Both the position numbers and the translations under genes were made by a program. From the NCBI GenBank assembly GCA_030019205.1, contig JASEFH010000006.1, positions 86,536 through 131,182 of the forward strand: DNA of 44,647 nt. Reading direction: 5' to 3'. Under the pieces are notes generated by a model. It ran no database searches. It was given only the letters and a program-made list of their open reading frames with translations, and was not told the origin of the DNA. This document shows, piece by piece, positions 1 to 44,647 of this stretch; the stretch's first letter is position 1, and each line of letters opens with the position of its first letter. The stretch is from Methanomicrobiales archaeon. GTDB lineage: Archaea > Halobacteriota > Methanomicrobia > Methanomicrobiales > JACTUA01.

Positions 1-249
1 TATGCGCTGGCAGAAGATCTCGGGATACCGGACCGCATCCGCTCCAAGGCCCCGTCGGCCGGCCTCTGGAAGGGGCAGACCGACGAGGGGGAACTGGGCC
101 TCTCCTATGCCGACATCGACGCCGCCCTTGCAGAACTGGAGAGGGACGCCTGGATTCCCCGTTCGGAGGTCCAGGAGAGAGTGCTCCAGCTGGTGAAGAA
201 GAGCACGCACAAACGGCTCTCCCCTCCGAGTCTGCAGCGGCATCCGTGA
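1..249 (+). CDS. nadE: NH3-dependent NAD+ synthetase, C-terminal fragment (cut by window edge)
   Basis: The frame is open from the first base and ends in TGA at 247-249, giving about 82 C-terminal residues. It contains RIRSKAPSAGLWKGQTDE followed by LGLSYADID, the conserved C-terminal signature of NadE, where the Lys-Ala-Pro-Ser-Ala-Gly-Leu-Trp stretch contributes to the deamido-NAD/ATP site. NadE amidates nicotinate adenine dinucleotide to NAD+, the last step of NAD biosynthesis, in the cytoplasm. The remainder of the gene lies upstream of the window. No other family I know carries this motif combination. Confidence 0.93.
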   Translation, partial: YALAEDLGIPDRIRSKAPSAGLWKGQTDEGELGLSYADIDAALAELERDAWIPRSEVQERVLQLVKKSTHKRLSPPSLQRHP

Positions 250-689
250 GGCTCGCCTTCAGGCATGCGCGAAGGGGCTCACAGCCGGTGAACCTTCGGG
301 GCCGACAGCGCTTCGGGAGGAGGCCGAATCCGGTATGGAGCGGATACGTCCTGCCCGATCGATGCACAGGGGGCGAGGGCGCTGTCCCGGCTCCTCCAGT
401 CTCCGCCCCCCCCCCCGATGCGGTTGATCCGGGAGGGGCAGGCTGCAGGGGAGCCGGCGGGAGCAGCCGGAGAGGCCGGGATCGGGAGCTGTCCCCTCAG
501 GGCATCCTGACGGCGGGGGCGCGATCCCACCCCCCGCCCATCCTCTCCCGGTTGCGACAGGGGGAGCGGTTCATCGAGACGGGCGGGCTGCCGGGCAGGA
601 CCCGCCCGCGGCGTCGCCGGAGACTGAATACGGCCGCCGCACCGGGATGGTGCACGAAACGCCCGGGCGGATCCCGGCATCCGGAAGGT
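250..689. other. Intergenic, GC-rich, no gene seen
   Basis: This 440-base gap lies between the end of nadE and the convergent DUF128 gene. Long open frames cross it only because the DNA is very GC-rich; their translations are low-complexity Arg/Pro/Gly. A run of eleven C residues lies at 406-416. I see no RNA gene and no clear terminator. Confidence 0.6.
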
Positions 690-1472
690 CTACAGGTCCT
701 GGATGCGCTCCATGCTCTCGATATCCATCAGGCCTTTCAGCGCCCGAGTCACCACGCGACGCCCCCCCTCCTTGATCGCTGCCATGGGGTTGGTACCCCC
801 CACCATCGCGATCCCCATGTACTGGGGGCTGACCGGCACGCCGAGCAGGGGCACGTTGGGGACGCCAAGGTCCAGCACGCCGGTGAAGCCCTGACCGTCC
901 AGCTCGTCCAGGAGCTCGCCGACCAGCATCTCCGCCTCCATGTGGCACTCCCGCATGTTCCCGAGGATCATCCCGCTTCCCCGGCGCATCACGTTCGTGA
1001 TGGAGGTGGACTCCTGGGAGGCGAGCACCTCCAGGGGATCGATCGTCGTGTTGTTGTAGAGGATGAAGTGTACGAAACGCTTCGGCATTCGGGACTCTAT
1101 CTCCACGATGCCGCCCCCTATCGCGTTGTAGGGCACTCCCCGCTTCAGCAGCAGCCCGTCCAGGGTGATGGTGCACATGGTGCATACGGCCGTGCATCCT
1201 GCGGGGACCGGAAAGCCATCGACGGTCTCCCCCGACGGCACGAGCCGGACCCGGTCGCTGACGGCGAGTCCCGCCCGGTAGGTCTGCCGCAGGACGGAGA
1301 GCGCGTAGTCGATGTCCTTGTCCCGGATGAGGGAGAGGTTGTAGATGATCCTGCCGGTATCCTCCGCGGGGTCGTACGTCACCTGCATCGCATACTCCTC
1401 GATCACGTTGTTGATGAACCGCAGAGGTTTGCCCGTCCCGCACGGGTCTGCATCGGGTGTCATGTCCTGCAT
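690..1472 (-). CDS. NrpR-like DUF128 domain protein without DNA-binding domain
   Basis: About 260 residues. The protein matches the DUF128 sensor domain of the archaeal nitrogen repressor NrpR: a YDPAEDTGRIIYNLSLI opening, a CTMCTITLDGLLLK segment, GGGIVEIE, and a C-terminal GIAMVGGTNPMAAIKEGG glycine-rich block. In NrpR this domain senses 2-oxoglutarate and follows an N-terminal winged helix. Here nothing resembling a helix-turn-helix precedes it. Two-protein NrpR systems with a DUF128-only partner are known in Methanosarcina, so this could be a corepressor-type subunit, but that is inference. I chose ATG at 1472; an in-frame GTG lies at 1484. A TATA-like stretch at about 1502-1509 would start the transcript just upstream of 1472. 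The gene is divergent from the one at 1774. Confidence 0.82.
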   Translation of the reverse strand: MQDMTPDADPCGTGKPLRFINNVIEEYAMQVTYDPAEDTGRIIYNLSLIRDKDIDYALSVLRQTYRAGLAVSDRVRLVPSGETVDGFPVPAGCTAVCTMCTITLDGLLLKRGVPYNAIGGGIVEIESRMPKRFVHFILYNNTTIDPLEVLASQESTSITNVMRRGSGMILGNMRECHMEAEMLVGELLDELDGQGFTGVLDLGVPNVPLLGVPVSPQYMGIAMVGGTNPMAAIKEGGRRVVTRALKGLMDIESMERIQDL

Positions 1473-1565
1473 CCGCACGTACACTATTCATCGACGAATT
1501 CCATATAGCTATTCCCCTGTCAATTCCGCCCTCCCGGGGATGCTGGATTCCGGAAGATGCCCGCT

Positions 1566-1619
1566 GTCCGCGTCGCGAGCGGCGCATGCCCGAACATGTC
1601 CGCTCGCGACATGGCGGAC
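1566..1619. repeat. Long perfect inverted repeat in a divergent intergenic region
   Basis: GTCCGC plus GTCGCGAGCGG (1566-1582) is the exact reverse complement of CCGCTCGCGAC (1600-1610) plus GCGGAC (1614-1619), interrupted only by a 3-base ATG bulge at 1611-1613. That gives 17 base pairs with a 17-base loop. It sits between divergent genes starting at 1472 and 1774. It could be an operator, an RNA hairpin, or part of a mobile repeat; the sequence alone does not decide. Confidence 0.6.
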
Positions 1620-1773
1620 GGCGTCGCACCCAACCCTCCCGCTCCGCAAAGGCCCCGGGCACCGGGATCGGCCACTCCGACAGGTGCCGTCCGAACACGA
1701 TGTACACGCCAAAATCCGCCTCTTTATCGCCATGCTCATAGAATAAACCTTGTATACTCCTGCGGGAATATCA

Positions 1774-2739
1774 ATGGTGATGGATACAGGCATGCGGAAC
1801 TCCGGAAGGGAGGCGCTGAAACGGATTTTCGAAGCAGCCCATTTCACGGTCGAGGAGCTGGCGGACCCTCTGGCGCTCTCGGCTTCCAGCGACCAGATGT
1901 GCCTGGTCGCGATGTTCTCGGACGATTTGAAGGAGATGGAGCAGTTCGATCGGACCAACTTCCGCCTGGAGGAGGGAGAGAGAACGCTGGTGTGCAGGAA
2001 GCTGCTCTTCTCGCTCGCCGAGGGGGCGAAGGCCGATACCTGCATCCTCTGGGATCGGGACGACTTCGTGCGGTACGCAGGAGCAGCCGCCCTCGCCGCC
2101 ATCCTGGGCCAGAGGCTGGTTATCGACCTGGAACCCTCCGCGGATCAGCAGCGGACGGAGGAGCGGGGCAGGATCTCCGCTATTCCGGAAGAGGGGGAGA
2201 AGGGTCCCGAGGTCCTGCACCTTCCCGTCCGGGTGGACGCGGGGCGGGCGCTGCGCATCGCCGGTATCGAGGGTGAGCCGACCCTCCGCTTCATCCCCCA
2301 CTGGCGGTACCGCGTGGTGAGCGACGGCGAGAAGCCGTTCAGGGATCGGGTGATCAGCTTCAAGTCGGAGGAACGCGGGGCCGTCAACGCCATCAACGGC
2401 ATGCGGATAGAGATGCCGCTGGATACGGCGGAGATGTCGGCGATACCGGCGGATGCGGAACTGGTGGGACCCCGGAGCCGGAAAGAGGATGTGGAGGAGA
2501 GTATCATCAACGCCCTGACGGAGCGGCTGACCCAGCGGATCCGTATCAAGACGGAGAAGGGCGATGCGATCTTCTACGAGGACAAGGCTTTCAAGCCGGA
2601 GAGGAGAGATATCCGGATCGATACGGAGATGGTGTACGTGCCGGTATGGCAGATCCGGGGGAAGAAGATCGTCGAGGTCAACGGATTCAACGGGGAGATC
2701 CTCTCCCTGCCCATGGACGAGGGTGTGGAGGTACTCTGA
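1774..2739 (+). CDS. Conserved-looking hypothetical protein (about 321 aa)
   Basis: I do not recognise the family. The protein is soluble and acidic with no signal peptide or membrane segment. The N-terminal third contains DTCILWDRDDFVRYAGAAAL, followed by a charged linker near residues 130-150. The C-terminal third has VEESIINALTERLTQRIRIKTEKG and a repeated beta-type VYVPVWQIRGKKIVEVNGFNG element. The frame extends to a TTG at 1750, but ATG 1774 has a GGGA six bases upstream and further in-frame ATGs lie at 1780 and 1792; I prefer 1774. It ends 6 bases before the flavin disulfide oxidoreductase gene, and a GGAGG inside its last codons (2725-2729) serves that gene, so the two are probably cotranscribed and functionally linked. 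Confidence 0.8.
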   Translation: MVMDTGMRNSGREALKRIFEAAHFTVEELADPLALSASSDQMCLVAMFSDDLKEMEQFDRTNFRLEEGERTLVCRKLLFSLAEGAKADTCILWDRDDFVRYAGAAALAAILGQRLVIDLEPSADQQRTEERGRISAIPEEGEKGPEVLHLPVRVDAGRALRIAGIEGEPTLRFIPHWRYRVVSDGEKPFRDRVISFKSEERGAVNAINGMRIEMPLDTAEMSAIPADAELVGPRSRKEDVEESIINALTERLTQRIRIKTEKGDAIFYEDKAFKPERRDIRIDTEMVYVPVWQIRGKKIVEVNGFNGEILSLPMDEGVEVL

Positions 2740-2745
2740 CACGGC

Positions 2746-4080
2746 ATGATCCCGATACTCGGGGGCGGACCGGCAGGCAGGCTCGCAGCGATGCGGCTCG
2801 CCCATGCGGGCAGGGACGTGGAGCTCATTGAGGAGCGGCGAATCGGCGGTCAGTGCCTGCACCAGGGCTGCATGGTGATCTGCGCTCTCTCGGACGTGGC
2901 GCGCCTGATCCGCACGGCGCGCATGCTCGCCGATCTGCAGGTCCTCGATGCGGTCCCGAATGTCTCTTTCTCCCGCCTTCTGCGGGGGATGCAGGAGATC
3001 CAGGAGAAGATCGAGGGCGTGCTCGATGCCGAGACCCGGGGCGCCGGCGTGACCATCCGCTACGGCAGCAGGGGCTCCGTGCAGGGCAGGGACGTCTACG
3101 TGAATGGGGAGAGGGTGGAGGCGGAGGCGGCGATCATCGCCACCGGTTCCCGCCCGCGGATACCCGACATCCCCGGGATCTCCCTTGCCGGCGTATACAA
3201 CCCCCACACCCTGGCGACCATGGAGCGGCTCCCCAGCAGTATGGCGATCGTCGGATGCGGGATCATGGGCGTCGAGTTCGCCGGCATCTTCCACGCGTTC
3301 GGATCAGAGGTGCACCTGCTCTGCCGGAGCCGGTTTCTGAAGACCCTCGATCCGGCGGTGAGGAGACAGGCGGAGAAGGAGCTGAACGGGGTGCATATCC
3401 GCGAGCATGCAAGGATCCGGTCCATCGATGGCGACGGATCGGTGAGTGCGGTGACCGTCGAGGAGAAGGGGACGGTGGAGCGGGTCGAGGTGGACGCGGT
3501 CTTCCTGGCTCCCGGGCTCGTGCCCCGCTCGGAGTGCGTCGAGGGGATCGCCAAAGGCCCCCTGGGCGAGATCTGCGTGGACGACCGCATGCGCACCAGC
3601 GTGGAGGGCATATACGCCTGCGGGGATGTCACCGGTCCGCCCTACCTGACGCCCGTGGCACGCATGGAGGGGATCGTCGCGGCGGACAACATCCTGGGGA
3701 AGGAGCGGAGGATGGACTACAGCCACATTCCGCAGTCCATCAGCCTGGGCACCGATCTCGCCTTCTCTCTCCCGCGGATCGAAGCCGATATCGCGGCATC
3801 TGTTCCCGCCCCGGCCGGCCCGGGTTCGTTCTGGTCGGTTCCGAGCGGAGGCACGGGGTTCGCGAAGGTGATGGTGGATGCTGCCAGCGGACGGATCTGC
3901 GGTGCCGCATCGGCAGCGCCGGGCGCCGCCATCTCCCTCCACTACCTGGCGCATCTCATGCGGCAGGGGAGCACGGTCTTCGACTTCGAGGAGTTCATCG
4001 AGACGCATCCCACAACCGACGGTCTCTTCAGTCTGGCCAAGTATCTGTCGGAACGGCTCAGGGAGCGCGGATCGCGGTGA
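2746..4080 (+). CDS. Pyridine nucleotide-disulfide oxidoreductase (dihydrolipoamide dehydrogenase-like)
   Basis: 444 residues, the usual length for class I flavoprotein disulfide reductases. An FAD-binding GGGPAG is at residues 6-11, redox cysteines C37 and C42 lie in GGQCLHQGCM, a second Rossmann motif (IVGCGIMGVEFA) is near residue 165, the FAD-binding GIYACGDVTG is near 290, and a C-terminal HPTTDG stands where the family has HPT-x2-E. The CxxxxC spacing is canonical but the surroundings are unusual: GGxCLNxGCxPSK is replaced by GGQCLHQGCMVIC, and the active-site Glu after HPT is Gly. A disulfide reductase with a non-standard substrate, possibly acting with the protein encoded just upstream, is the best reading. 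True dihydrolipoamide dehydrogenase is less likely, since no 2-oxoacid dehydrogenase genes are nearby. Confidence 0.87.
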   Translation: MIPILGGGPAGRLAAMRLAHAGRDVELIEERRIGGQCLHQGCMVICALSDVARLIRTARMLADLQVLDAVPNVSFSRLLRGMQEIQEKIEGVLDAETRGAGVTIRYGSRGSVQGRDVYVNGERVEAEAAIIATGSRPRIPDIPGISLAGVYNPHTLATMERLPSSMAIVGCGIMGVEFAGIFHAFGSEVHLLCRSRFLKTLDPAVRRQAEKELNGVHIREHARIRSIDGDGSVSAVTVEEKGTVERVEVDAVFLAPGLVPRSECVEGIAKGPLGEICVDDRMRTSVEGIYACGDVTGPPYLTPVARMEGIVAADNILGKERRMDYSHIPQSISLGTDLAFSLPRIEADIAASVPAPAGPGSFWSVPSGGTGFAKVMVDAASGRICGAASAAPGAAISLHYLAHLMRQGSTVFDFEEFIETHPTTDGLFSLAKYLSERLRERGSR

Positions 4081-4755
4081 TGCCCCCGGTATGCCGCCAG
4101 CGGGTGTGGCACGCCGCCCCCGCCGCGATCCCGGCACGAACGATCGCCCTGCCCGCAACAGCGCTGGTGCGGGGGCCCGGGGATAGGTGATCCGCTCCAG
4201 GCCGGGGCGCCAGCACGATCCAGCCCTCCGCTGACCGGGCAGCAGGATCCGTTGCACCGGGGGAGAAGAGGGCTCCCGCCCGCCCTGCCATGGGAGAGCC
4301 CGAGCGTATGGCGCGATACCCTCTCCCGGCAGACACCCCCCGATACCTTTCCGCCCCGGTGCATAAAAGGGAGGTTGCGCTCTCCCGGATGAAGCGGGCG
4401 GAGCCCGAATTCTGGAGTTTCGACGACGGCCCGATCGTCCCCCATTCCCGCCAGGGGGATGCCCTCTCAGCCCCCCGTCAGTGAGAGGGGCCCGGATGGC
4501 GTCCGGGGCAGGCCCGCAACCGCCCCTGAGAGGCGGCGCATCGCCTCCCACCCTCGTTCCCATCTCACGCGGAAGCCGATCCCGGGATCATTTTCGAAAA
4601 GGATGGCCGGGACTCCCCCGGGTCGGTCCGCGCGGAGGGGGGGCGGCGCATCCGCTCCCTGCCGGCATTCCGGCGATGCCACGACGGGGCCGCCCTGGAT
4701 CTCGAATTGACAAAATTCATGAACGAACAGAGGATAAATTCTCTCAGAAGGCGTC
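4081..4755. other. 675-base gene-poor spacer
   Basis: No convincing gene is seen. A possible hairpin pairs GGGAGAG (4292-4298) with CTCTCCC (4321-4327), with a shorter GTAT/ATAC helix inside. A TATA-like GCATAAAAGG lies near 4361-4370, so a small RNA is conceivable but unsupported. The last 60 bases turn AT-rich (around GGATAAATTC, 4732-4741) and probably hold the promoter of the kinase gene. Confidence 0.5.
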
Positions 4756-6729
4756 ATGGCGGAGAGAGCGGTTCATCGGTGGATATTCCTCGCCTGCGGG
4801 ATCGTCATGGTTCCCCTCTGGTTCATCGCCCTTCCCCTGAAGCCCCCCTTCGCGTGGGAAGACATCCTCATGGAGGCGCTGTTCCTGGTCGGGGTCGGGA
4901 TCGCCTTCATTCTCATCGCCCGCCTGAAGAACAGGACGATCGAGGTGGGGATCGGAACGTTCGCACTGGGTCTCCTGATCGACCTCCTGGACGAGTTCAC
5001 CTCGGAACCCGATCTCCTCAGCACGGATCTGGAGGGGATCCTGCAGCTGGCGGGCATCTCCCTCGTCGTCCTGGGGCTGTACACATCCACGCGGAGCCTG
5101 GAGGCGAACCTCGCCGTATCCCGGGAGAAGGAGGAGGCGCTCCGCAGGAGCGAGGAGCGCTACCGCAGCCTGATCGAGGACATCAACGACGTGGTCTGCG
5201 AGACGGACGAGCACGATCGCCTGGTCTACGTCAGCCCCAGGATCCGCGATCTGCTGGGATACCCGCAGGAGAGCCTGGTCGGCAGAACCCTCTTCGACTT
5301 CGTCGCTGCCGAGGACCGGAAAGAGGTCTCCTCGTTCTTTGACGGGGCGGCTTTCGGACGGAAGGCGTTCACCCTCATCGAGCACGCCATGCGCCACGCG
5401 GACGGCCACACGGTGATCGTCCAGACCAGCGGCACCCCGATGTTCGGCGGCGGCGGCGCCTTCCAGGGGTACCGCCTGGTGCTGCGCGATACGACTGCCC
5501 GCAGGCAGGCGGAAGAGGAGGTGAAGCGCAGGAACCGGCAGCTGCTGGCCATCAACCAGATCATCGGGGCCGCCGCCTCCTCGCTCAGTCTGAACGAGCT
5601 GATGCAGACCTCGCTCACGAAGACGCTCGAACTGCTGGGATTCGACGGCGGGATGATCTACCTCGTGGACCGGGATCGGACGCGGGCGGAGCTGGCGGTC
5701 TACCAGGGGTTCCCCAGATGGATCGTCCCCGACGGCAAGATCCTGGACATCCACGCCGGACCCTACCGACAGGTGTTCGTCGACGGCGAGCCCCTGTATA
5801 TCGATAACTACCGGGAGCGGTATCCGGATCGGGAGGAGTTCGGGATACGCGCCTTCGCGAGCATCCCCCTTGTGGCCCACTCCATGGTGGTGGGCGCCAT
5901 CAACATCGCCAGCCGCAAGAACTGCGCCTTCACCGATGACGAGAGATCAACACTCGAGTCGGTTGGACGGGAGATCGGCAGCGCCGTCTTGAAAGAGATG
6001 CTGCAGCAGCAGCTCGACAGCGCCTACACCAAGGAGCACCTCTACCTGGAGCAGCTCGCGGCTGCCAACCGCGAGGCCAACCTCTACCTGGACATCATGG
6101 TCCACGACATCAACAACGCTAACATGGTCTCTCTCGGCTATGCCGATCTGATCCGGGAGCGGGCCGGTCCGGAACTGGCCGACTACGCGAAGAAGCTCGA
6201 GAAGAGCGTCGAGAAGAGTATCGAGATCATCCGCAGCGTATCCACCATCCGCAGGATCCACCGCGGAGAGGCAACGCTGGGGCCAGTCGATATCGACAGC
6301 GTGATCCGGGCGGAGATCCGGCATCACGAAGGCGCCTCCATCTTCTACCAGGGTTCACCGCTGCTCGTGTACGCCGACGACCTGCTTCCCGAGGTCTTCA
6401 CCAACCTCATCGGAAACGCCCTGAAGTTCGGGGGGCCGTCCGTGCAGGTACGGATCCGGGTCGAGGACCGGGGAGAGGAGGTCGATGTCGCGATCGAGGA
6501 TACGGGCCCCGGCATCCCCGACGATCTCAAACCCCGCGTATTCGACCGATTCCAGAGGGGCAGCACCTCCGTCCCCGGGACCGGGCTGGGCCTGTCCATC
6601 ACGCGCATGCTCATGGATCGCTATGGGGGAAGGGCCTGGGTGGAGGATCGGGTCCCCGGCACCCCGGGAGAGGGGACGGTCGTCAGGTTCCGCCTGAAGA
6701 AGATCCGGGAACCATCCACCCATCGCTGA
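4756..6729 (+). CDS. Membrane sensor histidine kinase with PAS and GAF domains
   Basis: 657 residues. Four hydrophobic segments lie at about 8-27, 36-56, 62-78 and 92-110. A PAS domain (RYRSLIEDINDVVCETDEHD onward) spans about 135-245, a GAF domain about 265-415, then a dimerisation/phosphoacceptor region with H450 in MVHDINNANMVSLGYADL, and a HATPase domain at about 540-655 with N box (NLIGNALKFGG), G1 box (EDTGPGIPDD), F box (VFDRFQRG) and G2 box (GTGLGLSITRML). It should autophosphorylate on H450 in response to an unknown signal. No response regulator gene is adjacent, so it is an orphan, which is common among methanogen kinases. An AGAAGG lies just upstream of the ATG. Confidence 0.92.
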   Translation: MAERAVHRWIFLACGIVMVPLWFIALPLKPPFAWEDILMEALFLVGVGIAFILIARLKNRTIEVGIGTFALGLLIDLLDEFTSEPDLLSTDLEGILQLAGISLVVLGLYTSTRSLEANLAVSREKEEALRRSEERYRSLIEDINDVVCETDEHDRLVYVSPRIRDLLGYPQESLVGRTLFDFVAAEDRKEVSSFFDGAAFGRKAFTLIEHAMRHADGHTVIVQTSGTPMFGGGGAFQGYRLVLRDTTARRQAEEEVKRRNRQLLAINQIIGAAASSLSLNELMQTSLTKTLELLGFDGGMIYLVDRDRTRAELAVYQGFPRWIVPDGKILDIHAGPYRQVFVDGEPLYIDNYRERYPDREEFGIRAFASIPLVAHSMVVGAINIASRKNCAFTDDERSTLESVGREIGSAVLKEMLQQQLDSAYTKEHLYLEQLAAANREANLYLDIMVHDINNANMVSLGYADLIRERAGPELADYAKKLEKSVEKSIEIIRSVSTIRRIHRGEATLGPVDIDSVIRAEIRHHEGASIFYQGSPLLVYADDLLPEVFTNLIGNALKFGGPSVQVRIRVEDRGEEVDVAIEDTGPGIPDDLKPRVFDRFQRGSTSVPGTGLGLSITRMLMDRYGGRAWVEDRVPGTPGEGTVVRFRLKKIREPSTHR

Positions 6730-6762
6730 TATGTTAGAATCCGGTCTGTGGACGCATGGCAA

Positions 6763-7050
6763 TTAAGGCCGCCCGGATGCAGGGATCTTCTGGCCGATCC
6801 GCCTCTCCAGCTCGACCTGAATACGGTTTTTCAGTCCGGGCACGGTCTGGAGCAGCTGCCCGAGCGTGAGACCCGCGACGAAAGGGCAGAAGTAGACTTC
6901 TTCCGCATCCAGAATCACGAGGGCGTGGGGCTCTGCCTGCCCGAAGCATCCGCCGTTGGCTGACACCATACGCATCTCTATCACGATGATGAGGCTCCTC
7001 TCTTCCACATGGACCGTCTCTCCCGCGAGGAGCCTATGCACCCTGTCCAT
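6763..7050 (-). CDS. Small conserved-looking protein, third gene of the GerW operon
   Basis: 95 residues, function not recognised. The start ATG at 7050 lies inside the end of the DUF2953 gene (17-base overlap) and is preceded by GGGGAG with 5-base spacing, which supports translation. The sequence reads as a compact alpha/beta protein (VEERSLIIVIEMRMVSA, HALVILDAEEVYFCPFVAGL) ending in a basic helix (KNRIQVELERRIGQK). It has no membrane segment or signal peptide and two isolated cysteines. Operon position suggests a role with the GerW and DUF2953 proteins. Confidence 0.65.
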   Translation of the reverse strand: MDRVHRLLAGETVHVEERSLIIVIEMRMVSANGGCFGQAEPHALVILDAEEVYFCPFVAGLTLGQLLQTVPGLKNRIQVELERRIGQKIPASGRP

Positions 7051-7831
7051 TGTAACTCCCCGCTATCACCATCTTATGAACGAGGTCGAGAACCTTCCGC
7101 TCGAGAAATATCCGGAGCACCGCAATATAAATTCGAATCGGCCAGCTGAACCGCACCCGGGTCTTAAGGTGCCACTCGAGGATATTCCTGTCAAAGAGAG
7201 GATCTATCTGTATGCTGAGGTTGGGCACGGCATACAGCATCCCCCGGACGGCCATGCCGTACCCATAGAGGAGACCCGCAGTCTCCGGATTCTCAGAGCC
7301 CAGTGCCGTCTTCAGGTCAATCCTCTCAATCGAGAAGGACTTCACTACCTCCTGCACAAGCCTCGCGATGCGGTATCGAACCCGGGAGTCCAGCAGCACC
7401 TTCAGGGTATCCGGAGAGAGCAGCGCCAGATAGGCTTCGGGATGCGCCAGGGCCTGGTAGGTGCTCGGCCGCAAATAAAGCGTGTAGGAGGACTCGATCT
7501 CATCGATGCTCGGGAGAGGCTTCTCCGGCTCGGGTGGTTTCTCTACCTTTTCAGGTACTTCAACCGCTTCTTCTTCCAGAATGGGGGGCAGCCTCGACTC
7601 CAAGACGGGGCGGCCCGCTAGCAGGAGCGCCGCTGTCGGGCCCTGCTCTTCCAGGACAATACGAACGCCGACGATGCCCTGTATCACCGACACTGCCAGC
7701 GTTACCACAATGCCGTACTTCTCCGACTCCAGCTTGATATCAATCGGAAGCAGGGTGACGTACAGCGAAAGAACCCAGAATAGGAGAATGAGAATGGCAA
7801 TTACGACCAGGATCCAGAACAGGATGTCCAT
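7034..7831 (-). CDS. DUF2953 domain membrane protein
   Basis: 265 residues. One strong N-terminal membrane segment (about 3-30, very rich in Ile/Leu/Val) is followed by a soluble domain with a Glu/Pro-rich linker near residues 85-110, then a C-terminal DUF2953-type domain (TAGLLYGYGMAVRGMLYAV, LEWHLKTRVRFSWPI). In Bacillus the DUF2953 gene ytfI neighbours ytfJ (GerW family); the same pair is found here, with the GerW gene 71 bases upstream on the same strand. The function is unknown; the pairing suggests a shared envelope-related role. No clear Shine-Dalgarno sequence precedes ATG 7831. Confidence 0.8.
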   Translation of the reverse strand: MDILFWILVVIAILILLFWVLSLYVTLLPIDIKLESEKYGIVVTLAVSVIQGIVGVRIVLEEQGPTAALLLAGRPVLESRLPPILEEEAVEVPEKVEKPPEPEKPLPSIDEIESSYTLYLRPSTYQALAHPEAYLALLSPDTLKVLLDSRVRYRIARLVQEVVKSFSIERIDLKTALGSENPETAGLLYGYGMAVRGMLYAVPNLSIQIDPLFDRNILEWHLKTRVRFSWPIRIYIAVLRIFLERKVLDLVHKMVIAGSYNGQGA

Positions 7832-7902
7832 TCACGTCACGCGAAAAAGTAGGTATCCCGTCCGGCAGGCTCACTAGCAGCTCCGGGTCGGTACGCCCAC
7901 CC

Positions 7903-8427
7903 TCACTTCTTCCACTCTTCCCATTCGGTCTCTACTTTCTTCTCCGCCTCGCCCGTCTCGCCGCCCGCGGCGCCTTTCATCTCCTGGGCCGCCTCCCGCG
8001 CCGCCTGGGCTGCCTCCGAGGCCGGTCCCCGCATCTCGTGGGCGACGTCCCTGACGGTGCCCCGCATCTGCTCCATGACCTTGGGGATGGTCTCGACGAC
8101 AATCGGGATCGTCTCGCTCACCGCCTCTGCCAGCGGACTGAGTTTGCGGAGCGAGAGCAGCTGCACGCCCTCCCGTCCGCGGACATCCTTGTGCAGCACG
8201 ACGATGGCGGTCGGGTTGAGGGCTGCACCGGCACCGGTGCCAGAACCGCCGGAGTTCGCTCCGGACCGGCCGTCTCCGCCGCCGAAACCGAATCCATATC
8301 CGGCAATGGGGATGATCACTTTGTTCTCCGCCTCGACCGGTGGCCCCATGATATTGCTGGCGCACAGGAGCGAGCCCAGGATTTCTGTCGTCGTCTTCAG
8401 CATCTCTTCGCCTGGCAATGATATCAC
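7903..8427 (-). CDS. GerW/YtfJ family protein
   Basis: 174 residues from GTG 8427, or 166 from ATG 8403. Family features are the opening TTTEILGSLLCASNIMGPPVE, then a beta-strand and glycine-rich block (IIPIAGYGFGFGGGDG, then GGSGTGAGA), then PTAIVVLHKDVRGREGVQLL. The C-terminal 60 residues are a helical Ala/Glu/Lys-rich tail (EAAQAAREAAQEMKGAAGGE) longer than I expect for the bacterial protein. GerW is named for Bacillus spore germination, but archaeal homologues occur in organisms that form no spores, so the true role is unknown. It is the first gene of a minus-strand operon with the DUF2953 gene and the 95-residue gene. Confidence 0.85.
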   Translation of the reverse strand: MISLPGEEMLKTTTEILGSLLCASNIMGPPVEAENKVIIPIAGYGFGFGGGDGRSGANSGGSGTGAGAALNPTAIVVLHKDVRGREGVQLLSLRKLSPLAEAVSETIPIVVETIPKVMEQMRGTVRDVAHEMRGPASEAAQAAREAAQEMKGAAGGETGEAEKKVETEWEEWKK

Positions 8428-8450
8428 CGCTACCCACTACGCAAATGTCA

Positions 8451-8458
8451 TATAAATA
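8451..8458 (-). promoter_or_regulatory. TATA box of the GerW operon
   Basis: Read on the minus strand this is TATTTATA, centred about 27 bases upstream of the GTG at 8427. That spacing predicts transcription starting at or next to the GTG, so the mRNA may be leaderless. The alternative ATG at 8403 would have a short leader. Confidence 0.55.
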
Positions 8459-8642
8459 CCTTTCTGGATTGGATGCGTCTCCTTCCCCAAACGAGGGATG
8501 ATATGAGGCCCGGGAAGGTTTTCCCTCGAGAAAACGGCCCGGGCACATCCGAACGCTCTCCCGCCCGGCCGGGATCGTGCGTCCGGAAAGGGCGAATCCG
8601 TGCAGGCAGACGGCGCTGGCGTGCAGGCGCCGGTAGTATTGA

Positions 8643-8712
8643 TTAAAAAAATACCTGATTAGTCACATGAGTTGCATAATGTATATATTAATACACTGCA
8701 TACAGGAGATCT
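8643..8712 (+). promoter_or_regulatory. trpB2 promoter region with dyad
   Basis: An A-rich TATA-like stretch lies at 8643-8652. Downstream is a dyad TGTAT (8680-8684)-N6-ATACA (8691-8695), flanked by TGCA at 8673-8676 and 8697-8700. A good ribosome-binding site AGGAG (8704-8708) precedes ATG 8713. The dyad may be a repressor operator; methanogen Trp regulators such as TrpY bind TGTACA-type boxes, so an amino-acid-responsive site is possible but unproven. Confidence 0.45.
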
Positions 8713-10071
8713 ATGCAGACGAAAATCCTCCTGAGTGAGGACCAGATGCCGCGGCAGTGGTACAATATCCAGGCAGATCTGCCCGCGCCGCTGGATCCGC
8801 CCCTGCACCCGCAGACGCAGCAGCCCGTCACGCCCGACGATCTGAAGGCCATCTTCCCGATGGAGCTGATCCTGCAGGAGGTCAGCACCACCCGGCACAT
8901 CGATATCCCGGAAGAGATCCTGGACGTCTACCGCCTCTGGAGACCGAGCCCTCTCTACCGGGCGAGGCGCCTGGAGCAGCATCTCAAGACTCCCGCGCGG
9001 ATCTACTACAAGTATGAGGGCGTGAGCCCGGCCGGCAGCCACAAGCCCAATACTGCCATTGCCCAGGCATACTACAACATGAAGGAGGGGAAAGAGCGCC
9101 TGGCGACCGAGACCGGAGCCGGCCAGTGGGGATCGGCGCTCGCCCTGGCCACCCAGCTCTTCGGCCTGGAGTGCACGGTGTACATGGTCCGCGCCAGCTA
9201 CCTCCAGAAACCCTACCGCAAGATGATGATGCAGGCCTGGGGCGCCGAGTGCCTCCCGAGCCCCACGACCCGCACGGCCTCCGGGCGGGCGGTGCTCGAG
9301 AAGGATCCGGACACCTCGGGAAGCCTGGGGATCGCCATCTCGGAGGCGGTGGAGGATGCCGCGACCCACGAGAACACCAACTACGCACTCGGCTCCGTGC
9401 TCAACCACGTCTGCCTCCACCAGACCGTCATCGGCCTGGAGACCCGCGAGCAGCTGGCGAGTGTGGATGCCTATCCCGACGTCGTCATCGGCTGCGTCGG
9501 AGGCGGGTCCAACTTCGCCGGCATGTCGTTCCCCTTCGCGGGAGACAAGGTGAAGGGGAAGCATCCCGACACCGAGATCGTTGCCGTGGAGCCCGCCGCA
9601 TGCCCCACGCTCACCAAAGGGCTCTACACCTACGATTACGGCGACGTGGCCGGGCTGACCCCGCTCCTGAAGATGTTCACCCTGGGCCACGACTTCGTCC
9701 CGCCGCCGATCCACGCGGGCGGTCTGCGCTACCACGGGGATTCGCCGATCGTCTCGCGGCTGGTCCACGACGGGGTCGCCCGCGCCGTCGCCTACCACCA
9801 GAACGAGGTCTTCGAGGCGGCGGTCACGTTCGCCCGGACGGAGGGGATCATCGTCGCCCCCGAGGCCGCCCACGCGGTGAAGGCGACGATCGATGCCGCG
9901 CTGGAATGCCGTGCGACGGGCGAGGCCAGGACGATCGTCTTCAACAACTCCGGGCACGGGAACTTCGATCTCTCCGCCTACGAGGCATACTTCGGCGGGA
10001 AACTTGCGGATTACGAGTATCCCGTGGAGCTGATCCGGCAGGCGCTCGCCCGCATCCCCCGGGTCGCCTGA
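8713..10071 (+). CDS. trpB: Tryptophan synthase beta chain, TrpB2 type
   Basis: 452 residues, longer than standard TrpB (about 400) and typical of TrpB2. It has the N-terminal extension ([13 protein letters not shown]), [13 protein letters not shown], the PLP lysine in [24 protein letters not shown], the PLP phosphate loop [10 protein letters not shown], and the C-terminal [10 protein letters not shown]. TrpB2 condenses indole or a related substrate with serine and does not need the TrpA partner in the same way as TrpB1; several TrpB2 enzymes prefer O-phosphoserine. No trpA lies nearby. Start ATG 8713 has AGGAG. The AcoX/NAD-kinase-like gene follows after 6 bases, so the two are probably cotranscribed. 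Confidence 0.95.
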
Positions 10072-10077
10072 ACCGCC

Positions 10078-11193
10078 ATGCGCACCGTGGGATTCCTCAT
10101 CAACCCCATCGCCGGCATGGGGGGGGCCGTGGGCCTGAAGGGGACGGACGGGCAGGTCGACGAAGCCCTCTCCCGCGGTGCGGTCCCGCAGGCCGGCAGC
10201 CGCGCAGTGCGGGCGCTCCGGGGACTGAAGGGCATCCGCTTTCTCTGCTGCTCCGGGGCGATGGGCGAGGAGGCCCTGCGGGAGGCCGGCATAGCCGATT
10301 ATGCCGTGGCGTATACGGCGCCCCGCGTCACATCCGCCGAAGACACCCGGGCCGCCTGCCGCGCATTCCTGGCGAGGGGGGCGGACCTGATCCTCTTCTG
10401 CGGGGGGGACGGCACCGCCCGGGACGTGTTCGACGTCGTGGACCGGACCGTTCCCATCCTGGGCATCCCGGCCGGCGTGAAGATGTACTCGGCCGTCTTC
10501 GCCGTCACGCCGGACGCCGTGCGGGAGATCCTGGACCTGCCCGATCCCCCCCTGCGGGACTCCGAGGTGATGGACGTGGACGAGGAGGCCTACCGTGACG
10601 GGGTGCTCGCCACCCGCCTGCACGGGTATGCCCGCACCCCGTATATCCCCAGCGCCGTCCAGGCGGGCAAGGCCGTCTTCGAATCGTCGGACGAGGAGCG
10701 GGCAAAAGAGGAGATCGCCCGCTTCATCGCCGAGGTGATGCTGCCGGATACGCTGTATATCCTGGGGGCCGGCACCACGGTGGAGGCGATCGCCCGCCGC
10801 CTCGGGATCGGGAAGACCCTGCTTGGCGCGGATGCCGTGCTGAACGGACGGCTCGTCGCCCGGGATCTGGACGAGAAGGCCCTCCGGGAACTCGTGGAGG
10901 ACGGAAACCGCTCCAAACTCATCGTCAGCCCCATCGGGGCCCAGGGTTTCATCCTCGGACGGGGCACGCAGCCGATCAGCCCCGCCGTGATCCGCCGGAT
11001 CGGGATCGAGAACATCATCGTCGTCGGCACCCCCCACAAACTGCGGGAGACCCCGGCGCTCTACGTGGACAGCGGGGATCCCCGCCTCGACGCCGCGTTC
11101 GGGGACTCCGTGCTGGTCGTCTGCGGCTACCGCATGGCCCAGCGGAAGAGGATCGCCCACCCGCGCCGGGAAACGGCGGCGGCGCCGTGCTGA
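10078..11193 (+). CDS. ATP-NAD/AcoX kinase family protein
   Basis: 371 residues. The N-terminus MRTVGFLINPIAGMGG and the LILFCGGDGTARDVFD segment (GGDGT nucleotide-binding motif, about residues 108-113) are hallmarks of the NAD-kinase/diacylglycerol-kinase fold in its COG3199 (AcoX-like) branch. AGVKMYSAVFA and the C-terminal IGAQGFILGRGTQPISP match the same branch. The substrate of archaeal COG3199 proteins is not established; phosphorylation of NAD or a related small molecule is the family inference. It follows trpB2 by 6 bases with no obvious ribosome-binding site. A conventional NadK is a less likely identity because of the length and C-terminal region. Confidence 0.85.
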   Translation: MRTVGFLINPIAGMGGAVGLKGTDGQVDEALSRGAVPQAGSRAVRALRGLKGIRFLCCSGAMGEEALREAGIADYAVAYTAPRVTSAEDTRAACRAFLARGADLILFCGGDGTARDVFDVVDRTVPILGIPAGVKMYSAVFAVTPDAVREILDLPDPPLRDSEVMDVDEEAYRDGVLATRLHGYARTPYIPSAVQAGKAVFESSDEERAKEEIARFIAEVMLPDTLYILGAGTTVEAIARRLGIGKTLLGADAVLNGRLVARDLDEKALRELVEDGNRSKLIVSPIGAQGFILGRGTQPISPAVIRRIGIENIIVVGTPHKLRETPALYVDSGDPRLDAAFGDSVLVVCGYRMAQRKRIAHPRRETAAAPC

Positions 11194-11337
11194 TCCGCCC
11201 CGGGGTTCCGGCGGCTGGGACCGCCCCTTGAGGACGAAGATCTCGCCGACGAAGAGGGCGACGGCAGGCACGGTCGTCAGGAGGATGGCAGGCAAACGCA
11301 ACGCTGCCTGCCCCCCCCCTCGCTCGCGGGCGCCGAT

Positions 11338-11865
11338 TCATCCGGGCAGGCGCTGCTTCTGCCCCCGTGCCGGGGCCGCACGCGCCGTGGCCCTCCGCTG
11401 AAGCACGACGAGCCCGGCATACATCGGTACGACCACGACCGGGAAGGTCAGGTCGTAGACGAGGACCATCCCGGCGTTGTTCGGCGCGAGGTTGCCCCTG
11501 GCAACGATCTCGTTGACGTGCCCGATCCCGGCGCCGATGTAGAATACGCTCCCGGCAACCACCGCCGCAAGTCAGAACGAGTCGCGGAACCGGTACGCGA
11601 GCAGGCCCAGCGAAGCGACGGCGAGGTTCGCGACCGCGACCTCCCGCTGGAAGGGGTTGCCCGCCGGCCAGCCAATCGAGGCGGCGATCTCGTCCGCGGC
11701 GAGGGTATGGCCGACGACCCCGGCGATCCCGAACCCGACGGCGAGCGACCGGAGAACCGGGATCTCAAGCACCCGGATCCGCGAGAGCGTCTTTCGCTCG
11801 CGGATGAGGTGCACGACGGCGGCAAACGCCGTGAGCATGAGGAGAAAAGCCCAGATGGAGAACAA
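11338..11865 (-). pseudogene. DUF6790-type membrane protein gene interrupted by an in-frame TGA
   Basis: Two stretches in the same frame are separated by one TGA (11572-11574): an upstream part ending ...LLAYRFRDSF and a downstream part resuming LAAVVAGSVFYIGAGIGHV. Joined, they give about 175 residues with four membrane segments and the family-like GWPAGNPFQREVAVANLA and GNLAPNNAG motifs. Homologues, as I recall them, have Trp where the stop falls, so a single TGG to TGA change is the likely cause. The first possible start is TTG 11865; a better ATG (11878) lies one frame off across an AAATTT tract, so a second small lesion near the start is possible. It is a pseudogene unless the stop is read through or is a sequencing error. 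Confidence 0.72.
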
Positions 11866-12286
11866 ATTTGCGTTTCATGCCCTCAGGGAAAAATTTTTCG
11901 AAAATACCCGAATTCCAGGACGATAGGGCAGATCCCGGGGACCTGTATCCGTCCCGCCCCGACCCATTTGTGCCACGCCCGTCATGGCGTAGCCTGATGA
12001 TACCCCATGTGCGGACTGCATCTACCCCAACGTCGGCGAAGCAGCCCGACGGGGCGGACCCCGCGAACGCTGGCATCGCCGGTGCCTCGATCGGCATACC
12101 ATCTCCTATGATCCCGCCCGACCCCGCCGATTGCGAACCGATCACATCCGGTTTTGCATCTCTTCGTACATGCGCATCGGCATCACTTCCGGGACATTTG
12201 CGACAATATACCGAATCGTCTTCTCCCGCTCTTCATCGCCGGTGCCCCCATTTCCATACCTTCCTGACGGCAATACGATCGATTTT
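11866..12286. other. Spacer without recognised gene
   Basis: This stretch lies between the DUF6790 remnant and the end of the restriction-modification gene. Base composition becomes more mixed toward 12,290. I find no conserved-looking reading frame, RNA gene or strong inverted repeat. Confidence 0.5.
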
Positions 12287-15200
12287 CTACTGCACTGCCC
12301 GTTCGATCAGCCCAATCTCTTCTTCCGATAGCCCGTAGAGTTCGTACACCAGCGCGTCGATCCTCCTGTCAGTCGCCTCGATCTCGCGCCGGATGAACGT
12401 TTTATCCTGCTCCGTTCTCGCATCGGCGAGACGCCGGTTCAGGTCGAGCATGGTCTCGACGAGGGCGACCATGCGATTGTGGCGGGCGGCGTCGGCGGGG
12501 TCGGAGAAGTCGATGGTGCAGATGGAGAAATCTTTGAAAAATACATAGCTCGGTTCATAAAATCCACCTCGAAGTTTTGGTAGAATGAGCTTAAAAAGAA
12601 AATTATTGAGTTTACTATTAAGAATACCCAAGAGATATTTATCATCCATCGAAATTATGAAACATTTTTGATTTGTATAATTTGAAACGGCATCATAAGT
12701 GAATTCAGGCTTTTTACAAATATTTGGATAAACAATCTTCCGTTTTTCAAACTCTTTATAATAATCAACCGTATCCTGAATTTCATACCATTGATACGAA
12801 CCCGGTTTTCTCCCTACCCATTCTCCTTTCCATTCCTTCGGTCTGGGCATCAGCTCCTGTTTAAACTTACTGAGGTATGCCTTAATCACAGGATACTCGT
12901 TTATATTGATGCCTCTTCGTGTGAAAATCAGGAATTTGTCAGGTTTCAAAGGCTGATACCGCTTCACATCCCGCCCTAACAGAAACGGCTTGATGATCTC
13001 CGCACTTCTTGGATCCCCGGCGATCAGGCGATCCCTCGTCTCCGTATCGATGATAAACGCCCTGTTCAGCCCGGTAAGGACTCCGCGATAGATCTTTCCC
13101 TGCACGTACTCGCCCAGCGGAACGCCGCCGCCCCGGATCTTCTTCAGCAGCGCGCTGATCCGCCCGTCCACGAGCGACCAGCCGTTATCATCCAGGTCAT
13201 CCACCCTCACCGGGCGGCTGGCCTCCCTGACATACTCGCAGAGATCAGGGAAATCCAGCGACGCAACCTGCGTGACCGGGAACGTCTCGTCGGGCGGCCC
13301 GGGAGATACCCGCAGGATGCACGGATAGGTCGTCGCCCCGCGGAACACCGGCAGGTCGCCGAAGTCCACGATCTCGCGGATCTTCTTCTGCTTCAGCCAC
13401 CCCCGGAGCGGCTTTCCATAGTTCGCACGCATCCATTTGTTCGCGACAATGTAGCCGAACTGCCCGCCGGGGCGGAGGAGCGAGACTCCCTTCTCTATGA
13501 AGTAGGTGTACAGGTCGGCAACGCCATGATAGACCGCAAACCGCTTCTTCGCGTACTCCTTGAACTCCTGCCCGAGCGTCTCCTGCCGCACATACGGCGG
13601 ATTGCCGATGACCGCATCGAACCCGCCGCGCCGCATGATCCCGGCGAACTCCCGCTCCCAGTCGAACGCGTTGATCCGCATGCGCTCCTCGATGCCGGGC
13701 TGGAAGGCGGGATCGTCGTAGATGTCGGAGGAGACGAGCGAGTTCCCGCACTTGATGTTGTCGTGCAGGCTCGGGAGCGCCCGCTCGGCGAACAGCGTCA
13801 GCTGTTTCGATACGGTCTCTTCGCTCTCGTCCTCGAGAACCTTCAGGAGAAGGGAGAGTTTCGTCACCCCGACGGCCTGCCGGTCGATGTCCACGCCGTA
13901 GATGTTGTTCAGGAGGATGCGCTTCCGTTCGGCGGTGGTCAGCTTCCAGTCGCTCCGCACCCGCGAGTCGGTCCCGTTCGCCGCCTTGTAGATCGGGAGT
14001 TGCTGCGGTGCGGCATCCCGCCTCTTCCCCCGACCGGGCTGTTTCGGCTGTTCCGGGGCAGGCGGCAGGAGTGCCCTGACTTCGGGGGAGGCCGCCCCCT
14101 TCTCCTTGATCACCGGGACCAGGTGCTCGATGTACCAGTCCCGGTGCCAGTTCAGCAGGAACTGGTATGCGCCGAGCAGGAACGAACCCGAGCCGCAGGC
14201 GGGGTCGAGAATCGTGATGTCCGATACTTCCTTCGGGGTCTTCCCGCGGACGAGCTCGCCCACGGTCTGCTTGACGATGTAGTCGACGACATAGGTCGGG
14301 GTGTAGAAGACGCCGCCCGCCTTGCGCACCTCTGGCTTCTCCTCCACCTTCGCCCGGTGGCCTTCCGTCAAGCGGATCACCTTGCCCAGGAACTGCTCGT
14401 AGACCTGCCCCAGGATGTCTGCGGGGATTGCCGAGAACTCGTACGGGCTTTCGGGGTAGTAGAGGCGGCGGATGATCGCTTTTATCACATCGTCGTCGAT
14501 CGATAGAGATAGCGTCAGGGCATCGGGGGATTCGCCCCGCCCCGGCTCCTCCCGGAAGTAGAACAAGCCGGAGTTGTAGCGATCATCGGCGTGGCGGAAG
14601 AGCTCGCAGAGGCGGGCATACACCCGGTCCCCCTCCATCAGCCGCTGCAGCGTGCCGTATGGCTCGATCCCCCGGTCTTCGCTGATCCGGAGAAAGATGA
14701 TGCGGTCGATCGTCAGCTGGACGGCCATATTCAGCTCTTCGACGGTGACGGCAGGATTGCGGAGCGCGATATTTTTGGCGAGGATATCGCGCCATTTCTC
14801 GATATCGGCGAGGAACGTCTCGTCGACGCCCATCGTCCCCTTCTTATCGGTCTCCGACTCGGCGAATTTGTCGAACGCGCCCTTCAGGATGCATCTCTGG
14901 GAGAAGATTTTTTCTATCCACTCCCACTGCTCGGGGTACTCCCGGTAGGTGAAGTAGCGGATCCGGGCCGTCCCCGCGGTATCCCCCTTCCGGATCGGTT
15001 TCGTGCAGTCATAGACGGCGAACTCCTCGAAGTTCGTCAGGATGCTCAGCTTCAGCCCGGCATTCCAGGCATACCGCCGCAGCTGGAGAGCCGATTCCGT
15101 ATCGTCCCGGAGCCTCACGGAGGGTTTCTTCGCCTCGACGATGAACTTCCTGACACCCCCGATCCGGAATGAGTAGTCAAGGTAGTTCGTCTGCCCGCGT

Positions 15201-15415
15201 ATCCGGATCGGATCCTCGTGGGCGACCTCCTTATACGCCTCGGAGAGCCCCTCCCGGTTGTCGACGTCCCAGCCAAGCGCCCTGAAGAACGGATCGATGA
15301 ACTCCCGGCGGAGCTGCGTCTCGTTGTACTGCCCGCGCAGGTACGCGGGGCGGTGGTACTCGAACCGTTCAACCAGCAATCTGATAGCATCGGGGCAGGC
15401 TTTCGGGTCGGGCAT
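12287..15415 (-). CDS. Type IIG restriction-modification enzyme (Eco57I-like, fused nuclease and methyltransferase)
   Basis: 1042 residues. The N-terminal domain has a PD-(D/E)xK-type nuclease core, D80 in NYLDYSFRIGG and E94-A-K96 in KFIVEAKK. A helical domain follows, then an adenine N6-methyltransferase with motif I DPACGSGSFLLGAY (near residue 400) and motif IV GNPPYVRQ (near 600). A C-terminal target-recognition region ends in a helical MLDLNRRLADARTEQD stretch. One polypeptide should methylate and cut DNA, so no separate subunit is needed and none is adjacent. ATG 15415 has AGGAG seven bases upstream and is preferred over GTG 15436. A TATA box (CATTTATGG, read on the minus strand near 15450-15458) is suitably placed. 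The gene for residues about 780-970 (12,530-13,000) is noticeably more AT-rich, suggesting a swapped recognition domain. Confidence 0.92.
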   Translation of the reverse strand: MPDPKACPDAIRLLVERFEYHRPAYLRGQYNETQLRREFIDPFFRALGWDVDNREGLSEAYKEVAHEDPIRIRGQTNYLDYSFRIGGVRKFIVEAKKPSVRLRDDTESALQLRRYAWNAGLKLSILTNFEEFAVYDCTKPIRKGDTAGTARIRYFTYREYPEQWEWIEKIFSQRCILKGAFDKFAESETDKKGTMGVDETFLADIEKWRDILAKNIALRNPAVTVEELNMAVQLTIDRIIFLRISEDRGIEPYGTLQRLMEGDRVYARLCELFRHADDRYNSGLFYFREEPGRGESPDALTLSLSIDDDVIKAIIRRLYYPESPYEFSAIPADILGQVYEQFLGKVIRLTEGHRAKVEEKPEVRKAGGVFYTPTYVVDYIVKQTVGELVRGKTPKEVSDITILDPACGSGSFLLGAYQFLLNWHRDWYIEHLVPVIKEKGAASPEVRALLPPAPEQPKQPGRGKRRDAAPQQLPIYKAANGTDSRVRSDWKLTTAERKRILLNNIYGVDIDRQAVGVTKLSLLLKVLEDESEETVSKQLTLFAERALPSLHDNIKCGNSLVSSDIYDDPAFQPGIEERMRINAFDWEREFAGIMRRGGFDAVIGNPPYVRQETLGQEFKEYAKKRFAVYHGVADLYTYFIEKGVSLLRPGGQFGYIVANKWMRANYGKPLRGWLKQKKIREIVDFGDLPVFRGATTYPCILRVSPGPPDETFPVTQVASLDFPDLCEYVREASRPVRVDDLDDNGWSLVDGRISALLKKIRGGGVPLGEYVQGKIYRGVLTGLNRAFIIDTETRDRLIAGDPRSAEIIKPFLLGRDVKRYQPLKPDKFLIFTRRGININEYPVIKAYLSKFKQELMPRPKEWKGEWVGRKPGSYQWYEIQDTVDYYKEFEKRKIVYPNICKKPEFTYDAVSNYTNQKCFIISMDDKYLLGILNSKLNNFLFKLILPKLRGGFYEPSYVFFKDFSICTIDFSDPADAARHNRMVALVETMLDLNRRLADARTEQDKTFIRREIEATDRRIDALVYELYGLSEEEIGLIERAVQ

Positions 15416-15436
15416 ACACGGGCTCCTGTAGTACAC

Positions 15437-15725
15437 TTTCGGAGCGGAGAGCCATAAATGGGTTGCTATTTGCTGATAAAGAGGATAATGTCAGGGTATT
15501 TTACCATAGGCAGCGAATATTCTGCTCGAAATTTTTGTATTCATGCCGGATGATTGCAGGTGCTGATAAGGATTGGCAGTTGATTGGGTTCTGTTGAAGC
15601 GATGAGAAAAAGGAGGGGTGGGCTGTCATCGCCGGGAGGGTTCCGTCACCAAGGGCCTGTTCTGATCCGTCGCCACATTTGGCAACGACTGCAAGAGTCT
15701 GTTGATCGCCCGTATGTCTCGTTAA
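15437..15725. other. Spacer upstream of the restriction-modification gene
   Basis: The left part is AT-rich and carries the minus-strand promoter of the restriction-modification gene. The right part abuts the 3' end of the pilin remnant. No gene is seen. Confidence 0.45.
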
Positions 15726-16027
15726 TCACACCTTGGATCCGACAGATGGTGTGAGTTCACCCGTTTCCCCTGCATCTTCGCACTCTTCCCAGGATGTACC
15801 ATTCAGAGTAACAGTAAGTCCGGCAACATCTGCAGCATCTGCTCTGCCCTGGTTTGTAACAATTATCTGGCTATCGGAAACAATTGCTGTTGCTGCAACA
15901 TTCTTCGTTGCTGATACGTCTCCGGCCATCCCAAACACGAACGTTGCAATGACTGCAGCGAGGATCCCTGTGATCGCCACCATCACCCCGGTGACCGTCG
16001 ATACTGCTTATTATCTGTAAATCTCAT
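15726..16027 (-). pseudogene. Archaeal type IV pilin gene with a frameshift in the signal peptide
   Basis: ATG 16027 follows a strong GAGGGGG ribosome-binding site and encodes MRFTDNK before running into a stop at 15983-15985. One base out of frame, the DNA from 16007 encodes AVSTVTGVMVAITGILAAV, the typical archaeal class III signal/pilin hydrophobic core, then about 65 residues of pilin-like globular region (VAATAIVSDSQIIVTNQGR, TVTLNGTSWEECED). Restoring one base after position 16010 (in the AATAA tract) would join MRFTDN and AVSTVTGV perfectly. The intact protein would be about 100 residues, secreted and assembled into a surface filament. As written it is a pseudogene, or a sequencing error in a short A-rich tract. 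Confidence 0.75.
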
Positions 16028-16177
16028 GCTTTTCCCCCTCTCTATCTGATATCCTGAGATCGCCGGGGCTGCTAAACCGCCGCCGCCATCAGGATAGAAA
16101 CGAGATTCTGGGTGCCATGCACATTCGAAAGTAAAGCCATTTATCTCCTGACCACCGAGCTCCTTAAAGTTGAGCGC

Positions 16178-16550
16178 ATGGAGATCGTAACGGCTGACAA
16201 AATCCTCGAGATCCACCAGGATATCATCAGCAGATTTGGAGGGACAAACGGTGTCCTGAATCTTGGGACTCTCGATTATCTGGTTTACAGGGCTAGCCGG
16301 GAAACCGATCCCTATCGGCGAGCGGCGCCAGTTCTCTACCACATCGGGGTTCGACATCCATTCATTGACGGGAATAAGCGGACAGCGTTCATGGTGGCCG
16401 ATACTATCCTCGGGGAGGCCGGACACCATATTGTCGCCGAATGAAGACGAAGTGGTCTCATTCATGCTGAGTGTCGCCAGATATGAACAGGATATGACGA
16501 CAATAGAGCAATGGCTAAAAAAGAAGGCGAAAAAATCAGAGCTTGCTTAA
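16178..16550 (+). pseudogene. Doc/Fic-family toxin gene with +1 frameshift after the catalytic motif
   Basis: From ATG 16178 the frame encodes MEIVTADKILEIHQDIISRF, then YHIGVRHPFIDGNKRTAFMV, which carries a complete Fic motif HPFxDGNKRTA. It stops at 16442-16444 (HHIVAE-stop). Skipping a single G at 16439 continues into NEDEVVSFMLSVARYEQDM and on to LKKKAKKSELA with a stop at 16548. The joined protein is about 123 residues, the normal Doc length. Doc toxins phosphorylate elongation factor Tu; death-on-curing proteins are neutralised by a cognate antitoxin. No antitoxin gene is adjacent. The product as written loses about 36 C-terminal residues but keeps the catalytic loop. It could be an inactivated toxin, a programmed frameshift, or a sequencing error. 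Confidence 0.78.
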
Positions 16551-16939
16551 TCTCTCAAGCGCCCGCTGATTCCGCTGTATAGAGGCCTCGAAAATGCGAC
16601 GCTCGTTAGCAGTTAAGGCCTTTTTGCGCTCTCTTATTTTTCCCCGGTATGCGTCGATCCGGCCATACTGTCCCCCTGTTCTCCCATGCGAGCATTCCTG
16701 TTGAACTATAAAAGTATCGTAGAAATGTAACCAACAATCCTGAAGGAACGATCGGCTTGGAATGCATCGAATACGATGGGAGGATTTGAAACCCTGAACT
16801 CCTGCGCCAGCCCGTAGAGGGGATCGGTCCCATCCGGGACGAAGACCGTCCGCGGCTGTACCGGGAGATTGCCGATCACACCCGCCCCATCCTTGAGGAG
16901 CGGCAGAACCGTGCATAATCTCAATTCTCCCTTTTTCAT
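16536..16939 (-). pseudogene. Possible decayed or short hypothetical gene(s)
   Basis: ATG 16939 (GGAG two bases upstream, close) opens a 77-residue frame (MKKGELRLCTVLPLLKDGAG ... RSFRIVGYISTILL) ending at 16706. A different frame downstream ends at 16536 with a charged helical tail (RKKALTANERRIFEASIQRN). Both stretches have gene-like codon use, but they do not join and I recognise neither. They may be pieces of one broken gene or chance frames. Confidence 0.3.
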
Positions 16940-17284
16940 CTCTCCATTTCTTCCGATTCGCGGCGATCGGGATACATATCGCAGACTTGTTATTTCAGAC
17001 CTGTTCGCCGTCGATTCTTCTATCGGGTGACATAGACAGGGGGCTATGATCGTCCCGGAGGCGGTTTTGATGCCCCCGGGGATGCCAGAATCGATGTCTC
17101 CCCCACCCCCCCCCACCCCCGCGCGCGGCATGCGCCCGTGGAGACGCAGATACCGTTAGCATCCGTCATGGCATGCGGGAAACTGCTCTACTGTAACCTC
17201 CGTTTTCCCAACTACAATACGGAAAGCGATCAGATGGCTGCAGAACAATAACCATTATCTCCCGGAGCCGGAGAGATCATAACG

Positions 17285-18190
17285 ATGCTGTCGCAGTGGA
17301 AGGGCTGCCTGCTGGGTGCTGCCATCGGAGACGCGCTGGGAATGGCCGGGGAGAGCAATCCGCCCCGGTACGCCTCCGCCGCTCTGGAGTACCGCCGGGC
17401 GTACAGAAGTCATCCCAACGGCAACCTCGCCCCCGGCCAGTACACCGACGACACCCAGATCATGCTGCTGGTGGCTCGTCTCCTGGCGGACGCCACCTAC
17501 ACCGAGGCCCGGCACGCGGAATCGCTGCGGGACCTGCACGCCTCCGGCTCCCTGCGGTTTCCCGACGCATCCGTCGCCGTCGCCTGCGACCGCATGCTGC
17601 ACCGGGGGCTGAAGGGGAGCGGGGTGAACTCCAACACCGCCGGCTGCATCTGTGTCGCCATCCCCTTCGCGCTGGCCTGCACCGACCTGATCGAGGTGCG
17701 GGAGCGGGTGGTGAAGGCCTGCAGCCTGACCCACGTCCATCCGGCGGCGTATGCGGCGAGCGTCGCCGTGGCCCTGCTGCTCTACCACACGCTCCGCGGT
17801 GCGCCGAACGCGTTGGCGCTCGCCGGGAAGGGGGCGGCCCTTGAGGATCCGCTGCTCGCCGCGAAGTGCCAGGCCGCCGTGCATCTGGGGGAGGAGGGGA
17901 TCAGCCTGGATGCGGCGCTGGGCCGCCTCGGAAACGACGTCTCCGTCTACCATACGCTTCCCCTCGCCCTCTACCTGATCAGCCGCAACCGCGACCCGCG
18001 GGAAGTGCTCCGCCTGGCGTCCAGCGTCGGCGGCAACACGGACACGATCGGCCTCATCTGCGGGGCGTACGCGGGCGCACGGCACGGCATGGAGGCCTTT
18101 CCTGCCGATCTGCTCGAAGGCCTGGAGAACCGTGCGGAGATCGAGACGCTCGCAGAGCGTCTCCACGCCCTGGCCATCCAAAAGCATTAA
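17285..18190 (+). CDS. ADP-ribosylglycohydrolase (DraG) family protein
   Basis: 301 residues, the standard family length. The metal-binding and active-site motifs are all present: GAAIGDALGMAGE near residue 15, QYTDDTQIML near 58, and GGNTDTIGLICGAYAG near 250, which together bind two divalent cations. These enzymes remove ADP-ribose from arginine or other residues or from small molecules; in nitrogen-fixing bacteria DraG reactivates dinitrogenase reductase. No DraT or nif gene is in the window, so the substrate is open. GGAGAG lies 9 bases upstream of the ATG. argC begins 23 bases after the stop, but argC appears to have its own TATA box. Confidence 0.92.
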   Translation: MLSQWKGCLLGAAIGDALGMAGESNPPRYASAALEYRRAYRSHPNGNLAPGQYTDDTQIMLLVARLLADATYTEARHAESLRDLHASGSLRFPDASVAVACDRMLHRGLKGSGVNSNTAGCICVAIPFALACTDLIEVRERVVKACSLTHVHPAAYAASVAVALLLYHTLRGAPNALALAGKGAALEDPLLAAKCQAAVHLGEEGISLDAALGRLGNDVSVYHTLPLALYLISRNRDPREVLRLASSVGGNTDTIGLICGAYAGARHGMEAFPADLLEGLENRAEIETLAERLHALAIQKH

Positions 18191-18196
18191 TTTTTG
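18187..18196 (+). promoter_or_regulatory. Probable argC TATA box
   Basis: TTAATTTTTG overlaps the end of the DraG-like gene and is centred about 22-26 bases upstream of ATG 18214. No Shine-Dalgarno sequence precedes the ATG, so a leaderless argC transcript is likely. Confidence 0.4.
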
Positions 18197-18213
18197 CCGG
18201 CCAAACCTGATGT

Positions 18214-19200
18214 ATGGAAATTGCGATTATCGGCGCCTCGGGCTATACGGGCGGCGAATTAATCCGGCTTCTGGGAGCGCATCCGAAGGCGGAGGTGGTG
18301 GCCGCCACCTCCCGCAAACTGGCAGGCACACCGCTTGCCCGGATCCACCCCCACCTGAAGGGGTTGACCGGCCTGACGTTCCAGAACCTGGACGCGGATA
18401 CAATCGATGCTGATTTCGCCTTTCTCGCGGTGCCCCACACGGTGGCGATGCAGTACGTTCCGAAGCTTCTCGAACGGGGCATCCGGACGGTGGATCTCAG
18501 TGCCGACTACCGCCTTCCCCGGGAGATCTACGAGAAGACCTACGGAGTGCGGCACACCGCGTACCGGGAAGCCCCCTACGGCCTTCCCGAGCTGCACCGC
18601 GAGGAGGTGCGGGGTGCATCCTTCGTATCCAACCCCGGCTGCTTCCCCACCGGCGCCACGCTCGCCGCAGCACCCCTCGCCGAACGGGCGGTTGCCGTCG
18701 TCTTCGACTCCAAGACCGGCGTGAGCGGAGCGGGCAACAGTCCGAGCGAGACCACCCACTACTGCAACGTGGGCGACGTCGTGACCCCCTACAAGTGGAC
18801 CGCCCACCGTCACCTGCCGGAGATGCGGATGGAGCTGGAACGGCTCGGATCCCGTGCGCAGTGCTACTTCACACCGCACCTCGTCCCGGTGAACCGGGGG
18901 ATCCTCACCACCGCGCACATCCTGCTGGAGCAGCCGATCCCCCAGGCGGAGGTGGAGGACCTCTACCGCCGCTTTTACCAGGGCGAGCACTTCGTCCGCC
19001 TTCAGAAACCCTCGCTCGCGGCAGTGCGGGGCAGCAACTTCTGCGACATCGCGGTCGAGAGCAGCGGCAACCGCGTCGTCGCCGTCTCCGCCATCGACAA
19101 CCTGGTGAAGGGCGCCAGCGGCCAGGCGATCCAGAACATGAACCTGATGTGCGGATACGAGGAGACTGACGGTCTTCGGGCGGGGGGTCTCCTGCCGTAG
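18214..19200 (+). CDS. argC: N-acetyl-gamma-glutamyl-phosphate reductase
   Basis: 328 residues. It has an N-terminal NADP-binding [14 protein letters not shown], the catalytic cysteine in [13 protein letters not shown] (about C148), a [18 protein letters not shown] block, and the conserved HRHLPEM histidine region. It reduces N-acetylglutamyl phosphate to the semialdehyde with NADPH, the third step of arginine biosynthesis. A CBS protein gene, argJ and argB follow on the same strand with gaps of 13, 2 and -4 bases, a tight operon covering the pathway from N-acetylglutamate to ornithine except argD. Confidence 0.97.
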
Positions 19201-19213
19201 GGAGGGGAGAACC

Positions 19214-19699
19214 ATGCAGGTCAGGGAGATCATGACGCGGGAGCCCATCACCGTCCAGGCGGATGCAACGGTTCGGGAGGCGGCCGGGCTGCTGCGGAAG
19301 AACAGGATCGGCGGCCTCCCCGTTCTGGACGGGGATTGCCTGGTCGGGATCGTCACGGAGACGGACATCGTATCCCTCCTCCAGGTGCCGGAGATCAGCG
19401 ACGATCTCTGGCTGCCATCGCCGCTGGAGGTGATCGAGCTGCCCATCCGGGAGTATGTCAACTGGACCAAGACCAAACGGGCACTGTCCCACATCGGGGA
19501 CCGCCGGGTGCGTGACGTGATGAGCATGCCTGCCATCACCGTGGACGCGGACGAGGATATCGAAGAGGCGGCGGCGGTGATGATGCGGGAGGACATCGCC
19601 CGCCTGCCGGTGGTGAGCGGCGGAAGGCTGGTGGGCATCGTCACCCGCGCCGACATCGTGCGGGGGGTCGGCATGACGCGGGAGGCGGGGCAGGAGTGA
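19214..19699 (+). CDS. Two-CBS-domain protein within the arg operon
   Basis: 161 residues consisting of two CBS domains: MQVREIMTREPITVQADATV to TDIVSLLQV, and RRVRDVMSMPAITVDADEDI to TRADIVRGV. They are separated by a 35-residue linker with LPIREYVNWTKTK. CBS pairs bind adenine nucleotides and usually regulate a partner enzyme or transporter. No catalytic domain is present. GGAGGGGAG precedes the ATG. Its place between argC and argJ suggests adenylate-dependent control of arginine synthesis, which is inference only. Confidence 0.9.
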   Translation: MQVREIMTREPITVQADATVREAAGLLRKNRIGGLPVLDGDCLVGIVTETDIVSLLQVPEISDDLWLPSPLEVIELPIREYVNWTKTKRALSHIGDRRVRDVMSMPAITVDADEDIEEAAAVMMREDIARLPVVSGGRLVGIVTRADIVRGVGMTREAGQE

Positions 19700-19701
19700 C
19701 C

Positions 19702-20850
19702 ATGCAGAGCATCTGCGCGGTGGAAGGCGTATCCGCCGGCGGCATCCGGGAGGGGAAGTACGGCCTCGCCCTCATCCGGGCGAGCGGAGCTGCCGCCGCC
19801 GTCTTCACCCGGAACCAGGTGCGGGCGGCCCCGGTCGAGCTGATGATGGAGCGGATGCGCCGGGGGAGGCTCGAGGCGATCGTCGCCAACAGCGGCTGCG
19901 CCAACTGCTATACCGGACGGCGCGGCTACGCGGACGCCGTGCGCATGTGCGAGATCGCGGGCGGCGTTCTCGGCGTCGACCCGGAGGGCGTGGGGGTGGC
20001 GAGCACGGGCGTGATCGGGCGCTACCTGGACATGCCGCTGATCGAACGGCAGGCGAGTGCGGTGGGACCCCGCCTCGCGAGGAGCGGTGCGGCCGAAGAG
20101 CTCGCCGCAGCGGCGATCATGACTACCGACACCTGCCAGAAGCACGCGCTGGTACGGAAGGAGGGGTTCTCGGTCGGCGGCATCGCCAAGGGCAGCGGGA
20201 TGATCGCCCCCAACATGGGCACGCTGCTCGCCTTCGTGTATACCGACGCGGAGATCGAGTACGCAGCCCTCCACGAGGCGCTGCGGACGGCGGCACGGAG
20301 GACCTTCAACCGCGTGGTGGTGGACGAGACCAGCACCAACGACGTGCTCTTCTGCACCGCCACCGCCCGATGCGGCCCCGTGGACGAGGCGGAGTTCCAG
20401 GACGCGCTGACCGATGTCTGCCGCTCTCTCGCCGTCCAGGTCGCCTCCGATGGCGAGGGGGCGACGAAACTGCTGGAGGTGCGGGTAGGCGGCGCACCGA
20501 ACGAGGAGGGGGCTGCCGATGTCGCCCGCACCATCGCCGCCTCCCCGCTCGTCAAGAGCGCCATCTACGGGGAGGACCCCAACTGGGGGCGGGTGATCGC
20601 GGCGGCCGGGCGGGCCGGCGTCGACTTCGAACCCGACAGCGTCTCCCTCTGGATCGGTGAGGGGGACGGTCGGACGGCGCTGATCCAGAACGGCAAGATA
20701 ACGGCCGATCTGGCCCGGGCCAAGGCGGCGATGCGGGGGAAGAAGGTGGTCTTCTTCCTGGATCTCGCCGCCGGCGAGGGGGAGGCGACCGCCTGGGGAT
20801 GCGATCTGACCGAGGGCTACGTGGAGATCAACGGCAGGTACACGACATGA
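19702..20850 (+). CDS. argJ: Glutamate N-acetyltransferase (ornithine acetyltransferase)
   Basis: 382 residues. Family features include [51 protein letters not shown] (self-cleavage occurs at the Gly/Ala-Thr here, freeing the catalytic Thr of the beta chain), and a C-terminal [17 protein letters not shown]. It moves the acetyl group from N-acetylornithine to glutamate, giving a cyclic arginine pathway. I chose ATG 19702, with GGAG five bases upstream, over GTG 19696, which overlaps the stop of the CBS gene. Its stop overlaps the argB start by 4 bases (ATGA). Confidence 0.96.
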
Positions 20851-21716
20851 AACGCGAGGACGTGCTGATGGAGGCGCTGCCCTACATCCAGAAGTTCCAC
20901 GGGAAGACGATCGTGATCAAGCTCGGCGGACACGCGATGGTCGACGAGACCGTCCTGGAGAACACCATCCAGGACGCGGTGCTGCTCCACTACGTGGGGA
21001 TGCAGGTGGTGCTGGTGCATGGCGGCGGCCCGGAGATCACCCAGAAGATGAAGGCGATGGGAAAAGAGCCCAAGTTCGTCGGAGGGCTGCGCATCACCGA
21101 CCAGGAGACGCTGGAGATCGCCCAGATGGTCCTCGTCGGGAAGATCAACGACGGTATCGTCTCGCGGATCGCCCGGTCGGGTGCCCGCTCCGTCGGGCTC
21201 TCGGGCAACGACGGCAACCTGATCATCGCCCGCAAGATGGATCTGCAGCGGGTGAGGAACGGGGACGAGGTGCAGGAGGTGGATCTCGGCTACGTCGGGG
21301 AGATCGAGCACGTCGACCCGTCCGTGCTCCGCACCCTGCTCGACAACCACTACATCCCGGTCGTCGCCCCGATTGCCATCGACCGCGAGGGGCGGAGCCT
21401 GAACATCAACGCCGATACCGCGGCGGGGAAGATCGCGGTGGCGGTGGGGGCGTACAAGCTGATCAACCTGACCGACGTGGACGGCGTCATGGACGCCGAG
21501 CGCAGGAGAGTGTTCCGCCGCCTCACCGTGCCCGAGATCGATGCCCTCATCGCGAGCGGGGCGATCAGCGGCGGGATGATCCCCAAGATCACCGCCTGCC
21601 TGGACGCGGTGCGGCAGGGCGTGGAGAACGCCCACATCCTGAACGGGAACAGGGGGCACAACCTGCTCCTCGAGCTCTTCACCGATGCCGGCGTCGGCAC
21701 CATGCTCTCCCGCTAG
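20847..21716 (+). CDS. argB: N-acetylglutamate kinase
   Basis: 289 residues. The amino-acid kinase fold is shown by [12 protein letters not shown] near residue 24, [10 protein letters not shown] near 63, the GGLRITD substrate loop, the [23 protein letters not shown] region, and [19 protein letters not shown]. It phosphorylates N-acetylglutamate and is commonly the arginine-inhibited step. The start ATG 20847 overlaps the argJ stop in ATGA. A T-run at 21722-21728, between the convergent ends of argB and the chorismate mutase gene, may help end transcription. Confidence 0.97.
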
Positions 21717-21727
21717 GCGCATCTTTT

Positions 21728-22012
21728 TCAGGGCAGGTTCCCCTCGCCCATGCACTCCCGCTGCCGCTCCTCGCTCATCCGGATCAGGATCTCGAAGATC
21801 TGCTGGACCGGCACCGGATCGATCTTCCGCTCCACGGCGAGGTCGAAGACACGCTCGAGCACCCGGTTCTTCCGCGCCTCGTCACGGATGGGAAGACCTT
21901 CTGCCTGCTTGATCAGGGCCAGCTTCGCCGACAGCTGCTGCCGGCGCCCGATCAGACGGATCATCTCGGCATCGATCGCCTCCATCTCTTCCCGGATCGA
22001 CTGGATGGACAT
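21728..22012 (-). CDS. Chorismate mutase, AroQ type
   Basis: 94 residues, a typical stand-alone AroQ. The three-helix pattern starts IREEMEAIDAEMIRLIGRRQ, with the conserved R-x2-I-D...L-x2-R, then KLALIKQAEGLPIRDEARKN (active-site Lys and D-x2-R), then EILIRMSEERQRE. It converts chorismate to prephenate for Phe and Tyr synthesis. It converges with argB and diverges from the M50 gene. A TATA-like TTTTTATC (minus strand, about 22037-22044) sits about 28 bases before ATG 22012, which implies a very short or absent leader. Confidence 0.93.
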   Translation of the reverse strand: MSIQSIREEMEAIDAEMIRLIGRRQQLSAKLALIKQAEGLPIRDEARKNRVLERVFDLAVERKIDPVPVQQIFEILIRMSEERQRECMGEGNLP

Positions 22013-22104
22013 ACCATATGGTACGGGCGAACGAAGATAAAAATGTCAGTGCCAGATTCGGAAAGCGCCATAAGGGGGAAGAGCTCAATTCTTACTGAGG
22101 AGAG

Positions 22105-22707
22105 ATGAGCATACTCGATCGTATACCCGCCCATGAGTGGCGGGATCTCTTGGTCGCATGGATCGCGATATCCGTTGCGTTCACCCTGATCTTCGTCCGA
22201 GGCGGGGTCACCCCGATCACCTTTCTGGTCTTCTTCGTGGTGTCGCTGCTCACGGTGGGCATCGGGTTCGTGCTGCACGAGATGGCTCACAAGTTCACCG
22301 CCATGCACTACGGATACTGGGCCGAGTTCCGGAAGGACAACAGCATGCTGCTGATCGCCATCGTCATGGCAGCGCTCGTCGGCATCGTCTTCGCTGCGCC
22401 GGGGGCGACGATGATCTACGGCTCCACGTCCCGCCCGCAGAACGGCTGGATCTCGGCGGCCGGCCCCCTCACGAACCTGGCCCTCTGCATCCCGTTTGCG
22501 GCCATCGCGATCCTTTCCCCGCCGTCGGGCATTCTGTGGATCCTCGGGCGGGTGGGCCTCCAGGTCAATGCGATGATCGCCACCTTCAACATGCTCCCCG
22601 TGAGCATTCTCGACGGAAGAAAGGTGCTGGCGTGGAATCCTCTCGTCTTCGGGATTCTGATCGCTGTTTCGCTCGCGGTCCTGTTCGGATCGCTGGCGTA
22701 CCTCTAG
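22105..22707 (+). CDS. M50 family site-2 protease-like membrane metalloprotease
   Basis: 200 residues with about five membrane segments. The zinc-binding HEMAHKF (HExxH) is in the second segment (residues about 59-63), and the third ligand region is NMLPVSILDGRKVLAWNP (NxxPxxxxDG), typical of COG1994/M50B. GPLTNLALCIPF is the usual connecting segment. It is predicted to cut membrane proteins within the bilayer; the substrate is unknown. No PDZ or CBS domain is attached. GAGGAG precedes the ATG closely. Its stop overlaps the convergent flavoprotein gene stop by 4 bases. Confidence 0.93.
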   Translation: MSILDRIPAHEWRDLLVAWIAISVAFTLIFVRGGVTPITFLVFFVVSLLTVGIGFVLHEMAHKFTAMHYGYWAEFRKDNSMLLIAIVMAALVGIVFAAPGATMIYGSTSRPQNGWISAAGPLTNLALCIPFAAIAILSPPSGILWILGRVGLQVNAMIATFNMLPVSILDGRKVLAWNPLVFGILIAVSLAVLFGSLAYL

Positions 22708-23312
22708 GCCTCTCTTTTCAGCGGTTCCAGCACCTTCACCACCTTCTGCCCCTTCGTGTAGGCCTCCGACAGCGCCGTGGGATGCCCTTCGATCCCGCCG
22801 TACCGGTCCATGTCGTTGGCGATGATGTTGTCGTAGTACTCGAATCCCAGGATGTCGAAAAATGCGGTGATGACGGGGAACGCGGTGTTGAAGACACTCT
22901 CCCACCCGAGCCCGGCGGTGGAGAGGAAGATGCCCTTGTGGCGCCGGATATGCTCGTGGCTGTAGTACCGGGTCTTCAGGATGTACTTCTGCGCCCAGAG
23001 GGCCTGCGCCCGGTCGATCAGGGCCTTCGTCTCCGCCGTGATCGCCATCGTGTAGATCGGAGAGGCGACGGCAAGAACGTCCACGCCCAGGATCCTCTCG
23101 AAGAGGGGTGGGAGATCGTCTCTCACGACGCACTGGCCGCTGCGGTGGCAGAGGTTGCAGCCCCGGCAGGCGGTATAGTCGAGATCCCGGAGGATAACCT
23201 TTTCTATACCGGCGCCCGCGTCCTGTGCCCCGGCGAGGAACCGGTCCAGCAGGGTCTCGGTGTTGCCGTGGCGGTGGGGGCTGCCCGATATGCCGAGAAC
23301 CTTGACTGCCAT
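22704..23312 (-). CDS. NADPH-dependent FMN reductase / iron-sulfur flavoprotein family
   Basis: 202 residues. GISGSPHRHGNTETLLDRF at the N-terminus binds FMN phosphate. A compact cluster motif, CRGCNLCHRSGQC, follows near residue 47, as in archaeal iron-sulfur flavoproteins. VLAVASPIYTMAITAETKAL and KGIFLSTAG complete the flavodoxin-like core. Such proteins pass electrons from ferredoxin or NAD(P)H to O2, peroxide or other acceptors. Its ATG 23312 overlaps by one base the stop of a paralogue, so the two are translationally coupled. Confidence 0.9.
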   Translation of the reverse strand: MAVKVLGISGSPHRHGNTETLLDRFLAGAQDAGAGIEKVILRDLDYTACRGCNLCHRSGQCVVRDDLPPLFERILGVDVLAVASPIYTMAITAETKALIDRAQALWAQKYILKTRYYSHEHIRRHKGIFLSTAGLGWESVFNTAFPVITAFFDILGFEYYDNIIANDMDRYGGIEGHPTALSEAYTKGQKVVKVLEPLKREA

Positions 23313-23920
23313 TATGCTGCCTTCATCTCCCGGAGCCTTCCGATCACGTCTTTTCCCAGCTGACGGGCCTGCTCCCGGGCGGTTGGATGCTGCACTATCT
23401 CCCCTTTGCCGTCCACGCCGCTGATCATCAGGTAGCGCACGTCCTGATCCCGCACGGCCGCAAGGTGGAAGAAGCACCGCACGGGGGGCAGGGCTCCATC
23501 GAACACGTTCTCCCAGGTCTGCCCGGCGGTGGAGAGGAAGACGCCCATGCGCCTGCCCACCTTCTCCGGGGGGACGAGGGGCAGGCGCAGCACGTACTTG
23601 CGCGAGCGGTGGACCTGCATCCGATCGATCAGGGCCTTTGCCTGGGCGTTGATGCTCATGCAGAAGATGGGTGCGGCGAGGACGATGCCGTCCGCTTCCA
23701 GGAGGAGGTCGTTGATCCGGTCCATGTCGTCCCTCTGGACGCACCTTCCCGTCACCTCGCAGGCGTTGCAGCCCCGGCAGGGGTTGATGTTCACCTCGGT
23801 GAGGGCGATCTTCTGGATCTCGACATCGCTCTCCTCCCCCATGGACTCCAGCACCCAGTCCAGGAGCGTCTCCGAGTTTCCGTGCCTCCTCGGGCTGCCC
23901 GCAAAGGCGAGGATCTTCAT
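23312..23920 (-). CDS. NADPH-dependent FMN reductase / iron-sulfur flavoprotein family (paralogue)
   Basis: 202 residues, clearly a tandem paralogue of the downstream gene: MKILAFAGSPRRHGNSETLL, then CRGCNACEVTGRC, then IVLAAPIFCMSINAQAKAL and MGVFLSTAGQTWENVF. ATG 23920 matches the N-terminus of the paralogue; upstream in-frame codons to 23944 look like leader. A TATA-like TTTTTATG (minus strand, about 23942-23949) lies about 26 bases upstream, and no ribosome-binding site is seen, so this mRNA may be leaderless. It probably forms a homo- or heterodimeric redox protein with its partner, inferred from the coupled paralogous pair. Confidence 0.9.
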   Translation of the reverse strand: MKILAFAGSPRRHGNSETLLDWVLESMGEESDVEIQKIALTEVNINPCRGCNACEVTGRCVQRDDMDRINDLLLEADGIVLAAPIFCMSINAQAKALIDRMQVHRSRKYVLRLPLVPPEKVGRRMGVFLSTAGQTWENVFDGALPPVRCFFHLAAVRDQDVRYLMISGVDGKGEIVQHPTAREQARQLGKDVIGRLREMKAA

Positions 23921-23963
23921 GCCATTCCGTTGGCTGCGAAGCATAAAAAGAGTTGTTCTGGAA

Positions 23964-24611
23964 TCAGACCTTCTTGAAGCAGAGGTACCAGTCCTTGCAC
24001 TCGTAGCCTTCCTGCAGACGCTTCTCCATCTCCTTCTGCGTCTTGGGGGCGGGCACCACGACCTTGTCCCCCGGCTGCCAGTTGGCCGGCGTGGCGACGT
24101 TGTACTTGTCGGCGGTCTGCAGACCCCGCACGATGCGGAGGATCTCCTGCATGTTCCTCCCGAGCGAGAGGGGGTAGTAGAGCATGGTGCGCAGGATCCC
24201 GCGGTCGTCGATGAAGAAGACCGTGCGACAGGTCGCCGTGCTACTCTGGCCGGGGTGGATCATGCCGTAGCGCTTCGCGACGTTCATGCTCAGATCGGCG
24301 ATGATGGGAAACGTGATATCGACGCCCATCTTCTCTTTCACGTTCTTGACCCAGGCCAGGTGGGAGTGGATGCTGTCGATCGAGAGACCGAGGAGCTGGA
24401 CGTTCATCTTCCGCAGTTCCTCCTCGATCTCCATGAACGCCATGAACTCCGTCGTGCAGACCGGCGTGAAGTCCGCCGGGTGGGAGAAGAGAATGACCCA
24501 CTTGCCCCGCAGGTCGGAGAGCTTGAGCGGACCGTGGGTCGTCAGCGCCTCGAACTCGGGAGCCGGTTCGCCCAGGCTCGGGAGTGCATACGCAGATTCC
24601 GTGGGTTCCAT
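23964..24611 (-). CDS. Peroxiredoxin, archaeal Prx6-like
   Basis: 215 residues. The peroxidatic cysteine C52 lies in FTPVCTTEF. WVILFSHPADF precedes it, and the conserved Arg is in the TCRTVFFIDDRG region. The long C-terminal domain (PANWQPGDKVVVPAP) and two further cysteines, C205 and C211, in YECKDWYLCFKK match the archaeal ring-forming type, where the C-terminal pair resolves the oxidised enzyme. It reduces hydrogen and organic peroxides. It lies 23 bases downstream of the AhpD-like gene and is probably cotranscribed with it and desulforedoxin. The Grx-TrxR fusions at 29.8-32.3 kb are plausible electron donors (inference). Confidence 0.95.
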   Translation of the reverse strand: MEPTESAYALPSLGEPAPEFEALTTHGPLKLSDLRGKWVILFSHPADFTPVCTTEFMAFMEIEEELRKMNVQLLGLSIDSIHSHLAWVKNVKEKMGVDITFPIIADLSMNVAKRYGMIHPGQSSTATCRTVFFIDDRGILRTMLYYPLSLGRNMQEILRIVRGLQTADKYNVATPANWQPGDKVVVPAPKTQKEMEKRLQEGYECKDWYLCFKKV

Positions 24612-24634
24612 AGACTGTCCCCTTTACCGCGTTG

Positions 24635-24979
24635 TTATTTCAGCAGTTCCTCGGCGGCGGTCTTGCCATACACGTACGCGGGCATGCCCGCCAGGAGGAA
24701 CGTCACGCGGAGCGCCTCGTCCATCTCCTGCATGGTGATCCCGAGGGGTCTGGCGCCGGCCATCTGTGCACGGACAGCGTGCCCGTCCCGGAGGGCGCAG
24801 GCGATCGCGATCGCGATCAGTTTCTTGGTCTTCTTGGAGAGAGCGCCATCCGCCCAGACCAGCTGATCCAGCCCCATCACCCTGCCGTAGAGATCGGGAT
24901 CCAGCTCCTTGAGCTCCCGGAAGATTTTGGGCACCTTCCCGATCTTGTGCTCGAGTCGTTCCATCTCTTCGTCTTTCAT
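24635..24979 (-). CDS. Carboxymuconolactone decarboxylase / AhpD-like protein
   Basis: 114 residues, all helical, with GLDQLVWADGALSKKTKKLI and IACALRDGHAVRAQMAGARP, followed by EMDEALRVTFLLAGMPAYVY. The AhpD proton-relay region normally has CxxC and His; here one cysteine (IACAL) and the histidine remain and the second cysteine is absent, so a thiol-disulfide role like AhpD is uncertain. GGAG with 9-base spacing precedes ATG 24979. It sits between desulforedoxin and peroxiredoxin genes, consistent with oxidative stress. Confidence 0.88.
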   Translation of the reverse strand: MKDEEMERLEHKIGKVPKIFRELKELDPDLYGRVMGLDQLVWADGALSKKTKKLIAIAIACALRDGHAVRAQMAGARPLGITMQEMDEALRVTFLLAGMPAYVYGKTAAEELLK

Positions 24980-24985
24980 GCACGA

Positions 24986-25111
24986 TCACTCCTGCAGCGT
25001 CATCGGCTGGCCGCAGCAGACGAGCTCCCCGCCGCCTGCCACCTTGACCTCGACCACGTTGCCGCAGATCTCGCAGAGATACACCTCTCCGGCTCTGGAT
25101 ACGTTCACCAT
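24986..25111 (-). CDS. Desulforedoxin-like protein (41 aa)
   Basis: A very short gene. The product has CEICGNVV at residues about 13-16 and CCGQPM near 32-33, the CxxC plus CC rubredoxin-like iron site of desulforedoxin and of the N-terminal domain of class I superoxide reductase. The superoxide reductase catalytic domain is absent. ATG 25111 follows GGAGATGGAGG and an upstream TATA-like TTAAAAA. It is probably an electron carrier for detoxification with the peroxiredoxin and AhpD-like products encoded immediately downstream. Confidence 0.88.
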
Positions 25112-25182
25112 AAAATTCGGCCTCCATCTCCTTTTTAATGGCCTGATGCTGTCTGAAAGAATAAGAAGTTTGCCCCCCGGGG

Positions 25183-25422
25183 TCACTTCGGGGCGGACTC
25201 CTTCCTCTTGGGAGGGTTGAGAACGTCCTCCGGTGTCTTGATGTCCGGGCGGATGTGCGTCATGGGGACGCACTGGTACTCCTCGCAGGCGCAGGCCGGA
25301 CACTTCCGAAGGTCCTGCTCCGCCGCGGAGAGTTCCACCTCCCGACCGCAGTCGATGCAGACATACTTGCCCGGGCCCACTCTCTCTCCCGCCTTCCTGA
25401 CTTCAGGTCTCTCGGCAACCAT
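25183..25422 (-). CDS. Small zinc-ribbon protein
   Basis: 79 residues. A single four-cysteine knuckle pair is visible: [12 protein letters not shown] and [12 protein letters not shown], resembling the DUF1451/YjlA type zinc ribbon or a rubredoxin-like ribbon. The C-terminus is basic and Pro-rich ([13 protein letters not shown]). ATG 25422 has GAGGTG seven bases upstream; TTAAATAC near 25458-25465 (minus strand) is a plausible TATA box. It could bind zinc or iron; the neighbouring redox genes make iron conceivable. Confidence 0.8.
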
Positions 25423-25479
25423 CGTATTCACCTCTACGTTCAGAGGCGTCGCAAGTATTTAATTCTTTTCTCGAATGAC

Positions 25480-25767
25480 TCAAAAATATTCTGAATCGAT
25501 AGAAAAAGATGGATTTAAGGTGTTTTTCAAGGAAGCCCTTCGAAGCGTGCGGCAGGAGAACTGCCGCTGGACCATCAGGCGGGAGAGGCGTACCTCCCGC
25601 GGGGTCCAGCGGAAGGGCGAGGCGGCCAGCACCAGGATGACCGCCGCGAGGAGGAGGATCTCTCCGAACGCGAGAAGGATGATGCCAGGCTCTCCTAACA
25701 GCATCGACACCACCCCCAGTGCGGTGGAGAGCATGAACAGCCCGGCCCCGGCCTTGACGGCATGCAT
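25480..25767 (-). CDS. Small two-TM membrane protein
   Basis: 95 residues. Two membrane helices (GAGLFMLSTALGVVSMLL and LLAFGEILLLAAVILVLAA) are followed by a basic cytoplasmic tail with RWTPREVRLSRL. Function is not recognised. The start ATG 25767 fits a strong TATA box TATAAAAG (minus strand, 25799-25806) about 36 bases upstream, giving a leader of roughly 9 bases. Frames extending further upstream cross this promoter and are not used. Confidence 0.65.
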   Translation of the reverse strand: MHAVKAGAGLFMLSTALGVVSMLLGEPGIILLAFGEILLLAAVILVLAASPFRWTPREVRLSRLMVQRQFSCRTLRRASLKNTLNPSFSIDSEYF

Positions 25768-25932
25768 ACCGAATACCGGAGAGCAGACGGGATAAATTCT
25801 TTTATACGCCTCGAACGCATGCGAAAACGATTCGGGGATCGAGAGGCCGTATCGCGGCAAAAGGGCCAGTGCGATTTGCGACCATGCACTCTCGACCCGC
25901 CGCTCACCCTATCCGTGCCTATCGCATCATTT

Positions 25933-25973
25933 GGGGGGAGGGGGGCGCACCCCCCAATTGCCCCCACCCCTGC
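25933..25973. repeat. G-run/C-run hairpin repeat, copy 1
   Basis: GGGGGGAGGGGGG-CGCA-CCCCCC is followed by AATTGCCCCCACCCCTGC. The G and C runs pair as a hairpin, and the G tracts could also form a quadruplex. The same arrangement recurs at 32536-32579, with the AATTGCCCCCACCCCTGC tail identical. The surrounding 25,870-26,390 has no recognised gene. Confidence 0.7.
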
Positions 25974-26369
25974 GCTACGATAGGGTTTGCCAGGGGATCT
26001 AGGAGAGATCGGTTTAACGGGTACCCCCGATGCCGGTGAATACCCGCTGGGCAATCGGGACGAACTGAACGGACTATCCGCCAATCTGCGATATGATGCG
26101 CTATTGCGCAACCTCAACAAGGTGACGAACAGCTCAAACGAACAGCCCGGAATGAGAACCCAATGAAAGGTCTGGTTCATATCTCGGTGGTGAAGGCACT
26201 GGGATGAGGGCTGTCAAAGGGTGGGGAACAAAGGCGCATCGTACGGGATAGGAGATATCTGAATCGAAGGTGGTGGAAGAAACGGAACAACGCTTCTTCG
26301 CTTTCAAAGTCAGGTGATATATGGCCATGCAACATTCCTCTGATCATGACAAACCAAATTTTTTTTAAA

Positions 26370-27177
26370 TCCCCCTGTTCAGGTAACAGGCCACCCCCCG
26401 CACGATGATCTCCTTCACCGGGTTCCGGTATTTCCTCGACCGCACGTTCTCTCCGAATCCTCGTTTCAGGACGGGGAAGGTGGTCTCCACCAGGGTCCTC
26501 CGGAGGGGGATATTCTCATCGAAGGATCGGGCGAGTTCCCGGCGGTACCTTCCCCCGATCCGTCTCCTCTTCCGGTTTCGGACGGGAATGACGGAACGAG
26601 CTCCCAGCTAATCCCGGATCTGCCGGTGGAGACTCTCGGCATCGGACCCCCTGTCCAGGACATACGTCTCCGACCTCCGGATACGGTGACATCGCCGCAG
26701 GAGGGGCCGGGCATGGACGACATCATGACGAAATTCTGGGAGATCCGGACTCCGGTGATCACCGGTTTTTGGGTATCCCCCGCCCGAGAGGTTTTGAGAC
26801 AGCTCCGCCAGGTCGGCCCGGTCCTCCAAGTGTACTTTCTAAGAAGGATATCGAGAGATCCTGAACGTATCCTCGGTAGGAATTTCTGCAGGGTTGTGAA
26901 GCGAGGCAATTGATCCAGTTCCAGTAGTTCGGTAATCCCGGCCATCATCTCCCGGAGATCGACGATACTCCGGTAGTCCATCCTCAGGACATCTCTGAAC
27001 AGGATCATGGCCAGATGCTGGTGCTGGGTACAGGTTCTTTTGGAATATGTACAGGAATACAAAGGACTCCGGGAACTCCGGACCTCCGATAGAAGGGTCT
27101 CCCGTAATCTGATAAACTTGTTCTACGACCTTAGTCCCGGCTCCTTGTCTGTTATCGGCATATAATGACAGGGGGGC
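26370..27177 (-). mobile_element. Decayed IS5/IS4-type insertion sequence
   Basis: The minus strand carries a broken DDE transposase. From about 27127 it reads NKFIRLRETLLSEVRSSRSP, YSKRTCTQHQHLAMILFRDV and LPRFTTLQKFLPRI; in another frame SETYVLDRGSDAESLHRQIR (second catalytic Asp); and in a third frame, near 26400-26600, conserved C-terminal pieces (LVETTFPVLKRGFGEN). At least two frameshifts separate them. Possible ends share CCCCCTGT (about 26375) and its complement ACAGGGGGG (about 27165), giving an element near 0.8 kb. No intact copy is in the window. Confidence 0.78.
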
Positions 27178-27342
27178 GGCGTATCTTAGCTATTGTGGTT
27201 GAACCTGAGTAAAATGGGGTTATTGAGGATTTCTACAAGGCCTCTTCCTGCCATTGCTACTATACAGTGCCGTACTGGGGGGCAATCCCAACGATATCTC
27301 CATCAGGCCGACACGCACTTCGGGAGCAACTCCCCGGTACGG

Positions 27343-28002
27343 CTACAGCAGCCCCCGCTCCTTCATGCTCAGGTGGCCGTTTTTCGAGACGATGATGTGG
27401 TCCAGCACCCGGATCCCGAGGAGGCTGCCGCACTCCACGAGCTGGCGGGTGATGGCGATATCCTGGCTGCTCGCCTCCAGGGACCCCGAGGGGTGGTTGT
27501 GGATGAGGATGACGGATGCGGCCCGGTCCGTGATCGCGTCGGCGAAGACCTCGCGGGGGTGCACCAGACTGTGGTTCAGGAGACCGACGGTCACCGTGCG
27601 CTTCTGGATCATCTCCCCCGCTCCGTTCAGCGTGATCGTGACGAAGTGCTCCTGCTTCTTCGCCGGGAGGTCCGCCACGAGGGGCGGAACGTCCTCCGGT
27701 GTCGAGATCTTCACCGCATCCTTGATCAGGTATCGCCGCGACAGTTCGATCGCCGCAGCGATCTGCGATGCTTTTGCCGAGCCGACGCCCTCGATCTTCC
27801 TGAGATCCTCGTACAGCCCGGCATCCAGGCCATTTGCCAGCCTTCTCTGGATCTCTCTCGCGATCTCGAAGACGCCTCTCTTCCTCGTCCCGCTGCCGAT
27901 GATGATCGCCACGAGTTCCATGTCCGAGAGCGCCGCCGCGCCCTTGGCGGCAAGCTTCTCCCGAGGTCGGTCGTGCCGGGGTATCTCCCTCATCCTCTTC
28001 AT
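27343..28002 (-). CDS. radC: RadC/JAB-domain protein
   Basis: 219 residues. An N-terminal helix-hairpin-helix region (LRKIEGVGSAKASQIAAAIE) is followed by the MPN/JAB domain with the JAMM-like motif ILIHNHPSGSLEASSQDI and an upstream catalytic-type Glu in LFRKE-like position (EHFVTITLNGAGEMI). RadC is named for DNA repair, but its biochemical function is unsettled. It is common in bacteria and patchy in archaea. ATG 28002 has GGAGG with good spacing. It lies beside an IS remnant and diverges from rubrerythrin. Confidence 0.93.
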   Translation of the reverse strand: MKRMREIPRHDRPREKLAAKGAAALSDMELVAIIIGSGTRKRGVFEIAREIQRRLANGLDAGLYEDLRKIEGVGSAKASQIAAAIELSRRYLIKDAVKISTPEDVPPLVADLPAKKQEHFVTITLNGAGEMIQKRTVTVGLLNHSLVHPREVFADAITDRAASVILIHNHPSGSLEASSQDIAITRQLVECGSLLGIRVLDHIIVSKNGHLSMKERGLL

Positions 28003-28073
28003 CGGGATCCCTCCGGGCGGCGCTCTCGGCCCCCTTCCGGCAGCACGCGAACACTGCCGCTCGGGGGGAGACG

Positions 28074-28091
28074 CGGGATCCCGGGATCCCG
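28074..28091. repeat. 18-bp perfect palindrome upstream of radC
   Basis: CGGGATCCCGGGATCCCG equals its own reverse complement and sits in the divergent region between radC and rubrerythrin. It may be an operator or a chance GC-rich palindrome. Confidence 0.5.
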
Positions 28092-28358
28092 TCTGCCGGA
28101 AGGCGAACGTCCGGGATCCGGTGACCCATGACGCCGGGAAATGAGTTTCGCGGGGGGAGGAACAGCCATGCAGGAGAGCATCTGTTCATGGACCCGTAAA
28201 TTTCTTTTTAAAATCCACGGAGGGGTTCAGCAGCCGATCGGCCTGCCGTGAAGGCGATTCCGGGGAGTCTCTGCCGCCCTGGCAGGAGCCGGCGCAGTTC
28301 GCCCCTTCCTGGCGAACGGAGAGCGTCTTCTCCGCATCCGGTTGCCCGACCAGCGCCA

Positions 28359-28366
28359 TTTAATAG
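28359..28366 (+). promoter_or_regulatory. Rubrerythrin TATA box
   Basis: TTTAATAG is centred 26 bases upstream of ATG 28389, and there is no convincing Shine-Dalgarno sequence. A leaderless transcript starting at the ATG is predicted. Confidence 0.5.
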
Positions 28367-28388
28367 GTGCCCGTGCATTGGATCGTGT

Positions 28389-28889
28389 ATGCCAACGAAA
28401 GAGAACGCACTCGCCGCCCTTGAGGGCGAAGCAAAAGCGAACCGGAAGTACGGCGCCTTCTCGGAGAAGGCCGCGGAAGAGGGCTACAAGATGATCGCCC
28501 GCCTCTTCAAGGCCGCCTCGGAGGCCGAGGCGATCCACGCCAGGCGGCTGATGAAGGTGCTCGGCGCGATCGGCACGACGGAGGAGAACCTGGCATCCGG
28601 CATCGGGGGGGAGACCTACGAGTATACCGAGATGTATCCGGGCTTCCTCAAGGAAGCCCAGGCGGAGGGGATCAAAGACGCCGAGACCGCCTTCTATTAC
28701 GCCCTGCGAGCCGAGCAGGTGCACGCGAATCTCTACAGGGCAGCCCTGGAAGCCGTTCGGAACGGGAAGGATCTCTCCGCAGGCAAGGTGTTCCTCTGTC
28801 CTGTCTGCGGGAATATAGAGATCGGCGAGGCGCCGTCGCGCTGCCCCATCTGCAGCGTGCCCGGCCATATGTGGCGCGTCGTCGAGTGA
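28389..28889 (+). CDS. rbr: Rubrerythrin
   Basis: 166 residues. The N-terminal four-helix diiron domain has ALEGEAKANRKYGAFSEKA and ASEAEAIHARRLMKVLG, with the usual Glu and His ligands, and YYALRAEQVHANLYRAALEA later. The C-terminal rubredoxin-like domain has CPVCGNIE and CPICSVPGHMW. Rubrerythrin reduces hydrogen peroxide to water in anaerobes. Longer frames upstream have no conserved sequence, so ATG 28389 is chosen. It complements the peroxiredoxin cluster and may take electrons from the flavoproteins or Grx-TrxR proteins. Confidence 0.95.
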   Translation: MPTKENALAALEGEAKANRKYGAFSEKAAEEGYKMIARLFKAASEAEAIHARRLMKVLGAIGTTEENLASGIGGETYEYTEMYPGFLKEAQAEGIKDAETAFYYALRAEQVHANLYRAALEAVRNGKDLSAGKVFLCPVCGNIEIGEAPSRCPICSVPGHMWRVVE

Positions 28890-29848
28890 GCACCCGAATA
28901 CAGAGGATATTCCGTCTTTTTTCCGGGATTCTGCAGAATGGGCTCTGTCGCATAGTAAGGGCAGAGTATGCCCCTGTACGGCCGGCATATTCGCAGGCGG
29001 GCCTGCCCCCTCCTGCGACAGCCCGGATCGGAAGAGAACTCATTCGGGCGTATCGCACGATTCCCCCTGCCATGCGACGGCCCCGGCCGGGAGGGGAGGC
29101 CGGCTCCGATTCCCCTGCTCCCATCGGCGGCCAGATCAAGGGCGCATGCGGGAATGCAACCTCTTTGCCGGGCCGCTGCGATGCGGGACGGGCGTCTCTC
29201 CCGCACAGACCCCATCGCACCAGGGGGCACCCGCGGTCCACCCGTGCGATGCTCTCCCGGGACGGGAGATCGGGATACCGCCCCAGGTCCGATATGGTTT
29301 GCTCCGGCATGCCGAACGCAGCCGTTCCCATCGATCCGGGAGAAGGCGATTCGATTCGAGTGCGGGCCGATTGCCCCGCCCTCTCCCGCCCCTCGCCGGG
29401 GATCGCCCGCGGCCCGTTTGTCCGCCCGGGGAGGGCATTCCTCCCGTCACTCCGCGGGGGACGGCGCCGGGCGCCCAGGACCGGCGGGGCTGTTCCCCGC
29501 CAGAACACGGGCCTTTGCAGCATCGGGCGGAGATGCCCCGGGCATTATCCGCAGGGTTGCCGACGCAGTTCGGCAGGAGGGCGTCATGGGCAGACGGAGC
29601 CGGGTGCGATCGCACCGCCCGCCAGGAGAAACACGGCTTCAGGATCCGGGTTCCACGGTTCTGCCAGCGCAAAGGGGGGATGTCGCGACCGCTCTACCCC
29701 CGGCCGCCACGCCTGCAATTTCCCTCGATCCCGACGCCCGGGGCTGGAACGCTCCGCCCCGTCCGCACCCGTCGGGGCCCGGGAGGCCCTTCGGGCGCGG
29801 AGCGAGGAGGGCATTACTTTTATTACTCTTTTCGTACAGGAGAACAGC
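28890..29848. other. GC-rich spacer of about 960 bases without recognised gene
   Basis: Open frames cross it on both strands because of high GC content, but their translations are compositionally biased (Arg, Pro, Gly) and resemble no family. The last 40 bases hold a probable promoter (TTACTTTTATTACTC, about 29814-29828) and the AGGAG ribosome-binding site (29838-29842) of the Grx-TrxR gene. An undetected RNA gene cannot be excluded. Confidence 0.5.
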
Positions 29849-31066
29849 ATGCCAGAGATCCGGGTGTACACGACGAAGAACTGCCCCTACTGCCGCATGG
29901 TGAAGGCGTTCCTCGATAAATACGGCATCGCGTACCGGGACATCGACGTCGGCGAGGATCGGGAGGCGGCCCGGGAGATGGTGCGGCTCACCGGGCAGTA
30001 CAGCGTGCCCGTCACGGTGGTCGGGGATCAGGCGGTCATCGGGTTCGACGCGAAGAGGCTGAACGAGCTCCTGGGGACCCGCCCTCCGGAGGGTGTATTC
30101 GACGTGATGATCCTGGGGGGAGGACCGGCCGGACTCACGGCCGCCGTCTACGCAGGGCGGGAACTCCTGGAGTCGATCCTGATCTCGGAGAACATGGGAG
30201 GGCAGGTGGCCGAGAGCTGGGGAATCGAGAACTACATGGGATTCCAGCCGATATCCGGGGAGGCCCTGATGAAGAAGTTCGAGGAGCAGGCCCGCGCCCT
30301 TCCGTCCATCCACATCCAGCTGGACGTCGTGGACTCTATCAGCATGGAGGATGGGATCTTTGCCGCCCATACCGTCTCCGGCCGCACCTACCGCGCCCGC
30401 AGCCTGATCATCGCCACGGGGAAGAGACCCCGCTGGCTGGGCCTGGAAGGCGAAAAGAAGTACATCGGCCACGGGTTATCGGTATGCCCCACCTGCGACG
30501 CCCCGCTCTTCCATGGCAGGGATGTGGCGGTGGCCGGAAGCGGGTGCGGAGCGGTCATCAGCGCCATCGAGCTGTCCCGGACCGCACGCTCGGTCCATCT
30601 CGTCGCCCGAAATAGGATCCACGCGGAGAAGGTGTACCTGGAGACTCTGAAGCAGAAGAATGTCGCCCTGCATCAGAACTTCGAGATCGCCGCTCTTCAC
30701 GGGGACGAGTACCTCAGCGGGATCACGATACGGAACCCCGCCTCCGGCGAGGAGCGCAGGCTCGATGTCGAAGGCCTGTTCGTCTCGATCGGCTACGAGC
30801 CGAATACCGCGTTCGTCCACAGCCTCGTGGAGCTGAACGAGAGGGGAGAGATTGTCGTGGACTGCGACATGAAGACCAGCCGGGAGGGGGTGTTCGCCGC
30901 GGGGGACGTGACGAACTCCCGCAACAAGCAGATCGTCATCGCCGTCGGGGAGGGGGCGAAAGCCGCGCTATCCGCACGCGACTACCTGATGAAGGGCAGA
31001 GGGCTGCCGGACGAGGAGGCGATCCTGTCCGCATGCGGACCTTCCGCGGCGGAGAGGCCAGGATGA
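29849..31066 (+). CDS. Glutaredoxin-thioredoxin reductase fusion 1 (divergent)
   Basis: 405 residues. Residues 1-75 form a glutaredoxin-like domain with CPYC at C12/C15 and a cis-Pro QYSVPVTVV. Residues about 85-385 form a thioredoxin reductase-type flavoprotein: FAD motif ILGGGPAGLTAAVYAG, redox centre CPTCDAPLF at C213/C216, and GVFAAGDVTN. The nucleotide-binding motif that reads GGGNSA in the neighbour is GSGCGA here, and the HRRxxxR NADPH signature is absent. The fusion could pass electrons from the flavin domain to its own Grx domain and then to peroxiredoxin or ribonucleotide reductase. ATG 29849 is preceded by AGGAG. A C-terminal extension of about 20 residues is unique to this copy. 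Confidence 0.9.
   Translation: MPEIRVYTTKNCPYCRMVKAFLDKYGIAYRDIDVGEDREAAREMVRLTGQYSVPVTVVGDQAVIGFDAKRLNELLGTRPPEGVFDVMILGGGPAGLTAAVYAGRELLESILISENMGGQVAESWGIENYMGFQPISGEALMKKFEEQARALPSIHIQLDVVDSISMEDGIFAAHTVSGRTYRARSLIIATGKRPRWLGLEGEKKYIGHGLSVCPTCDAPLFHGRDVAVAGSGCGAVISAIELSRTARSVHLVARNRIHAEKVYLETLKQKNVALHQNFEIAALHGDEYLSGITIRNPASGEERRLDVEGLFVSIGYEPNTAFVHSLVELNERGEIVVDCDMKTSREGVFAAGDVTNSRNKQIVIAVGEGAKAALSARDYLMKGRGLPDEEAILSACGPSAAERPG
29871..30050 (+). repeat. Near-identical glutaredoxin-domain repeat, copy 1
   Basis: This 180-base block matches 31167-31346 with only three mismatches by direct comparison. Sequence on both sides, inside the same genes, diverges sharply, so the identity covers just the glutaredoxin domain. 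Confidence 0.9.
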
Positions 31067-31144
31067 TTGCGGATTTACGGCGAATTTCACGATCGGACTC
31101 CTTCAACACCTTTATTAGCCCACTCCGACAACTGTTGCAGTAGC

Positions 31145-32299
31145 ATGCCGGGCGTCAGGATATACTCGACGAAGAACTGCCCCTACTGCCGCATGGTGAA
31201 GGCGTTCCTCGATAAATACGGCATCGCGTACCGGGACGTCGACGTCGGCGAGGATCGGGAGGCGGCCCGGGAGATGGTGCGGCTCACCGGGCAGTACAGC
31301 GTGCCCGTCACGGTGGTCGGGGACCAGGCGATCATCGGGTTCGACGTGGCACGACTGAATGCGATCTTCGGAACCGTGCGGACCGATGCGGTGTACGACG
31401 TGATGATCCTGGGAGCGGGTCCGGCCGGGCTGACCGCCGCCGTCTACGCTGCCCGGAAAATGATCAGGACCGTCGTCATCGCGGAGAATATCGGCGGCCA
31501 GGCGCTCGAGAGCTGGACCATCGAGAACTACATGGGCTACCGGATCGTCAGCGGCGAGGACCTGATGAAGAAGTTCGAGGAGCAGGCGCGCCAACTGCAC
31601 ATCCACATCGAGCTGGATCGGGTCATCGCCCTGAACGAGGAGAACGGGCTCTTCGCTGCCGCCACCGCCTCGGGCCAGACGTTCCGCGCCCGCAGCGTCA
31701 TCGTCGCCACCGGCAGCAAACCCCGCTGGCTGGGCCTCGAAGGCGAGAGGGGGTTCGCCGGCCACGGGCTATCGGTCTGCGCTACGTGCGACGGTCCCCT
31801 CTTCCAGGGGAAGGACGTGGCGGTCGTCGGCGGCGGCAACTCCGCGCTCACCACGGCGCTGGAGATGGCCGATATCGCCCGCTCCGTCCATCTGATCGTG
31901 CGGAACTCGATCCGGGCGGACGAGGTGTACCGGGAGGCGCTGGCGCAGAAGAGCAACGTCGCCGTTCACCTCGACGCCGAGGTCTCGAAGCTGAAAGGCG
32001 AGCGGTTCCTCAGCGGGATCACGATCCGGGACCGCTCCAGCGGAAAAGAGAGCGATCTGGATGTGGAGGGGCTCTTTATCGAGATCGGGCACGAGCCGAA
32101 CACCGAGTTCCTCGGGGGTCTTGTGGAGCTGAATGGCAACAACGAGATCGTGATCGACGCCAACAACCATACCAGCGCTGCGGGGATCTTCGCCGCGGGG
32201 GACGTGACGAACATCCAGTACAAACAGATCATCATCGCCGCCGGCGAGGGGGCGAAGGCGGCGCTCTCGGCCCATGCATACCTTCTGAAGAAGCAATAA
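31145..32299 (+). CDS. Glutaredoxin-thioredoxin reductase fusion 2 (canonical)
   Basis: 384 residues with the same architecture as the gene upstream. Grx CPYC is at residues 12-15. The TrxR-like part keeps ILGAGPAGLTAAVYAA, the classical redox centre CATCDGPLF at C212/C215, VVGGGNSALTTALEMA, and GIFAAGDVTN. The NADPH-specific HRRxxxR is replaced by IVRNSIRADEVYR, so NADPH may not be the donor; methanogen reductases of this family that use F420H2 or ferredoxin are known. A TTTATTAG TATA box lies about 31111-31118 and no ribosome-binding site is seen, so the message is leaderless or nearly so. The gap from gene 1 is 78 bases, with its own promoter. Confidence 0.93.
   Translation: MPGVRIYSTKNCPYCRMVKAFLDKYGIAYRDVDVGEDREAAREMVRLTGQYSVPVTVVGDQAIIGFDVARLNAIFGTVRTDAVYDVMILGAGPAGLTAAVYAARKMIRTVVIAENIGGQALESWTIENYMGYRIVSGEDLMKKFEEQARQLHIHIELDRVIALNEENGLFAAATASGQTFRARSVIVATGSKPRWLGLEGERGFAGHGLSVCATCDGPLFQGKDVAVVGGGNSALTTALEMADIARSVHLIVRNSIRADEVYREALAQKSNVAVHLDAEVSKLKGERFLSGITIRDRSSGKESDLDVEGLFIEIGHEPNTEFLGGLVELNGNNEIVIDANNHTSAAGIFAAGDVTNIQYKQIIIAAGEGAKAALSAHAYLLKKQ
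31167..31346 (+). repeat. Near-identical glutaredoxin-domain repeat, copy 2
   Basis: This is the partner of 29871-30050. The mismatches are one in the codon for residue 32 (Ile/Val), one silent, and one in a Val/Ile codon near the end. The reductase domains that follow are only about 60 percent identical at protein level by eye. Confidence 0.9.
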
Positions 32300-33004
32300 T
32301 TTCAATGTTCGGCAGAGTGCGCGAGGGGCCTTGGATCGTCGAAAAAAGGGTTCCTGTTATAGGGTATCATGGGGCAAAAATTCCCTGGTCAGGAGCTTTG
32401 TTTTGGAAAACGCGTCTGGATTACAGGGCATCACAAGATCATTTTTCTAATGACCCATCGGCAATTCGGAGAATCGGCCCCTCACCCATCCTATCCAGGC
32501 CCTATCACACCAATGGGGGGGGAGAGGGTTTGTAAGGGGGAGGGGGGTGCGCCCCCCCCCCAATTGCCCCCACCCCTGCATGCGATACCCTCCAAGGGAG
32601 GTGGATCTGAGAGATTCTTTACCATGCCCCTATTTACCTTGCCCCTACCCCGCGTGCGACAGGGGCTGTTCGGGAACCGAACAGCGATTCGCCATCACTT
32701 ACCTCAGGAGAAGGGAAATGGTTTGACCGGGTTCGGACACACAGAACACCTATCCAATTTTCGATAGCTCTTTGCATACCCTCCCATTAAAGGGGGAGTG
32801 GCCTGAGTCCCCTTTACCATGAAGGACAGAGGATGGTCTACGGGCCGTGTCGTGACCGTGTACCTTCGTATGCTCGGGATTCCCAGGATCCCGATTCACG
32901 AGAATGCCAACAGATAGGGATTCATACTTCATCCCCGCCCACGAGGTTCGAATGCCAATGGAATGCATACCATCATTTTTCTGTTGGTGTACCACAGTCT
33001 GCCG
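32300..33004. other. Gene-free spacer at the left edge of the AT-rich island
   Basis: No convincing gene. It contains the G-run/C-run hairpin copy 2 (32536-32579) and a perfect stem GCTGTTCGG (32665-32673), loop GAA, CCGAACAGC (32677-32685). Base composition shifts from GC-rich to AT-rich across this stretch. Confidence 0.5.
32536..32579. repeat. G-run/C-run hairpin repeat, copy 2
   Basis: GGGGGAGGGGGG-TGCG-CCCCCCCCCC is followed by AATTGCCCCCACCCCTGC. The loop differs from copy 1 (25933-25973) by two substitutions while the stem is kept, and the tail is identical. Confidence 0.7.
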
Positions 33005-33039
33005 ACGTGTAGATGATCTATACAGAAATGTCTTATATT
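33005..33039 (+). promoter_or_regulatory. Dyad operator plus TATA box, copy A
   Basis: ACG, then TGTAGA (33008-33013)-TGATC-TATACA (33019-33024), with one G-T wobble position in the dyad, then GAAATGTC and the TATA box TTATATT (33033-33039). Transcription is expected to start near 33,060, about 130 bases before ATG 33195. Three related copies lie at 42187, 44545 and, on the minus strand, 40980. Confidence 0.75.
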
Positions 33040-33060
33040 GTGAAGGAAAAGGTTTCAGTG

Positions 33061-33194
33061 TAGCACGGGGTTCACAGTATCTTAGCCGGATAGGAGAACC
33101 CCGCTGCTGCCCGTAGGCATGACTATGTGCGCTGTTCACTCGTATAAGCGTTGCGTCGTGCCTCCATAAGAAAATCAGAATGGAGGTATTTAAT
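33061..33194 (+). ncRNA. Candidate structured 5' leader (possible riboswitch-like element), copy A
   Basis: Predicted stems are: P1 GGGGTTC (33067-33073) with GAACCCC (33096-33102); P2 AGGCATGA (33115-33122) with TCGTGCCT (33156-33163, one G-U pair); and P3, inside P2, CGCT with AGCG. An alternative stem pairs CCTCCAT (33161-33167) with ATGGAGG (33180-33186), which would bury the ribosome-binding site. P2 and the alternative share bases 33161-33163, so they exclude each other. A 30-base block (33093-33122) is identical to 42275-42304. The ligand or signal, if any, is unknown. Confidence 0.65.
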
Positions 33195-34151
33195 ATGAGC
33201 TCAATGAAAAATGGAGTCATCCTTCTTGCATTATTGCTTGCGCTAATGGCAATGGTGCCATTAGTGGTTGCACAGGAAGGTGGCGTGGAGAACAGTTCTC
33301 AGAACGATTCGAATTCGCAATACAGTTCATGTTGCAGTCCCTCGAACAGCAGTATAATCAGTTACCAGTTCCATTCTGGGAGTAGCAACTTACTGGATGA
33401 ATTCGGTATAAAGATCCAAGAAAAATCTGAAAATATGCCTCCTTTGAAGACGTACAGCGAATGTCCCGATCTCATTGATAGGATCATGAATGAAGTGAAA
33501 ATAACAGATGAGATTGATGCTGTTGTAGGTCTTTACGACTTCAAGGATCATCAAATTCTTCTTATCACCCAAGGGAATACTGTACTCGAAGTAACTTGGG
33601 ATGGAGAAAATGTGAACACATCTATAGTGATCCCCCAACTATTAGGTGAAAAAAGAGTATCATATAGTCCTAAAAAATTAATGCTTGAGGGACAGAATAT
33701 TGAAGAGTATTTCCTATATAGTGAGACACATACTCAATTATATTCGATTCCCATAGTATCCCCTGATTCTTCTAATATCCTAGCAGATACGTATTTAATG
33801 AAAGTAAGCCGTACTGATGAATTTAGAAATCTTCTTCAGCAGACAATCGCCAGCCTACATACAGAGGGCTGGTTCTATGTTAATTACGGCATCAGCATAA
33901 CTTCGATAGACAATCATAGTTATTGGTGGATTAATCCAGGATTTCCTGGTTGGACTAAATGCGAATACAGCACCGAAAATGTTGGAGTAGGAACAACATC
34001 GGGTCAACATAGAACTCATTTCAAATTTGGATGTATCTTTGATCGGTGTCAGATGGATATGTGGGTTAGCTGTGATGCATGGCTGAATACTGACAATGGC
34101 GGATCATCAAACCGCTGGGTCTCACTCTATCCAGATGGATGTTCAGGTTAG
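33195..34151 (+). CDS. Secreted protein of unknown function
   Basis: 318 residues. A Sec signal peptide (MSSMKNGVILLALLLALMAM, cleavage probably after VVA) is followed by an Asn/Ser-rich stretch and a mixed alpha/beta domain. The C-terminal part is Trp- and Cys-rich (WWINPGFPGWTKCEY, then FGCIFDRCQMDMWVSCDAW), with about six cysteines that may form disulfides outside the cell. No family is recognised. ATG 33195 has GGAGG eight bases upstream and sits at the end of the structured leader. Codon use is AT-rich, unlike the first 32 kb, which suggests transfer or accessory status. Confidence 0.8.
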   Translation: MSSMKNGVILLALLLALMAMVPLVVAQEGGVENSSQNDSNSQYSSCCSPSNSSIISYQFHSGSSNLLDEFGIKIQEKSENMPPLKTYSECPDLIDRIMNEVKITDEIDAVVGLYDFKDHQILLITQGNTVLEVTWDGENVNTSIVIPQLLGEKRVSYSPKKLMLEGQNIEEYFLYSETHTQLYSIPIVSPDSSNILADTYLMKVSRTDEFRNLLQQTIASLHTEGWFYVNYGISITSIDNHSYWWINPGFPGWTKCEYSTENVGVGTTSGQHRTHFKFGCIFDRCQMDMWVSCDAWLNTDNGGSSNRWVSLYPDGCSG

Positions 34152-34186
34152 GAAGATATAAAAAATTTTTAAGGAGAGTAGTAATT

Positions 34187-34348
34187 ATGGAACGCAATCG
34201 TCTGATCCTTTTAATGCTCCTTGGTGCAATAATAGTAATTGTCGGAGCGATCACTTATCAGTGGTTGTTAATGCTTATTGCCATTTCCTTTATCGCACTA
34301 ATTATCATCGTATCTGGTATCAAACATTGGTTTGAATCTCGTTCATGA
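34187..34348 (+). CDS. Small two-TM membrane protein (53 aa)
   Basis: MERNRLILLMLLGAIIVIVG and a second hydrophobic segment (WLLMLIAISFIALIIIVSG) are followed by a short tail KHWFESRS. AGGAG lies 9 bases upstream of ATG 34187. It follows the secreted-protein gene by 35 bases and may be cotranscribed from the same leader-containing promoter. Function is unknown. Confidence 0.6.
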   Translation: MERNRLILLMLLGAIIVIVGAITYQWLLMLIAISFIALIIIVSGIKHWFESRS

Positions 34349-34500
34349 GAGAACACATCAGAATGATAAACGCATTCCAACCGGTATTACAACGATGAAT
34401 ACGTCCGTTGAATCCATCATAGAGGTCTCGAAAATTTAAATATCGGAGTCATTCCAAAATTCCCAGATCATTCGGGCACAGACGAGATGTATGAGTTCTA

Positions 34501-35699
34501 GTGTTTTTTGTCCCTTATTATTATAACAATAATAATATTATATTTGGTCAAATATAATTCTCATGGGGAAAAGCAAATACGCCGTTACGCTCACCGAAGA
34601 CCAAAGGGTCTCTCTGGAAGAGGTTATCCGCCGGGGCAAATCCGCTGCCTCCACGATCCGCCATGCCTACATCCTTCTCCATGCCGACAAATCCGACACG
34701 GAGATCGCCGAGATCGTCCGGTGTCATCCTCAATCGGTTTTCAACATCCGTAAAGCGTTTGTCACCCAGGGACTCGACGCAGCTCTGCACCGGAAGATCC
34801 GCGACGAACCTCCCCGACCGCGCAAATTGAACGGCGATGGAGAAGCCCATTTGATCCGGATCGCCTGCAGTCAGCCCCCGGAAGGCCGTTCCCGGTGGAC
34901 ATTGCAGTTGCTGGCCGATCGCCTCGTCGAACTGCAGATTGTCGACACTATCTCTCTCAATACCGTGGAACGGACGTTAAAAAAACGCGCTTCAGCCACA
35001 TACCAAAAAGCAGTGGGGTATTCCCCCCGACGAAAACGGAAACTTCGTTGCCGCGATGGAAGACGTGCTGGAGGTCTATCAGCGACCGTTTGACCCGACG
35101 CATCCGGTCATCTGCATGGATGAACAGCCGATCCAATTACATGGCGAGGTGCGGGCGGCGATCCCGGCACAACCGGGTCGCCCGGAGCGGCAGGACTACG
35201 AGTATACGAGAAACGGCGTGGTCTGCGGATTCCTGTTCACAGAACCGTTGGGACGGTGGCGTCGGATAACCATCACGGAGAGGAGAACAAAGACCGATTG
35301 GGCTCACCAGATGCAGCACCTCCTCGAAGTTGACTATCCCGATGCAGAGAACGTGATTCTGGTCTGCGATAACCTCAATACGCATGTACCGGGAGCGTTC
35401 TACGAGACGTTCCCTCCCGAACGGGCACGATCTCTGCTGGACCGGCTGGAAATCCATTATACACCGAAACATGGGAGCTGGCTGAATATCGCGGAGATCG
35501 AACTGAGTGCCCTGACACGGCAATGCCTGAAACGGAGAATCCCGACGATGGAAGCGCTCAGGGCGGAAACGAGTACCTGGAACCAGCAACGAAATCAAGC
35601 CCAGAAGAGCGTGGATTGGCAATTCACCACCAGCGATGCCCGGGTGAGACTCAAACGACTCTACCCGATGATCTTAGAAAATTAGAGGACAAGAAGCAC
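34501..35699 (+). mobile_element. IS630-family insertion sequence, complete with terminal repeats
   Basis: Terminal inverted repeats are GTGTTTTTTGTCC (34501-34513) and GGACAAGAAGCAC (35687-35699), 11 of 13 matching. Each end is flanked by TA (34499-34500 and 35700-35701), the expected IS630/Tc1-type target duplication. Element length is 1199 bases. Confidence 0.92.
34563..35685 (+). CDS. IS630-family transposase, split by a frameshift at an A7 tract
   Basis: The first frame (34563 to about 34990) has an HTH domain (DTEIAEIVRCHPQSVFNIRK). The second (to 35685) has the DDE domain: D in VICMDEQPIQL, D in VILVCDNLNTHVPG, E in GSWLNIAEIELSAL, all intact. The change of frame occurs at TTAAAAAAACGCG (34978-34990). 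Slippage by one base forward or two back there would give ...TLK(K)NALQPH and a full-length protein of about 370 residues. Transcriptional slippage or programmed frameshifting is known in IS630 relatives, so the element may be active; a simple mutation is the alternative. Confidence 0.85.
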
Positions 35700-35852
35700 T
35701 AGTCCTGAAAGCCTCGATTCGTCTGAAGAACCGTTCAACCGCCCCTCATTTCTGATAGAGGTCCTATTCGAACCAGAGTGATCGGTCGCGCTTCGGCTGG
35801 TGCCGGCGCCGAGGGTTAATGGGAATGTTGCTCTCGATGCCTCGTCCTCGGT

Positions 35853-37539
35853 ACCTGACTTCCCATGAATTAGGCACGCAATACCTCCTCTGCACTCTTT
35901 GTTCCGCCGTTGCTCGATGCAAACCGGAAGATCTATATCCTGGTATGTGCTTATACTGTAAGCAGATGAAGCCCATCGTCCGGATCAAGCAGATTAACGG
36001 GAAGGAGTACTGGTACGAGGACACTCCCTACTACGATCCGGAGAAGAAGCAGATCCGCCAGAAGTCCCGCTACCTGGGGAAGAATATCAACGGGTCACCT
36101 GTGAAGGTGAGGAGCGAACCGGTGCCGGGTATCGCCTCTGTCCCCAAGGCGGCTTACACCCACGGGAATCTCCTCCCCCTGCACCAGATCGTGCAGGAGC
36201 TGCGGATGGATGAATACCTGGGAGATCTGGCCACGGAAGAGGAGAAAGAGACTATCCTCGCCCTGGCCATCCACCGCATCCTCCGCCCCTCTGCGATGCA
36301 CCTGGTCGCGGCCTGGTACGAGGAGAACTCGCTCTCCCTCGATCATCCGGATCTGCCTCTAAGCAGCCAGCAGATCAGCGACCTCCTCTCCACCCTTGGG
36401 GAGAGCGGCGTGCCGGAAGAGTTCATGCACCGGCTGATGCGGGACCTGGGCACCGACTCCACCTTGATCTACGACATCACCAGCCTCTCTTCCTCTTCTC
36501 AGCTCCTCCCTCTCCTCGAGTACGGCTACAACCGGGACGGTCTGGACCTGCCCCAGGTCAACTTCTCCCTCATTCTGGACACGGAGCGTTCGATTCCCGT
36601 GCTGTACGACCTCTACCCGGGGAGCATCGTGGACGTGGTCACCCTGAAGAACACCATCGCCCGCATCCAGGCGCTCGGTGCCACCCAGTACACCCTGGTC
36701 CTGGACCGGGGCTTCTACAGCCAGGGGAACCTGGAGGAGCTGCTGGAGGAGGATCTCTCCTTCGTCATCCCGGCGTCTCTGGCCTCGAAGCCGGTGAAGG
36801 AACTGCTGACCGATGCGCAGCGGGACTTGGAGAGCGTGCAATACCTGCGGATGTACCAGAAGGAACCGATCTTCGTGAAACCGGTGGTGCTGCGGCTAAG
36901 AGAGCGGGAGATCCGCGGGTTCTGCTACTACGACCTGCGGCGAGAGCAGAACGAACGGAACCTCTTCTACCTCCGCCTCCACGACCTGAAGCAGAAACTC
37001 GAATCCCTGCGCATTCCCCGCTGGCGGAGGGCGGAGGAGGTGTTCCGGGAGTGGGCCGGGGGCATGGCGAACTACTTCTCCTGGCGGCAGCAGGAGGACC
37101 GCTTCGTCGTGGAATACCGCCAGAACGCCATCGCCCAGCGGGTGAACCGCATGGGAAAGCAGATCATCCTCTCTCATGGTCCCTTGGATTGGGAGGAGTG
37201 CCTCACGGTGTACCGAGAGCGGGATGGCGTGGAGAAGGCCTTCCGCACCCTGAAGAACGATCTGCAGGTACTGCCGCTCCAGGTGCGGAAGGAGTCCACC
37301 CTGAAGGGATTCCTGTTCGTGACCTTCCTCTCCCTGATCCTGCGGATGCGGCTGCTCAAACGGATGCAGGAGACCGGGCTGTTAGAGGAGTACACCCTGG
37401 AGGGGATGCTGCTGGAACTGGCTAAAATCAAGAAGGTCCGGCTGGCCAACGGGGAGATCCTCACCACAGAGGTGTCGAAAAAGCAACGGGGGATCCTCGA
37501 GGTGCTCGGACTATGTGCCTAAAAATCCGGAAGTCAGGT
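35853..37539 (+). mobile_element. IS1634-type insertion sequence
   Basis: The left end, ACCTGACTTCC-N6-TTAGGCAC (35853-35877), is mirrored by the right end, GTGCCTAA through GGAAGTCAGGT (37515-37539), with 19 of 25 positions matching. Length is 1687 bases. No target duplication is evident by eye. Confidence 0.82.
35966..37522 (+). CDS. IS1634-family (IS4-like) transposase
   Basis: 518 residues from ATG 35966 (MKPIVRIKQINGKEYWYEDT). The frame extends further upstream to 35819 but crosses the left terminal repeat, so that extension is not real. DDE residues are in LIYDITSLSSSSQ, TLVLDRGFYSQGNL and GVEKAFRTLKNDLQVLPLQV (YREK-like signature YRERDGVEKAF). The frame is intact, so the element could be active. 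It ends VLGLCA, seventeen bases before the right end. The gene is GC-rich compared with its surroundings. Confidence 0.93.
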   Translation: MKPIVRIKQINGKEYWYEDTPYYDPEKKQIRQKSRYLGKNINGSPVKVRSEPVPGIASVPKAAYTHGNLLPLHQIVQELRMDEYLGDLATEEEKETILALAIHRILRPSAMHLVAAWYEENSLSLDHPDLPLSSQQISDLLSTLGESGVPEEFMHRLMRDLGTDSTLIYDITSLSSSSQLLPLLEYGYNRDGLDLPQVNFSLILDTERSIPVLYDLYPGSIVDVVTLKNTIARIQALGATQYTLVLDRGFYSQGNLEELLEEDLSFVIPASLASKPVKELLTDAQRDLESVQYLRMYQKEPIFVKPVVLRLREREIRGFCYYDLRREQNERNLFYLRLHDLKQKLESLRIPRWRRAEEVFREWAGGMANYFSWRQQEDRFVVEYRQNAIAQRVNRMGKQIILSHGPLDWEECLTVYRERDGVEKAFRTLKNDLQVLPLQVRKESTLKGFLFVTFLSLILRMRLLKRMQETGLLEEYTLEGMLLELAKIKKVRLANGEILTTEVSKKQRGILEVLGLCA

Positions 37540-37549
37540 TGGAAGTCAT

Positions 37550-38309
37550 AAGCCGTGTCCGTAGAAATGACTGCCGGTTTCACATTGGTTCCAAGATTTC
37601 GTAGGCGGCAACCGTTGGCGCAAAGAGGCGAGAATCATGGATATTTGCCCGGGCAACTGTGCAAACAAGCGGGATCCCCTTTGAATCGACCAGAGCACTG
37701 AGTTTGGTCCCGGTTACTTTTTATACCATCATACCTAGTATCTCCCATTTTTCGCAGCGATATCCTTGGTATCCTGAACTACCGATAATTATTAGCGCAT
37801 ATTATCCAAATGCCTGCAATTTTTCCCACAACCTCATAATAAGAATCAAAATGGAAAGATCTGTATTTGCCGATGCGTCTAAAGTATCTTGGCACAGCAT
37901 GAAACCCGCTCGGAGGATCAAGAAGCTGACTGGAATCAAGTACTGGTTCGAGGAGCCCCCATACTGCGATCTATTCGGCCTATGCGCCTAAATAAGGCTG
38001 GAAGTCAATTGGCATCGGTGATGCAGTGAGCGAGGTCGAGCTTTTGGAGATCGCAGCCGGACTGAAGATGGTCAAGATCGCCTGGTACACTCCCCTCTCA
38101 TAGAGTTCGAGATGGTATCGATGTACGGTCGATTTAGTGCCGTATTGGGCGGGTACATCGCTCCAAGTGCATCCGGTCGTCAGGACATATAAGATGCCGT
38201 TCAGGAGTCGGCGGGGGTCGCACCGGGGCCGGCCGATGTGCGGTTTCTGCAGCGGCAGATGCTTCCGAAGAATTTCCCAGAGCTCGTCGTCGATTTCCCG
38301 GAATACCAT
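37550..38309 (-). pseudogene. IS5-family transposase, broken by an inserted element
   Basis: From ATG 38309 the minus strand encodes MVFREIDDELWEILRKHLPL, then GRPRCDPRRLLNGILYVLTT, a typical IS5 N-terminus. After a frameshift it continues SGCDLQKLDLAHCITDA up to about 38011. The transposase resumes at about 37725 with KVTGTKLSALVDSKGIPLV and ANIHDSRLFAPTVAAYEIL. The gap between the two parts is filled by another element (37733-38010). The transposase cannot be functional. Confidence 0.82.
37733..38010 (+). mobile_element. MITE-like internal-deletion derivative of an IS1634-type element
   Basis: This 278-base stretch encodes MKPARRIKKLTGIKYWFEEP fused almost directly to LFGLCA-stop, matching the first 24 and last 5-6 residues of the nearby IS1634 transposase. 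Its right end (CCTAAATAAGG, then GGAAGTCAATT at 38000-38010) resembles the IS1634 right end. The left end begins near ACCTAGTATCTCCC (37733). The internal deletion removes about 1.5 kb. It is diverged from the neighbour, so it came from a different family member and was probably mobilised in trans. Confidence 0.72.
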
Positions 38310-38395
38310 GACCCCGCCTCGGGATTCTCAAGGATCTTATAATTTAACATGAAAATAGATGAGTTCGTCTCTCATCGGTTTTTTTCCATCGAACC

Positions 38396-38413
38396 TGCGA
38401 CCGTCAGGTCGCA
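38396..38413. repeat. Short perfect hairpin
   Basis: TGCGACC-GTCA-GGTCGCA lies in the spacer between the IS5 remnant and the regulator gene. It could be a terminator-like hairpin; no T-run follows. Confidence 0.4.
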
Positions 38414-38585
38414 TTGGCGTTTTGGGATGTCCTCAAGATCTGATTTTACCATCCTATATGCGTGTCGTATTGAATGCTGCATGAAGGAGAGATCAGGAAT
38501 TTCGATAATTACATCTATAGACAGAAAAATAGGGTCGTCTCTCGTGCGAAGCTTTCCCTGAGGCTGATACTTCTATGTATTCTTA

Positions 38586-39356
38586 TCAACATGGACTTTC
38601 AGCCTCGAGTCGTTCTTGAAAGTCTGACTCTTTACTCTCAATACAACTCTTAACATTTATATTGAGATAATATCTCGTAAATTTACCATCTTTTTCAGTT
38701 CGGACTATCTCGTCTTTTCTAAGACGTGTCATATACCACGAGATCGACGGTGCCGAAATATGGAGTTCCGTTGAGATATCCTTGCGTGTTGCGCCGGGGT
38801 GCCGATTAAGGATTTCAATGATCTCTTTTTCTTTAAAGTGGCGCAGATGATTAGTAATTTTAATCTCTTCCTGCGTGATAGACCACGTGTTTCTATAAAA
38901 TCGCACGAATCCCCTATCCTTTACGGCAATTATTTTTCCCACCAGCTGGAGGAGTGTGAGGTGATAGAGAGTCGTTCCGCTGTTGAGCTCGGTCTCGCGC
39001 GATATCGCCCTCGAATGGATCCCGGGCTGAGCGACAATGCACTCATAGATTTTTTTACGTTTTTCGTTCGATAATATATCCTTTTTACGCACTCTTTTAC
39101 AGCCAAGGGAAATCCAGAGGATGATCGATGCTATGATCTCTATGGGTAGTAATAGAATTGGTGAGATAGGTAGAAAGATGTCCAGAAGCATTACACGGAG
39201 AGGTAAATCGAAGAAAGAGATCGGAATTGTAGTATCTATCTCACTTGGCGGGTATCCCTCTGGTGCAAGTCTCCGATCGCTTGAAATATCTAATAAATAA
39301 CTCGCAGAGTAAAGAGCAGCCAACAACAGCACAATTAATACAATTTTCCGCTTCAT
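38586..39356 (-). CDS. Membrane-anchored winged-helix transcriptional regulator
   Basis: 256 residues from ATG 39356. One N-terminal membrane helix (about 3-19), an external loop, then a hydrophobic hairpin (about 53-87, LLDIFLPISPILLLPIEIIA) precede two winged-helix domains: IYECIVAQPGIHSRAISRET...GTTLYHLTLLQ and IIEILNRHPGATRKDISTEL...SISWYMTRLRK. This layout occurs in many methanogen and haloarchaeal regulators thought to sense envelope signals. It is encoded within the island carrying the dyad-controlled secreted-protein genes, 1.6 kb from the nearest dyad, so it is a candidate regulator of them (inference). No sensory kinase is next to it. Confidence 0.85.
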   Translation of the reverse strand: MKRKIVLIVLLLAALYSASYLLDISSDRRLAPEGYPPSEIDTTIPISFFDLPLRVMLLDIFLPISPILLLPIEIIASIILWISLGCKRVRKKDILSNEKRKKIYECIVAQPGIHSRAISRETELNSGTTLYHLTLLQLVGKIIAVKDRGFVRFYRNTWSITQEEIKITNHLRHFKEKEIIEILNRHPGATRKDISTELHISAPSISWYMTRLRKDEIVRTEKDGKFTRYYLNINVKSCIESKESDFQERLEAESPC

Positions 39357-39365
39357 ATTGTCCAC

Positions 39366-39839
39366 GCTTTTTCATGGACACCTAGGTTTAATGTCCGAAG
39401 ACTGATGAAGTACTTTCAATATTATCTTGAATGTAGTTGATTGTGCCCAAAGGAAAACATTCCATTTACATAAAGATATTAATTATTGTTTTTAATATTA
39501 ATCGATCCGATAACTGCCACATTATTCTTAATAAATATCCTTGAATTGGCCAAGATTTCAATTGAATAAAAATACATCTCCCTTGTAAAAAAGTAAAAAT
39601 CATTTTATGAAGAACATGCTTGAACTACTACAACTGTAAAACCGAATAAAAAAGGGATGAGAGTTATAATCACCGAACTCGTACAGAGAATGCAAGGAGA
39701 ATCGTGGTCAAGGCTCAACGCCCGCGATGCCGGTCGAAAAAGTGTATTTGCTGGGGACTGAAAAAAAGGCGGTGCTAGTAGTGATGGGATGACTTCACGC
39801 CCCACCACCTGCCGCTGTTCCTGACCCCGGATTCGTAGA
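39366..39839. other. AT-rich spacer
   Basis: No gene is seen. The left part likely holds the minus-strand promoter of the winged-helix regulator. The right part adjoins the ISXO2-like remnant and may contain its degraded left portion. Confidence 0.45.
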
Positions 39840-40400
39840 AATGGATTATTATCTGGTTCCCGCTCGAACATAGCAACTCGAACATCGCTCTTCAGACCGG
39901 TATCGAATAATGGGGAGGTTGCAAGCCCTGACCATTATTCGATGTTTTCTAACCAAGGATGTCCACACTATTCTTACTGGCACCATCGAGATGGATGATG
40001 AAACTTGTCTAGGAAATCGTTGGAGGAATAAGAGGGAGATGGTTTGGATTCGGAGATTAAATGAGGGAGAATTACGAAGAAGCAACCGGTCTTCGGGATA
40101 CTCTGTCGAAACGGTTCTGTCTTGGAGAAGGTTATCGGGAATATTGAAGAGGATACGCCTTAGTCACTAATATTATAGAGAGTGCCACTCAGTTCCATTG
40201 TCTGTTTTGATACGTGGAAAGGCTGTACAAAGATGATATCTATGCAATTTGTCCTTTTTCTCATGGTGTGGGGAAGACCCTACACCGACGGATAAGGGTA
40301 TCATATGGCCTGGAAATAGTTTGGGATCATTTGAAACGGAAATTGATCTTCAAAGGGTAAACTCCGACTATAGAAGACACCGAGATATGCAGGGAATCCA
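39840..40400 (+). pseudogene. IS1595/ISXO2-like transposase remnant
   Basis: Decayed fragments on the plus strand: GTIEMDDETCLGNRWRNKRE (around 39980-40040), resembling the VDETYxGG catalytic region; DTWKGCTKM (around 40210); TDG-stop-GYHMAWK (around 40290); and DHLKRKLIFKG (around 40330-40360), resembling GxHxNxxEGFWxxLKRKL. Multiple frame changes and stops separate the pieces. No terminal repeats are identified. Confidence 0.7.
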
Positions 40401-40481
40401 TTGAGGGACAAAATCACCATAAAGCCAGTGATACTTTTATAGGATTTTTTTAAATGTAATGTCTATATTCTGAAAAAGTTG

Positions 40482-40919
40482 TTAGTATGCATTAAAATAG
40501 TATACTTCCGTCCCATACACGCGTTCTCCATAGACTTTGAACTGCCAGGTGCCGGGATAAATACCGGGGTTTGATACTGTAAGTTGAATTCGAGAATCGA
40601 TCACGCCGTCACTCCCATCTCGATATGGCCCGAACACAGGTCCGCTGCCAGGGGCATAGATGGTCAACGTCAATGAATTATCGGGAGAATCCCAATCGAC
40701 ATCAACCTTGAGCGAGCTTGTTCCTTGGTCAACGAGTTTCGAGTGCCACCGTGTCTGACCTTCTGTAATAGAATAATAAGCCCGGTCGATAACATTAGGC
40801 AGAGTGTGTGCATCCGAGGAGGGGAGAGAACTCTGTCCATTCTCTTCGTACGCAGAAACCAGCGGTGCAAACAGGGCCATCGATAGGATGGCTGCCAGCA
40901 ATAGACGATTCCGACTCAT
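40482..40919 (-). CDS. Secreted PPC-like beta-domain protein
   Basis: 145 residues. A signal peptide (MSRNRLLLAAILSMALFAPL, cleavage probably after VSA) is followed by a beta-sandwich resembling pre-peptidase C-terminal domains: LKVDVDWDSPDNSLTLTIYA, FGPYRDGSDGVIDSRI and NPGIYPGTWQFKVYG. It is likely exported and may bind surface partners. No catalytic motif is seen. ATG 40919 is about 35 bases downstream of a TATA box that carries the island dyad upstream; no Shine-Dalgarno sequence is present, so the transcript is leaderless or nearly so, unlike the two long-leader members of the same regulon. Confidence 0.82.
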   Translation of the reverse strand: MSRNRLLLAAILSMALFAPLVSAYEENGQSSLPSSDAHTLPNVIDRAYYSITEGQTRWHSKLVDQGTSSLKVDVDWDSPDNSLTLTIYAPGSGPVFGPYRDGSDGVIDSRIQLTVSNPGIYPGTWQFKVYGERVYGTEVYYFNAY

Positions 40920-40949
40920 GATAGACCAAGATGATGTCTGAGTAAATTC

Positions 40950-40982
40950 CATATAACATTTCTGTAGAATTCATCTACACGT
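40950..40982 (-). promoter_or_regulatory. Dyad operator plus TATA box, copy D (minus strand)
   Basis: Read on the minus strand: ACG, then TGTAGA (40979-40974)-TGAAT-TCTACA (40968-40963), a perfect dyad, then GAAATG and the TATA box TTATATGG (40956 downward). It matches copies A-C in the dyad, the GAAAT element and the TATA box, with 6 instead of 8 bases between dyad and TATA. The structured leader does not follow. Confidence 0.75.
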
Positions 40983-41282
40983 CGACATAATTGGAATATC
41001 GATGGTCGTGTTCTCCGGGGTATTAGCGATATTTAATGTAGGTATCGGATGTTATTTCGGTCTGTAAAATATGAAGATCGGGTTGTTTATCATTTTCTGC
41101 ATCTGCGCGAGATCGGATAGATTATTTCAAGAAAAAATGTGTGAACAAAATTGGAAATAGTTTATATAGGAAAGTCTCAATTTTGGAACAGGACTCCAGC
41201 CATTTCTAATTGGATCGAAGAGAGATCCTCGAAATACCATATCAGCATATTTTATTAATCTCTCACGAAAAATTTCCGATAA

Positions 41283-42020
41283 TTATACCCTGAGAACAGA
41301 TTCTGCCTTTTCAAGATCCTGTTCTGTGAAGAGTAGGGTACACTGTGGATTTTCTTCGCATGAAGTTGTGGTATTCGGGTCGATCATTACAGATGCATCG
41401 CTTCCCGTTGCAACTTCTATTGGATCCGATTTTGAAATGATCTTAATCTCGTACCAATATCCTCCGGAGGGGAAGGTCACCTCCTTCAAGGGTTCCAGCA
41501 TTCCTTTATTAAGGGCGTAGATATTCTCGTGAGTAGCGGTAAATTTCTTCCCAAGAGTGTGATACAGGACATTGATGGTGATTCCCCGTTCTCCAAGAGG
41601 GATATTGTATAGCGGTAGCTGGTCGATATTGCTCAATAAAGCGAGAGGGTGATCACCCGTTTTAATCAGCTCGATTGATTGGGATGTGAGATATATACGA
41701 GATGCTTCATCCACATATGCCCTATGAATCCTCCAATCTGATTCATTATTCGCATAAAAATCGAGTGTTAGTGATTGTACCGTTCCATTGGAAGAGATAT
41801 CAACGGTAAGACTTCGAAATATTGCCGAGGCGTTATCGAATTGTAGCTCCTCAAGCAAGGTATCCCAGAGCTGCACAAGACGGGGATTGTACGGCTCTGA
41901 AGGCAGATAGATCTCGCGGTCATGGTAATCGACTGCTGGTTTATCAGGGAGCAGGAAAGGCCTGATTAATACAACTACCACCACAACCGCTACCAGAATA
42001 ATCAGCCATCTATCTTTCAT
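41283..42020 (-). CDS. Membrane-anchored or secreted protein of unknown function
   Basis: 245 residues. One N-terminal hydrophobic helix (IILVAVVVVVVLIRPFLL) without a clear cleavage site suggests a membrane anchor with the bulk outside the cell. The exported part has beta-rich segments (SSNGTVQSLTLDFYANNESD, GGYWYEIKIISKSDPIEV) and several N-x-S/T sites. Near the C-terminus CEENPQC may form a disulfide. No family is recognised. No dyad precedes it. Confidence 0.72.
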   Translation of the reverse strand: MKDRWLIILVAVVVVVVLIRPFLLPDKPAVDYHDREIYLPSEPYNPRLVQLWDTLLEELQFDNASAIFRSLTVDISSNGTVQSLTLDFYANNESDWRIHRAYVDEASRIYLTSQSIELIKTGDHPLALLSNIDQLPLYNIPLGERGITINVLYHTLGKKFTATHENIYALNKGMLEPLKEVTFPSGGYWYEIKIISKSDPIEVATGSDASVMIDPNTTTSCEENPQCTLLFTEQDLEKAESVLRV

Positions 42021-42186
42021 GCATCTCCATCCGACTCAAATAAAGTGAGTTATTATTATCTGCCACTTTTTATGAAATCCTTCCCATATGTATTCGTCTT
42101 CCAGAATCTCGATATGCATACATAAAAAACCCAACCATGCCGATAATAAAGATACATTTGCCGCGAGATGTCTGCAGAAATACTAA

Positions 42187-42220
42187 CGTGTAGACGATCT
42201 CTACAGAAATCTCTTATAGT
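42187..42220 (+). promoter_or_regulatory. Dyad operator plus TATA box, copy B
   Basis: CG, then TGTAGA (42189-42194)-CGATC-TCTACA (42200-42205), a perfect dyad, then GAAATCTC and the TATA box TTATAGT (42214-42220). Transcription is expected near 42,243, about 132 bases before the GTG start of the lipase-like gene. Confidence 0.78.
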
Positions 42221-42241
42221 GTTAAAGTAAAGGTTTCCGTG

Positions 42242-42375
42242 TAGCAGAGGAGTTCCTCCCTTCTTGACCCGATCGGAGAACCCCGCTGCTGCCCGTAGGC
42301 ATGATAATCTCGCCTTTTGAGTATATAAGGGTACCGTCATGCCTCCGTGAGAATCTGAATGTGGAGGTATAGAAC
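42242..42375 (+). ncRNA. Candidate structured 5' leader, copy B
   Basis: The stems are homologous to copy A: P1 GGAGTTC (42249-42255) with GAACCCC (42278-42284), one A-C mismatch; P2 AGGCATGA (42297-42304) with TCATGCCT (42337-42344), fully paired; and P3 CCTT with AAGG, replacing CGCT/AGCG of copy A. The alternative stem pairs CCTCC (42342-42346) with GGAGG (42363-42367), the ribosome-binding site. P2 and the alternative share 42342-42344. A second TATA-like TATATAAGG (42322-42330) lies 50 bases before the start codon, as in copy A, so an internal promoter is an alternative explanation. Confidence 0.65.
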
Positions 42376-43836
42376 GTGAAAAACAGCTTTAAAACGCGGA
42401 TGCTCTCCGTGCTTCTGGCACTGCTGTTGATAGCCATGATGGTGATGCCCGCAGCATGTGCAGACGTCATAATGAAGCCGGTGGGGAAACCGGATGTGGA
42501 CGATGGCCAAACGATAACGAGGACCATTGTACTTCAGGCCAATGGGACTATCGTATCGGTGACAGAAGATGACGTTCCAATCGAAGGCATAGAACTCTCC
42601 GAACTGCCAAAATTTGAAGTTCCAGCACACGTGCCGACGGCTACACCTCCTCCCAATGGGCCGTTGAGAGAGGAGGATTGGGAATACCTGAAAACGGTCA
42701 TGACCGATCTCTCCGAGAAGGAGAGGGATGCACTTATCTCTGAGGCCCAGACGATCTTTGCAGGAAAATCCGAACTGACCCAGGACGAACAGAGGGAGAT
42801 CCTCTATCGCATCGGAAATTACATCGTAATGGCGACAGACGGCAATGAAGTAACTCCGCGGTGGAAGATTCAGCCTGGACACTGGCACCTCTCTACCACG
42901 GCCGGGAGAATCATGCGATACGTAACAGCGGCGCACAACACCACACTAGGGGATTACAGCGGATGGGCAGATGAAAATCGATTTTGGCCTCCAACTCCTG
43001 GCTTAGTACTCAATCGTCATTCCTGGGTGCTTGATGGTACCGTAATTCCTGGCTTTGACAATTATGGGCCTCTCTCTCTTAATTGGTCTTTGAATAATGC
43101 GAGATCTCAATTCAACGATTACAACGTTGATGAAGCATATGTTCAAATTGGAAAAGGACTTCATTATATTGAAGATCTGGGATGTCCTTACCATACTACT
43201 GGCGCCTATCTTTTACAGCACGATGCATATGAGAGCTGGGTTCAGTCGCACTGGACCGAATTAGGCCTGGACTCTGCAATCGACGTCACCAGTCACTTTG
43301 TAGTCACCGATCCAGCGGCGTCGGCAATAGCTCTCGCAGAAGTGTCACATCAAGTCCTACCCTATATCAATTGGACGATAGACACCGATCCGGATTGGCA
43401 GGATGACCCGTATGTGATCGCATATACTCAGCAGCTTCACACATTGACGGAACAGATGACCATCGGAATGCTGGTATATGCAAGCAAGTTCGAATCGCCC
43501 GATACAATTGGGCCCTATTCTGTTCCCATCTGGGACGGCCAGACCTCTTACGCCTTTGTCGACGATGTCGCCTGCAGCGACAGGATGCGGATCTCCACCC
43601 GGATCTCTCACACCTACATCGGGGATCTGGAGGTATGGCTGGGCTGGAAGGACGACTCTGAAGGCGTGTACCGGGAGGGAAAGATCTGGGATCGGCAGGG
43701 CGGAAGTGAGGACCACCTCAACATCGACGTCTACGTCAATGACTGGTATGATGTGCACGACTGGCGGCTTCGCGTGAAGGACAATGCTGCAGGAAATGAA
43801 GGTGCCATCACGGAGTTCTATGTGTTTATCGGATGA
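42376..43836 (+). CDS. Secreted zinc-dependent phospholipase C / S1-P1 nuclease-like protein with P-domain
   Basis: 486 residues from GTG 42376, with GGAGG eight bases upstream. A signal peptide (about 1-30, cleavage after ACA) leads into a helical domain with a metal-ligand array like that of zinc phospholipase C: GLHYIEDLGCPYHT (H263, D267, H273) and LQHDAYESWV (H282, E286), with HWHLSTTAG upstream. The C-terminal 120 residues resemble a proprotein-convertase P-domain: STRISHTYIGDLEVWLGW, then IWDRQGGSEDHLNIDVYVND. It probably hydrolyses phosphoesters outside the cell; the exact substrate (lipid or nucleic acid) is not determinable. Controlled by the dyad promoter and leader copy B. Confidence 0.83.
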   Translation: MKNSFKTRMLSVLLALLLIAMMVMPAACADVIMKPVGKPDVDDGQTITRTIVLQANGTIVSVTEDDVPIEGIELSELPKFEVPAHVPTATPPPNGPLREEDWEYLKTVMTDLSEKERDALISEAQTIFAGKSELTQDEQREILYRIGNYIVMATDGNEVTPRWKIQPGHWHLSTTAGRIMRYVTAAHNTTLGDYSGWADENRFWPPTPGLVLNRHSWVLDGTVIPGFDNYGPLSLNWSLNNARSQFNDYNVDEAYVQIGKGLHYIEDLGCPYHTTGAYLLQHDAYESWVQSHWTELGLDSAIDVTSHFVVTDPAASAIALAEVSHQVLPYINWTIDTDPDWQDDPYVIAYTQQLHTLTEQMTIGMLVYASKFESPDTIGPYSVPIWDGQTSYAFVDDVACSDRMRISTRISHTYIGDLEVWLGWKDDSEGVYREGKIWDRQGGSEDHLNIDVYVNDWYDVHDWRLRVKDNAAGNEGAITEFYVFIG

Positions 43837-43869
43837 TAGACCAAACACTTTTTACGGAGTCGGACACCG

Positions 43870-44376
43870 ATGGATGAAAAGTCGATGGGGTTGATCCTGA
43901 CAGCTGTGGTGTTCTTTCCCTTATGGATACCCTTTGTGACAGGTTTCATCTCGCTTCTTGGATTCCTCTACTTCTTAAAGGAGATGAAGCATCAATCGGA
44001 CCGATGGTTTCTGGGAATGCCTCTTGCCACTATACTGTTGGCTTTTACCGTTTCACCGATCCTGGACACACTCCTGTATGGCGCCTACGGCCTTTCGAGC
44101 AGCAGCATTCATGAGGCAAACCTGATCCTGCTGGCACCGACATCGGCAATCGCTTTTCTATCCTTCCCAGCACACCAAAGAGAGAAGACGACTATTTTTG
44201 CTTTAATCTCTGCGGGCGTCAGTTTATATGCGGTATATCTTCTCGTCCAGCTGATACAGGCAACCGTATTCCACACCTCTTTGTACGTTTATCTCGGATT
44301 CCTGGCGCTGTATATCCTTCTTGGCATGCCCCTCCTTGGGATCTGCTACATCGTAGCTGCATGGATAACTCGATGA
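43870..44376 (+). CDS. Membrane protein, about five TM helices
   Basis: 168 residues with hydrophobic segments LILTAVVFFPLWIPFVTGF, FLGMPLATILLAFTVSPIL, NLILLAPTSAIAFLSF, IFALISAGVSLYAVYLLVQ and LYVYLGFLALYILLGMPLL. No family is recognised. GGAG lies about nine bases upstream of ATG 43870. It follows the phospholipase-like gene by 33 bases and is probably cotranscribed, paralleling the secreted protein plus small membrane protein pair at 33.2-34.3 kb. Confidence 0.75.
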   Translation: MDEKSMGLILTAVVFFPLWIPFVTGFISLLGFLYFLKEMKHQSDRWFLGMPLATILLAFTVSPILDTLLYGAYGLSSSSIHEANLILLAPTSAIAFLSFPAHQREKTTIFALISAGVSLYAVYLLVQLIQATVFHTSLYVYLGFLALYILLGMPLLGICYIVAAWITR

Positions 44377-44544
44377 GTCCTTCAAGAATAATCTGACATG
44401 ATTAGTATGATGGGTAGGGAGCACTATGCAAAAGCATCCCACTCAGGGCAGGGGTATACGGGGGTTCCACAGTTCTCCGTACCAGGAACATCACGGTATA
44501 TTGAAGACTATTTCATCTCACAGTATCGGCCCGCGTGCCACTGA

Positions 44545-44577
44545 CGTGTAGACGATCTCTACATAAATCTCTTATAG
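44545..44577 (+). promoter_or_regulatory. Dyad operator plus TATA box, copy C
   Basis: CG, then TGTAGA (44547-44552)-CGATC-TCTACA (44558-44563), then TAAATCTC and the TATA box TTATAG (44572-44577). It is nearly identical to copy B over its whole length and faces right, so it should drive a gene just beyond the window. Confidence 0.75.
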
Positions 44578-44599
44578 TGTTAAAGTAAAGGCTTCCGTG

Positions 44600-44647
44600 T
44601 AGCAGAGGAGTTCCTCCCTTCTTGACCCGATCGGAGAACCCCGCTGC
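44600..44647 (+). ncRNA. Candidate structured 5' leader, copy C (cut by window edge)
   Basis: The visible part is identical to copy B from GCAGAGGAGTTCC through GGAGAACCCCGCTGC, including both arms of stem P1. The rest and the controlled gene lie outside the window. Confidence 0.6.

Follow-up and report, generated by a model that had tools for sequence, protein, structure and literature searches.

A probable new family of cis-regulatory RNA in the leaders of secreted-protein genes of methanogenic archaea

Cis-regulatory RNAs that have been confirmed or even predicted in archaea are few (Eckert and Weinberg 2020, PMC7247131), and several described systems resemble parts of the leader element reported here. 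The archaeal ribosomal-protein leaders (S15 of Methanomicrobia, eL15 and L4; PMC7247131) are likewise cis-regulatory, come from related archaea and were described by covariation. Those of Eckert and Weinberg 2020 precede ribosomal-protein genes or operons (PMC7247131), whereas the present element precedes secreted-protein genes, as many as 24 in one genome, most of which show no relation to each other. The crcB (fluoride) and TPP riboswitches found in archaea (Weinberg 2010, PMC2864571) are also cis-regulatory RNAs in archaeal 5' UTRs, but neither a sequence nor a model match connects them to the leader and their gene context is different; methanogens are not mentioned in the main text of that 104-candidate paper (PMC2864571). 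Translational riboswitches (for instance the TPP, SAM-II and preQ1 classes) similarly lie in a 5' leader and work through alternative helices that mask or free the Shine-Dalgarno (SD) sequence. The leader differs from these in sequence and structure, has no Rfam match, is archaeal, and its genes have export and not a metabolic pathway in common. RNA thermometers (ROSE, fourU) likewise contain an SD-hiding hairpin, to which the leader adds a conserved upstream hairpin (P1) and a competing helix (P2).

The window analyzed is a 44,647-nucleotide stretch of a Methanomicrobiales genome (contig JASEFH010000006.1). An earlier note, made from the sequence alone, had placed two leaders of nearly equal length with a common 30-base core at 33061-33194 and 42242-42375. 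This held, as GGAGAACCCCGCTGCTGCCCGTAGGCATGA is identical in both copies, and we delimit leader A to 33060-33197 and leader B to 42241-42378 (Table 1). The pairings it had proposed were also confirmed, namely of AGGCATGA with TCGTGCCT (A) or TCATGCCT (B), a compensatory inner-stem change from CGCT/AGCG (A) to CCTT/AAGG (B), and a CCTCC able to pair either in the P2 stem or with GGAGG, since it overlaps the 3' strand of P2 and is complementary to GGAGG. Its statement that the copies differ outside the core needed correction: A and B are 81% identical across 280 bases, starting ~60 bases upstream and including the promoter, and are therefore paralogues, not two sequences with just a common core. 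The contig ends inside a third copy (44543-44647), and contig C56 also ends inside a leader copy; it is possible that such repeats break the assembly and hide further copies.

Table 1 Features of the leader loci in the window
Feature	Position	Strand	Description or basis
Promoter-upstream dyad CGTGTAGATGATCTATACAGAAAT, copy A	33006..33029	+	Probable transcription-factor site; genome pattern matches
TATA box TTATAT, copy A	33033..33038	+	~25 nt before P1; sequence
Hairpin P1, copy A	33060..33110	+	Arms 33060-33073 and 33096-33110; candidate sensor domain; strongest covariation
Possible competing hairpin H0 (TGCC-CGTA-GGCA), copy A	33108..33119	+	Shares bases with P1 outer pairs and P2 5' strand
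P2 5' strand AGGCATGA, copy A	33115..33122	+	Covariation beyond invariant GGCA
Inner helix P2b, copy A	33130..33150	+	CGCT 33130-33133 with AGCG 33147-33150; pair 140-168 E=0.008
P2 3' strand TCGTGCCT, copy A	33156..33163	+	Sequence pairing and covariation
Anti-Shine-Dalgarno CCTCC, copy A	33161..33165	+	Common to P2 and P3; family complementarity to GGAGG
Shine-Dalgarno GGAGG, copy A	33182..33186	+	Distance to start codon matches family
Gene after leader A	33195..34151	+	318-aa protein, signal peptide, no Pfam match
Promoter-upstream dyad, copy B	42187..42210	+	Pattern match
TATA-like TTATAG, copy B	42214..42219	+	Sequence
Hairpin P1, copy B	42241..42292	+	Arms 42241-42255 and 42278-42292; alignment with A and covariation
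Possible competing hairpin H0, copy B	42290..42301	+	Sequence
P2 5' strand AGGCATGA, copy B	42297..42304	+	Alignment with A
Inner helix P2b, copy B	42313..42330	+	CCTT 42313-42316 with AAGG 42327-42330; covarying family column pairs
P2 3' strand TCATGCCT, copy B	42337..42344	+	Alignment with A
Anti-Shine-Dalgarno CCTCC, copy B	42342..42346	+	Family complementarity to GGAGG
Shine-Dalgarno GGAGG, copy B	42363..42367	+	Sequence
Gene after leader B	42376..43836	+	486-aa signal-peptide protein, GTG start; weak zinc-dependent phospholipase C similarity, below Pfam cut-off
Third copy, cut by contig end	44545..44647	+	Promoter dyad 44545-44568; P1 from 44599

The same note had recognized no TPP, cobalamin, fluoride, SAM or other named class, and no Rfam family matches: Rfam 15 gave no match in the window, and relaxing the threshold to E<=10 produced none for either leader. 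When distant family members were searched against Rfam 15, the only match to reach a gathering score was an unrelated tRNA, and the best sub-threshold match was atoC (15.8 bits versus 50). We found no description of the leader element in the literature searched, which does not exclude an earlier mention elsewhere. Three outcomes had been named in advance as refutations. An Rfam match to a known class did not occur for A or B, nor did a lack of covariation with more sequences, as significance was reached when sequences were added. A transcription start downstream of 33122 / 42304 is not supported, the TATA box ~25 nt before P1 predicting a start at P1 that remains unmapped. The proposed layout of a translational riboswitch or protein-responsive leader is thus supported, with switching still inferred, as is whether a metabolite, a protein, an sRNA or temperature would be the signal.

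Used as a DNA query, leader A gave 13 matches in its own 2.73-Mb genome, which carries 9-10 copies of the leader RNA (10 by covariance model). A first covariance model, built from eight aligned own-genome copies, matched 64 of 232 Methanomicrobiales genomes. A second model from 66 sequences, with a threshold of E<=1e-3, found the leader in 98 of the 232 genomes (26 of 40 genera) and in 94 of 393 genomes sampled from across the phylum, Methanosarcina included, with phylum genomes without matches serving as the specificity control. Fully rescored hit genomes mostly hold 9-24 copies, 24 being the maximum, and the per-genome counts sum to roughly 400 copies in Methanomicrobiales alone. Within its own taxonomic family the leader RNA occurs only in this genome, and two f14 genomes with weak matches in the phylum search retained none at E<=1e-4 after full rescoring. 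The exact own-genome core pattern had no match in a scan of genome contigs. A looser pattern with two gaps matched named records of Methanoregula, Methanoculleus, Methanolinea, Methanosarcina and other Methanosarcinales, and had no match in viral contigs; the few bacterial records that matched it (Paracoccus, Rhizobium, Shimia, Streptomyces) were taken as chance. One record labelled Bacteroidetes bacterium B8_G4 (L151) holds two leader copies like those of Methanosarcinales, and its contig is likely a misbinned archaeal one. The family is wider than the two copies first seen; the earlier note had noticed neither this spread nor that export, and no pathway, unites the genes.

The RNA comprises hairpin P1, helix P2 with its inner helix P2b, and a 3' CCYYC able to pair with GGAGG (P3), and the junction between P1 and P2, GCCCGNAGGCA, is near-invariant. 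Bases between P1 and P2 could also form a short alternative hairpin, H0 (TGCC-CGNA-GGCA). Because bases are shared, H0 cannot coexist with the P1 outer pairs or with P2, nor can P2 coexist with P3. Covariation was assessed in 104 non-redundant sequences against a tree-aware permutation null that we implemented ourselves on the principle of R-scape rather than with that program, on alignments fitted to the covariance model. With the structure pairs alone tested, 11 of 29 reached E<0.05, and in the all-against-all comparison the top five of all column pairs were P1 pairs (E from 2e-6 to 4e-4). P2 and P2b covary more weakly than P1 (P2 pair 124-184 and P2b pair 140-168, E=0.008 each), and the first five pairs of P2 are nearly invariant and so give no proof by themselves. 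Changes on both sides of a pair were found in 476 cells, versus 171 +/- 10 when shuffled and 50-91 with the partner slid; 86% of cells were paired versus at most 46% when the partner was slid. A structure-blind MAFFT alignment, too divergent and with too little power, gave no significant pair, its top pair being a P1 pair with E=0.18. A conserved, covarying structure is present in these 5' leaders, and we consider it almost certain that they form a new family of cis-regulatory RNA.

H0 is a proposed addition that remains unproven, a possibility inferred from pairing potential: at least 98 of 104 sequences allow its three lower pairs and 70 of 104 the top pair, with almost no variation and no significant covariation across these 104 sequences. 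Loop-size variants (L055, L071, L088) retain the stem. As a separate observation, columns 112 (the N of the H0 loop) and 157 (the P2b apical loop) of alignment A8 show mostly complementary variation (G-T 28, T-A 27, A-T 11); this could reflect a loop-loop contact, which is not significant (E=8 over all pairs).

The 3' strand of P2 ends in CCYYC, whose possible alternative partner is the GGAGG ribosome-binding site. This complementarity is kept in 60 of 63 sequences. At the two positions directly 3' of the P2 strand, variation is almost confined to C and T in 60-61 of the 63, as would be required for pairing with an invariant G. Compensation beyond the five core pairs of P3 was not significant (83 versus 74.8 +/- 5.5), and P3 therefore rests on complementarity and not on covariation. 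By computing the energies of the P2 state (SD free) and the P3 state, we found a difference of no more than 3 kcal/mol for 47 of 75 sequences (63%; median -0.8). In a control with P2 arms and P3 loop shuffled and the cores kept, P3 was favoured by a median of 4.9 and only 28% were balanced; part of this shift toward P3 is expected simply from the loss of P2b. The energy model favours P3 in copy A and P2 in copy B. These energies leave out ligands, proteins and co-transcriptional folding.

What the downstream genes have in common is export, not a pathway. An N-terminal hydrophobic, signal-peptide-like segment is present in 156 of 163 distinct downstream ORFs, versus 38% of other ORFs at the same loci. 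Shared-word clustering leaves 115 dissimilar proteins of 140, and what they share is mainly a signal peptide ending in VPxVSA. Among 107 proteins Pfam assigns a minority (Peptidase_C39_2 9, M12 reprolysins 7, DUF6345 3, PKD 2, transglutaminase 2, subtilase 1); the mature proteins are mostly unrelated, some being extracellular proteases and most of unknown function. The element is therefore tied to export as a function rather than to one gene family. The element does not qualify as a ribosomal-protein leader, because the genes downstream encode signal-peptide proteins and not ribosomal proteins. A leader-peptide attenuator was also rejected: an ATG lies in P2 in just 56 of 96 sequences and ORF lengths scatter from 1 to >400 codons, leaving no conserved short ORF. 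In alignment A9, the VPxVSA signal peptide is seen in unrelated secreted proteins across methanogen orders, as if leader and signal peptide had moved as one module, which is a possibility only. Three copies (L042, at 1501-1720, L050 and L054) have the conserved RNA without a signal-peptide ORF directly behind the SD and with a strong GC hairpin and T-run; they are perhaps free-standing RNAs or decayed genes.

What is shown is the RNA with its covariation and position, the link to signal-peptide genes, and computed energies that are nearly equal for the two states. The explanation we favour as likely is a switch that acts in cis on translation of the methanogen exoproteome by hiding or exposing the ribosome site, in which the switching, its direction and its signal are inferred. 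Transcription would start near P1, a putative sensor hairpin that is followed by mutually exclusive helices, H0 (TGCC/GGCA) versus P2 (AGGCATGA/TCRTGCCT) and P2 versus P3 (CCTCC/GGAGG). With P2 formed, the anti-Shine-Dalgarno would be occupied and the ribosome site open (ON); with P2 broken, for example by H0, P3 would cover GGAGG (OFF). A signal at P1 or at the P1/H0/P2 junction may tip the balance, and could be an intracellular ligand or an RNA-binding factor tied to nutrient state or export load. This is a guess, in which we would place a small molecule first, followed by a protein or sRNA.

Two of the alternatives considered name a partner for the RNA. In a small-molecule or ion riboswitch, which specifies the sensor within the translational-switch explanation, P1 and the P1-P2 junction would bind a metabolite, ion or second messenger that stabilizes one fold. 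The architecture of a sensor hairpin joined to an SD-sequestering platform, the near-invariant junction, the covarying P1 and the computed bistability speak for it. Against it, no pathway or transporter common to the downstream genes hints at a ligand, and the P1 loops differ from family to family in both length and sequence, which is not the case for most ligand pockets; we stop just short of favouring it. It is also possible that a trans-acting protein or sRNA recognizes P1 or GGCAUGA in all these mRNAs and coordinates the exoproteome. The sharing of one element by as many as 24 mRNAs in a genome, which mostly encode unrelated proteins, a short near-invariant motif and the orphan copies not directly followed by an obvious signal-peptide ORF fit this reading; against it, no partner has been identified and the Rfam searches gave no match to a protein-binding RNA such as SRP RNA.

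The remaining alternatives do without a specific partner for the RNA. That P3 simply melts with temperature, as in an RNA thermometer, agrees with the covering of GGAGG by P3 and the closeness in energy of the P2 and P3 states, but a conserved, covarying P1 and an alternative P2 are unnecessary for a simple thermometer and P3 is not strengthened by compensated pairs, making this very improbable. A constitutive, non-switching element, with a role in stabilizing the mRNA or bringing it to the export machinery, would suit a common denominator of export and a similar VPxVSA-ending signal peptide rather than metabolism. It leaves unexplained both the conserved CCYYC complementary to the SD and the P2/P3 balance relative to shuffled arms, and we regard it as unlikely. 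A DNA-level artefact, in which promoter modules were recently duplicated and the inverted repeats are protein sites on DNA, draws on the promoter dyad also found at genes without the leader and on own-genome copies that are similar paralogues; it is practically ruled out by the ~10% of G-U among standard pairs, a feature that would be expected in RNA but that a DNA dyad should lack, and by the spread over several methanogen families with compensatory changes. Returning to the translational switch, a bolder version holds that the leader is a new and ancient archaeal riboswitch class, common to Methanomicrobiales and Methanosarcinaceae, which senses an intracellular signal and switches translation of many otherwise unrelated secreted proteins, so that export itself is regulated; the evidence tips slightly against going this far.

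The leader singles out many secreted proteins, most of them functionally uncharacterized, as a single co-regulated group, and it occurs in the tractable genus Methanosarcina. If the switching is true, it would offer a handle on the control of export in methanogens and a tool for regulated expression in them.

The start of transcription is predicted from the TATA position to lie at or just before P1, and is unmapped. Across 104 loci, TATA-like hexamers peak about -60 to -30 relative to P1, with 37 and 35 per 10 nt at -60 to -40 versus ~2-14 in most other bins, and a lesser rise at -30 to -20. An internal promoter was rejected, since the TATA-like TATAAG that A and B carry in the P2b loop is not conserved elsewhere in the family. 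The promoter dyad CGTGTAGAYGATCTNYACANAAAT has nine exact and two one-mismatch matches in the genome (11 in total), while a reversed control pattern has none, and three of the matches precede genes without the leader RNA. From these pattern matches we infer that the dyad marks a DNA-level regulon independent of the RNA leader. At 40958-40981 (-) in the window the same dyad, together with a TATA box, drives a short gene for a signal-peptide protein (40482-40919, -) that has almost no leader, and the dyad also lies upstream of C37:5737 and C54:406, where the RNA is absent. A regulator that seems to be membrane-anchored and has two winged-helix domains (HTH_24, HVO_0163-like) is encoded at 38586-39365 (-) in the window and at C37:6308-7081 (-) in L027; lying near leader clusters in both places, it is a candidate for binding the dyad. 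A similar promoter is present in Methanoculleus-type members of the leader family.
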